Shown one piece after another: positions 1 to 64,000 of a DNA stretch of 64,000 nt. The DNA comes from Hyphococcus sp. (GTDB lineage Bacteria; Pseudomonadota; Alphaproteobacteria; Caulobacterales; Parvularculaceae): the NCBI GenBank assembly GCA_028281665.1, contig JANQJK010000006.1, positions 62,001-126,000 on the forward strand. The letters run 5' to 3'. Below the pieces are notes generated by a model. It saw only the letters and a list, made by a program, of their open reading frames with translations. It was not told where the DNA came from and searched no databases. The first letter of the stretch is position 1. Every line of letters starts with the position of its first letter. A program made the position numbers and the translations under genes.

Positions 1-389
1 CGCGCATGGGCGCCGGCCGGGCCGCCGGCCTCGTCGAGGGCGCCGGCGTTGCTGATCACGATGCCCTCCGCATCGGACCCGATATGCGAAGCGTTGGTGA
101 TGCTCTCGACACGGATGGAATACGGCAATCGCCAGGAGGCTTCCGTCAGCGCTTCAATGGCGCGCAGCCGTTCTTCGGTGAAGAGATCGCCGTCCTCTGC
201 GTGAACAACGATCAGCAGGTTCACGCCGGGGGCGTAGCGCGCCTCGAACACGTCAAGCGCGCGCCGGTTTTCATTGTCCTTGGCAAAAAAGACGCGCGTA
301 TCGGCGTTTATGCTGAGCCGCGGCAGGCCGGCGGCGCAGACAAGCATGACAAAAAAAGACAGCAAAAATGCGTTGCGTCGCGAAACCAC
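1..389 (-). CDS. MMPL/RND-family transporter, N-terminal fragment (continues off the left edge)
   Basis: Reverse-strand reading from GTG at 389: VVSRRNAFLLSFFVMLVCAAGLPRLSINADTRVFFAKDNENRRALDVFEARYAPGVNLLIVVHAEDGDLFTEERLRAIEALTE; an N-terminal TM followed by the LxINADTRVFF..N pattern of the RND/MMPL periplasmic loop; not in the ORF track because it is truncated. Confidence 0.65.
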   Translation of the reverse strand, partial: MVSRRNAFLLSFFVMLVCAAGLPRLSINADTRVFFAKDNENRRALDVFEARYAPGVNLLIVVHAEDGDLFTEERLRAIEALTEASWRLPYSIRVESITNASHIGSDAEGIVISNAGALDEAGGPAGAHA

Positions 390-742
390 AAGCGAACCCG
401 TTCATCGTCTTACCTGGAACGGGCCGCGCAACTTCGCGCGTCTCCCCCCGTTTACGCAACGGAGGACACGTTAAGGCGTTCTTCGGGAAACTCAAGAGTG
501 TACGGAACCGAAGCGATCGCAAAATTTCCTACTCGTTATTTTATCACGGGAAGGGATGCGCCATCTGCATTGCTCTTTTCGAATGCGCCGCGCCCCGGCG
601 CCGATCTGTCGGACCGCTCATGCGCTATTGCGGAGGAGGATATCGAAACGCGCATCTTCCGCCGGCAATCGTCCATGCAGTTATTTCCAAGGCGCGTTCT
701 TGCTGACATAAAACGCGGGGCAACAAATAATGCGGGAGTGAA

Positions 743-1918
743 ATGGCGAAGTTAGGTTTCAGTGAGTGGATCGCAGTGGGTCAGGTGATCGCCAGCGGAC
801 GCACTGTTCGGTACGGCGAAATGAAAGGACCGTTTACCGATCGGTTTGAACGCCGTCTTGCAGAAAAGTGCGGCGTAGACTTCGCACACACCGTCAACAG
901 CGGCACGTCGGCCCTCATCTGCGCCCTTGTGGGCGCCGGCGTCGGTCCCGGCGACGAGGTTCTCGTGCCCGCCTACACCTGGGTCGCGACGGCGGCCGCG
1001 GTTGCGTCGGTCGGCGCCGTGCCTGTCCTGGTTGAAATCAACGAAACGATGACAATGGATCCCGAAGATCTTGAGTCCAGGATCAACGAGAACACCCGGG
1101 CGATCATTCCGGTACACATGATCAACCTTGTCTGCGACATGGACGCGATTATGGAAATCGCGCGCCGGCGAGACCTGATCGTGATCGAGGACGCATGCCA
1201 GGCGGTCGGCGTCACCTACAAGGGACGGCGCGTCGGCTCCATCGGCCATGTGGGCGCGTTCAGTTTCAACCTGTACAAGAACATGAATATCGGCGAAGGC
1301 GGCGCGATTATCACAAACGACGAGCGCATCTATGCGCGCGCTCGCATGTATCATGACGTCGGCTCATATACGCGCGGGCATGACGATTTCGACGAACCCG
1401 TGTTTGTCGGCCAGAACTTCAAGGCGACGGAATTCGACGGCGCCATGCTGGGCGCGCAGCTTAGTAAACTCGATCCCCTGCTGAAGCGCATGAAAAAACG
1501 CCGCAAGAAAATTGCGGAGATTCTCGCGGCCAGCGACGCTTTCGACATCAGCCCCCACAACGATCCCGAAAACGCCGTCGGGCTTACCGTCCGTTTTTCA
1601 TCGCAGGAACAGGCGGCGGCATTTGCAAACCGGCGCGGGGTTTTTCATTTGTTCGACCGCAGCCGGCACATCTACACGAACTGGGAGCCGATCGTGGCGC
1701 GCCGCGCCTGGCATCCGATGCTCAATCCCTGGTCGCATGCAAAGCGCGATATTTCCTACTCGGCGCAAACCTGTCCGAAGACGCTCGACCTATTGTCCCG
1801 CGTCTGTCAGGTTTCCGTTGGCGCTCAATACCCCTCGCCGCTTATGAGTTATCTCGCACGCACCTATGTGGCGGCCTCAAAAGACATCGTCGGTGAAACT
1901 ATTTCAGCGCGTGCTTGA
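743..1918 (+). CDS. DegT/DnrJ/EryC1/StrS family PLP-dependent aminotransferase
   Basis: 391 aa; HTVNSGTSALICALVGAGVGPGDEVLVPAYTWVATAAAV, IEDACQAVG, GHVGAFSFNLYKNMNIGEGGAIITND (PLP lysine region). Confidence 0.93.
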   Translation: MAKLGFSEWIAVGQVIASGRTVRYGEMKGPFTDRFERRLAEKCGVDFAHTVNSGTSALICALVGAGVGPGDEVLVPAYTWVATAAAVASVGAVPVLVEINETMTMDPEDLESRINENTRAIIPVHMINLVCDMDAIMEIARRRDLIVIEDACQAVGVTYKGRRVGSIGHVGAFSFNLYKNMNIGEGGAIITNDERIYARARMYHDVGSYTRGHDDFDEPVFVGQNFKATEFDGAMLGAQLSKLDPLLKRMKKRRKKIAEILAASDAFDISPHNDPENAVGLTVRFSSQEQAAAFANRRGVFHLFDRSRHIYTNWEPIVARRAWHPMLNPWSHAKRDISYSAQTCPKTLDLLSRVCQVSVGAQYPSPLMSYLARTYVAASKDIVGETISARA

Positions 1919-3671
1919 GGTGATCGGCGAGCCGCGTCGCCAGAGCGACGATTGTGAGCGTCGGATTTACGTGGCTGCTTGTGGGAAATACGGAACTGCC
2001 GGCGACATAGAGGTTTTTCGTTCCGTGCACACGGCAGTCAAGATCGACGACGCCGTCTTTGGGGCTCGCCGATATACGCGTACCGCCCATTGCATGGGCC
2101 ATGTCGATGAAGACGCCGTCCTCCGGCCGCTCGTCGATGACCCAGTCTTCCAATACAGGCGTCGGCAACCCCGCGCGCTCAAGCGCTGAAGCGAACAGTT
2201 GAGAAAGCCGGATGACCGACAGGCGCTCCTGCCGGCCGATCCGCCAATCAATTCTCGCAATCGGCACGCCAAGCGCGTCCCTTTTGTCGGAAAGCACCAC
2301 ACGGTTTTCCGGATCCGGACTTTGTTCTGAAATCACGTCGATAAAAAGCGAATCGAGCTTGTGGGGCAGCCCGCGCCGCTGTTGTTGCGTAACGGCGAAA
2401 TTCGGAAACCGTGCGATCATGAAATTGATCACCGCGTCCTTGAATCTCTCCGGCAGCAGGTTGCTGGAGAACAGCATCATCGCCGCGCCGTTCGCCAATG
2501 TATACGGGCTGGTCAGGACAGCGCGGAAATCCGACCATGGATGATCGCTGTTGCGTTTGACAAGTCGTTTTATCGCATCCCACGGATCGTCCGCCGCCCG
2601 GTTTTCCAGCATATAGAGCGCGCAATTGACGAGGCTTTCCCGCCGCTGCGCGTCTTCACTCAACGAAACGCCGTGCATGTATAACTGCCAGCGGTCGCCG
2701 TCCTTAACCCCGTAAAAGCCAAACCGGTTGTTGATCCTGTTGGCGTCTTCTTTCTTGAAGTATCCGACGCGAACGCCGGGATGATCCATAAAGTAGCGTC
2801 CGACCGTGTCGTGCGCATTGCCCACGCCATTTTGGTGTTTGCGGTCAGAGGCGAGAAGCAGGCGCGGGTTCTCAATGCCACCGGCCGCCAGCACCGCAAC
2901 CTTCGCACGGACATGGGATTTCGCGCCGTCAATGGTGGATATTTCGAAGCTGGCAAAATCTCCGGCGTCGTCCGTATCGATGTGTGTCGCCGTTGCATTC
3001 ATCAGAATGCGAATGTTCGCCGCGTCGAGCCGCAGAAACTCCGGCGCGATCCGCAAGATGTCCAGTTTATCAAGCCGCGACCGGGCGAATTGCCAGAAAA
3101 AGGGCTTCAAAACCTGCGGATCCAATTGCGGTTTGGGCGGCTCGGTCCCCGCTCGTTCAAACAGCCTTTCGTCGTAACAATTGGGCCCGAGATTCAGGAG
3201 CGCGGCGGCGCGGTCAAGGAACGGCGCCAACTCGTCATGGCCTATCGGCCAGCCGGAATTGGGAACCCATGACCTTGCCTCATGGTCAATCGGCTGAAAC
3301 GGCGCCGACTTGCCGGCCCAGCTTCGCGTAGACCCGCCGAAACATCGATTGCGCACGCCATAGGGCTGCTCGTCGGCGGACCATGACGGAATGAGCCCGC
3401 TGTGAAACTCAATGCGCTTTTCCTTCTGGGCGTCCGATACGAGCTCAGTCTCGATTTCCGTCCGGTTCAGCGCCGTATAGGCGGGCTGTTCCTCCTGAAG
3501 GCCGCTTTCAACGATGAGGACTTTTATGTCGCTGCCGGCAAGTTCCCGAGCGATTGTATAGCTTGCAGGCCCGCTCCCGACGATGACAAGGTCGGTCTCA
3601 AAGGTCGAGCCCGCGGGAAAATCGGCGAGGTTTTCCGTTTGCATGAACGTAGGCGCCTTGATGGGGCGCAA
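1899..3671 (-). CDS. GMC family oxidoreductase
   Basis: 590 aa; FETDLVIVGSGPASYTIARELAG FAD motif, AAGGIENPRLLLAS, C-terminal GTRISASPKDGVVDLDCRVHGTKNLYVAGSSVFPTSSHVNPTLTIVALATRLADHL. Confidence 0.92.
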   Translation of the reverse strand: MRPIKAPTFMQTENLADFPAGSTFETDLVIVGSGPASYTIARELAGSDIKVLIVESGLQEEQPAYTALNRTEIETELVSDAQKEKRIEFHSGLIPSWSADEQPYGVRNRCFGGSTRSWAGKSAPFQPIDHEARSWVPNSGWPIGHDELAPFLDRAAALLNLGPNCYDERLFERAGTEPPKPQLDPQVLKPFFWQFARSRLDKLDILRIAPEFLRLDAANIRILMNATATHIDTDDAGDFASFEISTIDGAKSHVRAKVAVLAAGGIENPRLLLASDRKHQNGVGNAHDTVGRYFMDHPGVRVGYFKKEDANRINNRFGFYGVKDGDRWQLYMHGVSLSEDAQRRESLVNCALYMLENRAADDPWDAIKRLVKRNSDHPWSDFRAVLTSPYTLANGAAMMLFSSNLLPERFKDAVINFMIARFPNFAVTQQQRRGLPHKLDSLFIDVISEQSPDPENRVVLSDKRDALGVPIARIDWRIGRQERLSVIRLSQLFASALERAGLPTPVLEDWVIDERPEDGVFIDMAHAMGGTRISASPKDGVVDLDCRVHGTKNLYVAGSSVFPTSSHVNPTLTIVALATRLADHLKHALK

Positions 3672-3712
3672 CCGGCGCCGGGATTTTCGTGTCAGTATAT
3701 CAAATTGCCGCT

Positions 3713-4057
3713 TCAGGGGAGCCCCGGAAAACTCTCCACATACTGGACCTTGATGTCCGGGAAGCTGTCGACGAGCTGAATTTTCACGTCCGGAAAACTG
3801 TCAACGAACTTCCACTGGCCGCAATCGTCCGGAAAGCTCTCGACCACCTGGACCTTGAGATCAGGAAAACTGTCCACGATCTGCACTTTCAAATCCGGGA
3901 ACGACTCAACGATCTCCACATCGCCGTAAAGCGGAAAGCCGTTGAAGGTACAGTCATCCGCGATCAGGTCTTCGGCGGCGGCGTCTGGTGCATTCAACGA
4001 GACGGCACAAAACACGGAAAGCCCGACAACCTTAGCTGTCATTTGTTTGCTCCACAT
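3713..4057 (-). CDS. Small secreted repeat protein, candidate 7(1) septoil-knot domain family
   Basis: 114 aa, likely start at internal Met (4042); signal peptide MTAKVVGLSVFCAVSLNAPDAAA; six repeats VESFPDLKVQI/VDSFPDLKVQV/VESFPDDCGQWKF/VDSFPDVKIQL/VDSFPDIKVQY/VESFPG. Confidence 0.75.
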   Translation of the reverse strand: MWSKQMTAKVVGLSVFCAVSLNAPDAAAEDLIADDCTFNGFPLYGDVEIVESFPDLKVQIVDSFPDLKVQVVESFPDDCGQWKFVDSFPDVKIQLVDSFPDIKVQYVESFPGLP

Positions 4058-5054
4058 TCTTCTCTTTGGATAAATGTACCCGGCCGATTACAAAATCTTT
4101 GTGGATGTATCCAACTCTAGAGATTACGCGACTGTCTTGTGATTGGTCACGATTATCGCCAAGCATGAAATAGTGATCAGGCGGCACTGTATAGGGGCCG
4201 ACATTGTCAAATCGCCCAAAATCGGCATCGCATTCCTTCGTCTTATAAAACACGCCATTTGGCAACGTCTCGACATAAGTCACTGCCGATCCGGCATATC
4301 GGCATCCATTGTTTGTTCCATCTACCTCTTCGCGAGCGACCGGAACTCCGTTGATATGCAGCCGCCCACCAACAAACCTGATTTCTTCACCGGGTAGCCC
4401 AACCAGCCTCTTTACATAGGTATTGAGACCGTCTTTGGCATTGCGAAAAACTACAATATCGCCACGCTCGGGAGTCTTTTCCGCAAAACGTCTGTCGGGA
4501 AGCAATATGTCAAATGGCGCGAAAGAATGCTTGTTGATTCCGTAGGCGCTTTTTTCGACAAGGAAATAACTATTTTGGCCAATCGTTGGCATCATGGATG
4601 CTGCGGCAATATGAAAAGGCTGCACCAGAAAGAACCGGATTACTAATGCAGCGGCGACAGAAATCGCGATTGGCGCCGCCCAGATAACAACATAGCCAAG
4701 CAATCGACGCGGCCCCGCTTTCTCAGCCAATCGCGGCGACTTGACGACATAAACCCAGACACCGATTACGAACGGCGTTGAAAGCAATAGATAAGCAAGA
4801 TCACTAATGTCATTGATCGCAAAGCCCGCTGGCAGTGACACGGGCGAGTTCATGTAGATATAGGTTATACCGGCTACGCCCAACGATATGGCAGCGATCC
4901 CAGAAGCAACTGACATCAAAATAGCCGCCTTAGTGCGTCGAGCATAATATAAGCCAACGCCCCACCCCAAAACTGTCAGCAACGCGGCAATCCACGGTCT
5001 GATTTTTCTTAGGTCAGAGTCGTCAACGGTCTCGTCAGCTTTCTGATCAGCCAT
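4032..5054 (-). CDS. lepB: Signal peptidase I (S26 family) with an N-terminal multi-TM extension
   Basis: 340 aa; VQPFHIAAASMMPTI (catalytic Ser), RGDIVVFRNAKDGLNTYVKRLVGLPGE (catalytic Lys), YFMLGDNRDQSQDSR. Confidence 0.9.
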   Translation of the reverse strand: MADQKADETVDDSDLRKIRPWIAALLTVLGWGVGLYYARRTKAAILMSVASGIAAISLGVAGITYIYMNSPVSLPAGFAINDISDLAYLLLSTPFVIGVWVYVVKSPRLAEKAGPRRLLGYVVIWAAPIAISVAAALVIRFFLVQPFHIAAASMMPTIGQNSYFLVEKSAYGINKHSFAPFDILLPDRRFAEKTPERGDIVVFRNAKDGLNTYVKRLVGLPGEEIRFVGGRLHINGVPVAREEVDGTNNGCRYAGSAVTYVETLPNGVFYKTKECDADFGRFDNVGPYTVPPDHYFMLGDNRDQSQDSRVISRVGYIHKDFVIGRVHLSKEKNVEQTNDS

Positions 5055-5126
5055 TCGCCTTCCTCATGCGGAACCAGATGAATGTAGCATAACTGGATCC
5101 CGGTTCGGCGCGGACGAGCCAAGCGC

Positions 5127-6626
5127 TCACAACCCAAGTTTCGCCCACAATTCATCCACCCGCCGCACCACATCCTCGTCCATCTTCATCACCTCGCCCC
5201 AGTCGCGTTTGGTTTCCGGTCCGATCTTGTCGGTGGCGTCGAGGCCGATCTTGGAGCCGAGCCCGGATTCCGGCGAGGCGAAGTCAAGATAGTCGATCGG
5301 CGTGTTTTCAATGATGGTGATGTCGCGGGCGGGGTCCATTTTTGTCGAGACCGCCCACATCACGTCTTTCCAGTCGCGGGCGTCGACATCCTCGCCGACA
5401 ACGATGATCCATTTCGTATACATGAACTGGCGCAGATAGCTCCACGCGCCCATCATCACCCGCTTGGCGTGACCCGCATAGGCCTTCTTCATACGGATGA
5501 CCGCAATACGATAGGAACACCCTTCCGGCGGCAGCCAGAAATCAATGATTTCCGGGAACTGCTGCTGCAAAAGCGGAATGAAAACCTCGTTCAGCGCCTC
5601 ACCCAGGATCGAGGGCTCGTCCGGCGGGCGGCCGGTGAAGGTCGAAAGATAAATCGGATCGCGCCGATGCGTGATCGCGGTGACGGTGAAGACCGGAAAC
5701 CGTTCGACTGAATTATAGTACCCGGTGTGATCGCCGAACGGGCCTTCATCCGCATACTCATCAAGGGAGACATATCCCTCGATCACAATCTCCGCCGCCG
5801 CCGGGACTTTGAGGGGCTGCGTCTTGCAGTCCACCAGATCGACCTTCTTGCCCCGCAGCAATCCGGCGAACTGATATTCTGACAGCGTGTCGGGAACGGG
5901 CGTCACGGCGGCGAGGATGGTGCCGGGATCGGCGCCCAGAACGGCCGCCGCCGGCAACGGTTCGCTCTTCGTCTTGCCCCAACGGGCATGGTGCTGCGCG
6001 CCGCCGCGATGTTTCAGCCAGCGCATGATCGCTTTGTCCGGCGCGATCTTCTGCATGCGGTAAATGCCAAGATTGAAATCGTCCTCGCCTTTGCCGCTCG
6101 GCCCTCTGGTGACAACGAGCGGCCAGGTGATCAACGGCCCGGCGTCTCCCGGCCAGCAGGTCTGAATGGGCAATGCGTCGAGGTTTATGTCGCCGCCGGT
6201 TTTGATGACCTCGTGTACGGGGCCGGAGCGCCTGTTCGCCGGCTTCATGGCCATCACGGTTTTCAGGAGCGGCGCCATTTTCAGGGCGTCCTTAATGCCG
6301 CCCGGCGGCTCGGGCTGGCGCAGGAAGGCCAGCAGCTCGCCGACCTCGCGCAATTCCGCGCCGGTTGTTCGCTCCTTGCCCTCCAGGGTCACGCCCATGG
6401 CGACGCGCTTCACTGTGCCAAAAAGGTTCACCAGCACCGGCGTCGGCGAAATCGAGCCGTCATCCATCACGGGCTGCTCGAACAGCACCGCGGGCCCGCC
6501 TTCGGCGAGGAGCCGAAGCTGGATTTCGGTCATCTCAAGATTGACCGCGACGGGCTCGGCCACGCGAACAAGATCGCCGGCCGCTTCCAGTCGCTCAATG
6601 AAGTCGCGCAGGGATTTGTAAGCCAT
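5127..6626 (-). CDS. ubiD: UbiD family decarboxylase
   Basis: 499 aa; [89 protein letters not shown]. Confidence 0.93.
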
Positions 6627-6874
6627 TCGTCCGACTTAGCGCGGTTTTTGCGCCTTGGATATCGGGCCCCCTGCCGCACGGTAAATGGGGGGCCGCCGCG
6701 GGAACGACCGGCAAGACATAAACAAAAAGTTACGCGGCGCTTTACCAAATTTTCGCGCGCGCCCTTTACCGTCTCCGGGCGAACGCCTAATTACAATGCA
6801 TTGCGGCGCGGAGCTTGTCTGGGCCCCCTCGCATGATTGTATCGGGAGCGGACGGTAAGGAGTAGCCAGCGGCG

Positions 6875-7135
6875 ATGTTGCCGATTTTGCATCAAGTGGC
6901 CGGATCGACATTGGTGGTGACGGGGTTGATCGTTCTCCCGCTGCCGCTGCCTTTCGGCCTCATCATGCTGGTGATCGGCTTTGCGCTTCTTGCTCCTTAT
7001 ATCCCCGCCGTGCAGCGGCTGATCCGGATCATGCGCCGCAAATGGCCGACGGTCGACGCCATCCTCCTTCGCTATCGCCATCGCTTTCCGCCGGTGATCA
7101 AGCGGACCATCGACAAGACCCATCCGGCTGAATAG
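6875..7135 (+). CDS. Small membrane protein of unknown function
   Basis: 86 aa; two hydrophobic segments (LVVTGLIVLPLPLPFGLIMLVIGFALLAPYIP) then a basic tail. Confidence 0.6.
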   Translation: MLPILHQVAGSTLVVTGLIVLPLPLPFGLIMLVIGFALLAPYIPAVQRLIRIMRRKWPTVDAILLRYRHRFPPVIKRTIDKTHPAE

Positions 7136-7204
7136 CGGAGCCCCCAATCATCCAGATTGCCGCGCGGCGATTTGCTGGGCGCCGGCGGCTTTGCGGACCC
7201 TCTA

Positions 7205-7696
7205 ATGTCTGTTGCCATGGCCCACGCCGTTACCGAAGTTGAGGTCGCACTGCCGCACGATGCGTTGCCGTCGGGCGACTGGGCCGATGCATATCGAGTC
7301 ACGCTGGAGGCGCCGTTTGCGAATGCGCGCGCCGCCGGCGATGCAACATTTTCAACTTTTCCATTCTGGGTGAACGGACTGATGGCGCTGCGCAATCTCA
7401 TCGTCTCGCCTTTTGGCCTGAAAACCAGCGCGAAAGAACGGGCCGAAAGAGGGCGCATCGGCTTTTTCCCCATCATCTCGGAAAGCGAGACGCGGGTCGT
7501 CGTCGGCATGAACGACCGCCATCTGGATTTTCGCTGCATCGTCGACATAGCGGGCGCCGGCGCCGGGCAGACCGTTACGATTACAACGGTGATCGACCGT
7601 CACAACTGGCTCGGGCGTATTTACCTCGCGACAATAACGCCGTTTCATCGGCTGATCGTGCGCAGCGCCATGGCGCGCATTACCGGCAGGGACTAA
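7205..7696 (+). CDS. DUF2867-like protein
   Basis: ORF 7157..7696, start probably ATG 7205; FWVNGLMALRNLIVSPFGLKTS...IGFFPIISESETRVVVGMNDRHLDFRCIVDI...VTITTVIDRHNWLGRIYLATITPFHRLIVRSAMAR. Confidence 0.75.
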   Translation: MSVAMAHAVTEVEVALPHDALPSGDWADAYRVTLEAPFANARAAGDATFSTFPFWVNGLMALRNLIVSPFGLKTSAKERAERGRIGFFPIISESETRVVVGMNDRHLDFRCIVDIAGAGAGQTVTITTVIDRHNWLGRIYLATITPFHRLIVRSAMARITGRD

Positions 7697-7751
7697 GCCG
7701 CGCGGCGTTTGAAATTGACTGCCGCGCGCCCGGCTTTTATGCCTGCGACCC

Positions 7752-8393
7752 ATGACTGACCTTACCCTTACGATTGGCGACAAAAACCTTTCTTCCTGGT
7801 CCTTCCGCCCGTGGTTCCTTATGACCGAGGCCGGCGTTCCGTTCACGGAGGAGAATATCCGCCTTGACCGACCGGAGTCGCGCGGCGTCCTGAAAGAGAA
7901 ATCGCCCTCCGGCCTTGTCCCCTTCCTCACCCATGGCGACTTACAGGTCTGGGACTCCCTTGCGATCATGGAATATGTCGTGGACCTTTTTCCCGAAAAA
8001 CAGCTCTGGCCCGCCGAGCCCGGACCCCGCGCAATCGCGCGCGCCGTATCGGCTGAAATGCACTCCGGGTTTTCCGCGCTGCGCACGGTCTGGCCCATGA
8101 TGTTCCTGCGGTCGCACCCGAACCATACGACGCAGGCCGGCGTCGCGAGGGACATCGCCCGCATCGATACGCTCTGGACCATGTGCCGGAAGCAATACGG
8201 CGCCGGGGGCGATTTTCTGTTCGGCGCATTCTCCGTTGCCGACGCCATCTATGCGCCGGTGGTCTCGCGGTTTTCGACCTATGGCCCGGTGACGGCCAGC
8301 ACTGAGAGCGCCGCCTATATGGAAACCATCCGCGGCACGGATGCGTGGCAAAAATGGCGCGCCGGGGCCGAAGCGGAAGTCGCGGCCGGCTGA
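7752..8393 (+). CDS. Glutathione S-transferase family protein
   Basis: 213 aa; LTIGDKNLSSWSFRPWFLMTEAGVPFTEENIRL...SPSGLVPFLTHGDLQVWDSLAIMEYV. Confidence 0.9.
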   Translation: MTDLTLTIGDKNLSSWSFRPWFLMTEAGVPFTEENIRLDRPESRGVLKEKSPSGLVPFLTHGDLQVWDSLAIMEYVVDLFPEKQLWPAEPGPRAIARAVSAEMHSGFSALRTVWPMMFLRSHPNHTTQAGVARDIARIDTLWTMCRKQYGAGGDFLFGAFSVADAIYAPVVSRFSTYGPVTASTESAAYMETIRGTDAWQKWRAGAEAEVAAG

Positions 8394-8454
8394 GCCTCGC
8401 TGGCGCCCCGGCCCCGCCTTGCGCGCCTTGGCGCGCGCGGCTATCTCCCGCCTC

Positions 8455-9798
8455 ATGAAAAGCGAACAGGCGCAAGCCATTCTCGAAACGCTGATGAAGG
8501 ACGCAAAAGCCGCCGGCGCGGACGCCGCGGACGCCGTTCTTTATCACTCGGTGTCGTCAGCCGTCTCCTGGCGCATGGGCAGGCTTGAAGATGTGGAGCG
8601 CTCCGAAAGCGCAGACCTTGGCCTGCGCATCATGGTCGGCAAGCGCCAGGCGAGCGTTTCAACGACGGATCATTCCCCCGCATCGCTGAAGGAACTCGCC
8701 GAGCGCTGCGCCGCCATGGCGAAGGCCGCGCCCGAAGACAAATATTGCGGCCTTGGCCCTAGGGACCGCCTCGCCAAACCGCCCCATAAGGACCTCGATC
8801 TCGGCGACTACGACGAGCCGGCGACCGAAGCGCTGAAGACCCGCGCCGCCGAATGCGAAGCCGCGGCCCTCGACGTCAAAGGCGTGACCAATTCCTCCGG
8901 CGCCGGCGCGAGCTATGGCGAGGGCCAGAAATGGCTGATCACCTCCGACGGGTTCTTTGGACAGTCCGGCGGCTCCAACCATTCGGTCTCGGTAAGCGTT
9001 CTCGCCAAAAACGACGACGGCATGGAGCGCGACTATGATTACGACTCCAAGACGCATCTGTCTGACCTGAAGTCGGCCGACGCTATCGGAAAAAGCGCCG
9101 GCGAGCGCACGGTCGCCCGACTTTCCCCGCGCAAAATCAAAAGCCAGTCCGCGCCGGTGATCTATGACAACCGCCTTTCGCGCTCGCTCCTGTCGAGCCT
9201 TGCCGGCGCAGTCAATGGCGGGGCCATCGCCCGCGGCGTCAGCTATCTGAAGGAGCGCCTCGGCGACCAGATTTTTGACGGGCGCATCAATGTTATCGAC
9301 GACCCCCATATGCAGCGGGGCGCCGGATCGCGGCCGTTTGACGGCGAGGGACTCGCCAACGGGCGCATCGATCTCATCAGGGACGGCGTTCTCACGACGT
9401 GGCTCCTCAACTCCGCGCAAGCGCGCCAGCTGCACCTTAAGAGCAACGCCCGCGCGACGCGGGGAACAGGCGGCGCGCCGGGCTCGTCATCGACCAATCT
9501 CTATCTTCAGCCCGGCGCCCAAACCCTCGACGCGCTGATGCAGCACGCAAAACAGGGACTGCTTGTAACCGACATGTTCGGGCCGCAGGTCAATCCGAAC
9601 ACCGGCGATTATTCCGTCGGCTGCGCCGGTTTCTGGTTTGAGAACGGCGCCCGCGCCTTCCCGGCGTCGGAGATCACCATCGCCGGAAATCTGCTCGACA
9701 TGTTTAAAACCCTTCAGCCTGCGAACGATCTCGAATTTCTCGGCAGCACCAACGCGCCGAGCGTGCTGATCGAGAAGATGACCATCGCCGGCGATTGA
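8455..9798 (+). CDS. pmbA: TldD/PmbA family metalloprotease
   Basis: Start taken at ATG 8455 inside ORF 8341..9798; RMGRLEDVERSESADLGLRIMVGKRQASVSTTD; GGAIARGVSYLKERLGDQIF; PNTGDYSVGCAGFWFENG. Confidence 0.93.
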   Translation: MKSEQAQAILETLMKDAKAAGADAADAVLYHSVSSAVSWRMGRLEDVERSESADLGLRIMVGKRQASVSTTDHSPASLKELAERCAAMAKAAPEDKYCGLGPRDRLAKPPHKDLDLGDYDEPATEALKTRAAECEAAALDVKGVTNSSGAGASYGEGQKWLITSDGFFGQSGGSNHSVSVSVLAKNDDGMERDYDYDSKTHLSDLKSADAIGKSAGERTVARLSPRKIKSQSAPVIYDNRLSRSLLSSLAGAVNGGAIARGVSYLKERLGDQIFDGRINVIDDPHMQRGAGSRPFDGEGLANGRIDLIRDGVLTTWLLNSAQARQLHLKSNARATRGTGGAPGSSSTNLYLQPGAQTLDALMQHAKQGLLVTDMFGPQVNPNTGDYSVGCAGFWFENGARAFPASEITIAGNLLDMFKTLQPANDLEFLGSTNAPSVLIEKMTIAGD

Positions 9799-9817
9799 TA
9801 ATATCAGGAATTGCGCA

Positions 9818-10060
9818 ATGAGCGAAACAGAACCCAAGCAATTGCTTCACCTCGTTTTCGGCGGCGAACTCGAAAGCCCCGAGGAGTGCAATTTTCGCGA
9901 TCTGGACAATCTCGACATTGTCGGGATCTTTCCCGACTATGCGTCGGCGGAAAGAGCCTGGCGCGCAAAAGCGCAGCAAACCGTCGACAACGCCCATATG
10001 CGTTACTTCATCGTCCACATGCACAAGCTGCTGGACCCGGACGGCGACGGCAAATTCTAA
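9818..10060 (+). CDS. DUF4170 domain protein
   Basis: 80 aa; LLHLVFGGELESPEECNFRDLDNLDIVGIFPDYASAERAWRAKAQQTVDNAHMRYFIVHMHKLLDP. Confidence 0.85.
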   Translation: MSETEPKQLLHLVFGGELESPEECNFRDLDNLDIVGIFPDYASAERAWRAKAQQTVDNAHMRYFIVHMHKLLDPDGDGKF

Positions 10061-10944
10061 GGCGCCGGCGCGCGCGGCGCAGAATCGTTCGCCGGCTGCT
10101 CGTTCAGCGCCCGCGACGGCGGCGCAAACAGCACCGTCCAGACTTCCCGCCACGACCGCGCACGGTTTAGATCGCCGACAAAACGCGGCAGTTCCGAAAA
10201 CCAGACGACAAACGGATTAACGCTGTCAAAGTCCCGCTTCAGGCCGTATCGCGGCGTTTCCTCTTCCCGCTGATAGGTGCCGAACAGGCGGTCCCAGACG
10301 ATCAGTATGCCCCCGTAGTTTTTGTCGATGTATTTATCATCGCATCCATGATGAACCCGGTGGTTCGCCGGCGTGTTCAACACCGCGTCCAGGGGCCCGA
10401 GCTTTCCGATCAGTTCCGTGTGGATCCACGTCTGATAGGCCAGCACGACCAGAATGCCGAAGAAAATCAGGGCCGGCGGAAACCCGATAAAAACCAGCGG
10501 CAGGTGAACGATCGCCGAAACGACGCCTTCCAGCGGCCCGAATCGTATAGCCACGCTGATATTCATGTATCGCGAGGAATGATGGACGGCGTGCTGCGTC
10601 CACAGGATGCGGATCTGATGGGCGAAGCGATGCTCCCAATAATAGAAGAAGTCTGCGGCCAATACCGCCAGCAAGACGGTCCAGGCCGTGATCGGGAACG
10701 TCCATGTAACGAATTGCTCCGCAAGCAGAACATATACGGCATAGGCAAGCGACAGAACCAGGGCCTCAACAAGCAGATACGGGATCTGCGTTGAAATGCT
10801 GGCGATCATATCGAGGAACTCGCGCCAGCGGAGCGATCTCGTGAACAGCCCCTTTAAGATTTCGATCGCGAAGATCGCGCCGCCGATAACGAAAAAAGCG
10901 TCGTCAAAAGCGGCGCCGAACTGGCCGATGGATTCCGGGGTCAT
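10057..10944 (-). CDS. Sterol desaturase / fatty acid hydroxylase superfamily protein
   Basis: 295 aa; His motifs YWEHRFAHQIRILWTQHAVHHSSRYMN and NTPANHRVHHGCDDKYIDKNYGGILIVWDRLFGTYQ. Confidence 0.93.
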   Translation of the reverse strand: MTPESIGQFGAAFDDAFFVIGGAIFAIEILKGLFTRSLRWREFLDMIASISTQIPYLLVEALVLSLAYAVYVLLAEQFVTWTFPITAWTVLLAVLAADFFYYWEHRFAHQIRILWTQHAVHHSSRYMNISVAIRFGPLEGVVSAIVHLPLVFIGFPPALIFFGILVVLAYQTWIHTELIGKLGPLDAVLNTPANHRVHHGCDDKYIDKNYGGILIVWDRLFGTYQREEETPRYGLKRDFDSVNPFVVWFSELPRFVGDLNRARSWREVWTVLFAPPSRALNEQPANDSAPRAPAP

Positions 10945-11501
10945 GATGATGGTTCCTTGAGGCCGTGCGTAAGGGTGCGCCAGGCGAGACCGGCCGCCTG
11001 GGCCGGCGTCGTTTCGCCGGCTTTGACGCTTTCCCAGGCGGCGTAAAGCAGGTGATCGTAGGCCTGCGTGATCCAGGCCACCGGAACGGCCCTGTCAAAA
11101 ACGCCTTCCTCCTGAGCGGCTTTGACGACTTCCTGCGTTTCGCGAAGTTGCCGGTCAAATTCGGCGGCGATCTCCGGATCGTTTTCAAGAGGCTCGCGGG
11201 CCAGAAACCCGTGGCGGTCGCCGAGGGGAATCAACGCCTCAAGGCTCAGGCGAAGCGCGTCGCCCTGAGTCTGCGCGCCTTCGCACGCCGCGTCGACCGC
11301 TTCGTCCATTTCCCTGATCGCAAGTTGGGCAAGGGCGCGAACGAGATCGTCCCGGCCGGCGAAATGACGGTGCAGCGTGGCGCGGCCGACGCCGGCGCGC
11401 TCGGCAACTTCGGAAAGGGACGCGCCGGGGTTCTGGCTCAACACCGTATAGGCCGCTTCTATCAGCGCATCTTTGGCGGAGGGGCGTAGAGGTGATTGCA
11501 T
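10941..11501 (-). CDS. TetR/AcrR family transcriptional regulator
   Basis: Start set at ATG 11501 (MQSPLRPSAKDALIEAAYTVLSQNPGASLSEVAERAGVGRATLHRHFAGRDDLVRALA); ATGA overlap with downstream desaturase; ORF track start (11537) reads through the promoter/operator. Confidence 0.9.
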   Translation of the reverse strand: MQSPLRPSAKDALIEAAYTVLSQNPGASLSEVAERAGVGRATLHRHFAGRDDLVRALAQLAIREMDEAVDAACEGAQTQGDALRLSLEALIPLGDRHGFLAREPLENDPEIAAEFDRQLRETQEVVKAAQEEGVFDRAVPVAWITQAYDHLLYAAWESVKAGETTPAQAAGLAWRTLTHGLKEPSS

Positions 11502-11537
11502 GAGACATATATGTCTCATTTGGTATTCAAATGTCAA
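11501..11537 (-). promoter_or_regulatory. Promoter with perfect 18-bp palindromic operator for the TetR gene
   Basis: TGAGACATATATGTCTCA (11501..11518, perfect palindrome) overlaps the ATG and a -10-like CATATA; -35 TTGACA on minus strand at 11532..11537, about 18 bp spacer. Confidence 0.75.
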
Positions 11538-11594
11538 TAGCCGAAATTTACCCGCATTAGTTGTATTGGCGCACGCATAGGGCGAAAATCGTCA

Positions 11595-11626
11595 TGAATC
11601 CCGCATTTGGTAGATACGTATCAACG
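11595..11626 (+). repeat. 32-bp dispersed element, copy 1
   Basis: tgaatcccgcatttggtAgatacgtatcaacg; near-identical copy (1 mismatch) on the minus strand at 20739..20770. Confidence 0.85.
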
Positions 11627-11866
11627 CCCTCCCGGACGGCGGTATAGTTTCCCCGTGATGCAAAGACAGTTGATTCTCATCCCCGCGCCCTCGCCCGGAT
11701 CCGCGCGCCGCCTCAACGGAACCGCCGATAAACATCGTCGCTGCGTGCGAACGGCGTATGATGGGCGAATGAAAAACCATGGCGGCGAAAAAATGCGACG
11801 ACCCGAGCGTTCTGACCGAACGGCGCCCCCCGTGACCGTCGCCGGAGAAGCGCCCGGAGGAGCGCA

Positions 11867-12562
11867 ATGACCGCCGCGGCGTGGACGGCTGAGTATGCGG
11901 GCGCAAACGGGCGCCGGCGCGCGTGGCGTGAGCTAATGCTGGGCGACCACGGCGTATTGCGAAAACTCTACGACAACAGTCACGAAGTCGCCCCCGGCAA
12001 GCTGTGGCGCAGCTATCAACCCTCGCCGTCCGATCTGGAGCGCTGGAAAGCGCGCGGGGTGCGGACCGTCGTCAATCTGCGCGGCGACAAACCGAGCGGC
12101 TATCTGTTTCTCGAACAGGAAGCCTGCGCCCGGCTGGGCCTCGACCTTGTCGCCTTGCGCGCCTGGTCGCGCGAGGCGCCGCCCCGGGAATTCATCCATG
12201 CGGCGCGCGATCTCTTCAACCGGATCGAGTATCCCGCGCTCATCCATTGCAAGTCCGGCGCAGACCGCGCGGGGCTCATGGCGACGCTGTTCCTGTTTCT
12301 GCATGAGGGCCGCCCGCTCGACAAAGCCATGGAACAGCTGTCCTTCCGCTACGGCCATGTGCGTCAGGGCAAGACCGGCGTCATCGACGCCGCGTTTGAC
12401 GCCTACATGGCGCACGCGCGCGGGCGCGGCGTCGCGCTGGACGACGTTGACGCTTTTTTTGACTGGGTGGACGGGGCGTATGACCCGGCGCGGATCAAGC
12501 AGCAGTTTCGCGGTACGCTCTGGGGGCGGATCGTCTCAGATCTGGTGCTGCGCCGTGAATAA
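11867..12562 (+). CDS. Tyrosine/dual-specificity protein phosphatase family protein
   Basis: 231 aa; WRSYQPSPSDLERWKARGVRTVVNLRGD...YPALIHCKSGADRAGLMATLFLF (HCxxGxxR signature). Confidence 0.9.
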   Translation: MTAAAWTAEYAGANGRRRAWRELMLGDHGVLRKLYDNSHEVAPGKLWRSYQPSPSDLERWKARGVRTVVNLRGDKPSGYLFLEQEACARLGLDLVALRAWSREAPPREFIHAARDLFNRIEYPALIHCKSGADRAGLMATLFLFLHEGRPLDKAMEQLSFRYGHVRQGKTGVIDAAFDAYMAHARGRGVALDDVDAFFDWVDGAYDPARIKQQFRGTLWGRIVSDLVLRRE

Positions 12563-12564
12563 GG

Positions 12565-14343
12565 TCAGGCGAACTGCAATTCCGCATGGCGCGCATAGAC
12601 CCCGCCTTTGGCGAGCAGATCGTCATGGCGGCCCGTTTCAACGATACGGCCATCTTCCATTACGAAGATCACGTCGGCGTCTTTTACCGTCGACAAACGG
12701 TGCGCGATCACCAGCGTTGTGCGATTCTGCATGAGCGTGCGGATGGTTTCCTGTATGCGCGCCTCGTTTTCCGCATCGAGCGCCGATGTCGCCTCGTCGA
12801 GGAGAAGGATTGGCGCGTCTTTCAAAAACGCGCGAGCCAATGCAAGGCGCTGGCGCTGGCCGCCGGAGAGAATGGCGCCGCCCTCGCCCAGCGGCGTGTC
12901 GAAACCGCCGGGCAGGGATCCGATAAAGTCGCTCGCGGCAGCGGCCTCGGCCGCGGCCACGATCTCTTTTCGGCTTGCCCCGGGCCGGCCGAAGGCGATG
13001 TTTTCAAGCGCCGACATGTTGAAGATCACCGCCTCCTGGCTGACAAGCGCCATGCGGGCCCGCAAGGAGTTCAGCGTCACCGCCGATATGTCATGACCAT
13101 CAATCAGTATGCGCCCGTTACTCGCCTCATAGAGGCGCGGCAGAAGGTTTATCAGCGTGGTCTTGCCGGCCCCCGACGGCCCGACCAGCGCCGCCGTCGC
13201 GCCGGCCGGTATGTCCATATCGATGTCGCTGACCGCGGGACTGCCGTCGGAATAGGAAAAGGAAACGCCTTCGTATCTGATCGCCCCCGGCCCGGCCGAA
13301 AGCTCCGCGGCCCCTTCCCGGACAACGATAGCCGGTCGCGCGTCGATCAGCGTCAGCATGCGTTCGAAGGCGGCAAAGCCTTCCTGCGCCACCGCATTCA
13401 ACGTGCCGAGGCCCCGCGCCGGCTGCGAGAGCAACAGCAATGCGATGATGAAGCCGACAAACTCGGATGTCGACAAAGCGCCGGCCGCGATGCGCATGGC
13501 GACAATCGCAACCACAATCGCCAGGGCGACCGAGCCGGCAAAGAAAATCACCGGCTCATTGGCGCCGCGCGTAAACGCCATCTTCTTCAGCAGCGAGAGC
13601 CGCTCCTCGAAGGCGCCGGCGGCCCGCGCACGCTCCAGCGGTTCAATCTGGTAGGTCTTGACCATGCGGGCGCCGGCGATGCTTTCGCCGACAAGCCCGG
13701 TGATCACGCCGGCCTGCGCCTGCGCGCCGGCGGATGTTCGCCGCAGTATTTTCCCGATCCGCGCGACCGGCAGGCCAATTAATGGGTACACGAATAAAAT
13801 AACGAGAAACAAAATCCAGTCGTAGAAGATCATCATGGCGCAAAGGCCCGCAAACGTCAGAAGGTCTCGGACGGCGTTTGAAACACGCTGCAAGGTTTCG
13901 CGCAAAACCGCGGCGTCATTGGTGAAGCGCGACACAAGCTGACCGGAGTCCTCCGCTTGCAACTGCCCGAAATCGAGCGCCGTCATGCGTTCAAACATGT
14001 CGTTTTGAAGGTCTCTCAGGGTCGACAGCGCCGCTGTCGCCGAAAGGCGCGTCTGGGCGTATTGCGCAAGGGCGTTCGCGGCGCCAAGGCCGATCACAAG
14101 GAGCGGACCAAGCATCAGCACCTGATCAAGACTTGGCGAATACCGCTCGCTGTCGCCGGAAAGACCGGCGTTAATCCACTCGACGCCGGCGGGAATGGCG
14201 CTCGCGGACGCCGCATAAACCGCCATCGCAAACAATGCGAGAATCAGCCGCGTCCAGTAGCGCGAAAGATAGTCGCGCCAGAGCCTCGCCGCGAGCGCCC
14301 CGGTCGCAGCGGCCGGGCCCGGTTCAGTCGCCGTTTGCGTCAC
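12565..14343 (-). CDS. ABC transporter ATP-binding protein/permease (MsbA-like)
   Basis: 592 aa; Walker A GPSGAGKTTL, LSGGQRQRLALARAFLKDAPILLLDEATSALD; next to lipid A genes. Confidence 0.9.
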   Translation of the reverse strand: MTQTATEPGPAAATGALAARLWRDYLSRYWTRLILALFAMAVYAASASAIPAGVEWINAGLSGDSERYSPSLDQVLMLGPLLVIGLGAANALAQYAQTRLSATAALSTLRDLQNDMFERMTALDFGQLQAEDSGQLVSRFTNDAAVLRETLQRVSNAVRDLLTFAGLCAMMIFYDWILFLVILFVYPLIGLPVARIGKILRRTSAGAQAQAGVITGLVGESIAGARMVKTYQIEPLERARAAGAFEERLSLLKKMAFTRGANEPVIFFAGSVALAIVVAIVAMRIAAGALSTSEFVGFIIALLLLSQPARGLGTLNAVAQEGFAAFERMLTLIDARPAIVVREGAAELSAGPGAIRYEGVSFSYSDGSPAVSDIDMDIPAGATAALVGPSGAGKTTLINLLPRLYEASNGRILIDGHDISAVTLNSLRARMALVSQEAVIFNMSALENIAFGRPGASRKEIVAAAEAAAASDFIGSLPGGFDTPLGEGGAILSGGQRQRLALARAFLKDAPILLLDEATSALDAENEARIQETIRTLMQNRTTLVIAHRLSTVKDADVIFVMEDGRIVETGRHDDLLAKGGVYARHAELQFA

Positions 14344-14438
14344 TTCGTCCCCATTTCATTGCGCCGCCATTGTCACGATGCTCGGGCCGCAAGGCAACCT
14401 ATTGACCAATCAGAAGAAATGATGAACGCCCCTTGCCA

Positions 14439-15164
14439 ATGTTTAAGTCGTTTCTGAAATCGCGCGCAGCCGCTTCTGTGGCGTCTCAACTGGGCGCGCT
14501 ATATCTGCGCCTGCTTGACGCGACATCGCGCAAGACGATTGTCGGGCGCGACCGTTTCGATGACGCGCAAGCGCGCGGGCGCGGCGTCATCCTGGTATTC
14601 TGGCATAGCCGTCTTATCCTCGCGCCCTTCGTTCGACGCGAGACCGACGCCACCATCAACATGCTCGTTTCAAACCATCGCGATGGAGAACTGATTACGA
14701 AAGCGGTCAGCGGATTCGGCGTCAGGTTCATCCGGGGCTCGTCGGCCAATCTGAACAAACCGGGCGCGGCAAAACACGGCGCGTCGGCGGTCGCGCAAAT
14801 GCTCGCCGCCCTGGAAAAGGGTGAAGTCGTCGCGATCACCCCGGACGGACCGCGCGGGCCGGCGGAGGTGCTTCAGGCCGGCGCGATCAGGCTGGCGCAA
14901 CGATCCGGCGCAACGATCCTTCCGGCCGGCGCATCGTCCTCGCGCGGACGACGCCTCAAAAGCTGGGACCGATTTCTGCTGGCAACGCCCTTTGCCCGTT
15001 TTTATTATGTTGCAGGCGAGCCCATGACTGTTCCAGAAGATGCCGACGCGGAAACCATCGAGAGCCTGAGGGCCGAGATGCAATCGCGCTTGACCGGGGC
15101 GACGAGTACGGCGGACGAGATGGCCGGCATGACGAAACCGAACATGCGCAGCAGCAATACATGA
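14439..15164 (+). CDS. Lysophospholipid acyltransferase family protein (DUF374-like)
   Basis: LVFWHSRLILAPF...MLVSNHRDGELITKAVSGFGVRFIRGSS...VAITPDGPRGPAEVLQAGAIRLAQRSGATILPAG; start 14433 or 14439. Confidence 0.88.
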   Translation: MFKSFLKSRAAASVASQLGALYLRLLDATSRKTIVGRDRFDDAQARGRGVILVFWHSRLILAPFVRRETDATINMLVSNHRDGELITKAVSGFGVRFIRGSSANLNKPGAAKHGASAVAQMLAALEKGEVVAITPDGPRGPAEVLQAGAIRLAQRSGATILPAGASSSRGRRLKSWDRFLLATPFARFYYVAGEPMTVPEDADAETIESLRAEMQSRLTGATSTADEMAGMTKPNMRSSNT

Positions 15165-16456
15165 CGACGATGCGAGAACCGTTGGGCCTGAAGATCTACC
15201 GCGCCGCGAGCCGCGCCGCCGAGCCCGTTGCGAGCATTGCGCTCAAGCGACGGTTGCGCGCCGGCAAGGAAAGCGCGGACCGGATCGGCGAACGGCGCGG
15301 CGTTGCAACAATCGAGCGTCCGCAAGGCAAGCTCGTCTGGATACACGGGGCCAGCGTTGGCGAATCCCTTTCGGTTTTGCCGCTTCTGGAAAGCCTGAAA
15401 GCGCAGATGCCCGATGCGCGTTTTCTGGCGACTACCGGCACGACAACATCGGCGGCGCTGATGGCCGAGCGCCTGCCCGAAGACGCCATGCATCAGTTCA
15501 TTCCGCTCGATCATCCGGATTTCGTGCGCTCCTTTCTCGACCACTGGCGCCCGGACGCAGCCATATTCGTGGAGTCCGAGTTCTGGCCGAACCTCATCCT
15601 TCAGGCGCGCAAAGCGACGCCGTTTATGGCGCTCATCAACGGTCGCATGTCGCCAAAGTCCTTCAGCGACTGGCAAAGCCAGCCGAACGCTATTCGCTTC
15701 ATCCTGTCGTCATTCGATCTTATCCTTGGACAAGACCGGAAAAACGCCGACCGCCTCAAAACGCTTTCAGGGCGCGAGGCAGGCATGTTCGGCAATCTGA
15801 AAAATGCGGCGGCGCCCCTGCCTGCTGACAGTGGCGACGCGGAACAACTGCAAGACTGGATTGGCGGGCGAACCCGCTGGCTTGCCGCCAGCACCCATCC
15901 GGGCGAAGAAGAAATCATCGTCGCCGCGCACCAACAGCTCGTTAAAGAGTATCCCGATCTCCTCACGATTATCGCGCCGCGCCACCCGGAACGGGGCGAA
16001 GACGTCGGCGCACTTGCGGAAAAGGCGGGCGCGGCGCCGGCCATGCGCTCGCGCGGCGACGCAATTTCAGCGGATACGCAGTTCTATATCGCGGACACGC
16101 TTGGAGAACTCGGTCTGTTCTATCGCCTGAGCGACATCGCATTTGTCGGCGGCAGCATTACGCCCAAAGGCGGCCACAACCCGTTGGAGCCGGCGCGGCT
16201 GGGCGCCTCGATCTTGCACGGCCCCGAAACGTTCAACTTCGTCGAAACCTACGCCGAGATGCGCAACGCCGGCGGCGCGGCTCTCGTTCGAAACGATCGT
16301 GAAATGGCGTCCGCGGTCAGGCGGTTGTTCAACGATGCAAAAACGCGCCGCGCGATGGCCGACGCCGCGCAGGGAACAGCGGAAGAAAACGCCGAGCGCA
16401 CGCTTCGCGATATTACGCAGCAACTGCTGGACAAAATGACGGAAGCCGCGACGTAA
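15161..16456 (+). CDS. waaA: 3-deoxy-D-manno-octulosonic acid transferase
   Basis: 431 aa; VWIHGASVGESLSVLPLLESL, FVESEFWPNLI, ASTHPGEEEIIVAAH, GGSITPKGGHNPLEPA. Confidence 0.95.
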   Translation: MTTMREPLGLKIYRAASRAAEPVASIALKRRLRAGKESADRIGERRGVATIERPQGKLVWIHGASVGESLSVLPLLESLKAQMPDARFLATTGTTTSAALMAERLPEDAMHQFIPLDHPDFVRSFLDHWRPDAAIFVESEFWPNLILQARKATPFMALINGRMSPKSFSDWQSQPNAIRFILSSFDLILGQDRKNADRLKTLSGREAGMFGNLKNAAAPLPADSGDAEQLQDWIGGRTRWLAASTHPGEEEIIVAAHQQLVKEYPDLLTIIAPRHPERGEDVGALAEKAGAAPAMRSRGDAISADTQFYIADTLGELGLFYRLSDIAFVGGSITPKGGHNPLEPARLGASILHGPETFNFVETYAEMRNAGGAALVRNDREMASAVRRLFNDAKTRRAMADAAQGTAEENAERTLRDITQQLLDKMTEAAT

Positions 16457-16458
16457 CG

Positions 16459-17439
16459 ATGGCTGGCGAACCATGGTTCTGGCGAGATGATAGCATTGCG
16501 GCGCAAGCCGTCAGCACAGCGCTTGCGCCCCTCGCGTTTGTTTATGCGGGAGCATCCGCCGTGCGAAGACAACTCGCAACGCCCTGGCGCGCGCCGGCGC
16601 CGGTTATTTGCGTCGGCAATGCGTCGGTCGGCGGCGTCGGCAAAACGCCGTTCGCCCTGATGCTCGGGCAAATGCTGATTGACGCCGGCTACGCGCCGCA
16701 ATTCCTGTCGCGCGGGTATGGGCGCCGAACGAAGGAGACCATGCGCGTTAATCCTGATACGCACCATGCCGTTGACGTCGGCGACGAGCCGCTGTTGCTG
16801 GCAGGCCTGGCGCCCACATGGGTGAGCAGAACGAAACGTCGCGGCGCGGAAGCAATGGTCGCCTCCGGCGCCGACATCATCATCATGGATGACGGCTTTC
16901 AGAACCCGACGATCGAAAAAGACTTCTCGATTTTGCTGATCGACGACCGGCAACGCCGGAGCAACGGCATGATATTCCCCGCCGGCCCCATGCGAGAGCG
17001 ACTTGAGGACGCGCAAAAGCGAGCCGACGCCATTGTCGAAGTCACAACCAAGCCCGGGGTGGAAACCGCCGAAGCGGCTGTCAATTTTACCGCATGGCTT
17101 GAGGCGGCGCCCGCGACAGAAGGGCGAAGAGTGCTTGCCTTTTGCGGCATTGCAAACCCCCGCCGGTTCTTTGACATGCTGGAAGCCCATGACTTTGAAC
17201 TCGCCGATACGGTCGCCTTTCCCGATCATTATCAGTTCACGAAGAAAAATATCGACTCGCTTGCAGCACGCGCACGCAAGCTGAACGCCGAGCTTATGAC
17301 GACGGAAAAGGACTGGGTGCGCATAAGCCGTGACCAGCGCGACGCGGTGAAAACGCTGCCGGTGCGCATGCGCGCCTCGGATCCCGAAGGATTGACTTCG
17401 TCTGTCCTCGCCGCCGTTGAAAAACATCGCGGAAACTGA
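16459..17439 (+). CDS. lpxK: Tetraacyldisaccharide 4'-kinase
   Basis: 326 aa; VICVGNASVGGVGKTPFALML, FLSRGYGRRTKE, VGDEPLLLA, IIMDDGFQNP. Confidence 0.95.
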   Translation: MAGEPWFWRDDSIAAQAVSTALAPLAFVYAGASAVRRQLATPWRAPAPVICVGNASVGGVGKTPFALMLGQMLIDAGYAPQFLSRGYGRRTKETMRVNPDTHHAVDVGDEPLLLAGLAPTWVSRTKRRGAEAMVASGADIIIMDDGFQNPTIEKDFSILLIDDRQRRSNGMIFPAGPMRERLEDAQKRADAIVEVTTKPGVETAEAAVNFTAWLEAAPATEGRRVLAFCGIANPRRFFDMLEAHDFELADTVAFPDHYQFTKKNIDSLAARARKLNAELMTTEKDWVRISRDQRDAVKTLPVRMRASDPEGLTSSVLAAVEKHRGN

Positions 17440-17441
17440 CG

Positions 17442-18386
17442 ATGGAAGGCAATCTCGACCCGTCGATAGATTTGCCTGAGCGGCGCAGCGACCGACCGGT
17501 GACGATTGGACACCGCGTCGAGTACCTGTTCGTTGCGGGGATGATGGCTTTTTTTCGCCTCTTCCCCGTAGACACGGCGTCGGGTTTTGCAGGTCGCGCA
17601 CTGCGCAATATCGGCCCGTTGCTGCGACCGATTTCCAGGCGCGGCGAAGACAATCTCCGGCTCATCTTTCCCGATTGGCCGGAAAACAAAGTCCGGGAAA
17701 CCATCGCTGACGTCTGGGAAAATATCGGCCGGACCGCGGCGGAATACGCCCATCTCGACAAATTCTCCGTAGACGGACCGAATGCGAGGATAACGGCGTC
17801 CGGCGTCGACGACATTCTGCATGTATTTGAAAATCCGGGACGGGCTGTCTTCGTCAGCGGACATTTCGCAAACTGGGAAATCTCCGGCATCACGGCCAAT
17901 CAAATGGGCATGAAGTTTGGCGTCATCTACCGCGCCCTCAACAATCCGCTGGTCGATGAACTCATCATCGCCAAGCGCGCCGCCGTTACGACGCGCCGGC
18001 AGATACCGAAAGGCGCAGCAGGCGCGCGGCCGCTCGTTGACCTGTTAAAGGACGACTGCTGTATCGCCTTTCTCGCCGATCAGAAACTCAACACCGGCGG
18101 CATCAGGATTCCTTTCATGGGGCACATGGCCATGACGGCGCCGGCGGCGGCGCGCATCGCCGTGCGATTCAAGCTGCCCGTCATTCCCATATCTACCGAA
18201 CGCTTGAACGGCGCCCGCTTTCGCGTGACGACGCATCCGCCGATTGAGTTTCAGCCCGGCGGCGATCTCGTCGCCGATGTCGAAGCGCTCACCATCAAGA
18301 TCAACGAGGCGCTGGAGCGCGACATTCGCGCGCGACCGGGACAATGGCTGTGGCTGCACCGGCGCTGGCCGAGGCAGCCGCGATAA
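17442..18386 (+). CDS. Lipid A biosynthesis (KDO2-lipid A) acyltransferase family
   Basis: 314 aa; VFVSGHFANWEIS, CCIAFLADQKLNTGGIRIPFMGHMAMTAPAAARIA, QWLWLHRRWP. Confidence 0.93.
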   Translation: MEGNLDPSIDLPERRSDRPVTIGHRVEYLFVAGMMAFFRLFPVDTASGFAGRALRNIGPLLRPISRRGEDNLRLIFPDWPENKVRETIADVWENIGRTAAEYAHLDKFSVDGPNARITASGVDDILHVFENPGRAVFVSGHFANWEISGITANQMGMKFGVIYRALNNPLVDELIIAKRAAVTTRRQIPKGAAGARPLVDLLKDDCCIAFLADQKLNTGGIRIPFMGHMAMTAPAAARIAVRFKLPVIPISTERLNGARFRVTTHPPIEFQPGGDLVADVEALTIKINEALERDIRARPGQWLWLHRRWPRQPR

Positions 18387-18408
18387 TTACTCCGTAGCGG
18401 CGAAAAGC

Positions 18409-18888
18409 CTAGCCATCGCCTTCTTTCATCTGCGATTGCATGTACCGCTCTTCTCCGATTTTCTCGATCAGGCCGAGCTGTGTTTCCAGATAGTCGATAT
18501 GTTCTTCTTCGGATTCCAGAATGCGCTCAAAAATCTCGCGGCTCACATAATCCTTGACGGATTCGCAGTACTCAATGCCTTCCTTGTAAACAGGATGCGC
18601 GCGCACCTCCGCCTTCAGATCGGCTTCAAGACATTCCTTGACCGTTTCGCCGATGAACAGCTTGTCGAGGTCCTGGAGGTTCGGCAGCCCTTCGAGAAAA
18701 AGAATGCGCTCGATCAGCTCGTCCGCATGCTTCATTTCATCGATCGACTCTTCATACTCGGTTTTCGCGAGGCGTTTGAAACCCCAGTCCTTGAACATGC
18801 GCGCGTGCAGAAAATACTGATTGACTGTCGTCAGCTCCAGCTTCAACGCCTTGTTAAGATAATCGATGACTTTTTGGTCGCCTTTCAC
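18409..18888 (-). CDS. bfr: Bacterioferritin
   Basis: 159 aa; [74 protein letters not shown]. Confidence 0.97.
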
Positions 18889-19025
18889 CGCGAGGATCTC
18901 CTTTTCGAATCAATGGCGCAAAAGATAGCGGGGCCGATACCTTGCACAAGGACTATCGTTGCAACCGCGTCGCAGTTGCGCACAAATTTTTGCAAACGAA
19001 AATCAACCGCGAAAAAAGCCGGGTC

Positions 19026-19220
19026 TTATTCAGCGGCAACTTTCTGCACGCCGGAATTGAGAGATCGGGACTGCTCAATGATCTGCGCAACGTCGGTGAG
19101 GCATTTCCCGCATTGAGGCCGCCTGCCGCAACGGCGGAACACGTCGGCGACGGATCGCGCGTCGCCGCTGGCGGCCGCCAGATCCCTGTCGCGCAGTGCG
19201 TTGCAGATGCAGATGTACAT
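19026..19220 (-). CDS. bfd: Bacterioferritin-associated ferredoxin-like (2Fe-2S) protein
   Basis: 64 aa; MYICICNALRDRDL...CGRRPQCGKC cysteine pattern; next to bfr. Confidence 0.88.
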   Translation of the reverse strand: MYICICNALRDRDLAAASGDARSVADVFRRCGRRPQCGKCLTDVAQIIEQSRSLNSGVQKVAAE

Positions 19221-19311
19221 TTTTTGCCAGCAATCCCGATAGGCGGCGAAGCGCCGCCGCTCAACGGAATAAACATGGGCCAGTTAAGAATGATTGTCAA
19301 TAGCAGGGCGC

Positions 19312-20349
19312 TTACCCGCCCTCGTCCCCGCCGGCGCCGGGCATTTCACCAAGGGTGAGCCGCGGGTCGACCAGTCGGCCGCGCCATTTGAGGGACCAGT
19401 GAAGATGCGGGCCCGTGGCGCGCCCTGTCGCCCCCACCGCGCCAATCACATCGCCTTTTTCCACCCGGGTCCCGGGCTCAACATCGAGGCGCGACAGATG
19501 CAGGAATGCGCTTTCCAGCCAGTGGCCGTGATCCAGCAGCACCAGGCCGCCCTCGAAATACATCCCCTCCTCTGCAAGGGTAATGACGCCGGGCGCCGGG
19601 GCCCGGATGGGCGTTCCCTGCGGCGCGGCGATATCGAGACCGGAATGGGGACGCTTTGGCTCGCCATTGAGGATACGCTGGGAGCCGAAGACGCCGCTGA
19701 TCCGGCCCGTCACCGGCCAATCGAACCCTTCGGCCCAATCCGCCGCCGTTTGCGACGTTTCGCGCGCCGCATCTTTCTTCACGCGATCGGCGGCGATTTT
19801 TTCCAGCTGCGCCGGGGTGAAACCCGACACCTTCGACTGGTCGAGACCGTCAATGCGCTGGACGGGAAACTCCCGATCTTCAAGTTCGATCGCGCGACGT
19901 TCGACGGCGCCATCGGACAAGGTCACGACCAGCAGCGCCGTCAAAGCGCTGTCGCGCCCGAAACCGACAACGAAACGACCGTCGTCTCCGACCATAACCG
20001 TATCACCGTCAAGGCGGACTTCGGCGCCCGGTTCGGTTTCCCCGAACAGCAACCCACCCTGGGCAAACGAGCCTTCAAGCGAAACCCGCTCAAGACTGTC
20101 GCCAAAGACTTTCTGGCGTTCTTCAACATCGCGCATAGCCTCGCTGAATTCCGCCCGACGCGCGATGGCGTCATCGCTCACGAATTCCATTGCGGCGTCA
20201 GATGCGGCGTCGGGGGCGGCGGCGGGCGCCGTCGTTTCCGGCGCAGGCTCGCTCGCCGCAGCAGCGGCGGCCGGTTTGTCAGCGGCGCAGGCGCTGACGG
20301 TCAAGGACGACAGGGCCAACATCATCGCCGGCAGCGACGGTCTCATCAT
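19312..20349 (-). CDS. M23 family metallopeptidase (lipoprotein-like N-terminus)
   Basis: 345 aa; FGSQRILNGEPKRPHSGLDIAAPQGTPIRAPAPGVITLAEEGMYFEGGLVLLDHGHWLESAFLHLSRLDVEPGTRVEKGDVIGAVGATGRATGPHLHWSLKW. Confidence 0.95.
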   Translation of the reverse strand: MMRPSLPAMMLALSSLTVSACAADKPAAAAAASEPAPETTAPAAAPDAASDAAMEFVSDDAIARRAEFSEAMRDVEERQKVFGDSLERVSLEGSFAQGGLLFGETEPGAEVRLDGDTVMVGDDGRFVVGFGRDSALTALLVVTLSDGAVERRAIELEDREFPVQRIDGLDQSKVSGFTPAQLEKIAADRVKKDAARETSQTAADWAEGFDWPVTGRISGVFGSQRILNGEPKRPHSGLDIAAPQGTPIRAPAPGVITLAEEGMYFEGGLVLLDHGHWLESAFLHLSRLDVEPGTRVEKGDVIGAVGATGRATGPHLHWSLKWRGRLVDPRLTLGEMPGAGGDEGG

Positions 20350-20558
20350 TTCCGCTCTCCATAACCGAAGCCGGTCATGGCCGCAGCCGCGTCCGCATAG
20401 GCTTCCTGTTTGTCCACATTCCAGTACCGCAGCGATTTGACCGGAATGCGCGCTCCAGTGACGGCGCAGATCACATACGCGCCCGGTTTGACGATGTGGA
20501 ATTCCGCATCGTCATAGTCGAGAACGGCCTCGCCGCCGGCTGAGTCGAAGGGGTTCAT
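20346..20558 (-). CDS. DUF2093 domain protein
   Basis: 70 aa; AVLDYDDAEFHIVKPGAYVICAVTGARIPVKSLRYWNVDKQEAYADA; ATGA overlap with the M23 gene. Confidence 0.85.
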   Translation of the reverse strand: MNPFDSAGGEAVLDYDDAEFHIVKPGAYVICAVTGARIPVKSLRYWNVDKQEAYADAAAAMTGFGYGERK

Positions 20559-20738
20559 GGCGCGTATTCCTGACTGTTCCGGCCGATGTTTTCAAGCACA
20601 TATGGGCCCGCAAACCGGCATTTCAGCGCAGAGCCCGCTCCCGCGCCGCGATGCGCTCGGCGGGCTGGCGAGCAAGACGGGTCCGCCGAAAAATGGCATC
20701 GTACATTCACGCCGGAAGCATACAGCCATCCGCAGAGA

Positions 20739-20770
20739 CGTTGATACGTATCGACCAAATGCGGGATTCA
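20739..20770 (-). repeat. 32-bp dispersed element, copy 2
   Basis: Minus-strand tgaatcccgcatttggtCgatacgtatcaacg; see 11595..11626. Confidence 0.85.
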
Positions 20771-20861
20771 TTGAAGAATTTACGGTTATTGGGGTAAGCG
20801 CCAATCCGGTTCGCGCTATTGGGGCGGATGTTTTCCGGCCTTCTCGCCACGTGGCGGAGAT

Positions 20862-20936
20862 TGTTCCGGGCGGGGAATCGAACCCCGCAAAATCCGGTTC
20901 GAAAACCGAAAGGTCTTGCCATTAAACGACCGGAAC
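20862..20936 (-). tRNA. tRNA or tRNA-like gene, isotype uncertain (irregular anticodon loop)
   Basis: GTTCCGG/CCGGAAC 7-bp acceptor; D loop AATGGCA; T loop TTCGATT; anticodon arm TTCGG-TTTTCGAA-CCGGA has an 8-nt loop (or 6-bp stem with 6-nt loop); one extra C between T stem and acceptor; no encoded CCA. Confidence 0.75.
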
Positions 20937-20961
20937 GCTGCAAATACTAACGACGCCTGCG

Positions 20962-21165
20962 CTACCCCTTTTTCGCCTCGCGCAGCACCTGTTTGACATA
21001 GGCGTCTACGTCCAGGTCGCCGGTTGCCCGGCCTTTGATCCGCTCACGGATTTTTGACGGAAGCTCGGACGGATCGATCGGGCCGGCGCTCGCAATGGTC
21101 GCGCGGATCAGTTCCTTCAGCGCATCCTCATCAAGCTCCGGCTCCCATTTTCTCTTGTCGCTCAC
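20962..21165 (-). CDS. Small conserved hypothetical protein
   Basis: 67 aa acidic/basic helical ORF directly upstream of the tRNA-like gene and downstream of clpB on the same strand. Confidence 0.6.
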   Translation of the reverse strand: MSDKRKWEPELDEDALKELIRATIASAGPIDPSELPSKIRERIKGRATGDLDVDAYVKQVLREAKKG

Positions 21166-21175
21166 GGGCGCCTTC

Positions 21176-23839
21176 CTAGTTCAGCAGCGCGCCCGGCGGC
21201 GGGGCGGCGTCGCCCGCGCCCGAGAACGCGAAATAATCGCGCCCTTCCACCGTTTCGCCGTTAATGGTCAACGCATCATTGTCCGCCGAGACATGAAGCG
21301 TCTCCCCGTCCGCGACCTTGCCCGCAAGCAGAAGCTCTGCGAGGGGATCCTGCAGGGACTTCTGGATGACCCGTTTCAGCGGCCGGGCGCCGTAAACGGG
21401 ATCATATCCCTTGTCGCCGAGCCAGGTTCGCGCTTTTTCGTCAAGTTCAAGCACGATCTTGCGATCCGCAAGCAGGCCGCCGAGGCGGGCGATCTGGATA
21501 TCGACAATCGCATCCATATGCGGACGCGCCAGGCGGTGGAACAGGATGATTTCGTCAAGCCGGTTGAGGAATTCCGGGCGGAACTTCGCGCGCACGGCTT
21601 CCATGACCGGACCACGAACAGCGGAGGACTCCTCGCCCTCCTTCTGGGCTGCGAGAAACTCAGCGCCGAGATTCGACGTCATGATGATCAGCGTGTTTTT
21701 GAAATCGACCGTATGCCCCTGCCCGTCCGTCAGGCGGCCGTCATCAAGCACCTGTAAGAGCACGTTAAAGACATCCGGGTGCGCCTTTTCGACTTCATCG
21801 AAGAGGACGACCTGATACGGCCGGCGACGCACGCGCTCGGTAAGGACGCCGCCTTCTTCGTAGCCGACATAGCCCGGCGGCGCGCCGATCAGTCTCGCTA
21901 CGGAATGTTTTTCCATGAACTCCGACATGTCGATGCGCGCAATGGCAGTCTCATCGTCGAAAAGAAACTCGGCGAGCGCTTTGGTCAACTCGGTCTTGCC
22001 GACGCCGGTGGGTCCGAGGAACAGGAACGAACCCATGGGTCGGTTCGGGTCTTTCAGCCCCGCCCGCGCGCGGCGTACGGCGGCGGATACGGCGCCGACG
22101 GCTTCGGCCTGACCGACCACACGACCGCCCAGCGCCTCTTCCATCTTCAGAAGTTTTTCCCGCTCGCCTTCCAGCATCTTGTTGACAGGGACGCCCGTCC
22201 ACCGGGAAACGACGCTGGCGATGTTCTCATCATCGACGACTTCCTTGACGAGCGCGCGCGCTTTTCCGTTGGCGTCTGCATCGTCCTCAGCTTTCGCAAG
22301 CTGCTTTTCAAGCGCCGGTATCTGTCCGTATTTCAGCTCCGAGGCTTTGCCGAGGTCGCCGCGACGTTCGGCATCGGCCAGTTGCTGACGCAACTGGTCC
22401 AGCTGTTCTTTCACCTTGGTCGACGAGGCAAGGCTGTCTTTCTCGGCCCGCCAGCGCGCCGTCAGTTCCGCGGAACGTTGCTCCAGCTGAGACAGTTCGC
22501 TGTCGAGATTTTCGAGGCGGTCTTTTGACGCCTGATCGTCTTCTTTCTTCAACGCCTCGCGTTCGATCTTCATCTGGATGATGCGGCGATCAAGCTCGTC
22601 GAGTTCTTCGGGCTTGGAATCCACTTCCATTTTCAGGCGCGAGGCCGCCTCGTCCACGAGATCGATCGCCTTGTCGGGGAGGAACCGGTCGGTGATGTAA
22701 CGATGAGACAGGGTCGCGGCGGCGACAATCGCGGAATCCGATATGCGCACGCCGTGATGAAGCTCATACTTCTCCTTCAGCCCGCGCAGGATAGAGATCG
22801 TGTCTTCGACTGACGGCTCGTCGATAAAGACCGCCTGAAACCGCCGCGCGAGCGCCGCGTCTTTCTCGACATACTTCTTGTACTCGTCGAGGGTCGTCGC
22901 GCCGACACAATGGAGTTCGCCGCGGGCAAGGGCAGGCTTCAGCAAGTTCGACGCGTCCATGGCGCCGTCGGTTTTGCCGGCGCCCACAAGCGTGTGCATT
23001 TCGTCGATAAAGAGGACGATCTGCCCGTCTGCGTCGGTCACTTCCTGAAGGACGGCCTTTAGGCGCTCCTCGAACTCGCCGCGATACTTCGCGCCGGCGA
23101 TCAAGGCGCCCATATCGAGCGCCAGAAGCGATTTTTCTTTCAGGCTTTCCGGCACGTCGCCATTAATAATGCGCTGCGCAAGGCCCTCAGCGATGGCGGT
23201 CTTGCCGACGCCGGGCTCGCCAATAAGCACCGGGTTGTTTTTCGTGCGGCGGGACAGCACCTGCATCGTCCGTCGAATTTCTTCATCGCGCCCGATGACC
23301 GGATCGAGCTTGCCGTCGCGGGCCGCCTCCGTGAGATCGCGGGCGTAGCGCTTCAGCGCATCATAGGCTTGCTCGGCCGACGCGGTGTCGGCCGTGCGCC
23401 CTTTCCGGATGTCGTTGATCGCTTCGTTGAGCTTTACCGCCGTAACGCCGGCTTTCTTGAAGATGTCGGCGGTCCCGGCCTGAGCCTCCACCGCAAGAGC
23501 CGTCAGGAGGCGCTCGGCGGTGACGAATTTGTCGCCGGCCTTTTTGCCGATTTCCTCCGCCGCGCCGAACACCTTGGCGGTGGGCGCCGCCATATAGATC
23601 TGGCCCGAGCCGCCTTCGACCTGCGGCAGCTTGCCGAGCGCTTCGTCTGTCAGTTGCAATGCAACTTCAGGCTTGCCGCCGGCGGCGCGAATAAGGTTCG
23701 CGGCGAGCCCTTCCTGATCGTCAAGGAGCGCTTTCAGGACATGTTCGGGCGTGAATTGCTGGTGGTTTTCGCGCAGCGCAATGGTTTGCGCGGCCTGAAT
23801 GAGACCGCGGGCGCGGTCGGTATAATTCTCAAATTGCAT
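21176..23839 (-). CDS. clpB: ATP-dependent chaperone ClpB
   Basis: 887 aa; Clp N domain, two Walker A motifs ([37 protein letters not shown]), middle coiled coil, [29 protein letters not shown]. Confidence 0.97.
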
Positions 23840-23902
23840 GTCGACCTCAAATGAGCGTCAGAATTCAAAAGCGCCCCCGGAGGCGGCGCCGGTCCTTAAA
23901 GG

Positions 23903-23931
23903 TAGATGGGGGCGCGCACCCGTTTCACAAG
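23903..23931 (-). promoter_or_regulatory. Candidate heat-shock (RpoH/sigma-32-like) promoter of clpB
   Basis: Minus strand CTTGTGAAACGGGTGCGCGCCCCCATCTA: -35 CTTG and -10 CCCCATCTA, 16 nt apart. Confidence 0.7.
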
Positions 23932-23952
23932 GCCCCGCGCGCCTGGCGAATA

Positions 23953-23986
23953 CAAAAAAACCGGCGCAGATTGTCGCCTGCGCCGG
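23953..23986 (-). terminator. Rho-independent terminator downstream of the EF-hand gene
   Basis: CCGGCGCAG (23961..23969) pairs with CTGCGCCGG (23978..23986), followed by a T run on the minus strand. Confidence 0.8.
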
Positions 23987-24015
23987 CTTCGTAATCGTTA
24001 ACCGAGTGTGGGCGT

Positions 24016-24366
24016 CTACCCGTCTTTCCTGCCTTCCTTCTTGGCTTTGTATTTCGCCTTCTTCTCAGCCATCTTGGCCGCCTGTTTGGCCTTGGCTTCG
24101 TCCAGGGTAATCGCGCCGTCCGCGTCGCCTTCGACCCATTTCGCCCAGTCTTTTTCCGCTTCGGCAGTCTTATAGGCCATGTACTCCGCGCTCGTCACCG
24201 AGCCGTCGCCATTGGCGTCGACTTTCGCGAATTTTTCTTCGAGCTTGGCTTCCATTTTGGCTTTCTTTTCGTCCCACGACATTTTCTTCTTTTCGTCGCC
24301 GGCAATTGCAGCCCCCGCAGCCAACGCAACCGCGCCAGCCGTCAGTGTAAAGATGGTTCTTTTCAT
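24016..24366 (-). CDS. Secreted EF-hand domain protein
   Basis: 116 aa; signal peptide MKRTIFTLTAGAVALAAGAAIA; EF-hand loop DANGDGSVTSAE; partial second loop EGDADGAITLDE. Confidence 0.88.
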   Translation of the reverse strand: MKRTIFTLTAGAVALAAGAAIAGDEKKKMSWDEKKAKMEAKLEEKFAKVDANGDGSVTSAEYMAYKTAEAEKDWAKWVEGDADGAITLDEAKAKQAAKMAEKKAKYKAKKEGRKDG

Positions 24367-24551
24367 TGGACGTCCTTTCCCTCAAGAGTATGCGCGCACG
24401 CAACGCGCAGATTGGATATGCCTTCGCAATCGCGACTGCATTGGAAATGCTCTAGCATGACGACATGCAATGCGACCCGCGTCGCAGGGGCAAATCGACG
24501 CCTTACGTTTTCGTAAGCCGATGAAGCGTTCTTCCCGCGCGACGAATGGAG

Positions 24552-25322
24552 TTAAATCAGCCCCGCCAAGGGCGAAGACGGATCGGCGTACCGTTTTTTT
24601 GGCATGCGCCCCGCGTGATAGGCTTCGCGTCCCGCGATCACCGCATGCTTCATGGCGCTTGCCATCAGGATCGGATCCTTCGCTTCGGCGATTGCCGTAT
24701 TCATCAAAACGCCGTCGCAGCCGAGCTCCATTGCAACCGCCGCGTCCGACGCTGTGCCGACGCCGGCGTCAACAATAACGGGTACGGACGACTGCTCGAT
24801 GATGAGGCGGATATTGACCGGATTGATGATGCCGAGCCCCGAACCGATGAGGCTTCCGAGCGGCATGATGGCGCAGCAGCCCGCATCTTCCAGCTTGCGC
24901 GCATAAACCGGGTCGTCCGAACAATAGACCATGACCTCGAAGCCGTCCTTAATCAGGAGCTTCGCCGCGGCGAGCGTTTCCTCCATATCCGGGTAGAGCG
25001 TTTTCTTGTCCGAGAGAACTTCGAGCTTGACGAGATTCCAGCCGCCCGCTTCGCGCGCCAGCCTTAACGTCCGGATGGCGTCGTCGGCGGTGAAGCAGCC
25101 GGCGGTGTTCGGCAGGTAGACGTATTTTTTGGGGTCGAGAAAATCGACCAGCATCGGCTTGTCTTTATCGGTGAGGTTCACCCGCCGGACGGCGACGGTC
25201 ACCATTTCCGCGCCGGCCGCCTCCGCCGCTTCCGCATTCTGGGCGTAGGTTTCGTACTTGCCCGTGCCGATGATCAGGCGCGATGAGAATTCGCGGCCCG
25301 CAATCGTTAAAACGTCGCTCAA
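24552..25322 (-). CDS. thiG: Thiazole synthase
   Basis: Start likely TTG 25322 ([23 protein letters not shown]); [53 protein letters not shown]. Confidence 0.95.
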
Positions 25323-25326
25323 TGGT

Positions 25327-25527
25327 TCAGCCTCCGCCGACAAACTGTACGATCTCAATGCGATCGCCTTCGGCGACCGGCGTATCGTCATATAGGGACC
25401 GCGGAATGATTTCGCGATTGCGTTCGACTGCTATTTTCCGCGCTTCCAGCTCAAGCGCGGCGAGGAGACCGGCGACAGTCGGCTCGCCCGCATGCTCGTA
25501 TTCTTCGCCGTTCAGAGTAATATCCAT
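25327..25527 (-). CDS. thiS: Sulfur carrier protein ThiS
   Basis: 66 aa; [25 protein letters not shown]...[35 protein letters not shown]-like, C-terminal GGG. Confidence 0.95.
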
Positions 25528-25636
25528 GGATTTTCAAGCGGTTCTCTTATTGCAGCGCGCTGCGGCGCACGGCTATATGTAGACCCTTCATAATCGGCGG
25601 TGAAGGCGGCGGCGACAAGTTTATGGCGAAGTCTGT

Positions 25637-26083
25637 ATGACCAAGAGGGCGGCATATGTCCTGAACGGGCCGAACCTGAACCTGCTCGGAACCCGTGAGC
25701 CGGAGATTTACGGCAGCGACAGCCTCGCCGATATCGAAAAGGACTGCCGGAAAAAGGCGGCAACACTGGGCCTGTCGGTGGATTTTCGCCAGTCGAACAC
25801 CGAGGGGACCCTTGTCGACTGGGTTCAGGAAGCGGGCTCGAAGGGCGCAGGGCTGATCATCAATCCGGGCGGCTACACGCATACGTCCGTCGCACTGCTC
25901 GACGCATTATCGGCGATCGGGATACCGAAAATTGAACTTCACCTGTCAAACATACACGCCCGGGAAGAATTCCGCCGCCGTTCGGTGACCGCGTCGGCGG
26001 CGGATGGATTAATTATGGGTTTAGGCGCGGCGGGGTATGGGCTTGCGCTGGAAGCGCTCGCGGGCCTCATTGGCCGGGCCTGA
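25637..26083 (+). CDS. aroQ: Type II 3-dehydroquinate dehydratase
   Basis: 148 aa; [55 protein letters not shown]-like. Confidence 0.97.
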
Positions 26084-26161
26084 CGGGGGCCGGGCCTGAC
26101 GGGGAAGGTTTTGTTCGCCGGCGGAACTTGGTAAGGCCGGTGAGTTTATAGCGGAAAGCAT

Positions 26162-26629
26162 ATGGCTGGGAACAAAAACAAAGAAGATCGCGGCGCGGAA
26201 GCGCACTGGATCCGGGAACTCGCCGGAATACTGGAAGAAACGGGGCTGACGGAAATCGAGATCGAACGCGATGGCGCGCGCCTGCGCGTCTCCCGTCAGG
26301 GCGGCGCCGTTGCTGCGCCGGCGCTTGCCGCGCCAGCAGCGCCAACGCCCGCGCCCGCTGCGCCGACACCGGCGGCTGCGCCCGCCGGCGATCACCCCGG
26401 CGCCATCAAGTCGCCCATGGTCGGCACGGCATACCTGTCGCCCTCGCCCGGCGCCGCTCCGTTCATCACGGAGGGCGGCGCGGTTACAGAGGGGCAGACG
26501 GTGATGATTGTCGAGGCGATGAAGACCATGAACCCGATTGCCGCGCCCCGTTCCGGCACGGTTACGAAAATCATGGTCAGCGACGCCCAGCCTGTGGAGT
26601 TCGACGAACCGCTGTTGATTATTGAATGA
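26162..26629 (+). CDS. accB: Acetyl-CoA carboxylase biotin carboxyl carrier protein
   Basis: 155 aa; Ala/Pro linker and biotinyl motif VEAMKTMNPI. Confidence 0.96.
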   Translation: MAGNKNKEDRGAEAHWIRELAGILEETGLTEIEIERDGARLRVSRQGGAVAAPALAAPAAPTPAPAAPTPAAAPAGDHPGAIKSPMVGTAYLSPSPGAAPFITEGGAVTEGQTVMIVEAMKTMNPIAAPRSGTVTKIMVSDAQPVEFDEPLLIIE

Positions 26630-26639
26630 AATATAATCC

Positions 26640-26762
26640 CTCTTCCGCCGCTTGCGGGGGAAGTGTCAGCGAAGCTGACGAAGGGGGCGGCTTAGTTACT
26701 CAAGCGTCAAAATACCCCCTCCGGCCCTTCGGGCCACCTCCCCCGTAAACGGGGGAGGAAAA
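26640..26762. repeat. Intergenic palindromic (REP-like) element between accB and accC
   Basis: cttccgccgcttgcgggggaag ... tcagcgaagctga ... cctcccccgtaaacgggggagg; several nested inverted repeats. Confidence 0.6.
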
Positions 26763-26795
26763 ACGAGAGTTGGAAAATGATTATTCGTTTAGAAG

Positions 26796-28139
26796 ATGTT
26801 TGAAAAAGTCCTGATCGCCAATCGCGGAGAAATCGCCCTCCGCATCCACCGCGCCTGCAAAGAGCTGGGCATCCAGACGGTCGCGGTGCACTCAACCGCC
26901 GATCAGAACGCCATGCATGTACGCCTTGCGGACGAAAGCGTTTGCATCGGCCCGCCGGCGCCGAAGGACAGCTACCTCAATATTCCCGCGATTATTTCAG
27001 CGGCGGAAATCACCGGCGCGGACGCAATCCATCCGGGATACGGGTTCCTGTCCGAGAACGCCCGCTTCGCCGATATCGTCAAAGCCCACAACATCACGTT
27101 TATCGGTCCGGAGGCGGAGCATATCCGCGTCATGGGCGACAAAATCGCGGCGAAGGAAGCCGTCGGCAAGGCCGGCATTCCCCTCGTTCCGGGCTCTGAG
27201 GGCGCCCTCGCCTCCATGGAAGAGGCGCGCGCCGCGGCCGACAAGATCGGCTATCCGGTGCTGGTCAAAGCCGCCGCCGGCGGCGGCGGGCGGGGCATGA
27301 AGCTCGCGCCGACCCCGGCCGATCTCGAAGAAGCGATTTCGACCGCCAAGTCCGAAGCCAAAGGCGCCTTTGGCGACGACGCCGTTTATCTCGAAAAGTA
27401 TCTGACGAAACCGCGGCATATTGAATTGCAGATTATCGCCGACAGCCACGGTAATGTGGTCCAGCTGGGCGAGCGGGACTGTTCGCTTCAACGTCGCCAC
27501 CAGAAGGTGCTGGAAGAAGCGCTGTCGCCGGCCCTTGGGCCAGAGGAACGCGCGCGCATCGGCGAAACCGTCAGAAAGGCGATCGAGCAGCTCGGTTATC
27601 TCGGCGCCGGCACCATCGAGTTCCTTTACGAAGACGGCGAGTTCTATTTCATCGAGATGAACACGCGCCTGCAAGTCGAACACCCGATCACGGAGCAGGT
27701 GACGGACATCGACATCGTCCGCGAACAGATCTGCGTCGCCGCCGGCGCGCCCTTGAGCATCAAGCAAGAGGACGTTCGCTTTCGCGGGCATTCTATTGAG
27801 TGCCGCATCAATGCGGAAAACCCGAAGACCTTCCGGCCGTCGCCGGGCAGGATTACCGACTTCCACGCGCCGGGCGGCCCGGGCGTGCGCTTCGACAGCG
27901 CCGTTTACACCGGTTACTCAATTCCGCCTTATTACGACTCGATGATCGGCAAGCTGATCGTTTTCGGCGACACGCGCGAGCTGTGCCTTGCACGATTGCG
28001 GCGCTGCCTGTCGGAATTCGCCCTCGTCGGTATTGAAACGACGATCCCGCTGTTTCAGGAGCTGATCGACCAGCCGGACTTTCAGCGCGGCGACTATCAT
28101 ATTCACTGGCTTGAAAACTGGCTGGCGGAGTCTGAGTAG
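26796..28139 (+). CDS. accC: Acetyl-CoA carboxylase biotin carboxylase subunit
   Basis: 447 aa; [60 protein letters not shown]. Confidence 0.98.
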
Positions 28140-28216
28140 ACTACGCGCCTGGGCATAAGGGCTGCACAACGCGACCCCGATTGCACAAACCCGCGATTCA
28201 AGGCGATACTCGCCCC

Positions 28217-28882
28217 ATGCCACGCGACAGCGCCAATGCGATTCCCGTCGACGAACTTATCAAGGCCTATACGCTCGGCTATTTCCCGATGGCGCGGGCA
28301 CGCGACGATGCGACGGTTGTCTGGGTGCTGCCGGAGGAGCGCGGCGTCATCGGTCTCAGCGACGCACGCGCGCCGAAACGATTGCTGCGACTGGTAAAAA
28401 CCGAACCTTTCGACATTCGCATCAATTCGGCGTTCCCGGAGGTTATTGCGGCGTGCGCCGACGCGACGCCCGCCCGCCCCGACACATGGATCAACGACGC
28501 CATTGTCGAAGCGTATACGGAGCTTCACTATCGCGGCCTCGTGCACAGCGTTGAGTGCTGGCGCGACGGCGCTTTGGTCGGCGGACTTTACGGGATGGCG
28601 CTCGGCGCGGCGTTTTGCGGCGAAAGCATGTTCTCTCGGATGCGTGACGCCTCAAAAGTCGCGATGGTCCATTTGATGGCGCGGTTGAAAATCGGCGGCT
28701 TCGATTTCATCGACGCGCAATTCTACAACGAACATCTTGAACAGTTCGGCCTTATCGGCGTCCCGAACGACGCCTACCAGTTGCGGTTGAAAACGGCGCT
28801 GAACGCCAAAGCGGATTTTTTCGCCGCGCCCGATCAGCTCTCGACGGCGCGAGTCGTGCAGTCGATCACCCACACGTCGTAA
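28217..28882 (+). CDS. aat: Leucyl/phenylalanyl-tRNA--protein transferase
   Basis: Start probably ATG 28217; AYTLGYFPMAR, WVLPEERGVIGL, LGAAFCGESMFSRMRDASKVAMVHL, FDFIDAQFYNEHLEQFG. Confidence 0.95.
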   Translation: MPRDSANAIPVDELIKAYTLGYFPMARARDDATVVWVLPEERGVIGLSDARAPKRLLRLVKTEPFDIRINSAFPEVIAACADATPARPDTWINDAIVEAYTELHYRGLVHSVECWRDGALVGGLYGMALGAAFCGESMFSRMRDASKVAMVHLMARLKIGGFDFIDAQFYNEHLEQFGLIGVPNDAYQLRLKTALNAKADFFAAPDQLSTARVVQSITHTS

Positions 28883-29541
28883 ACGGGGTGCTCCAGCGCA
28901 TTGAGCGCCGGGCTTGAAGCAAACATCCATCCACGAAAGATGTTTTCGCCTTGCGCCTGCGGCCCGCTCAACACTTCCGGCGCCGGCAGCGTCGGCAAGG
29001 GCTCCGACGATAGGGGCGCTGCTTCGACAGGCGCATCCTCTTCCGCCGCGTCGGCGCCAAAGGCGGGGATTTCGCGCAATTCGAGATCTTCATCGACCGG
29101 CACCGCAATGGGCTCATCGGCGCCCTCTTCGCCAGTTTCCAGCAAGGAGGGATCGATTTTCAAGTCGTCGCCGCGCGCGCCGAATTCCCGATCGAACACT
29201 TCGAGAAACGCCGTCGTTTCGGGAAACTCCTCCGGCGGACGCTTGTCGCAGTAACGCGGCAAGAGTTCGAGGGAGCCGAACTGCGCGATTTTGTTCATGG
29301 GGATTTCGATATCCGTGTACCGCGCCGTAATCTTGTCGAGGGCGCGCAAAGTGACGGAAACCGGCTCGCGCTCGGCCCGCTCGATCACGCCGGCAAACGG
29401 ATCGTCGCTGTTGCGCGACAGGGCCTCAAGTTCGTCGAGGCGATCGTCCATGGGCGTTTCCAGCCGCTCGTTCTGCGCAAGCGCGCCCGTGAACGAACAG
29501 GGCGCGAAACACGCGGCCGTCAACAACAACAAACTTCGCAT
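28834..29541 (-). CDS. DUF2155 domain protein
   Basis: 235 aa; signal peptide; TARYTDIEIPMNKIAQFGSLELLPRYCDKRPPEEFPETTAFLEVFD...IFRGWMFASSPALNALEHPVYDVWVIDC. Confidence 0.9.
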   Translation of the reverse strand: MRSLLLLTAACFAPCSFTGALAQNERLETPMDDRLDELEALSRNSDDPFAGVIERAEREPVSVTLRALDKITARYTDIEIPMNKIAQFGSLELLPRYCDKRPPEEFPETTAFLEVFDREFGARGDDLKIDPSLLETGEEGADEPIAVPVDEDLELREIPAFGADAAEEDAPVEAAPLSSEPLPTLPAPEVLSGPQAQGENIFRGWMFASSPALNALEHPVYDVWVIDCTTRAVES

Positions 29542-30035
29542 TAAAATTCTCCAAGCGGATCGTCCTCGGACGCATCGTCGCTCTTGCCGCCTTGCTGGTT
29601 CGTAAACGCCTGCACCGCCAGATTCAGGAGATCGACCGATCCGCGCGTAATGGTGATCCTGTCGCCTTCCTGGAAGTATTCCTCGGACGCGCCCGGCTCA
29701 ATCGAAACATGGGCGCCGCCGAGAAACCCGTCCGATACGATCTTGGCCACGGAATCGTCAGGGACCTGAACATCGCGGTTAATGCTCATGGACACGGTCG
29801 CTTCGTAAGTGGCGGGATCGAGCACGCTGCCTGACACCTCGCCAACTGAAATGCCGGCAATCTTGACGTCGGCGCCGACAGAAAGACCGTCAACGCGCCC
29901 GAACACGGCATCGAGCTGATAGTCCGCGACGCGGGCCCGGTCCCCGCTGACGCCGGCGGCGTACCAGAGAAACGCAACCGCCACGGCAATGACGATCAGT
30001 CCGACAATCGTTTCAAAAGCGCCGGCGCGGCTCAT
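29541..30035 (-). CDS. mlaD: MlaD family (MCE domain) outer membrane lipid asymmetry protein
   Basis: 164 aa; ETIVGLIVIAVAVAFLWYA...LDAVFGRVDGLSVGADVKIAGISVGEVSG. Confidence 0.92.
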   Translation of the reverse strand: MSRAGAFETIVGLIVIAVAVAFLWYAAGVSGDRARVADYQLDAVFGRVDGLSVGADVKIAGISVGEVSGSVLDPATYEATVSMSINRDVQVPDDSVAKIVSDGFLGGAHVSIEPGASEEYFQEGDRITITRGSVDLLNLAVQAFTNQQGGKSDDASEDDPLGEF

Positions 30036-30056
30036 CAGACGTCTCCCCTGTTTCCG

Positions 30057-30467
30057 TTACGCCTCTTCAGGCTTCCAGGCTTCATAATCGTCGTTCACGT
30101 CGGCGGGCCCGCCGGCGCGGGCGAGCGAGCCCGGCGGATGATAGGCGAGCGGCGTGCCGGTCATGTTGGGAAGATGATCCTTTTCCCATTCCCGTCGGAT
30201 CAACGGCTGTTCGCTCGGCGGTTCATCGAAGATATGGTGGAGCCAGCCGTGCCAGTCCGGGGGCACGCGCGAGGCCTCGGCGACCCCATGGTAAACGACC
30301 CAGCGCCGCGGGCGCGTGTTTTCGCTGCCGGGCAGCGAATTGGCCTTTTCCTCGAAATAGCGGTTGCCCTGCTCGTCCTTGCCGACCTCGCGGGCGCCCT
30401 TGCGCCACAGGGTGAAGGACGTGCCGAGGGTGGCCGAATTCCACCAGGTAAATAGTTTCGAGATCAA
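30057..30467 (-). CDS. NADH:ubiquinone oxidoreductase NDUFA12-like subunit
   Basis: Start likely TTG 30467 (ISKLFTWWNSATLGTSFTLWRKGAREVGKDEQGNRYFEEK...RRWVVYHGVAEASRVPPDWHGWLHHIFDEPP). Confidence 0.92.
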   Translation of the reverse strand: MISKLFTWWNSATLGTSFTLWRKGAREVGKDEQGNRYFEEKANSLPGSENTRPRRWVVYHGVAEASRVPPDWHGWLHHIFDEPPSEQPLIRREWEKDHLPNMTGTPLAYHPPGSLARAGGPADVNDDYEAWKPEEA

Positions 30468-30570
30468 AAGGCGCTCCTGAACTTCTAAGGGGCTGGGTAG
30501 CCCCCTCTCGCGGCGCGAATATGGCGCCCGCCGCCGGGCCGGGCAATCGCCGTGCCGCATCCTATAAGCT

Positions 30571-30798
30571 CTATTTCATTAGTTTTTTGGCGCTTATTCT
30601 CAATCGTCGACGCCTAGCTTCTTTGAAGCGCTCGTTTATGAGCGAATTTCCAGCAATCTCGTGATCAATATAGAGTTTCAGCGCCTGTCGCACCGCGTCA
30701 GTGGCAGTCATGCGCGTCGCTTCGCAATAGTCCGCCAATAGCGAGCGATATGGCTCACCCAGGTTAAACCTTGAACCTGTTGTGCTTTTTCGTGCCAT
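30571..30798 (-). CDS. Ribbon-helix-helix-like small DNA-binding protein
   Basis: 75 aa; RFNLGEPYRSLLADYCEATRMTATDAVRQALKLYIDHE (beta strand-helix-helix pattern), basic tail. Confidence 0.6.
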   Translation of the reverse strand: MARKSTTGSRFNLGEPYRSLLADYCEATRMTATDAVRQALKLYIDHEIAGNSLINERFKEARRRRLRISAKKLMK

Positions 30799-30808
30799 TG
30801 TCCATTAA

Positions 30809-30824
30809 TGTACATTACTGTACA
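30809..30824. promoter_or_regulatory. Candidate RHH operator: two TGTACA sites one helical turn apart
   Basis: TGTACATTACTGTACA about 10 bp upstream of the RHH start codon. Confidence 0.55.
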
Positions 30825-30956
30825 AATAACTCAATCCTGATTCGAGCTGCGGCGCTGACGCTCTTGCAAGCTGGTTTCGTGATCGTCAGGATAAAAAATG
30901 GGCCGCACCCGAGAGGGAACGGCCCGGCTTTATAAGCAATGGTGGAGGGGTCGTGC

Positions 30957-31175
30957 TTAACGCTCGTACACAGGCGCGTCGTACGATCCCTTCATCAGTC
31001 CAACCGCGTTCAGGCAGTCGGACTTGTTGTGGTAAGATTCACCGCTAGCAATGATCTCGTGATTGTTCGCCTTGAAACGCCAGCGCCAATAATCGCGAGT
31101 ATCGCGGTAAATCTCATAGTAACCGGTTGATTTATTTATCTTACTCACCTCCTCTCCATCTATGAACGAATCCAC
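30957..31175 (-). CDS. YegP/DUF1508-like protein
   Basis: 72 aa; GYYEIYRDTRDYWRWRFKANNHEIIASGESYHNKSDCLNAVGLMKG. Confidence 0.75.
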   Translation of the reverse strand: MDSFIDGEEVSKINKSTGYYEIYRDTRDYWRWRFKANNHEIIASGESYHNKSDCLNAVGLMKGSYDAPVYER

Positions 31176-31389
31176 TTACGCAACTCATCTCTTCAGCTAC
31201 CGGTTCAACGGCCGCGAATACACGGTGGACATCGTGGCCAAAGATGCCGATGAGGCCAAAGAGCGTCTCAAGGCTTTGGTCTGGGCTAAGTACGATGGCG
31301 AACTTGTTGCCCGCGTCCCGGCGGAGGTTGGCACTTTGGCTCGAATCGCAATAGCGCTTCGTAATGTAATTGTCGCCATTTTCCGGTGA
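31162..31389 (+). CDS. Small hypothetical protein
   Basis: 75 aa; SYRFNGREYTVDIVAKDADEAKERLKAL; followed by a terminator on the same strand. Confidence 0.5.
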   Translation: MNESTYATHLFSYRFNGREYTVDIVAKDADEAKERLKALVWAKYDGELVARVPAEVGTLARIAIALRNVIVAIFR

Positions 31390-31407
31390 TTCCGGTTATG
31401 GCACGAG

Positions 31408-31423
31408 ACACTATAAATTGTGC
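31408..31423. promoter_or_regulatory. Candidate NrdR box 1
   Basis: ACACTATAAATTGTGC versus consensus acaCwAtATaTwGtgt. Confidence 0.5.
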
Positions 31424-31434
31424 TCATACATATG

Positions 31435-31460
31435 GCCACCGCAATTTGTGGTGGTTTTTT
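31435..31460 (+). terminator. Rho-independent terminator
   Basis: CCACC-gcaatttgt-GGTGG followed by TTTTTT. Confidence 0.6.
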
Positions 31461-31528
31461 GCCTTTGCGAGGCCTATTAGTTGCTCTCGGCATTTTGCCC
31501 AGAACTGCTTTTCAATCAAAACTCACCC

Positions 31529-31544
31529 GCACTATATGTAGTGT
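31529..31544. promoter_or_regulatory. Candidate NrdR box 2, immediately upstream of nrdJ
   Basis: GCACTATATGTAGTGT versus consensus acaCwAtATaTwGtgt; ends 21 bp before the nrdJ start. Confidence 0.75.
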
Positions 31545-31565
31545 CTAAGAAACCGAGCCCGTCCG

Positions 31566-34500
31566 ATGCTCATTGAACGCCGTTTTTCCGAGGATTGGCG
31601 CGCGCCTTATGGCGCGATCGCCTTCAGGCGCGCGGATTCCGAGATCCGGACCTTTGCGGGCGAGATCATCTTCGAGGCCCGCGACGTTGAGGTTCCAAAG
31701 CAATGGAGCCAGACGGCGGTCGATATCCTCGCCCAGAAATATCTGCGCAAGGCAGGCGTCCCCGCCGCGACCCGGCGCGTGCCGGAAAAAGGCGTGCCGA
31801 AATTCCTCCAGCGCTCCATGCCCCATGTGGCTGCGCTTGCCAAAATGCCGGCGGAGGACCGATACGGCGCAGAGACCTCCGCGAAACAGGTGTTCGACCG
31901 CATGGCCGGCGCCTGGGCCTATTGGGGATGGAAGGCCGGGCATTTCTCGTCGGAAAAAGACGCCGAGGCCTTCATCGACGAAATGCGCGCCATGCTGGCG
32001 CTGCAAATCGGCGCGCCGAATTCTCCGCAATGGTTCAACACCGGTTTGCACTGGGCATACGGCATCGACGGACCCGGCCAGGGCCATTTCTTTGTGGATC
32101 ACGAAACGGGCGCACTTGCCGAATCCGACAGCGCCTATGAACGCCCGCAGCCCCACGCCTGTTTCATCCAGTCGGTGGACGACAATCTCGCCTCGGAAAA
32201 CGGCGTGATGGATCTGTGGCGGCGCGAGGCGCTGTTGTTCAAATACGGCTCGGGCACCGGCACGAATTTCTCCAACATTCGCGGCGAAGGCGAGCCCCTG
32301 TCGAGCGGGGGCAAAAGCTCCGGCCTCATGAGTTTCCTGAAAGTCGGCGACGCCGCAGCCGGCGCCGTTAAGTCCGGAGGCACCACGCGGCGCGCGGCGA
32401 AGATGGTCATCGTCGATGCGGATCATCCGGACATTGAACAATTCGTTCGCTGGAAGGCGCGGGAGGAAGAAAAGGTCGCGGCGCTGATCGCGGGATCGCG
32501 CGCCCTCGCCAAACACCTGCCGCTGATCCTTGAAGCGTGCTGGGCGATCGAAGACGACGACCGCCTCGACCCGAACGAAAACCCCGCGCTGGGCGCCGCG
32601 GTGAAAGCGGCGAAGGCCGCGTTCGTGCCTGACGGATCGATCAGGCGCGCCATCGAATACGCCCGTGAGGGGTATCGCGACATTGACGTCGACGTCTTCG
32701 ATTTCGACTGGGATTCGGAAGCCTACCGCACGGTGTCCGGTCAGAATTCGAACAACTCTGTGCGCGTCACCGACGCGTTTTTAAAGGCGATCGCTGAAGA
32801 CGACGACTGGACGCTTACCCGGCGCACCGACGGGGCGGCGGTGAAAACGGTCGGCGCCCGCGAACTCTGGGAAGAGATCTGCGCCACCGCCTGGGCGTGC
32901 GCGGATCCGGGCGTTCAGTTTCACGACACGATCAACGCCTGGCACACCTGCCCCGAGGGCGGCGATATTCGCGCCTCCAATCCGTGCTCGGAATATATGT
33001 TTCTTGACGACACCGCCTGCAACCTTGCATCGGTCAATCTCGTCAAATTCAGGACCGATGAAGGGTTTGACGTCGACGGCTTTGAACACGCATGCCGATT
33101 ATGGACGCTGACGCTCGAAACCTCCGTCACCATGGCGCAGTTCCCATCGGCGGCGATTGCGCGCCGGTCTTTCGACTATCGAACGCTCGGCCTCGGCTTC
33201 GCCAATATTGGCGGCCTCTTGATGCGCTCAGGCATCGCCTATGACAGCGACGAAGGCCGCGCGGCCTGCGCCGGCGTATCGGCACTGATGACGGGCGCCG
33301 CCTACCGGACAAGCGCGGAAATGGCGGGCGCTCTCGGCCCCTTCGATAAGTTCGGCGAAAACCGCGACGCCATGCTGCGCGTCATGCGCAATCACCGGCG
33401 CGCGGCGACCGGCGTTTCCGAAGGCGGCGAATTCGAAGGGCTTGGCGCGGAACCCTCGCAGTTTAACGACGACGCCTGCCCGTGGCCGGAACTCGCCGAG
33501 CGGGCGAAGACCGTCTGGAACGAAGCCTACGAACTCGGCGCGCTCAACGGCTATCGCAACGCGCAGATCTCCGTCATCGCGCCCACCGGCACCATCGGTC
33601 TCGTGATGGATTGCGACACCACGGGCATCGAACCTGATTTCGCGCTCGTCAAATTCAAGAAGCTCGCCGGCGGCGGCAGCCTCAAGATCATTAACCAGTC
33701 CGTACCCGCCGCGTTAAGCGCGCTCGGGTATAAGGATGCGGAGATCGCAGACATTGAGGCCTATGCCCTTGGCCGCGGCACGCTGGAAGACGCGCCGGGG
33801 ATCAACCTTGAAGAGTTGCGCAACGAAGGCTTTGAAGATCGCCACATCAAGGCGCTGATCGAGCGCCTCAAGACGGCCTTTGACCTCACTTACGCGTTCA
33901 CGCCCCAGGCGCTGGGCGAGGATTTCTGCACGAACGTTCTCGGTCTGCCGGAATCGATGCTGACGGCGACCGGCTACGAGATCCTGCGGGACATCGGCTT
34001 CACCGACGAAGAGATTCACGAAGCCAACCTTTTCTGCTGCGGGGCGATGACCGTTGAGGGCGCGCCGCATCTGAAAGAGGAACACTACCCCGTCTTCGAC
34101 TGCGCAAACCCGTGCGGGCGCATCGGCGAACGGTTCCTCTCGCTGGAGGCGCATCTTGGCATGATGGCGGCGGCGCAACCGTTTATTTCAGGCGCCATTT
34201 CAAAAACCATCAACCTGCCGTCGAGCGCGAGCGTCGGCGACTGCGCGCGGGCCTATATGCTGGGCTGGCACATGGGCCTGAAAGCGATGGCCGTCTACCG
34301 CGACGGCTCAAAGCTCTCGCAACCGCTGTCAGCCGCGCTGCTTGCCTCTTCCGATGGGAAGGACGAGGAGCCCCTAGCCGACACGGTTGCCGATGCGCCG
34401 ATGACGGAAAAATCGAAAATCGTCGCCGAGCGGATCGTCGAACGGATTATCGAGCGCACGCCGGGTCGGCGCCGGTTGCCGGATCGGCGCAAAGGCTACA

Positions 34501-35282
34501 TTCAGAAAGCCATCGTCGGCGGGCACAAGGTTTATCTGCACACGGGCGAATTCGATGACGGCGAACTGGGCGAAGTCTTCATCGACATGCATAAGGAAGG
34601 CGCAGCGTTCCGCTCACTGATGAATAATTTCGCCATCGCTGTGTCGCTGGGGCTTCAATATGGCGTGCCCCTCGACGAGTTTGTCGACGCTTATGTGTTC
34701 ACGCGGTTCGATCCGTCCGGGCCCGTGCAGGGTAACGACCAGATCAAGCATGCAACGTCCATCCTTGATTACATTTTCCGCGAACTTGCCATCTCCTATC
34801 TAGGCCGCGGCGACCTCGCCCATGTCAATCCCGACGACTCCTCCGTTGACGCCATCGGGCGCGGCGTTTCGGAAGAGAAGACGCAAGCGGAAGCCGCAAA
34901 GCTGATCTCGAAAGGCTTCAGCCGGTCGACGGTCACGGACAATCTCGTCATACTGCGCGGCGGGGACTTTGATCGCCTTCGCAAAAACGCCGATCAGGAC
35001 GCCAATGACGACGCCGTGGAGGAGATTGCGGAGGGCGCGCCGAAAGCGGAAAGCCCGCCGGAAATCGAGGCGCAGGTTGCAAAACTCGCCGAGGCCGTGA
35101 ACCAGAAAGCGCCCCGCGGCGTTCTGGCGACGCCCGGCCGGCCCGCAAACCAGCCGCGGGACGAGGCCCGCATCAAAGGCTATGAAGGCGACGCGTGTCC
35201 CGATTGCGGACAGTTTACGCTGGTGCGCAACGGCGCCTGTCTCAAATGCGAAAGCTGCGGCGCATCAACGGGTTGTTCATAA
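31566..35282 (+). CDS. nrdJ: Vitamin B12-dependent (class II) ribonucleotide reductase
   Basis: 1238 aa; [88 protein letters not shown]-terminal [28 protein letters not shown]. Confidence 0.98.
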
Positions 35283-35386
35283 ACTTCTGAGCGCACGGAC
35301 AACAATTCTCCAAACAGCCTTAATCATTAATTGACGCGGCGACCGCAAAATGCCCGGCGAAACGAATTCGCTGCGGAACTGGTTGC

Positions 35387-36229
35387 ATGCTGAAATACAT
35401 CGCACTGATCCTTCTCTTCATGGTGATGGTGTTCGCCACGGTCGCGGCGATTCTGCCGGGCTCGGAGTCGAAAACCAATCCGGTCGCCGATATCGGCAAG
35501 GAGATCGCCAAGCCGCTCGCGAAGGTCGACGATATTGCGCCGGATATTTCCCAGGCGCTTGACAGCGTGAAGCTGCCCGGCCTCTCAAAACCTTCCACCG
35601 ACGTAGAAGTCCTCGACGAAAACGCCCTTGCAGATCATTCGGGCGCGGTGTTCTCCAACAAGGATATGCCGAAAGCGAACTTCGCCGGTTCACTTCTGTC
35701 AAACGCGGCGTTCGACGGCGCGCTGCTGGACGGCGCGGTTCTCGAAGGCGCCAATGGCGCCGAAGTCAATTTCGCCGGCGCCCAGCTTGCGAAGGCCAAC
35801 TTCACGGCGACGGCTTTGCCCGAGGCCAATTTCACAAGCGCAGAGTTGCGTGAAGCGACGGCGCGCGGCGCGCGCTTTCGCGGAGCAAAATTTACCGATG
35901 CGGACATTTCCTTTGCGTCGTTCTCCGGCGCGGAACTTGTCGGCGCCGATTTCCGCAAAGCTTATGGCGCGGGCGCCTTTTTCGTCGGCGCCGACCTTTC
36001 CAACGCGAAGTTCACGGGCGCGGACCTGACCGGCGTGCGTCTGTCGCGGGCGAACCTTAAAGGCGCGATCTTTGAAGCAGCCGATATGAACCTCGTCGAC
36101 CTTTCGAATGCAAACATTCATGGCGCGGATTTGTCGGGCGCCATCAATCTGACGCCGGAGCAGATCGCCGCCGCCTGTGCGAATTCGGAAACAAAACTGC
36201 CCGAAGGCTTTGCATCAACGCGCTGTTAG
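35387..36229 (+). CDS. Pentapeptide repeat protein with N-terminal TM
   Basis: 280 aa; multiple A(D/N)LxxA units: ADLSNAKFTGADLTGVRLSRANLKGAIFEAADMNLVDLSNANIHGADLSGA. Confidence 0.93.
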   Translation: MLKYIALILLFMVMVFATVAAILPGSESKTNPVADIGKEIAKPLAKVDDIAPDISQALDSVKLPGLSKPSTDVEVLDENALADHSGAVFSNKDMPKANFAGSLLSNAAFDGALLDGAVLEGANGAEVNFAGAQLAKANFTATALPEANFTSAELREATARGARFRGAKFTDADISFASFSGAELVGADFRKAYGAGAFFVGADLSNAKFTGADLTGVRLSRANLKGAIFEAADMNLVDLSNANIHGADLSGAINLTPEQIAAACANSETKLPEGFASTRC

Positions 36230-37053
36230 CGTTGATCGTCGCGCTCTGAGGCGGAAAGCCGCGTCGGGTCGAGCGCCTGCAAAACACTCATCGCCAGAAG
36301 AGAAAGCCTCGCCGGCGCAAACGCCGGTTCGGTGCGTTGCGGCGCGGTCGCGACAGGGTTTTCCGGCCGCGCTTCATCGGAACGAGACGCGGACTGCGCC
36401 GCCGCCGGTTGCGTATCTGAAGCCGGCAGAGTCGCAGTGCGTTCGCCCAGCGATGCTGCAAAGGACGCAATCACTTCACCAACGGTTTTTGCGCGCGCGC
36501 CGTCGTAAAAGACCGGCGCATTTGAACGCGCCGCCGCCGGCAGGATGTCCGCCGCTTTTACGGTCGCCGCAGCGTTCATCAGTTTGACCGCGCCGGCTGG
36601 CCCCAGAAAGTGCGCCGCATAAAGGTCCGCGGCGGACGCGGCGCGCCCAAGCTTCGTTTCCAGGATACGCGCGTTTTCCTGCGTCAGTTCCCCGGCCATC
36701 GCGGCGGACGCCGCCGCGTCGTAGCGAAGGTTCAGGATTTCCGCGCGACGCGTCGCATCCGCGATCTGAAACTTGCCGGATGCGTCCTGCATGATGTCGG
36801 CGGCAGCGGCGGCAAATCCATGGCGCGCGCCGTAAGTCTTCACCGCACCGAGCCATGTCTGTTCGATGAACTGAAAAAGGCCCGCCGCGCTCGATGTCGT
36901 CGCCTTCGCACTGGCGTCGAGGCTCGATTCGCGCAGCGCGGTTTTCATCAGATAATCGAACCCCGCACCGGTCGCGTCGCTGGCGCGCCGGATTGCGGAC
37001 GATACCGCCGCATTCGCTGAAACCGCTGACTGGACTTCCGCTGGCATGGGCAA
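36226..37053 (-). CDS. Lytic transglycosylase (SLT-like) domain protein
   Basis: 275 aa; FDYLMKTALRESSLDASAKATTSSAAGLFQFIEQTWLGAVKTYG...ADLYAAHFLGPAGAVKLMNA. Confidence 0.88.
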   Translation of the reverse strand: MPMPAEVQSAVSANAAVSSAIRRASDATGAGFDYLMKTALRESSLDASAKATTSSAAGLFQFIEQTWLGAVKTYGARHGFAAAAADIMQDASGKFQIADATRRAEILNLRYDAAASAAMAGELTQENARILETKLGRAASAADLYAAHFLGPAGAVKLMNAAATVKAADILPAAARSNAPVFYDGARAKTVGEVIASFAASLGERTATLPASDTQPAAAQSASRSDEARPENPVATAPQRTEPAFAPARLSLLAMSVLQALDPTRLSASERDDQR

Positions 37054-37082
37054 AAAATAGCCGGCAAGCCGTCAAGAAATCG

Positions 37083-38198
37083 CTAACCAAACCGGTTCGG
37101 ACGGAACGGGGAAAGGTCGATATCCGGCTCATTCCCGAGGATTTCCGCCGCCAGGGCCGCCGCGCTCGCCGGAGCGAGCAGGACGCCGTTGCGATGATGG
37201 CCGAGGGCAAGCCATGCCGGCCGCGCGCGGCGCCCGGCGGGCCCAAGTATCGGCGCACCATCCGGCGTCGCCGGCCTCAGCCCCGCCCAGCGCGCAAGCT
37301 CGGCGCAGTGTTCAAGCGCGGGCACAACATCAACCGCCCCGCCGCGCAGGGTTTCGATCCCCGCCGCGGAAACGTCAAGGTCGGCCCTGTCGCGCTGCTC
37401 GGTCGCGCCGATCACGATGCGTCCGCCCGCTTTCGGGCAGATATAGGCGCCAGGACCACGGACCACCCGCGCCAGTGACGCGGCGCTGGTCGACGCAACG
37501 GAAAACGCCTCGCCTTTCACCGGAAAGACAGGCGGCCGCGATACGCCGTCAATCGCCCAGCCCGATGCGGCGCCGGTTGCGATCACGATATCGTCGGCGA
37601 CAAATCCGTCGCCCGCGCCAAGCGCGACGCGCCAGCGGCCGGCCTCGGCCTGCGCCGACGCGACATAATCGTCGATCAGCGCCGCGCCGCGCCGTTCGAC
37701 GGAGAGACGCAGCGCCGCCGTCAGTTTCACCGGATCGACCTGCGCATCCTCGGGCGCCTGCATCGCCGCCGTCACGCGATCCGACAAGGCCGGTTCCAGC
37801 GCGCGCGCCTCGGTGCCGGTCAGCATGGCCGCGTCTGCGTCTCGCTTTGCAAGCGCGGCGCATTGCGCCTCAAGCTTTCGAGCGGCGGCTGCGTCGAGGG
37901 CGACGCCAAGAATGCCGTCGCTGCGAAAATCGATATCGGCGCCGGTTTCCTCAGCAAGGGACACCGCAAATGACGACCACATCCTGAGACTGGCCGCGCT
38001 CAACTCATATAGCGCGCCGCCGCCGAGATCCTTCTCGAATGACGGCGCGAGCATGCCCGCCGCCGCCGCCGTCGCCGGGGGGATGCGCGCCGACGCATCG
38101 ACGACCGCGAGCGAGCGCGTTTGCGCCGCCAGTTCGCGCGCCAGCGCGAGGCCGATCACGCCGCCGCCGATAATCGCAATGTCGTAGCGCGCCTTCAT
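37083..38198 (-). CDS. thiO: FAD-dependent glycine oxidase-like protein
   Basis: Start likely ATG 38198; MKARYDIAIIGGGVIGLALARELAAQ, GPGAYICPKAGGRIVIGATEQ, WAGLRPATPDGAPILGPAG, LALGHHRNGVLLAP. Confidence 0.88.
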   Translation of the reverse strand: MKARYDIAIIGGGVIGLALARELAAQTRSLAVVDASARIPPATAAAAGMLAPSFEKDLGGGALYELSAASLRMWSSFAVSLAEETGADIDFRSDGILGVALDAAAARKLEAQCAALAKRDADAAMLTGTEARALEPALSDRVTAAMQAPEDAQVDPVKLTAALRLSVERRGAALIDDYVASAQAEAGRWRVALGAGDGFVADDIVIATGAASGWAIDGVSRPPVFPVKGEAFSVASTSAASLARVVRGPGAYICPKAGGRIVIGATEQRDRADLDVSAAGIETLRGGAVDVVPALEHCAELARWAGLRPATPDGAPILGPAGRRARPAWLALGHHRNGVLLAPASAAALAAEILGNEPDIDLSPFRPNRFG

Positions 38199-38248
38199 CG
38201 CCGATCCGTCTTCGATGAAGGCGGACCATGACGCCGCGGCGGCAGAAT

Positions 38249-38818
38249 TCAACCGCGATTTTCCGACGCAGCGCCCTCGGCGGGCTCGGGCGGGAACGCC
38301 ATCAGCCGTGTTTTCTCTTTCGAGCCCGCCGACGAGCCAAAGAAGTAATTGACGACCGCCGCGGTCATGGTGGCGAGCGCCCCGAGCATGATGGAGAACT
38401 CCGTCTCTGTTCCCGCGGGCAGTCGCCGGGCCACCATGGCGCCGAGCACGACAAAGAAACCGAGAATGATCAACGCGCCCAGCGCCGACGGCGTCCAGTC
38501 ATCGAGCGCGATCTGTCGTTCGCGAGCGTTGGCGCGATCGGCAGCGTCAACACGCCGGACCGCCAGCTGCGTTTCCCGCAGCGCGATCTGAAACTCCTGC
38601 TCGGCGCGTTTCAGGGCAATCAACTGTTCCGGCGTTGCTGCGGAAAGCGTTTCCGCCAGCGCCGTTTCGTCAACGTCCGGCGCGCCGAAAATTGCGCGCG
38701 ACAACTGCGCCGCCGCCGCGCCCGCAAGAGGCCCGCCCAGCGCATGGGCAAGCTGCGGCGCCGCGCCGGCGATAATCCGTTTCAGTTTGCTTCGCGACTT
38801 CTGTTTGTCATTCGTCAC
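38249..38818 (-). CDS. Holin of 3TMs / GTA-holin-like membrane protein
   Basis: 189 aa; LKRIIAGAAPQLAHALGGPLAGAAAAQLSRAIFG, RRVDAADRANAREREI-like helix, C-terminal TMs ending VVNYFFGSSAGSKEK. Confidence 0.7.
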   Translation of the reverse strand: MTNDKQKSRSKLKRIIAGAAPQLAHALGGPLAGAAAAQLSRAIFGAPDVDETALAETLSAATPEQLIALKRAEQEFQIALRETQLAVRRVDAADRANARERQIALDDWTPSALGALIILGFFVVLGAMVARRLPAGTETEFSIMLGALATMTAAVVNYFFGSSAGSKEKTRLMAFPPEPAEGAASENRG

Positions 38819-39214
38819 GCTCGAAACCTCCGTAGCAGCGTTGCGAAATCATGAGCGGGCATAATACGCCCTCCAGATGTCATGGCTGGCTTTGCGCGCA
38901 GAAAAAAACGCGCGCTTCACGCCGATTCTGACGAATACGGACGAAGTGGTTGTTTTAATTGGGATTGAAATAAAAACCGAATTGCGGCCTGGCGCCGGCA
39001 GCTTTAAAAATACAACCCTGAGGCGATGTTTGTAACGCCGCACGCAACAACGCATTTCTGACGGGTCCTGACGATCCCGCTTAATGGTCGGAGCGCCGCC
39101 GCGTTACGCAGGTTTCAGAAATTTAAAATTGATTTTAAAAACGGATCAATTCACCGTCGCGGCAACTGATTCGCCAGCCTCGCCAAGGGCCGAATCGCAA
39201 CGGCGGTTGACCAT

Positions 39215-40423
39215 ATGATTTTTGCGGCGTCCGCGGCGATCCTCGCCGCGATTCTCGTGAGTCTCGACCGGGCGAAAATCCTCGAAAAAGCGGCGCGCTT
39301 CCCGGCGCTGCTGATGCTCGCCGGTATGGGCGGCGCGCTGGTCTATCGCAGCACGGGCGGGCCCGCCGCGCCCGCGGAATGGGTGGCCGCCGGCGCGGAC
39401 GTTCTGCTCGCCGCGCTTGGCTTCGCCGCCGCAGCGCAGTTCCGGATTTCGCGGCTCGCAACGAGCTGTCCGGCGTCCTTTCGGCTGACCATCGGGGGCG
39501 CGCCGCTGTTTCTGATCATCTGCGGCCTTGCCGCCTTTATCCTCGCCCCGAACCTGACCCTCGGCTCTGCGTTCCTGCTGGCCGGCGCCCTGACGCTGAA
39601 CGGCGCCGCCTTCGACCGGCGAGCGGTCGCCGACGCGCCGGCGCCCGCGGTGATCAAGGCCGCCGTCAGACTGGAGAGCGCGGCCATTCTGGCGCTCGGG
39701 CTGCCGATCGCGATTTTTCTGGAAGCGGCCGCAACCGTCGCGCCGGAGACCATGCCGGCGGCGACCCCGATCTTCGAGGCGAGTTTTTCGGCGCTGGGCG
39801 GGTTCGCCCTTGGCGGTCTTGCCGGGCTTTGCGCGGCCATCGCCGGCAACCTCGCGGAGAACAAGCGCCGGCGCGCCCATTATGCGATCGCCGCCGGCGT
39901 CTTCGCGGCGCTGTTTGCGGCGCCGTTCGGCGCCCACCCTGTTATCGCCGCAACCGCCGCGGGCCTCCTGTGGGGCGAGGAAACGGCCGTGCCTGCAACA
40001 ACCCGCGTGCGGCTGCGCCGGTATGTGGACAAGCTCGCGCTGCCAGCGGCGTTTCTGGCTTTCGGCGCCCTGCTCGGTCCGCAAATTCTCCAGGCCGACA
40101 TGCTGACGGTCGTGTTCGCCGTCGCCGCCATCACGGTGTTGCGCGCCGGACCGCGCCTCGCCAGCCTCGGCTCTCTGTCCCTTGCGAAAGAAAGCCAGCT
40201 GTTTCTCGCCTGGTTCGGCGGCGCGCCGGGCGCCGCCTCGGCGCTGTTCCTGATTTCGCTTTTCGACGCCCCCTCGATCATGGCGCTTGATGCGGTGCTG
40301 ACCGTGGGGGCGCTCACGATCATGTTGAGCATCATTGCCGCGCGCATCACGTCGCGTCCCCTGCTCAATGTGTTGTTGAAAGAGACAGCCGTCGCGCGCA
40401 AACGCGCGCTCTATGTCGGGTAG
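39215..40423 (+). CDS. Cation:proton antiporter-like integral membrane protein
   Basis: 402 aa; about 12 hydrophobic segments; FLLAGALTLNGAAFDRRAVADAPAPAVIKAAVRLESAAILALGLP resembles CPA-type antiporter cores. Confidence 0.65.
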   Translation: MIFAASAAILAAILVSLDRAKILEKAARFPALLMLAGMGGALVYRSTGGPAAPAEWVAAGADVLLAALGFAAAAQFRISRLATSCPASFRLTIGGAPLFLIICGLAAFILAPNLTLGSAFLLAGALTLNGAAFDRRAVADAPAPAVIKAAVRLESAAILALGLPIAIFLEAAATVAPETMPAATPIFEASFSALGGFALGGLAGLCAAIAGNLAENKRRRAHYAIAAGVFAALFAAPFGAHPVIAATAAGLLWGEETAVPATTRVRLRRYVDKLALPAAFLAFGALLGPQILQADMLTVVFAVAAITVLRAGPRLASLGSLSLAKESQLFLAWFGGAPGAASALFLISLFDAPSIMALDAVLTVGALTIMLSIIAARITSRPLLNVLLKETAVARKRALYVG

Positions 40424-40450
40424 CCGCGCGACCAATACGAAACTGAAACG

Positions 40451-41236
40451 CTAGTCGCGCTCCCGTCGCGTCAGCGCTTCGACTTCGGCGCGGATGGCGG
40501 CAATGTCGTCCGCGATGGCTTTCTGGTTCGCGACAATGTCGGCGACCAGCGGCTCGGAATCCTCCTCCACCACGCGGACCACAATCGCCACAAACAGGTT
40601 GAGCATCGTAAAGGTCGCCAGCAGCACGAAGGACAGAAAGAACACCCATGAACGCCCATGGGTTTCGCCGACCTGCGCGGCGATGTCCGGCCAGCCCTCA
40701 AGGGTCATCACCTGAAACAGCGTGTACATGGCGGTGAACACGTCGCCAAAGAGCCGAGGATGGTCCGCCCCGTAAAGATTGGAGGCGATCACCGCGAACA
40801 CATAAATGATGAGGGCGAGGACGACGCCCACCGAGGCAATCCCCGGCAGGGAATCGAGCAGCGCCGACACGACGACCCGCATCCTCGGGATGACGGTGAT
40901 GACGCGCAGTACCCGCAACACGCGAAACGCCCGAAGCGCCGCCAGACCGCTCGTCGCCGCGACCACCGAAATGGTGACGATTACAATATCGAAAAGATTC
41001 CAGCCCTGGCGGAAATAAGCGCCGCGCCAGGCGAAGACCCGGAGGCCGATCTCCAGAATGAAGATCATCAGGATCCACCGGTCGGCCATGCCGAGCGCCG
41101 GCCCGACCGTCTTGACAACGCCGGGAAACGTCTCGGCGCCGAGAATGACCGCGTTCAGGATGATCAGGGCGAGAATGCCGGTCTGGAAAACCGTGCTTTC
41201 AACGAGCTTTTGCGTTCGGTGCTGAAGGGTGCTCAT
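40451..41236 (-). CDS. Voltage-gated ion channel of the BacNaV/BacCaV type
   Basis: 261 aa; single 6-TM domain; S4 LRAFRVLRVLRVITVIPRMR; pore TLFQVMTLEGWPD; C-terminal coiled coil. Confidence 0.92.
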   Translation of the reverse strand: MSTLQHRTQKLVESTVFQTGILALIILNAVILGAETFPGVVKTVGPALGMADRWILMIFILEIGLRVFAWRGAYFRQGWNLFDIVIVTISVVAATSGLAALRAFRVLRVLRVITVIPRMRVVVSALLDSLPGIASVGVVLALIIYVFAVIASNLYGADHPRLFGDVFTAMYTLFQVMTLEGWPDIAAQVGETHGRSWVFFLSFVLLATFTMLNLFVAIVVRVVEEDSEPLVADIVANQKAIADDIAAIRAEVEALTRRERD

Positions 41237-41316
41237 AAGGCTGTCGGTTCCCGGGCGAGGATCGGCTAGAGCTATGAAATACGCAGATTCTTTTTGGCGC
41301 GGACAAGGCCCGGCGA

Positions 41317-43740
41317 TTGGCGGGCTATCGAAAATCCGCTATGCGGGTCTTTTTTTGGCGGCCGGAGAAGGTTTTGACCGAAACGCCCAGGGATATCGAC
41401 GCTGACGCGGCGGACGCCGACGCTGGGCACGCCGGCTCGGGCGACGCCAGCTCGGGGGAAAAATCGCGACAGCCGAGCCGCGTGCGCTTCAAGGGCATTG
41501 TCGAGTCCGAACAGGTGCGGGACGAATATGGCGTCCTCACCATCAACCGCGATGCGCGCCGCTGGGCCGCCGACAGCCGGCAGGCCATTCAGGTCAGCCG
41601 GCTTGTGGCGCTGTTCGTGTTTTTCTCGTTCACCGTCGGGCCGCCCCTCGGGAATTATCTGGCGCACCAGCAGATCTATGGATCGGCGGACGGCTGGAAC
41701 CCGCTCGCGGCCTATGGGACGGAAACCATTCTCTACGCCTTTGTCGTGCCGTTGCTCGTGCTCGTGATCGGCTACGCCGTTTCGCGCATGGCGACGATGA
41801 TGAACGCCGCAGAATCGATCGCCGTCGCCGCGCAGCAATATGTGACGCCGGACGTGACCGCCGCTCACAACGCCGACGCCGTCGGCGAAGTCGTGCGCGG
41901 CCACATGGTTGCGCTGAACGAGGGGCTCGACGGCGCGCTGACGCGCCTTGCTTCCGTCGAAGCGATGATCCGCCAGCATGTTGAAGCGATCGAGATCGCC
42001 GGCGAAGCGATCGAGCACAAAGCGACGGGCGCCGTCACCCGCGTCGCCGATGAGCGCACGCGGCTGATGGAACTGACCGAAAACCTCAATACCCACGCGG
42101 ACTCGTTTGCCGCAGCGATTGCCGAACGGGCCAAGGCGTCAATCGAATCCCTGCAATCGGCGGACAATATCTCAAGCCGCGCGGAACATGATTTTCAGGA
42201 ACGGCTCGGCAATCTCGAAGCGGCCGCCGGCCGCGCCGTTGCGAGCTTTGAATCCCTGCGCTCGGCGCTTGAGGATTCGTCGACAAGTTTTACGACCTCC
42301 GTTTCCACCATTGACGAGGCGGCGCGCCAGACCGAAACGGCGACCAAGCGCGCCAACGCAGCGGCCGACGCCGCCGCCGAATCCGCCGCGCGCAACGCCG
42401 CCAATGTTTCCGCGTCAGCCCGGCGCGCCCTCGACAACAGCAAGAAAGCCGCAGACGAGGCCATTGAAGCCGCGATGAAAGACGCCGAACGAATTGCAGA
42501 TTCAGCGATCAGCGCAGCAACCGAACAGGCGGCGCGGGTGAAAGATGCGGCGACGGAAGCGGTCAGCGAAGTCTCCGCCAAAACGAGCGAAGCCGTTGAA
42601 GCCGCCAGCGCCGATGCGGAGAAAGCGGCCAAAGCCGCAGCGGAAGTCTCCGACGCTGCGAGACAGGCCGCCGATGTGGCGCAAAAAGCGTCGCAGGACG
42701 TGGCGGCCGCCAGCGAAGCCGCGCGCAAACATTCCGAGGATGCGCTCAACTATTCGCAAAACGCCGCGGACAAAATTGCCGAGCGCAACAAGGCGCTCGC
42801 CGACGCCCGCGCGGCCCTGGAGAAAGAAAACCAGCGCCTTGAAAACCTCATCGACGAGCAACGTCAGCGTGCGGACAGACTGGCGGACGCCATTGCCTCG
42901 CAGACGGACCGCCTGACCAGGCTCGCCGAGGCGCAGCTGAAAGAACAGGAGACCGCCGCGCGCCTGACGGAGGCTCATAACGAAGCCCAGGCGCGCGCCG
43001 CCGAAGAAGCCGAACGCGCCCGCAAGGCGGCGGAAGAAGCCGCAGCGCAGGAAACCGCAAAGAAAAAGTCGCCGAACCGGCGCGAAAAGCCGGCAAACGC
43101 CAAGACGCCCGCAGACCCTGACGGCGCGGCGCGCCTTGACGAACTCGCCCGGGATATCGCCGAGCGTCGGCCGCGCAAACGCAAAGGCGGCGCGGGCCAG
43201 TCAGCCTCAGGCGGGTCGACGCCGGAACGCATCGGCGCATCGGCGCACGCAAAAGCCGAGCGCGAGGCGAAGTCGCGACGGGACGTCTCCTGGCGGGAGA
43301 TCCTCGACGCCGCCGACGACGCCGAACCGCTGGAACTCGACAAACCGGCGAAAAAGAAAGCGGCGAAGACGCGCGATGCGGCGGACGACGCCATCCGCAT
43401 CATTTCCAATCTCCAGGCGTTTACTTACGACCTTGAAACGCGCCTTTACGGAGATCCGCCGCCGGCCCTGCAAGAACGATATGAGCGCGGCGACCGCAAT
43501 GTGTTCGCCAATCGCCTGCTGCGTCTTAACGAGGCCGACGTGAAACGGCGCATCCGCAGCGAGTCCGCGCGCGACCGCGACTTTGAGCGCAATGTGCAGG
43601 ACTTCCTGCAAAGCTTCGAAAAACTGCTTGAAGACGCGACAACATCGGAAACGGCGGACGAGGAATTAGAGGAGTATCTCTCCTCGCCGCTCGGCCGGGT
43701 CTATCTGTTGATCGGCGCGACGGTCGGCTATTTCGCGTAA
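41317..43740 (+). CDS. Large N-terminal-TM coiled-coil protein (possible polar organiser/TipN-like)
   Basis: 807 aa (alternative start 41341); two TM segments, long Ala-rich coiled coil, basic/disordered linker, conserved-looking C-terminal helical domain. Confidence 0.75.
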   Translation: MAGYRKSAMRVFFWRPEKVLTETPRDIDADAADADAGHAGSGDASSGEKSRQPSRVRFKGIVESEQVRDEYGVLTINRDARRWAADSRQAIQVSRLVALFVFFSFTVGPPLGNYLAHQQIYGSADGWNPLAAYGTETILYAFVVPLLVLVIGYAVSRMATMMNAAESIAVAAQQYVTPDVTAAHNADAVGEVVRGHMVALNEGLDGALTRLASVEAMIRQHVEAIEIAGEAIEHKATGAVTRVADERTRLMELTENLNTHADSFAAAIAERAKASIESLQSADNISSRAEHDFQERLGNLEAAAGRAVASFESLRSALEDSSTSFTTSVSTIDEAARQTETATKRANAAADAAAESAARNAANVSASARRALDNSKKAADEAIEAAMKDAERIADSAISAATEQAARVKDAATEAVSEVSAKTSEAVEAASADAEKAAKAAAEVSDAARQAADVAQKASQDVAAASEAARKHSEDALNYSQNAADKIAERNKALADARAALEKENQRLENLIDEQRQRADRLADAIASQTDRLTRLAEAQLKEQETAARLTEAHNEAQARAAEEAERARKAAEEAAAQETAKKKSPNRREKPANAKTPADPDGAARLDELARDIAERRPRKRKGGAGQSASGGSTPERIGASAHAKAEREAKSRRDVSWREILDAADDAEPLELDKPAKKKAAKTRDAADDAIRIISNLQAFTYDLETRLYGDPPPALQERYERGDRNVFANRLLRLNEADVKRRIRSESARDRDFERNVQDFLQSFEKLLEDATTSETADEELEEYLSSPLGRVYLLIGATVGYFA

Positions 43741-43752
43741 AACCCGTCTCTA

Positions 43753-44373
43753 TCAGGACGAAGTATCAGCGCCGGTGCCTTCAGCGAATGTCCAGTTGAC
43801 GATATCGGCGACCACGTCTTTCAACGCCGCGTCGAAGGCCGCGGCGACGTCGTCTCCGCCCCCGCTTCGCGCCGGCGCGGCAGCGCTGAATGCTCTTGCG
43901 GCGAACACACTCGACCGACCGTTTGTCAGCCGGACATAAACGTGAATGCGCGCCGACCGATTGCCGCCGGCGACATCGAGGTCCAGCCGGCGTATATCCG
44001 TTTGCAGCGCAAAATCGCTGAGACCGATATCGGCACGGTTGCCGACCGCCAGAATGCGCCCGGAATCCTCAAAAGCCTGGATCAGCGACATCTGGACGAC
44101 CACCGGCGCGCGGCTTGCCCACTCCCCGCCGCCGAAATATTCGATGCGGCCGGGCGCCGGCGACACGGCGATTTTCGTCGTGTCATAGGCGCGCGAAGCG
44201 CCGGGGTTTTCAACAATCAGCGACCAGCCGACATCCGCGCCGGCAACGGCGCCGGCGTCCACCGCGCCGATCATATAGCGCGGTTTCGGCGGGCTGGTTT
44301 CCAGCAGTTGCGACACGCAGCCGGAGGCCGCAAACGCAAAGCCAATAATCAGAATGCGGAACGCCTTGTTCAT
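43753..44373 (-). CDS. ABC-type transport auxiliary lipoprotein (PqiC/MlaC-like accessory)
   Basis: 206 aa; lipobox IIGFAFAASGC; RIEYFGGGEWASRAPVVVQMSLIQAFEDSGRI. Confidence 0.85.
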   Translation of the reverse strand: MNKAFRILIIGFAFAASGCVSQLLETSPPKPRYMIGAVDAGAVAGADVGWSLIVENPGASRAYDTTKIAVSPAPGRIEYFGGGEWASRAPVVVQMSLIQAFEDSGRILAVGNRADIGLSDFALQTDIRRLDLDVAGGNRSARIHVYVRLTNGRSSVFAARAFSAAAPARSGGGDDVAAAFDAALKDVVADIVNWTFAEGTGADTSS

Positions 44374-45293
44374 CAGTTCGCCTCCGCGTTGTATTCCGGC
44401 GTCGGCTCGCCCAGGAAAAACGCTTTTGGATCGCGCTCTATTTCGCGCAAGGTGTAATCGAGGCTGCGCATGAGCTGGCGCGCCTCAGCAAGCGCCGGCG
44501 CAACCTGCCCCAGCCCCTGATCTGTAAAGTACCGGAAGGATTCCCGGTTCTCGCTGACCAGCGCTTCGGTTTCTGCAATCAAGGCCCGGATATCGGTGAT
44601 CAACTCATCCGCATTCCGAACAACCTCCGGCCCGTCTTCGGCCAGCATGGTTTCAAGCCCGTCTGAGGCGCGACGGAGGTTTTCAAGCGTCACGGTCAGC
44701 TCAGCGGTGGCCGCATTTGCGTTTTTGATAAGGCCGGAAATCTCGTCGCGATTTTCCGCAACGGCGCCGGTGACTGTTTGTATGTCGTCGAGGGTCTGTG
44801 AGATATTGCCGATATTCTCATCGGACAAAAGCAGGCTGGCGCGCGCCAGAATTTCGCTGGTGCCGGCCAGGAACTGCGAAATGCCAGACGTATCGGCCTT
44901 GATTTGCGGCACGCCATCGACAACGTCTTTCAGGAGCGGCGCCTCTTCACTGCTGCCAACGAACTGAATGATCGCAAGACCGGTGAACCCTACCGGTTCC
45001 AGCTCGACCTTTGTCTTGGTTGTTACCGGTGTCGTCGCCTCCACGCGCACGCGGGCAATGACGTTGGAAGGATTGTCAGGGTCAAGAACAAGGCTTTCGA
45101 CCTCGCCAACCTGAATGCCGTTATATCGAACGATCGACCCATTTGAGAGGCCGGTCACCCGTTCCTCAAAGATGACTTCATAGCGGTCGAAATCGCCCTG
45201 GGTCGACGTCACGCGCAGCACGAATACAAACGCCGCGGCGATCACCGCCATGACGAAGGATCCGATCAAGATATAGTGCGCGCGCGTTTCCAT
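44373..45293 (-). CDS. MlaD family (MCE domain) protein
   Basis: 306 aa; HYILIGSFVMAVIAAAFVFVL...VTGLSNGSIVRYNGIQVGEVESLVLDPDNPSNVIARVRV. Confidence 0.93.
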   Translation of the reverse strand: METRAHYILIGSFVMAVIAAAFVFVLRVTSTQGDFDRYEVIFEERVTGLSNGSIVRYNGIQVGEVESLVLDPDNPSNVIARVRVEATTPVTTKTKVELEPVGFTGLAIIQFVGSSEEAPLLKDVVDGVPQIKADTSGISQFLAGTSEILARASLLLSDENIGNISQTLDDIQTVTGAVAENRDEISGLIKNANAATAELTVTLENLRRASDGLETMLAEDGPEVVRNADELITDIRALIAETEALVSENRESFRYFTDQGLGQVAPALAEARQLMRSLDYTLREIERDPKAFFLGEPTPEYNAEAN

Positions 45294-45312
45294 GACGCAA
45301 TTCTACCCCCCC

Positions 45313-46095
45313 TCAACTCGCCTTGGCGGCGAGCGCCGCGCGACCGCGCGGGCCGGCGAAATATTCCTGCACCCACGGATGATCGGTCCGGCGCACTTCA
45401 TCGAGCGGCCCGACGGCGATAACGCGTTTTTCAGCCAGGACCGCGACGCGGTCGCAGGCGGCGTGGAGCGTATCAAGGTCATGGGTCACCATAAACACTG
45501 TTAACCCTAATGTTTCCTTGAGATTGACGATCAAATCGTCAAATTTCGCCGCCCCGATGGGGTCCAGCCCCGCCGTGGGCTCGTCGAGGAACACAAGCTC
45601 CGGATCGAGGGCGAGCGCCCGCGCGAGCCCTGCGCGCTTTTTCATGCCGCCGGAAAGCTCCGACGGAAAATTGGCGCCGGCCTCGGCGCGCAAGCCCACC
45701 ATGGAGATCTTCAGGGCCGCCATATCTTTGGCAAGGTCCCCTTCGAAGCCAAGATGTTCGCGGATCGGCGCCATGATGTTTTGCGCGACCGTCATCGATG
45801 AAAAAAGCGCGCCGCCCTGGAACAACACGCCCCACCGCCGCTCAATCGAGAGGCGCGTGTTTTCGTCAGCGTCGTAGAAGTTCTCGCCGAAGACATTCAC
45901 CGTCCCGGCATCCGGACGTTTAAGGCCGATGATCGCCCGCATCAAAACGGATTTACCGGTGCCGGAACCGCCGACAACACCCAGTATCTCCCCGCGCCGA
46001 ACATTGAGGTCGAGATTGTCGTGCACCACATGATCGCCGAATTGCGTCCGCAATCCGCTCACCTCGATCACATTTTTTCCCGCAGCGCTGCTCAT
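45313..46095 (-). CDS. MlaF-like ABC transporter ATP-binding protein
   Basis: 260 aa; GGSGTGKSVLMRAIIGL, LSGGMKKRAGLARALALDPELVFLDEPTAGLDPI. Confidence 0.95.
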   Translation of the reverse strand: MSSAAGKNVIEVSGLRTQFGDHVVHDNLDLNVRRGEILGVVGGSGTGKSVLMRAIIGLKRPDAGTVNVFGENFYDADENTRLSIERRWGVLFQGGALFSSMTVAQNIMAPIREHLGFEGDLAKDMAALKISMVGLRAEAGANFPSELSGGMKKRAGLARALALDPELVFLDEPTAGLDPIGAAKFDDLIVNLKETLGLTVFMVTHDLDTLHAACDRVAVLAEKRVIAVGPLDEVRRTDHPWVQEYFAGPRGRAALAAKAS

Positions 46096-47234
46096 CAGTA
46101 GTCAATCTCAAGAAAGAACATGGCGAAGAACGCATCCATGACGATGACCAGGAAAAGGGCCTGAACGACTGACAACGTCGTACGCTGACCAAGGGACTCG
46201 GCGCTGCCTTCCACCTCCATCCCCTGAAAACAGCCGATGACCGCAATCACAAATGCAAAAAACGGCGCTTTGATCAGGCCGACATAGAAATTGTTGATGC
46301 CGATCGTCTCCTGAAACTGCGCCATGAAAAGCGCCGGCGGGATTTCCATGACCAGCCAGGAGACCAGCCCGCCGCCCACGAGCCCCAGCATCGCGGCGCA
46401 GAAGGCCAGCACCGGCAGCATGATCATCAGGGCGACGACACGCGGCACCACGAGGACTTCAATGGGATCGAGGCCGAGCACGCGCATGGCGTCAATTTCC
46501 TCACGCAGCTTCATCGACCCGATCTGCGCGGTAAACGCGCTGCCCGACCGGCCGGCAACAAGAATGGCCGCCAGCAAGACGCCGAATTCGCGCAGCACCG
46601 AAATGCCGACAAGCTGCACGGTCAGGATTTCCGCATTGAAGAGACGCAGAATTTTTGCGCCCATAAAGGCGATCACCGCGCCGATAAGAAACGACATCAG
46701 GCCGACAATCGGCATTGCATCGAGGCCGGTCGCTTCCATGTGGTGGACCGTGGCGCGCCATCGCATTCGGGCCGGTCGCACAATCAGGCTGGCGCCGCTT
46801 ACAAGCGTACGCCCAATGAAATCCCAGAGTTCCAGTATTGCGCGCCAGGCGTTCCACGTCCCTTCGCCGAGCCGCTCCGTCATCATCAGGAATGCGTTGC
46901 GGTGAACAGGTTCAACGTGACACGGCACCAGGTGGCCTTCGATCTGTTCCAGCAAATCCGCGTGCCCCTCGCGGGCGCCGACAAATTTCGATTTTGCCGT
47001 GCGGCTCTGACAGGCCTGAAACGTCCGCTGGAGGACCATGGCGCCGGCGGTGTCCAGACGTTCAACGCCCGACATGTCGATGATGATGTCCCGGCCAACC
47101 GAATCGTCGGCGAAATCACGCAAGGGGGTATCGATCGGTTTCAGATAGCGCGCACGCCAGTCGCCGAACGCCTTCAGGCGCAAAATGCCGTCGCTCGCGA
47201 GATCGATATCGAAATGGGCCGCCGAATCCGCCAT
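46095..47234 (-). CDS. MlaE family permease with N-terminal STAS domain
   Basis: 379 aa; STAS-like DIIIDMSGVERLDTAGAMVL; GRSGSAFTAQIGSMKLREEIDAMRVLGLDPIEVLVVPRV. Confidence 0.95.
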   Translation of the reverse strand: MADSAAHFDIDLASDGILRLKAFGDWRARYLKPIDTPLRDFADDSVGRDIIIDMSGVERLDTAGAMVLQRTFQACQSRTAKSKFVGAREGHADLLEQIEGHLVPCHVEPVHRNAFLMMTERLGEGTWNAWRAILELWDFIGRTLVSGASLIVRPARMRWRATVHHMEATGLDAMPIVGLMSFLIGAVIAFMGAKILRLFNAEILTVQLVGISVLREFGVLLAAILVAGRSGSAFTAQIGSMKLREEIDAMRVLGLDPIEVLVVPRVVALMIMLPVLAFCAAMLGLVGGGLVSWLVMEIPPALFMAQFQETIGINNFYVGLIKAPFFAFVIAVIGCFQGMEVEGSAESLGQRTTLSVVQALFLVIVMDAFFAMFFLEIDY

Positions 47235-47427
47235 AGATAATACTTTCTTAACCGCCCGCAGGCCCGGCCCTCAGCTTGCAATAATCCGGGCTTGCTGTGT
47301 CATCATGCCTTCGAGGGTGTTAAAATCATCCTCAAATTTGTGCGCCAGGCCCCATTTTGAACCATTGCCGGGGCCTTTGTCTTCGGCGTTTTCGCCTTTT
47401 CGGGAGCCGGCCTTGCCGAGTAGCAGA

Positions 47428-49662
47428 ATGTTTCGCGACAGCTTCGCATGGCTCAAGGCGCTGCCGCTGCTGGCGGTGACCGGGGCGCTTGCGGTGATCG
47501 CGATATTCGCCCTTGCCGGGGCCCAGTCGCCGGACGGGCGCATGCGCGAGCAGCTCTTCGATTATTTCCAGCGTCTGGCGCCCGCCGGATATGACGCCGG
47601 CGAGCAATTTCACGTGGTGCTCATCGACCGGGAGAGCGTCAATCTGGTCGGCCCCTGGCCCTGGCCCCGCACGGTGCTGGCGGATCTGGTTGAGGCGGCC
47701 GCGCTTGCCGGCGCCAAAGGCGTCATCCTTACCGAGCCCGCGGACGCGCCGGACCCTTTGTCGCCGGAGACGATCGGCGCGTTCTGGCTCGAAGGCGCCA
47801 GCGACGACGCCCTGGCGCGCGAGCTGGCGCGCCTCCCATCCACCGATGCGGCGCTGGCGTCAGCCTTCAGCGGCGTCGCCGGCGGCGTCGGCGCCTCGCT
47901 CAATCCGCCGGAGAATCCCGCATTGGAGGTCGCCTTGCAGCGGGCCGACGTCGCCGATGCGCCGTGGCTTTCTGTTGTTAACGGCGTCGACTATCTGGCG
48001 CTGCCGGCGGCGCGCTACCTCTACAGTTTCGACGGAACGCTCGCCGACGCAGCGTCCCCGGCGATCGCCGCGCTTGCACCGGACGCCGATGGCGTCGTGC
48101 GCCGACTGCCGCTCCTGTGGGCCCTCGACGGCGACGCGGCGGCGTCCATCGCGCTGCGCGCCGCGCATCTCGGCGGCGAGGGCGGGACGGTCGTCGTGTC
48201 AACGGACCCGTCAGCGGCCCAGTCCCAGGGGCGCATCGTGCGTCGCATCGCAGTCGGCGACGCCGATATGAACGTTGCGGAAAACACTGCCATGCGCCTC
48301 TACATGCCCAGACGCATCAACGCCCCAACAACGTCGGCGGCGCAGCTCCTCGGCCGGGGTTCGAACAGCCAGCTCGCCGGCAAAGTCGTCCTGATCGGCC
48401 GCGACGGCGAGATCGGCGAGCTTGCGGCGACCGCGCGGGGACGCCTCGCGCCGGCCACGGTGCACGCCCTCGCCGCGGCCCAGATCGCAAGCGGCGCCGC
48501 AGCGACGCGCCCGCGCTGGGCCGGCTATATCGAGGCGCTCGGCGTCATGATCCTCGGCGCGGCGGCGATCATGACGGCGCAACGGCTGCAATTCTGGCAG
48601 GCCGTAGGCTTTGCCGCTGCAATCAGCGCGGTCCTGACGGTCGGCGCGTTCTTTATTTTCGCAGGCTCAAAAGTCCTCCTCGATCCGCTGGCGCCGTCGC
48701 TGGCGCTCTTTGTCGGCGCGTTGTCGGTCGCCGGCGGACGATCCATCGGCGGCGCGCTGCGCGATGACTCCGTGCGCGGATCATTTCACGACACGCTTCC
48801 CGAACCGGTCATGAAACGCCTGCGCGAAGGGGAAGGGGGAGAAATCCTTTCGGGAACCCGGCGCGACATCACCGTCCTCGCCTGCGAATTGCGCATCGCC
48901 GATGAAGACCTCGAAATGTTGCAGGATCACCCGGACGACGTAACGAAAATACTCGCGGCGGCGTCCATCGACCTGCGCGAAACCATTATCGATGCGGGCG
49001 GCGCAGCCGATCAGGCCGATGGCGGGCGCGCTTTCGCCTATTTCAATGCGCCGGGCGATCTCGCGGACCATATACAGGCAGGCTGCGCCACGGCCCTGCG
49101 CCTCATCGAAAGCATGGACAAAATCAACACGGACCTCGAAACGTCGAGCCGCACCCGCGGCGTGCAGGTCCATCTCGCGATCGGCGTCGCGACGGGCCTG
49201 TGTTTCGCCGGTCCGATGGGCCATGGCCGCAACAACCGCTATTCCGCGTTCGGTCCCGCCGTCGACCACGCAGCCTTCCTGCGCAGCCTGTCGGCCTATT
49301 ATGGCCCGGCCATGATCTGCGACGAGGCGGTCTACAAGGAAACCCATCACCAGTTCGCCTATCTCGAACTCGACAAGATCAAAACCCGCGACGCGGCGCG
49401 CCCGTTCAGCGTCTACGCCCTCATCGGCAACCCGTTCATCAAATCGTCAAAAGGGTTCCGCGACCTCGATGATTCTCATCGCGCGCTGCTCGCGGCGTAT
49501 CGGGGCGGCAATATCAGCGAAGCCCAGGAGATTCTGGCGCGTATCAAAAAGTCGCCGGGCGCCAAGATCGCCCTGTTCGATATTTACGAGGAACGCCTCA
49601 ATGCATTTGCCGCCAACGGCATGCCGGAGGATTGGGACGGGGTGACGATAGCCGGCGCCTGA
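47428..49662 (+). CDS. CHASE2 domain protein with degenerate class III cyclase domain
   Basis: Start set at ATG 47428 inside ORF 47185..49662; extracytoplasmic FDYFQRLAPAGYDAGEQFHVVLIDRESVNLVGPWPWPRTVLADL, three TMs, cyclase-like GVATGLCFAGPMG...YSAFGPAVDHAAFL. Confidence 0.85.
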   Translation: MFRDSFAWLKALPLLAVTGALAVIAIFALAGAQSPDGRMREQLFDYFQRLAPAGYDAGEQFHVVLIDRESVNLVGPWPWPRTVLADLVEAAALAGAKGVILTEPADAPDPLSPETIGAFWLEGASDDALARELARLPSTDAALASAFSGVAGGVGASLNPPENPALEVALQRADVADAPWLSVVNGVDYLALPAARYLYSFDGTLADAASPAIAALAPDADGVVRRLPLLWALDGDAAASIALRAAHLGGEGGTVVVSTDPSAAQSQGRIVRRIAVGDADMNVAENTAMRLYMPRRINAPTTSAAQLLGRGSNSQLAGKVVLIGRDGEIGELAATARGRLAPATVHALAAAQIASGAAATRPRWAGYIEALGVMILGAAAIMTAQRLQFWQAVGFAAAISAVLTVGAFFIFAGSKVLLDPLAPSLALFVGALSVAGGRSIGGALRDDSVRGSFHDTLPEPVMKRLREGEGGEILSGTRRDITVLACELRIADEDLEMLQDHPDDVTKILAAASIDLRETIIDAGGAADQADGGRAFAYFNAPGDLADHIQAGCATALRLIESMDKINTDLETSSRTRGVQVHLAIGVATGLCFAGPMGHGRNNRYSAFGPAVDHAAFLRSLSAYYGPAMICDEAVYKETHHQFAYLELDKIKTRDAARPFSVYALIGNPFIKSSKGFRDLDDSHRALLAAYRGGNISEAQEILARIKKSPGAKIALFDIYEERLNAFAANGMPEDWDGVTIAGA

Positions 49663-49689
49663 GGCGTCGCTGTCCCGGCGCAGTGCGCG

Positions 49690-50094
49690 CTAGGACGGAT
49701 CGCGCGCGTCGCCGAACACAAAGAACTTTGCGGTAAGAAAGTTGACGCCCATGCCGGCAACGGATCCTACGGCGATTGCGGCGATCGGATGGGACGCGAA
49801 AAACGGATACGCCGTTACAAGCAATGCGTAGACGCCGTAATTGACGGCGCCGCCGGCCGTCTGCAACAGCAGAAAGCGCCCCCATTCCTGCACCGGCGAA
49901 CGATCGCTCGCCTTAAAGGTAAACTTGCGATTGAGGATCCAGTTGCTGCTCGCCGCCGCGAGATACGAGACCAAGCGCGACAGATAGAGGTTCTGCAAAA
50001 AGAGATTGGCGCCCGTGAAAACGGCCGCATCGATGATAAAACCGAGCGTGCCGATGCCGCCGAATGAGATGAGTTGCCGCGCAAGATTCAACAT
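49690..50094 (-). CDS. GtrA family protein
   Basis: 134 aa, 4 TM; LISFGGIGTLGFIIDAAVFTGANL...RLVSYLAAASSNWILNRKFTFK. Confidence 0.92.
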   Translation of the reverse strand: MLNLARQLISFGGIGTLGFIIDAAVFTGANLFLQNLYLSRLVSYLAAASSNWILNRKFTFKASDRSPVQEWGRFLLLQTAGGAVNYGVYALLVTAYPFFASHPIAAIAVGSVAGMGVNFLTAKFFVFGDARDPS

Positions 50095-50146
50095 GGGCTC
50101 GCCGATAGTCGCACTGGCGCCATTATAGGCCGCCGCCCCTTACCAA

Positions 50147-51346
50147 TTACTCAAAAAGCCGCCCGCCCCGCCAGACCCGCGCGGCAATGAGCGCCAGGAC
50201 CGCCGCTGCGGCGCCCATGACGGCCATCATCAGATAGGCCGCCGCCGGCCCCATATCGCGCCAGACGAAGCCCGCGATGACCGTGGCGAGGCCGGTGACC
50301 GCGCCAACGCCGGTCGCGGACATTAACGTCATCGCCGTATTCACGAGCCGAACAGGAACGGCCCGGTCGACAAACTCAATCGAGCCGAGATAGGCCGCCG
50401 CGAATGTGAGAGCGTGCGTGATCTGCACAAGGAATAACATCGCCAGCGGCGGCTCCGCCGCGGTCAGCGTCCAGCGCAGCGCCGCCGCGCCGCCGCCCAG
50501 GGCGAGCAGGACAGCGGGCGACCGCCGGCGCACGACCCGGCGCGCCGCCACGAGGATAAAAATCTCAGCGACCACCCCGGTCGCCCAGAGCGCGCCGATG
50601 ACGATTTCAGAATATCCGATCGCAGACCATCGCAGATAGGAAAAGGCGTAATAGACGGCGTGCGCCCCCTGGGTAAGGCCCGCCGCAAAGAGCACCAGAA
50701 GAAACACCGGCGCCCGCAACAGCTTCGGCGCCTCGCGAAACGAAACGGGTTTTGCGCCGCCGCGGCCGCCGGCCTGGGCGGGCAACAGAAAGGACATGAC
50801 GAAAGCAAAGAGCGCCGCCGCAGCCATTGCCGGCGCAGCGGCGGCGATGCCGAAGCGGCCGAGCGCGGCGCCGCCAGCAAGAGTGGTCGCCAAAAACGCA
50901 AAGGAGCCGACGGCGCGAATGCGCCCATATTGCAGGTATCCGTTGCGGTCAGCGCGCAGGACCGCGGTATCGGTAAGGGGCACCAGCATGCCAAACGCCC
51001 ACAGCACGAGAAATGCGGATACGGCGATTAACGCCTTGTCAGGCGAAACAACAAGCCCGGCGGCGCCAACCGCGAACACGCCGGAAACGATGCTCAGCGC
51101 ACGGCGTTCATCGTCCTGATGATCGGCCCAGAATGCAATGAAAGGCCCTACCGCAAGGCGCGCGATGAGGGCGGCCCCGGTCAACACGCCGATCTCCGGC
51201 GCGGTAAATCCGTTCAAAGACAGCCAGCCGGCAAAGAAGGGAAGCTGCACGCCGAGCAGGACGAACTGGCCGCTGTAGAAAAGCGCATAGAAGGGCCCGG
51301 CAAGGCGCTTTGGCGAACTGGCGGGCGTCAGGCGGCCGAAATCCAT
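50147..51346 (-). CDS. MFS transporter (phenylpropionate/LacY-like)
   Basis: 399 aa, 12 TM; FYSGQFVLLGVQLPFFAGWLSLNGFTAPEIGVLTGAALIARL. Confidence 0.9.
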   Translation of the reverse strand: MDFGRLTPASSPKRLAGPFYALFYSGQFVLLGVQLPFFAGWLSLNGFTAPEIGVLTGAALIARLAVGPFIAFWADHQDDERRALSIVSGVFAVGAAGLVVSPDKALIAVSAFLVLWAFGMLVPLTDTAVLRADRNGYLQYGRIRAVGSFAFLATTLAGGAALGRFGIAAAAPAMAAAALFAFVMSFLLPAQAGGRGGAKPVSFREAPKLLRAPVFLLVLFAAGLTQGAHAVYYAFSYLRWSAIGYSEIVIGALWATGVVAEIFILVAARRVVRRRSPAVLLALGGGAAALRWTLTAAEPPLAMLFLVQITHALTFAAAYLGSIEFVDRAVPVRLVNTAMTLMSATGVGAVTGLATVIAGFVWRDMGPAAAYLMMAVMGAAAAVLALIAARVWRGGRLFE

Positions 51347-51397
51347 GGCGCGCGGTGTATACGAAATTGCAGTGAGCCGACAGATGCGTCTGGCCGG

Positions 51398-52096
51398 CTA
51401 GAGTTCCGAGGCTGCCCCCGCGACGATGCGACTGGGCGCCGCGAATGTCGCCGAACGGTCTTTCGCCCGCCGTTTGGCAAGGTCGTCCGCGGCGGCGCCG
51501 AGCGCGCGCACCATGTCGTTGAAACGACCGCGCATGTGATCGACCTCGTCGTCGTCAACCGGCTCACCCGCATCTTCCAGACTTCTCGCCGCGGCGGCAT
51601 AGATGTCTCGATGGTCCCGCAGGGTCCGGATACACTCCTCAACGATGGCAACGTCCCTCAGCGATACCCGCGGCGCTGAAACGGCATTGACGGCGATTGC
51701 ATGGAAGCGCGCTGCGTCGGCAAGCTTCCGGTCCGCGTCGGCCAAGAGGGCCGGGAAGCGGCCCGTCTGAGGCAGAAGGTCTACATAGGAGTCAACCGCG
51801 TCTGTCTTGGTGAACCTTTCTCCGTCGCCGCCGGTGATCCAGGCGAGAACCGGCGCCGGCTCGGGCTTTCTCCATTTGGTTGTTTCGACGTCGCGCGCCG
51901 CCTCGGCCAGGAGATCGCGCTCCGCCACCGGGGCTTTAAAGGTCTGAGGCGTTTGTCCGCCGCCTACGGCGCAACCGCCGATAAGAAGAAAGATCGCCGC
52001 GCAGAACGCGCGCGCTGCTGGTTGACCGCCCTTCACCAGACCCCTACTCCCACCAATACCGAAACGCCCACATTCACCCTTTCTGTTTATTAACAA
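51398..52096 (-). CDS. Putative lipoprotein of unknown function
   Basis: 232 aa ORF; lipobox-like FLLIGGC; true start probably downstream GTG (VKGGQPAARAFCAAIFLLIGGCAVGG). Confidence 0.6.
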   Translation of the reverse strand: MLINRKGECGRFGIGGSRGLVKGGQPAARAFCAAIFLLIGGCAVGGGQTPQTFKAPVAERDLLAEAARDVETTKWRKPEPAPVLAWITGGDGERFTKTDAVDSYVDLLPQTGRFPALLADADRKLADAARFHAIAVNAVSAPRVSLRDVAIVEECIRTLRDHRDIYAAAARSLEDAGEPVDDDEVDHMRGRFNDMVRALGAAADDLAKRRAKDRSATFAAPSRIVAGAASEL

Positions 52097-52122
52097 ACAT
52101 CCTCGGAAAAGTCAGCTGCGAA

Positions 52123-53079
52123 ATGACGGAACGCATCAAATTATTTCCGCCTGTTGAGCCGTTCGAGACCGGCATGCTTCGGGTATCGGACATTCATGAA
52201 GTTTATTATGAGGTTTCCGGTGCAATTAACGGCAAACCCGTCGTAGTCTGTCACGGCGGGCCCGGCGGCGGGTCTACGCCGTCAATGCGGCGATACTTTG
52301 ACCCCGAGCGCTACAAGATCATCGTGTTCGACCAGCGCGGCTGCGGCCGGTCTACGCCCCATGCCAGCCTCGAAGACAATACGACCTGGACGCTGATCTC
52401 CGACATGGAACTCTTGCGCGAGCGCCTTGGCGTTGAACGCTGGCAGGTGTTCGGCGGCTCGTGGGGGTCGACCCTGGCGCTCGCCTATGCGCAAAGCCAC
52501 CCCGACCGCGTCAGCGAACTTGTTTTGCGCGGCGTATTCACGCTGCGCCGGTCGGAGCTTTTATGGTTCTATCAGGAAGGCGCCAGCGCCATTTATCCGG
52601 ACGCCTGGGAAGGGTTCCTGAAACCCATACCGGAGAGCGAGCGCGGCGACCTGATGGCGGCGTATTACAAGCGCCTCACCGGCGACGACGAGAAAGCGCA
52701 ACTGGAAGCGGCGAAAGCCTGGAGCGTCTGGGAGGGCGGCACGGTCAGTCTCATGCCGTCAGCGGAGCGCATGTTGAATTTTTCATCGGACGCCTTCGCC
52801 ATCGCGTTTGCGCGGATCGAATGCCACTACTTCGTCAATGGCGGCTTTTTCGAACGCGACGATCAGATCATCGCCAATATTGACCGTATACGGCATATAC
52901 CGGCGACAATTGTTCAGGGCCGGTATGACGTCGTGACGCCCATGGTCACCGCCTGGGAATTGCACAAAGCGTGGCCGGAAGCGGATTTCGATCTGGTGCT
53001 GGACGCCGGGCACGCGGCGAGCGAGCCCGGCATTGTCGACAGTCTGGTGCGCGCGACGAACAAATACGCGGCGCTTTAA
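52123..53079 (+). CDS. pip: Prolyl aminopeptidase
   Basis: 318 aa; VVCHGGPGGGSTPSMRRYFDPERYKIIVFDQRGCGRSTPHASLEDNTTWTLISDMELLRERLGVERWQVFGGSWGSTLALAYAQSHPDRV. Confidence 0.97.
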   Translation: MTERIKLFPPVEPFETGMLRVSDIHEVYYEVSGAINGKPVVVCHGGPGGGSTPSMRRYFDPERYKIIVFDQRGCGRSTPHASLEDNTTWTLISDMELLRERLGVERWQVFGGSWGSTLALAYAQSHPDRVSELVLRGVFTLRRSELLWFYQEGASAIYPDAWEGFLKPIPESERGDLMAAYYKRLTGDDEKAQLEAAKAWSVWEGGTVSLMPSAERMLNFSSDAFAIAFARIECHYFVNGGFFERDDQIIANIDRIRHIPATIVQGRYDVVTPMVTAWELHKAWPEADFDLVLDAGHAASEPGIVDSLVRATNKYAAL

Positions 53080-54590
53080 CCCCCGCTGTTGAGCGCCGGC
53101 AGAATGAACGGCGCCCAGATGGTCGAATAGACGAGCACAAGACCGATGCCGAAGGGGCAAACCCATCGGATCAGGAACCGCCAGCGTTTGAACCACGCTT
53201 CCGATTTGAACCCGATCGCTTCGCGCGCCGTCGACGTGGTGACGATCCAGCCGGCGAAGATCGCCGCAACGAAGCCGGAGAGCGGCAGGATGATGTCTGT
53301 CGTCGCGGACAGAAAATCGAGAAGCACCATGCCTTCGAAGATCGGAATATTGCCGGCCGGCTGCCAGGTATTCCAGAAATTCGATTGATCCTCGCCATTG
53401 GGGCCGACTGCCGGCACCTGGCTCAGCGCGTTAAGAACGCCGATAGCAAAGATCACGATGCCGATGACGCCGGCGGATTTCCACCGGTTGTCGCCCTTCG
53501 ACTGTTCGTCGACCCATTTTGTCGATGTTTCGAGAAGGGCGATGGACGAGGTGATCGCCGCGAAGAAGGCGAGCAGGAAGAACAGGACGCCAAAAACGCC
53601 GCCGCCGGGCATGCCGTGAAAGGCGAGCGGCAGGGTCTGGAACATCAGCGTCGGTCCCGCGCCGGCTGCAAGCCCCATGGCGAAAACGATCGGGAAAATC
53701 GCAAGACCGGCGATAATGCCGACGCCGGTGTCGGCGATGGCGATGAGGCGCGACGACCGCGGCAGATCCTGATCGGACCGCATATAGGCGCCATATGTCG
53801 CCATCAGCGCCGAGCCGAGCCCGATGGAGAAGAAGGCTTGCCCGAGTGCGGCGGAGATCACCGACCCGCCATCGGTGAAACCGCGCATGAAGTCTTCCGG
53901 ACGCACGCCAAGGAGAAAATCGACGCCGCGGGGCGCATCGCCTTCGATCAGGGCGAACGCCAGGAGGATCAAGAGCAGGATAAAGAACGCCGGCATCAGG
54001 ATCGTCACCGCCGTTTCGATCCCGCCCTGAACGCCCCGGGCGACAATCGCGACGGTCAACACCATAAACAGCGCGTGATAGATGATCATGCGGGTCGGGT
54101 CGCTCAAAAGTTCGACGAGTTTCGCGCGAACCTGCTCATCGGTCTGACCGGCGAAGGCGCCCGCCGTCAGGCCGCCCAAGCCGTCGCGCGCCGCAGCAGC
54201 GATAAGATCGCCGCCGATCATCACCACATAGGCGAGCACCCATCCGGCGATGACCGAATAGAAGGTAAGGATGATGAAGGCGCCGATCATGCCGAGCCAG
54301 GACTGAATCGCCCAGAACGGCGAGCGCCCCTCGGCTTTTGCAATCTTGACCACGCTGCCGACCGCCGACATGCCGCCGCGCCGCCCGATAAACAATTCGG
54401 CCACAAGGACCGGCAGGCCGATCAATACAACGCAGATGACGTAGAAGAGGACAAACGCCCCGCCGCCGCTCTCACCGGCCACATAGGGGAACCGCCAGAG
54501 GTTGCCGAGCCCCACCGCGGAACCGATCGCCGCCAGGATGAAAGCCGCCTTCGACGACCAGGTTACGCCCTCGCCCGCTGTACCCTGCAT
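53076..54590 (-). CDS. Sodium-dependent transporter (SNF/NSS family)
   Basis: 504 aa; WSSKAAFILAAIGSAVGLGNLWRFPYVAGESGGGAFVLFYVICVVLIGLPVLVAELFIGRR. Confidence 0.96.
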   Translation of the reverse strand: MQGTAGEGVTWSSKAAFILAAIGSAVGLGNLWRFPYVAGESGGGAFVLFYVICVVLIGLPVLVAELFIGRRGGMSAVGSVVKIAKAEGRSPFWAIQSWLGMIGAFIILTFYSVIAGWVLAYVVMIGGDLIAAAARDGLGGLTAGAFAGQTDEQVRAKLVELLSDPTRMIIYHALFMVLTVAIVARGVQGGIETAVTILMPAFFILLLILLAFALIEGDAPRGVDFLLGVRPEDFMRGFTDGGSVISAALGQAFFSIGLGSALMATYGAYMRSDQDLPRSSRLIAIADTGVGIIAGLAIFPIVFAMGLAAGAGPTLMFQTLPLAFHGMPGGGVFGVLFFLLAFFAAITSSIALLETSTKWVDEQSKGDNRWKSAGVIGIVIFAIGVLNALSQVPAVGPNGEDQSNFWNTWQPAGNIPIFEGMVLLDFLSATTDIILPLSGFVAAIFAGWIVTTSTAREAIGFKSEAWFKRWRFLIRWVCPFGIGLVLVYSTIWAPFILPALNSGG

Positions 54591-54758
54591 TTGCTATCCC
54601 CTTGTTATCTGCGAAAAATTTCGCTGTTTGTGCCACGCCGGACCATTTTAGACAAATTTTTACGATTGTTAGCAAATATTGCTCAACGGAGCCGTGATCA
54701 AAGCCGCCGGCGCAGCGAAATTCGCTGGCGGAAGTAGATTGCGGAGGGGAGCGAGAGA

Positions 54759-55130
54759 GTGAACGAGCCTGTGAACGCCGATGGCGATCATATCGAGACC
54801 GATCAGCTCAACGGGCTGATCGCGGCCGCCGGCGTCGATGGCGCGCGCGAAATCCTCAATGCGTTCTGGCAATCGACCGAGGAGTTGCTCGACGTCCTGT
54901 CGAAACAGGTGAATGCCGGCGACCTCGAACTCGCATCGAAAACCGCCCACGCGATCAAGGGCATGGCGGCGAATGTGGGCGCGGCCCGACTTTCATCCAC
55001 GGCCTCCGATCTCGAAGTTGCGTGCAAAAACCATAGCCGCGATGCAGCACCGAAACTGATGGGAAACGCCCACTCCGACTTCGAAGCCGCGCGGGGCGAG
55101 TTGCTTGAGCATTTACGTAAGGCGTCATAA
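54759..55130 (+). CDS. Hpt (histidine phosphotransfer) domain protein
   Basis: 123 aa from GTG; LASKTAHAIKGMAANVGAARLSSTASDLE (phospho-His motif AHAIKG). Confidence 0.9.
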   Translation: MNEPVNADGDHIETDQLNGLIAAAGVDGAREILNAFWQSTEELLDVLSKQVNAGDLELASKTAHAIKGMAANVGAARLSSTASDLEVACKNHSRDAAPKLMGNAHSDFEAARGELLEHLRKAS

Positions 55131-55163
55131 GGCGAGCGCTGGGCGGAAATCGCCGGTCGCGCT

Positions 55164-56312
55164 CTAGAGAAAATCGCCGCGTTTCAAGACATCCTGATCG
55201 CGATAGACATATGCGCTCATCACCAGGCCAAAGCCGGCCATGATCGTCATCATCACTGTGCCGCCATACGAAACCAGCGGAAGCGGCACGCCGACAACCG
55301 GGGCGAGGCCCATTACCATCCCTGTGTTGATCAATACATAGAGCGCAAAGGTCGCAACGACGCCGACAACGGTGAGCCGCGCGAAATGCGACTTCGCCCG
55401 CGTCGCGATCGACAGGCCCGTCAGAATAACGGCGAGATAAAGCATCAGGAGACCGACGGACCCGACGAAGCCGAATTCCTCGCCGAAGATGGTGAAGATG
55501 AAGTCCGTGTGCATCTCGGGCAGAAACTGAAGCTGGCTCTGGGTGCCCTGCATAAACCCTTTGCCATCGAGGCCGCCGGACCCGAGCGCAATCTTCGACT
55601 GAAGCAAATGATATCCCTGCCCCGACGGATCGAGATCGGGATTGAGAAAGGTCGTAATGCGCCGGATCTGATACTCCTTCAGAATGTCGAACCGGTAGGC
55701 GGCGTAGCCCGCGCCGACGGCGCCGAGCACGCCCAGGAAACCGATCCGCCAACTCAGTCCCGCGACGAAAACGATAATCACGCCCGTGGCGCCAAGCAGC
55801 AGCGCGGTGCCGAGATCGGGCTGAATGAACACGAGGGCGACGGGGGCGCCGATCATCAGCGCCGGCGGAATGAGATAGAGAAGGTGGGAGACCTGCTCGG
55901 CGCGAAGCCCGTGATAATAGCGCGCAAGCCCCATGACGAGGCCGATCTTCATGGCCTCGGACGGCTGAAACTGTAAGCCCCCAAGCTCGATCCAGCGGCG
56001 CGCGCCCATATTGACCTCGCCGATGAAGGGCACCGCGAGAAGCGCGGCCAGCGCTGCAAAATAGATCGGATAAGCAAGCGCCATCCAATAGCGGATCGCG
56101 ATGAGCCCCATGCCGAGCAGCAGGCATGCTGCGAACCCGTAACGGATTGCGTGTTTCAGCGCCCATGGACGCCAGTGACCTTCGGCGACGGAGTAGAGCG
56201 TAATCACCCCGGCGAGGGCAATCAGTGTAAGGAGGATCAGCAGCGGCCAATGGGTTTTTGCAAGACGCGCGCGGATCCCGCGATGCGGCCCCGGCAGGAT
56301 CAGCGACGCCAC
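55164..56312 (-). CDS. rodA: Rod shape-determining protein RodA (SEDS glycosyltransferase)
   Basis: GTG start 56312; WIELGGLQFQPSEAMKIGLVMGLARYY, GSGGLDGKGFMQGTQSQLQFLPEMHTDFIFTIFGEEFGFVGS. Confidence 0.95.
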   Translation of the reverse strand: MASLILPGPHRGIRARLAKTHWPLLILLTLIALAGVITLYSVAEGHWRPWALKHAIRYGFAACLLLGMGLIAIRYWMALAYPIYFAALAALLAVPFIGEVNMGARRWIELGGLQFQPSEAMKIGLVMGLARYYHGLRAEQVSHLLYLIPPALMIGAPVALVFIQPDLGTALLLGATGVIIVFVAGLSWRIGFLGVLGAVGAGYAAYRFDILKEYQIRRITTFLNPDLDPSGQGYHLLQSKIALGSGGLDGKGFMQGTQSQLQFLPEMHTDFIFTIFGEEFGFVGSVGLLMLYLAVILTGLSIATRAKSHFARLTVVGVVATFALYVLINTGMVMGLAPVVGVPLPLVSYGGTVMMTIMAGFGLVMSAYVYRDQDVLKRGDFL

Positions 56313-56316
56313 GGGC

Positions 56317-58257
56317 CTAAGCCTCCCGATTTGCGGCGGCCGTTCGGACCAGCTCACGCGGGTCGACGGTCTGCCGGGAGGACGGATCGCGTTCCGCGAC
56401 CTTGCGCATGATATCGCGCGCTTTCGGACCGGCGGCCCGGGACCCGCCAATGCCGTGTTCAACGAGCACGGCGCAGGCGTAACGCGGATTTTCAAACGGC
56501 ATGTAACTGACAAACAGCGCATGGTCGCGCCGGGCCCAGGGCAGGTCTTCCTGTTTGGTCAGGCCGCGCGCGCGTTCTTCGGCGGTGATCCGAAAAACCT
56601 GGCTGGAGCCGGTCTTGCCGGCCAGTTGCCAGTCCGGGTCCTCAAGCCGCGAGCGCGCCGCCGTGCCGTATTCATTGGTCACCGCGTTCATCCCCTCGCG
56701 CACAACGTCGAGATGGGCCGGATTGACGTCAATGGCGGGCGCATTGGGCGCGGGCAGAATGAGATCGCCCACCGCACGCACCAGGCGCGGGCGCACGGCG
56801 CGCCCGGTGGCCACACGCGCCGCCATAACGCAGAGCTGCAACGGCGTGGCGGTCCAGGCGCCCTGCCCGATGATCGCCGACAGGGTCTCGCCCTGGAACC
56901 AGGTCTGGTTTTCAGGCTGGCCCGCATAATACTGGCGCTTCCACTCCCGGCTCGGAACGACGCCGGGCTTTTGACCGGTAATGCCGAGTTCAAACATCTC
57001 GCCGAGGCCGAACTTGCGGGCGGTGTCAGCCAGCAAATCGATGTCGAGGGTTTTGGCGATTTCGTAGAAGTAGACGTTGCAGGAATCCTTGATGGCGCCC
57101 TTCATGTCGCGCGTCCCGTGACCGCCCGGCTTCCAGCAATGAAAATTCCGGTTTCCGTACCACATCCGTTGACGGCAATAGGTGGTGTGGCTCGGGCGCA
57201 CGCCGGCTTCCTGCGCGGCGATTGCAGATATGATTTTCAACGTGGAGCCCGGCGCGTACTCGCCCGTCAGCGCCTTGTTCAAAAGCGGCTTATACGGACT
57301 GTTGTTCAGCTCGCGCCACAAATCGGGGTCGATGCCCACATTGAAGTCGTTGGGATTGAACGCCGGCGTCGAGGCCAGCACAAGAATGTCGCCGGTCACC
57401 ACATCCATCACGACGGCGGCCGCGCTTTGCGGCTCGTCGGGCTGGCGTTCGGCCGGCGTCGCCAGCACCTGCATCGCATGGGTCTGCAATTCCGCATCGA
57501 TGGTGAGCGTCAGGGGCTTGCCCTGCTCCGACGGAACGGCGCCTTCCTTGACCTCTTCGATGACGCGGCCATGAGCGTTGATGACAACGTTCATCTTGCC
57601 GGCCTTGCCGCGGAGCTCCTTTTCATAGGTGCGCTCAAGACCTTCGCGGCCAACCTTGAACCCCGGCTGGCGTAAGAGGTTCCGGTCCCCGTCGCTTTCC
57701 TGCGCCGCGAGATCCGCGTCCGTCACGGCGCCCACATAGCCGATCACGAAGGACGTCGCCGATCCCAGCGGGTAGTCCCGCGTATCGCCGACATCGGGGA
57801 GGACGCCCGCGAGATGGGGAAGTTCGTAGTTAATGCGCGAAAACGCTTCCCAGTCGAGATTGTCGTCGATCTCGATCGGCGTGAACGCGCCGCGGCGGCG
57901 GATTTCCCGGAAGATGCGGTTGCGCCGTTCCTCCGGCACCGGAACGATGGCGGACACATGATCGAGCGTCGCATTCACATTCTGCGACTGTTCCGGCAGC
58001 AGGAGGATTCTGAAGTTTTTCCGGTTCGACGCGAGAACATTGCCGAAACGGTCGACAATGTCGCCGCGAAGCGGCGTCAGCACGCGCCGTTTAAACTGGT
58101 TTTCCTGCGCGAGGGTCCGATACTTTTCGTGATCGGCGATCTGCAATTGATAAAGCCGGCCGGCGATTGCGAAGACGCCGACACACACGCCCCCGCCAAA
58201 CAGAAAGGAACGGCGGGATACAATTTCCTGACGTTCCGGATCATGATTGTTCATCAT
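56317..58257 (-). CDS. mrdA: Penicillin-binding protein 2
   Basis: Start 58257 or 58254; SATSFVIGYVG, EYAPGSTLKIISAIAAQEAG, DSCNVYFYEIA, AGKTGSSQVF. Confidence 0.96.
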   Translation of the reverse strand: MMNNHDPERQEIVSRRSFLFGGGVCVGVFAIAGRLYQLQIADHEKYRTLAQENQFKRRVLTPLRGDIVDRFGNVLASNRKNFRILLLPEQSQNVNATLDHVSAIVPVPEERRNRIFREIRRRGAFTPIEIDDNLDWEAFSRINYELPHLAGVLPDVGDTRDYPLGSATSFVIGYVGAVTDADLAAQESDGDRNLLRQPGFKVGREGLERTYEKELRGKAGKMNVVINAHGRVIEEVKEGAVPSEQGKPLTLTIDAELQTHAMQVLATPAERQPDEPQSAAAVVMDVVTGDILVLASTPAFNPNDFNVGIDPDLWRELNNSPYKPLLNKALTGEYAPGSTLKIISAIAAQEAGVRPSHTTYCRQRMWYGNRNFHCWKPGGHGTRDMKGAIKDSCNVYFYEIAKTLDIDLLADTARKFGLGEMFELGITGQKPGVVPSREWKRQYYAGQPENQTWFQGETLSAIIGQGAWTATPLQLCVMAARVATGRAVRPRLVRAVGDLILPAPNAPAIDVNPAHLDVVREGMNAVTNEYGTAARSRLEDPDWQLAGKTGSSQVFRITAEERARGLTKQEDLPWARRDHALFVSYMPFENPRYACAVLVEHGIGGSRAAGPKARDIMRKVAERDPSSRQTVDPRELVRTAAANREA

Positions 58258-58261
58258 GAGA

Positions 58262-58774
58262 TCACGCCTCCACCAGCACGCGGCTGTGCAGTTCGCGGAA
58301 GGCGACGCCAAACACGGGGTAGATCAGGATTGTCGCCGCGACCTGCGCGGACAAGGCGGCGACAGGCAACAGAACGCCGGACATGAGACTCATCACGAGC
58401 CATAACATAAGGCTCGCAACGCTCGCCGCCAATGCAAATCCCATCCACACGACCTTTTGTTCGCGCCCGAGGAAATAGGCCCGCTGCGAACTCACGGCGA
58501 ATTGCGTGACAAGGTAAACGGCGGCCCAGAGGCCAAGCGGGCCGCCCATTAACAGGTCCTGTAAAAGGCCGATTGCGAAGACGCTTGGGCTTGGCAGAAA
58601 GTCCGGCGAATAGATGGACCAGAAAAAGACCACCACGAGGGGAATAATCGGCGTCGGCAGCGCCCCTTCAAAAAACCGGATCGGCAGCGCCAGAATAAGC
58701 ACGCCGACAAAGCCGAGCAGCGTCGGCGTGAGCGACCGCAGGATGGAGAATAACTGTTCCGCGCGATATCCCAT
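58262..58774 (-). CDS. mreD: Rod shape-determining protein MreD
   Basis: 170 aa hydrophobic; YSPDFLPSPSVFAIGLLQDLLMGGPLGLWAAVYL. Confidence 0.92.
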   Translation of the reverse strand: MGYRAEQLFSILRSLTPTLLGFVGVLILALPIRFFEGALPTPIIPLVVVFFWSIYSPDFLPSPSVFAIGLLQDLLMGGPLGLWAAVYLVTQFAVSSQRAYFLGREQKVVWMGFALAASVASLMLWLVMSLMSGVLLPVAALSAQVAATILIYPVFGVAFRELHSRVLVEA

Positions 58775-58779
58775 GGCGG

Positions 58780-59697
58780 CTAACCCTCCGCCTGGGACTG
58801 GTCGTCCGCAGCGGCGCCGGCATCTTCCTCGGAAGTTTCCTCCGCCGCCGCGTCGGACACGGCGGGGAACGCAAAATTGATCACGCGCACCATGCGCGCG
58901 CGCGTATAATTCGCATAAAGGTCAACTTCGAGTTCACGGGCGCCGTCCTCAACGACGCCGACCGGGAGGCCACGCGGCAATACGCCCTCGGCGCCGGACG
59001 TCAGGACGCGCTGGCCGGGAAGAATTTCGATATCGTCGGATGTCTCGATGATGGAAATTGTCGGGCGGGCGCGGGTGCGGCCGACGAGAATGCCGTCCAC
59101 GTCCGCGCCTTCCACATAAACCGGAACGCGGCTCTGAACGTCGGTCAGCAACAGAACGCGCGATGCGTTCGCGCCGATATGAACAATGCGGCCCAACAGG
59201 CCGTCCGGGTCCATCACGGCCTGGCCGGGCTCGACATTCTTTCGCCGGCCGGCGTTGATGATCATCGATCGCGCAAAGGCGTCGTTCGCCTCGCCGATGA
59301 TAAAGGCGTCCACCGGGCGAACGGCGGGCGGCGCCTGATAGGACTGAAGCTGCTCGAAACCGGAAACGACGGAACGCAACTCCAGCGCTTCGTTCATCCA
59401 CTGGCGCAGTTCGGCGTTTTCCCGGCGCAACGCATCGTTCTGTTCCAGGACCGCGAAATAATCGCCGATATAGCCGATGACGCCGTTCACATAGGCAATC
59501 GGTCCGGACAGAATTTCCAGCACCGGGGATGTGGCGTCGAGAACACTTTCGCGCGCTTTCTTGAAGACGGAGGCCTGCGCCGAATAGAGGCTCGAAAGCA
59601 GCAGGAATACCGATGCGAGGATAAGGACGACAAGGATAACGCGGGAATTCGCCTTACGGCCCAGTCCTTCGCGTCTGTCCTGCCCTAAATAATCCAT
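58780..59697 (-). CDS. mreC: Rod shape-determining protein MreC
   Basis: 305 aa; ILEILSGPIAYVNGVIGYIGDYFAVLEQNDALRRENAELRQW, DGLLGRIVHIGANASRVLLLTDVQSRVPVYVE. Confidence 0.95.
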   Translation of the reverse strand: MDYLGQDRREGLGRKANSRVILVVLILASVFLLLSSLYSAQASVFKKARESVLDATSPVLEILSGPIAYVNGVIGYIGDYFAVLEQNDALRRENAELRQWMNEALELRSVVSGFEQLQSYQAPPAVRPVDAFIIGEANDAFARSMIINAGRRKNVEPGQAVMDPDGLLGRIVHIGANASRVLLLTDVQSRVPVYVEGADVDGILVGRTRARPTISIIETSDDIEILPGQRVLTSGAEGVLPRGLPVGVVEDGARELEVDLYANYTRARMVRVINFAFPAVSDAAAEETSEEDAGAAADDQSQAEG

Positions 59698-59755
59698 GCC
59701 TCACTTATACCGCCGGGGGTCGCTGAACACAGGGCCCGGCGAACGCGGGGGCCCC

Positions 59756-60826
<1,071 letters not shown>

Positions 60827-60997
60827 CTATCGGCGCAATACTTATCCTTAATGCGTTCCTAAATCGTCAACATGGGCCGCAAATGCGGCCTATCTCCTGG
60901 CGTCCGGCGGCAGCGCGACCGCCTCACGCGATCGCCGCTAACGGTCAGTTAACAGGATTCTCGCCAGGCAAACCAGTTTCCGCGGCGAATATGAGCA

Positions 60998-61828
60998 TCA
61001 ATATGCGCCCTCGCGCGCCCGCATGCGCCGGTAAATGGCGCGCACCAGCAGCAAAAACCCAAGCCAGAGGGCGATCACGCCGGCGATGATCGCGAGATCG
61101 CGCGGCTCCCGGCTCATGAAGAAATCGACAACCCCGTCGACGCCCTCCGACAGGGTCTGCGCATCCGGGAAATAGGCCGCCAGCACGGCGACGACACCGA
61201 TTTTCGGGATGATCCCGAGGCCCGTGCCGATCCAGTATTTCCATAAGGGAATATGGGCCGTTCCGGCCGCGGCGTTGATGACGATAAACGGCGCTGACGG
61301 CACGACGCGGATCATGCCGCTGGCGACGATTCCGTGATTATGGAGAAAATTGATGGTGCGCTGGACCCGGTCGCCGGCGAGCCCGCGGATCCACCGCCCG
61401 CCGAGAAAATGCCCGAGGCCGAAGGTCAGCGTCGCGCTCGCCATGGTGGCAAGCCAGGCGTAGAACGCGCCCACCACCGGCCCGAAGACGATCACCGTCG
61501 CCGTAATCAGGAGGATTTGCGGAAAGCCCGTCAGCGCCAGCAGGGAATAAATCGAGACGACGCCGATAAGGGCGTAAGGCGACTCCGCGGCGGCGGCGAC
61601 GATGCGATTGACCTGCTGAATGCCTCCATCGTCGTGATCGAGGTTCATCCAGCCCTGCCCGAAGAACAGCATAAAGACGACAAATACGAGGAGAACGACA
61701 GACACCGCCAGCGACGTCGCCGCCTTTGCGTCCATGGAACTGAGGAAGCCTGTCAGCCGCCGCAGAAACTCGACCATACCCTGTCCCGGTCCCGACAATC
61801 TGACCTGCGGCAGACAACGTATCGTCAT
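60998..61828 (-). CDS. TVP38/TMEM64 family membrane protein
   Basis: 276 aa; ALTGFPQILLITATVIVFGPVVGAFYAWLATMASATLTFGLGHFLGGRWI...RVVPSAPFIVINAAAG. Confidence 0.92.
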   Translation of the reverse strand: MTIRCLPQVRLSGPGQGMVEFLRRLTGFLSSMDAKAATSLAVSVVLLVFVVFMLFFGQGWMNLDHDDGGIQQVNRIVAAAAESPYALIGVVSIYSLLALTGFPQILLITATVIVFGPVVGAFYAWLATMASATLTFGLGHFLGGRWIRGLAGDRVQRTINFLHNHGIVASGMIRVVPSAPFIVINAAAGTAHIPLWKYWIGTGLGIIPKIGVVAVLAAYFPDAQTLSEGVDGVVDFFMSREPRDLAIIAGVIALWLGFLLLVRAIYRRMRAREGAY

Positions 61829-61957
61829 ATGCCGCCGGCGGCGCCGATCGGTTGCGCCTTGTTACACCCAGATTGGACCGTGTTCAGGCCCCCGCCCGGT
61901 CCTGCTTCCCATGAAGAGATGGTGTCTTAGCTTCCGGTCCGGCGGAGCGCAACGGCC

Positions 61958-62914
61958 TCAGTCTTCGTCCGCAAAAAAGTATTCGACCGCGGCGGCCGGA
62001 TTCTCCACGCGCGGCCAGTCGGCCGCCTGATTGCGGAACCAGGTGAGCTGGCGCTTGGCGAAGCGCCGTGTTGCCTGTTGCAGTGCGGCAAGGCACGCGG
62101 CTTCGTCCATGTCGCCGGAGAGGAGCGCCGAGATTTCGGGCACGCCGAGGGCTTTCATCACCGGAAGGTCTTTATCGAGACCGCGCTCAAGAAGGCGCGC
62201 GACTTCCTCGATCGCACCGCTCGACATCATCGCCGCAGCGCGGGCGTCGCATTGCGCATAAAGGGCCTCGCGCGGCGGGTCGACAAGGACGCGCCGCGCC
62301 GGCGCAGCAATCATCGGCGCCCGCGGCAAGGCCTGAAACTCCGAGAGTTTCTGGCCCGTGGCCTCAAAAACCTCCCATGCCCGGATGAGCCGCTGCGCGT
62401 CCCCCGCCGGCAGCTTTGTCATGGCGTCGTCCCGGGCGATCACTTCGTCGCGAAACTTTTCCGGCCCCAGCGCATCGCGGCGGCGCTTCGCCATTGCACG
62501 AATCTCCGAAGGAATCTCCGGAATTGGCGAGAGCCCCTCTTCAAGGGCGCGGAAGTAAAGCCCGGCGCCGCCAACAACGATGGCGGCCCGCCCCCGCGCG
62601 CCTATTGCTTCGATGATCGGTGCCGCCATGCGCGCCCAGCGCCCGGCCGAGCAGCGTTCCGAACCGTCTATCACGCCATAGAGATGGTGGGCGGCGCGCG
62701 CTTCGTCAGACATGGACGGCCGGGCGGTGACAACGCGCAAATCGCGATAGACCTGCATCGCATCGGCATTCACGATTTCGCCGCTTAGGCGCTCGCAAAG
62801 CGCAAGGGCCGCCCCCGACTTGCCGCCGGCGGTCGGGCCTGCAATGAAAATGATATGAGGCTTATCTTCGATGGTTTCGCTGGCTTTATTGGCTCGCAGA
62901 ACTATAACACTCAA
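61958..62914 (-). CDS. miaA: tRNA dimethylallyltransferase
   Basis: 318 aa; IIFIAGPTAGGKSGAALALCERLSGEIVNADAMQVYRDLRVVTARPS, FAKRQLTWFRNQ. Confidence 0.96.
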   Translation of the reverse strand: MSVIVLRANKASETIEDKPHIIFIAGPTAGGKSGAALALCERLSGEIVNADAMQVYRDLRVVTARPSMSDEARAAHHLYGVIDGSERCSAGRWARMAAPIIEAIGARGRAAIVVGGAGLYFRALEEGLSPIPEIPSEIRAMAKRRRDALGPEKFRDEVIARDDAMTKLPAGDAQRLIRAWEVFEATGQKLSEFQALPRAPMIAAPARRVLVDPPREALYAQCDARAAAMMSSGAIEEVARLLERGLDKDLPVMKALGVPEISALLSGDMDEAACLAALQQATRRFAKRQLTWFRNQAADWPRVENPAAAVEYFFADED

Positions 62915-62944
62915 CGATTTTTTGGGTCACAATTTTCTCCGCCG

Positions 62945-63017
62945 TCCCCGGCGAAAGCCGGGGTCCAAGCGGGCAAATTCAGTGTATGCACACCTGGATC
63001 CCGGCTTTCGCCGGGAT
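62945..63017. repeat. REP/BIME-like inverted pair of hairpins between miaA and serB
   Basis: CCCCGGC-GAAA-GCCGGGG (62946..62963) and TCCCGGC-TTTC-GCCGGGA (62999..63016); the two units are inverted copies of one another with flanking tccA/tgga. Confidence 0.75.
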
Positions 63018-63063
63018 GAGCGGTGTAAAGATTAAAGCTGTTCGACACAAAACGAAAACTCAG

Positions 63064-64000
63064 ATGCAACTCACACTCGTATTGATATCAACAACCGAGG
63101 ACGCAAAGCTGACAGACACCAAACTCGGTGAAATCCTGTCGCCCATCCCTCGCGAACAACGCTCGAACACACCTGATTGGTTTGCGCCGGAATCAGCCTG
63201 TCAGATTCAAGTGTTTGCCTGGGACGGAAGCGGTAAATCATCAGCCTGGGACAGCGAAGACGATATGTTGGCGTTTGTTCGAAAGAATGTCGTCAATCTT
63301 GCTCAGTCAAAATTCAATATCGACGCAGCTGTCATTCCCACGGAGCACCGCCGCAAGCGCCTCCTGATCGCGGACATGGATTCGACCATGATCCAGCAGG
63401 AATGCATCGATGAACTCGCCGAATTCGCCGGCAGGCGGGCCGAAATCTCCGACATCACCGAGCGCGCCATGCGCGGAGAACTCGATTTCGAAGGCGCGCT
63501 GAAGGCGCGGGTTGCGATGCTGGAGGGGCTGCCGGAATCGGTGCTTGAGGAGGCGTTTGAAAAACGCATTTCCTTAACGCCCGGCGCGCGAACCCTGGTG
63601 CAGACAATGAATGCGGCAGGCGCCGTCACGGCGCTCGTTTCCGGCGGGTTTACGTTCTTTACGTCCCGCATCGCGGCGGCCTGCGGCTTTCAGCACAATC
63701 AGGCGAATGAACTGATCATCAAGGACGGCCGCCTCACCGGCGAAGTGGTGGAACCCATTCTCGGCCGCGCGGCAAAACAGAACGCCTTGCTTCGCATTGC
63801 CGGCGAGAACGACATCGACCTTGCCGACACGCTCGCCGTGGGCGACGGCGCCAATGATCTTTCCATGCTGGAACGGGCGGGGCTTGGCGTCGCCTTCCAT
63901 GCAAAGCCGGCGGTCGCCGAAGCCGCGCACGCGCGCATCGACCATGGCGACCTGACGGCGCTCTTGTACCTGCAGGGTATTCCGCAGGCGGAGTTTGTGG
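63064..64000 (+). CDS. serB: Phosphoserine phosphatase (runs off the right edge)
   Basis: Read directly from ATG 63064: ...RRKRLLIADMDSTMIQQECIDELAEFAGRRAEISDITERAMRGELDFEGALKARVAMLEGLPE...VSGGFTFFTSRIAAACGF...AVGDGANDLSMLERAGLGVAFHAKPAV. Confidence 0.96.
   Translation, partial: MQLTLVLISTTEDAKLTDTKLGEILSPIPREQRSNTPDWFAPESACQIQVFAWDGSGKSSAWDSEDDMLAFVRKNVVNLAQSKFNIDAAVIPTEHRRKRLLIADMDSTMIQQECIDELAEFAGRRAEISDITERAMRGELDFEGALKARVAMLEGLPESVLEEAFEKRISLTPGARTLVQTMNAAGAVTALVSGGFTFFTSRIAAACGFQHNQANELIIKDGRLTGEVVEPILGRAAKQNALLRIAGENDIDLADTLAVGDGANDLSMLERAGLGVAFHAKPAVAEAAHARIDHGDLTALLYLQGIPQAEFV

What the first reader, a model, noticed from the sequence alone, without database searches (positions are those of the whole stretch)
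3713..4057. Secreted protein made of six SFPD repeats, candidate 7(1) septoil-knot fold
After a signal peptide the whole mature protein is six near-identical 11-13 residue units (VESFPDLKVQI VDSFPDLKVQV VESFPDDCGQWKF VDSFPDVKIQL VDSFPDIKVQY VESFPG), preceded by one short Cys-containing segment (DDCTFNGFPLYGDV) and interrupted by one Cys-containing repeat. Alternating V-x-V strands and invariant SFPD turns suggest a closed beta repeat fold. From memory, this pattern resembles proteins annotated as 7(1) septoil-knot domain, a small topologically knotted fold predicted by AlphaFold and confirmed for a small Ureaplasma protein. The seven-unit count would fit if PLYGDVEIV counts as a degenerate repeat. 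Its function is unknown.
Basis: partly seen in the sequence, partly recalled or inferred. Interest (0 to 1): 0.75.

Follow-up and report, generated by a model that had tools for sequence, protein, structure and literature searches.

The report
Exported, probably knotted repeat protein
The gene encodes a small exported protein of six near-identical repeats that belongs to the family of the most complicated protein knot yet solved; relatives occur in many bacterial phyla and on phages, so the fold is known in kind, but the exact knot type and the job of the protein remain unknown.

Summary
A 114-codon ORF (3713-4057, minus strand; likely start at 4042, 109 aa) encodes a Sec signal peptide, a short Cys segment and six SFPD/SFPG repeats. 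It is under strong purifying selection (dN/dS 0.04 against one relative). A confident AlphaFold2 model (pLDDT 92.6) has significant PDB matches only to Q9PR55 structures. Two corrections. First, the knot type is not shown: TM is only about 0.6, and a Synechocystis homologue was modelled by Brems et al. as 5_1, so 5_1 is at least as likely as 7_1; counting seven units is not evidence, because the 7 counts crossings. Second, the two Cys join the N-terminal segment to the third unit; they are kept or lost together in 118 of 119 homologues, which supports a disulfide. The family spans many phyla, patchily. It includes prophage copies (PHROG 6462), inside tail modules beside the baseplate hub in Bacteroidetes and Leptospira. 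Function is unknown; best guess: a non-catalytic, very stable extracytoplasmic binder or inhibitor, spread as accessory cargo.

The parts
3713..4057 (-). ORF of the repeat protein, 114 codons from the first ATG; probable true start at 4042 (109 aa)
   Evidence: most Parvularculaceae homologues start at the position equivalent to Met6
4050..4053 (-). GGAG ribosome-binding site, 7 nt before the ATG at 4042
   Evidence: sequence; inference
3974..4042 (-). Sec signal peptide MTAKVVGLSVFCAVSLNAPDAAA, cleavage expected after AAA
   Evidence: sequence; 115 of 119 unique homologues have a hydrophobic stretch before the core
3911..3973 (-). N-terminal mature segment EDLIADDCTFNGFPLYGDVEI with Cys36
3950..3952 (-). 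codon of Cys36, proposed disulfide partner of Cys79
   Evidence: Cys36 and Cys79 both present in 106, both absent in 12, uncoupled in 1 of 119 unique homologues
3878..3910 (-). repeat 1 VESFPDLKVQI
3845..3877 (-). repeat 2 VDSFPDLKVQV
3806..3844 (-). repeat 3 VESFPDDCGQWKF, two residues longer, holds Cys79 (codon 3821-3823) and the conserved Trp
3773..3805 (-). repeat 4 VDSFPDVKIQL
3740..3772 (-). repeat 5 VDSFPDIKVQY
3716..3739 (-). repeat 6, truncated, VESFPGLP
4032..5054 (-). neighbour, not part of the system: signal peptidase I-like gene (Peptidase_S26), overlaps the repeat gene by 11 bp if translation starts at 4042
   Evidence: adjacency absent in nearest relative L021

Best explanation
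It is an exported member of the Q9PR55/P73136 torus-knot family. The Sec system moves the chain unfolded across the inner membrane. In the periplasm the six 11-13-residue units (strand V-x-V-x-V plus SFPD turn) wind twice round a torus, three units per pass, giving a topologically knotted all-beta domain (5_1 or 7_1). A disulfide Cys36-Cys79 staples the N-terminal segment to the third unit. Shown: the repeats, homology to Q9PR55, a confident matching model, purifying selection, Cys coupling. Inferred: cleavage of the signal peptide, the knot in this chain, its type, the disulfide. Function is unknown; my commitment (about 0.3 for this specific role) is a non-catalytic, very stable extracytoplasmic binder or inhibitor, carried as an accessory gene and by phages as cargo. 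The confidence below is for family membership and a knotted fold, not for the role.
For: phmmer against PDB: 8iwa (UU089.1) E=2.8e-11, residues 48-104 against 28-86, next hit E=0.14; family profile E=4.8e-16, sole hit. Literature: Q9PR55 is a 7_1 knot with core 27-83, so the aligned stretch spans the knotted core; homologue P73136 (112 aa) modelled as 5_1, core 45-94 (PMC9278004); crystal 8IWA confirms Q9PR55 (PMC13352647). AF2 pLDDT 92.6, pTM 0.78, six strands; the only PDB matches below E 0.001 are Q9PR55 chains. Units 1-3 against 4-6: 21 of 28 residues identical, matching the 105-bp period. Cys both or neither in 118 of 119. dN/dS 0.037. 115 of 119 homologues have a hydrophobic N-terminus. 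Patchy spread: 376 related stretches in a collection of 85,488 species genomes; 39/63 in the family, 10/296 in the class, 6/399 in the phylum sample. Phage carriage: PHROG 6462 E=1.2e-31, viral loci.
Against: No coordinates were available, so no knot invariant was computed. TM 0.58/0.63 and rmsd 3.3 A are low for 46% identity, which may mean different threading. One of five AF2 models failed (pLDDT 45). AlphaFold ignores chain-crossing barriers (PMC10672856). No conserved neighbourhood supports any function. Some members lack both Cys or the signal peptide, so neither is required by the fold.
Confidence: 0.85

Rival explanations
1. Same family, but this chain forms the simpler 5_1 torus knot rather than 7_1, because the extra winding present in Q9PR55 is missing.
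For: P73136, a homologue of about the same total length as ours, was modelled as 5_1. Low TM to the 7_1 crystal despite 46% identity. Q9PR55 has about 25 residues before its first repeat and lacks a sixth repeat; ours has about 21 mature residues before it.
Against: Only indirect; P73136 itself was not retrieved and no polynomial was computed.
Confidence: 0.55
2. This chain forms the same 7_1 knot as Q9PR55.
For: Only solved relatives are 7_1; alignment covers the 7_1 core 27-83.
Against: As for the 5_1 rival: TM near 0.6 and the P73136 precedent.
Confidence: 0.33
3. Unknotted beta-solenoid or disordered low-complexity secreted repeat protein.
For: Regular 11-residue repeats alone would also fit a solenoid.
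Against: Clear homology to a crystal-confirmed knot, confident compact model with no significant solenoid match, a two-residue-longer third unit at a fixed place in nearly all homologues.
Confidence: 0.07
4. Functional rival: phage-derived superinfection-exclusion or lysogenic-conversion factor, later domesticated on chromosomes.
For: Prophage copies at a repeated place, antiparallel beside the baseplate hub phrog_4930 in three Bacteroidetes contigs, in the tail module of Leptospira elements, beside lysis genes in L110.
Against: Most members are chromosomal without phage genes; PADLOC has no match; in Leptospira the gene is on the late tail strand, which suits a structural or late role as well.
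Confidence: 0.2
5. Functional rival: partner or substrate of the overlapping signal peptidase I gene.
For: Overlap of 11 bp, which suggests one transcript.
Against: The nearest relative L021 has UbiD, repeat gene, GMC oxidoreductase without the peptidase gene, and no other fetched locus has it adjacent; the genome has three other S26 peptidases.
Confidence: 0.04

Closest known systems
Q9PR55 / UU089.1 of Ureaplasma (PDB 8IWA, 8IWB, 8IWC, 8JRM), 7_1 torus knot
   Same: SFPD repeats in the same order with a longer third unit, 46% identity over 68 columns, only significant structural match
   Different: Q9PR55 has 89 residues, fewer recognisable repeats and a different third unit; whether it has an export signal or a Cys pair was not examined here; global superposition poor (TM about 0.6)
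P73136 (112 aa), 5_1 knot by AlphaFold (Brems et al. 2022)
   Same: reported homologue of Q9PR55 at 48% identity; total length and core position fit the exported architecture seen here
   Different: sequence not retrieved here (that it is from Synechocystis is from memory); similarity to ours is inferred through Q9PR55 and through cyanobacterial homologues L065, L068, L095
PHROG 6462 (phage family, unknown function)
   Same: window protein matches over the whole mature part, E=1.2e-31
   Different: defined from phage copies; the window copy is chromosomal
Pfam PF19647 (DUF6150)
   Same: six units with an insert holding a Trp in the third, some with a signal peptide; I recall from memory that the name septoil knot is used for this Pfam family
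   Different: no sequence match, units of about 13 residues with a different turn; fold test inconclusive

Membership tests
Q9PR55-type torus-knot family | significant sequence similarity to Q9PR55 across the knotted core | tested here: met
   E=2.8e-11 over Q9PR55 28-86; profile 4.8e-16
Q9PR55-type torus-knot family | fold similar to 8IWA | tested here: met
   Foldseek E=1.6e-6, probability 1.00, only significant hits, but TM 0.58/0.63
Q9PR55-type torus-knot family | backbone is knotted (5_1 or 7_1) | not testable with these tools
7_1 septoil knot sensu stricto | seven essential crossings | not testable with these tools
   no coordinates; P73136 precedent is 5_1
Pfam PF19647 (DUF6150) | match above the gathering score | tested here: not met
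   no match at E<=1; none in 60 relatives; hhalign probability 0.2%
PHROG 6462 | HMM match over the full length | tested here: met
   E=1.2e-31, residues 22-109 to profile 16-103 of 103
Disulfide-stapled exported subgroup | signal peptide plus coupled Cys pair in the sequence | tested here: met
   sequence; 106 both, 12 neither, 1 uncoupled; the bond itself was not tested
Anti-phage defence (PADLOC) | match to a known defence model | tested here: not met
   no match

The most novel reading that the evidence does not exclude
A deep torus-knot fold, exported unfolded and then tied and disulfide-locked outside the cytoplasm, is a mobile accessory module shared by many phyla and carried by phages as a repeated insert next to the baseplate hub, with knot type (5_1 or 7_1) varying inside one family; it would act as a very stable superinfection-exclusion or enzyme-inhibiting protein.
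Probability: 0.15. Interest if true: 0.75.

Novelty: new member of a known kind. Interest (0 to 1): 0.5.

Why it matters
Knots with five or seven crossings were long thought unlikely to fold. Here one family supplies hundreds of natural sequences that are very similar, mostly exported, and differ in Cys pair and turn motif. That makes it testable how such a knot ties itself after Sec export, whether 5_1 and 7_1 interconvert by small sequence changes, and what selective use a knot has. The phage copies give a genetic handle on function.

Tried and rejected
Pfam and NCBIfam scans: no real hit. PF19647 (DUF6150) as the family: not met by sequence; a second AlphaFold job on four DUF6150 proteins gave pLDDT 40, uninformative, so its parallel architecture stays a lead. 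Viral structure library: nothing. INPHARED phages: no match to the window protein at 1e-5. PADLOC: nothing. Gene neighbourhood as a guide to function: only lineage-level conservation (DEAD-box helicase divergent in many Parvularculaceae, UbiD and GMC in the window and L021, urocanate hydratase-like and phosphoglycerate dehydrogenase-like genes in Ignavibacteria; names from my reading of the sequences), none shared across phyla. Co-function with the overlapping signal peptidase gene: rejected, adjacency found only in this genome among the loci fetched. The original structural paper on Q9PR55 is not in the library; only citing papers were read. Knot polynomial: impossible without coordinates.

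Full report
Observation. The ORF at 3713-4057 on the minus strand encodes 114 codons. The mature part holds six units: VESFPDLKVQI, VDSFPDLKVQV, VESFPDDCGQWKF, VDSFPDVKIQL, VDSFPDIKVQY, VESFPGLP. TRF finds the same array with a period of 105 bp, that is three units, 1.9 copies. Units 1-3 and 4-6 share 21 of 28 aligned residues. Identical residues in different units use different synonymous codons in 42 of 76 comparisons, so the repeats are kept at protein level and are not a recent duplication. A GGAG seven bases before the ATG at 4042, and the start position of homologues, suggest that the protein is 109 aa, overlapping the upstream signal peptidase gene by 11 bp.

Family. No Pfam or NCBIfam model fits. 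Against solved structures, phmmer gives 8iwa, UU089.1 (Q9PR55) of Ureaplasma, E=2.8e-11, with nothing else below 0.1; a profile of 57 homologues gives E=4.8e-16 and no other hit. Brems et al. (PMC9278004) describe Q9PR55 as a 7_1 knot with core 27-83 and its homologue P73136 (112 aa) as a 5_1 knot with core 45-94; later papers state that the 7_1 knot was confirmed by crystallography (PMC13352647; PMC11223836). The match spans the published knotted core.

Structure. AlphaFold2 on the mature 86 residues with 57 sequences gave pLDDT 92.6, pTM 0.78 and six strands. Foldseek found four PDB matches below 0.001, all Q9PR55, best E=1.6e-6, TM 0.58/0.63, rmsd 3.3 A, 46% identity over 68 columns. So the fold family is well supported, but the superposition is poorer than 46% identity would normally give. 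A difference in winding would explain that.

Topological reading (inference). The period of three units and the twofold repeat of the sequence suit a two-strand torus knot in which the chain passes twice round the ring, three units per pass.

Cysteines. In 119 unique homologues, both positions are Cys in 106, neither in 12 and only one in 1, in which another Cys lies nearby. The Cys-less forms occur in at least two separate groups: Selenomonad/Synergistes-like chromosomes and proteobacterial prophages. This supports a disulfide joining the N-terminal segment to unit 3. Relatedness of the sequences was not corrected for. Of 119 homologues, 115 have a hydrophobic stretch before the core; two of the four without it (L108, L135) also lack the Cys pair.

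Selection and spread. Against the nearest relative (L021) the mature part shows 20 synonymous and 3 amino-acid-changing codons, dN/dS 0.037. A scan of genome contigs found 376 related stretches; the 80 kept come from Alphaproteobacteria, Bacteroidota and Ignavibacteria, Myxococcota, Spirochaetota, Cyanobacteria, Burkholderiales, Selenomonads and Synergistes. It is frequent in the family of the window (39 of 63 genomes) and rare in samples of the class (10 of 296) and phylum (6 of 399). Nearly all carriers have one copy. Such patchiness with 55-75% identity across phyla suggests horizontal transfer; no tree was built.

Phages. The protein matches PHROG 6462 (E=1.2e-31), a phage family of unknown function. 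Eleven viral contigs were found with the family profile and nine with a Leptospira copy. In three Bacteroidetes-type contigs (L109, L111, L112) the gene stands antiparallel beside the baseplate hub phrog_4930. On a Leptospira weilii plasmid it lies on the same strand as the tail genes, the third gene after a phrog_4930 hub and just before baseplate J. In L110 it lies beside spanin and endolysin genes. The window copy is not in a prophage as far as its neighbours show.

Function. No conserved catalytic set is visible; the invariant residues are those of the turn and strand pattern plus the Cys pair and a Trp. No neighbourhood is shared between phyla. The signal peptidase gene beside it is absent in the nearest relative. 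I commit to a stable extracytoplasmic binder or inhibitor carried as accessory cargo (about 0.3), with superinfection exclusion or lysogenic conversion as the main rival (0.2); both are inference.

Comparison. It works like, and by sequence belongs with, the Q9PR55/P73136 family. It is not a member of PF19647 (DUF6150) by the tests applied, although that family also shows six units with a longer third; whether the two share a fold is open.

Verdict. A real gene, correctly recognised in kind, over-specified in knot type. New member of a known kind, with an interesting distribution on phages.

Noticed in passing
L109 5887-6240, L111 5902-6267, L112 5667-5960: In three Bacteroidetes-type prophage contigs the knot-family gene is inserted antiparallel at the same place in the tail module, beside the baseplate hub (phrog_4930), like a moron.
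   Followed up: partly
L101 4953-5267 (Leptospira weilii plasmid NZ_CP092209.1) and L125-L133: A diverged family member sits within the tail gene cluster of Leptospira phage-like elements, just before baseplate J, on the same strand.
   Followed up: partly
L102 about 4920-5255 (Burkholderia stagnalis): In this homologue the turn motif is TIAP in nearly every repeat in place of SFPD, as if the repeats change together; a TonB-dependent receptor-like gene follows.
   Followed up: no
L136 1450-1767, L137 1441-1758, L144, L145: DUF6150 (PF19647) proteins also consist of six units with a longer, Trp-containing third unit, but with units of about 13 residues and no detectable sequence similarity.
   Followed up: partly
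window 4032-5054 (-): An S26 signal peptidase gene, one of four in the genome, lies between UbiD and the knot gene here but is missing at the same place in the nearest relative (L021).
   Followed up: partly
window 20862-20936 (-): ARAGORN reports a tRNA with a four-base anticodon (ttcg); possibly a tRNA-Glu with an odd loop, or a false call.
   Followed up: no
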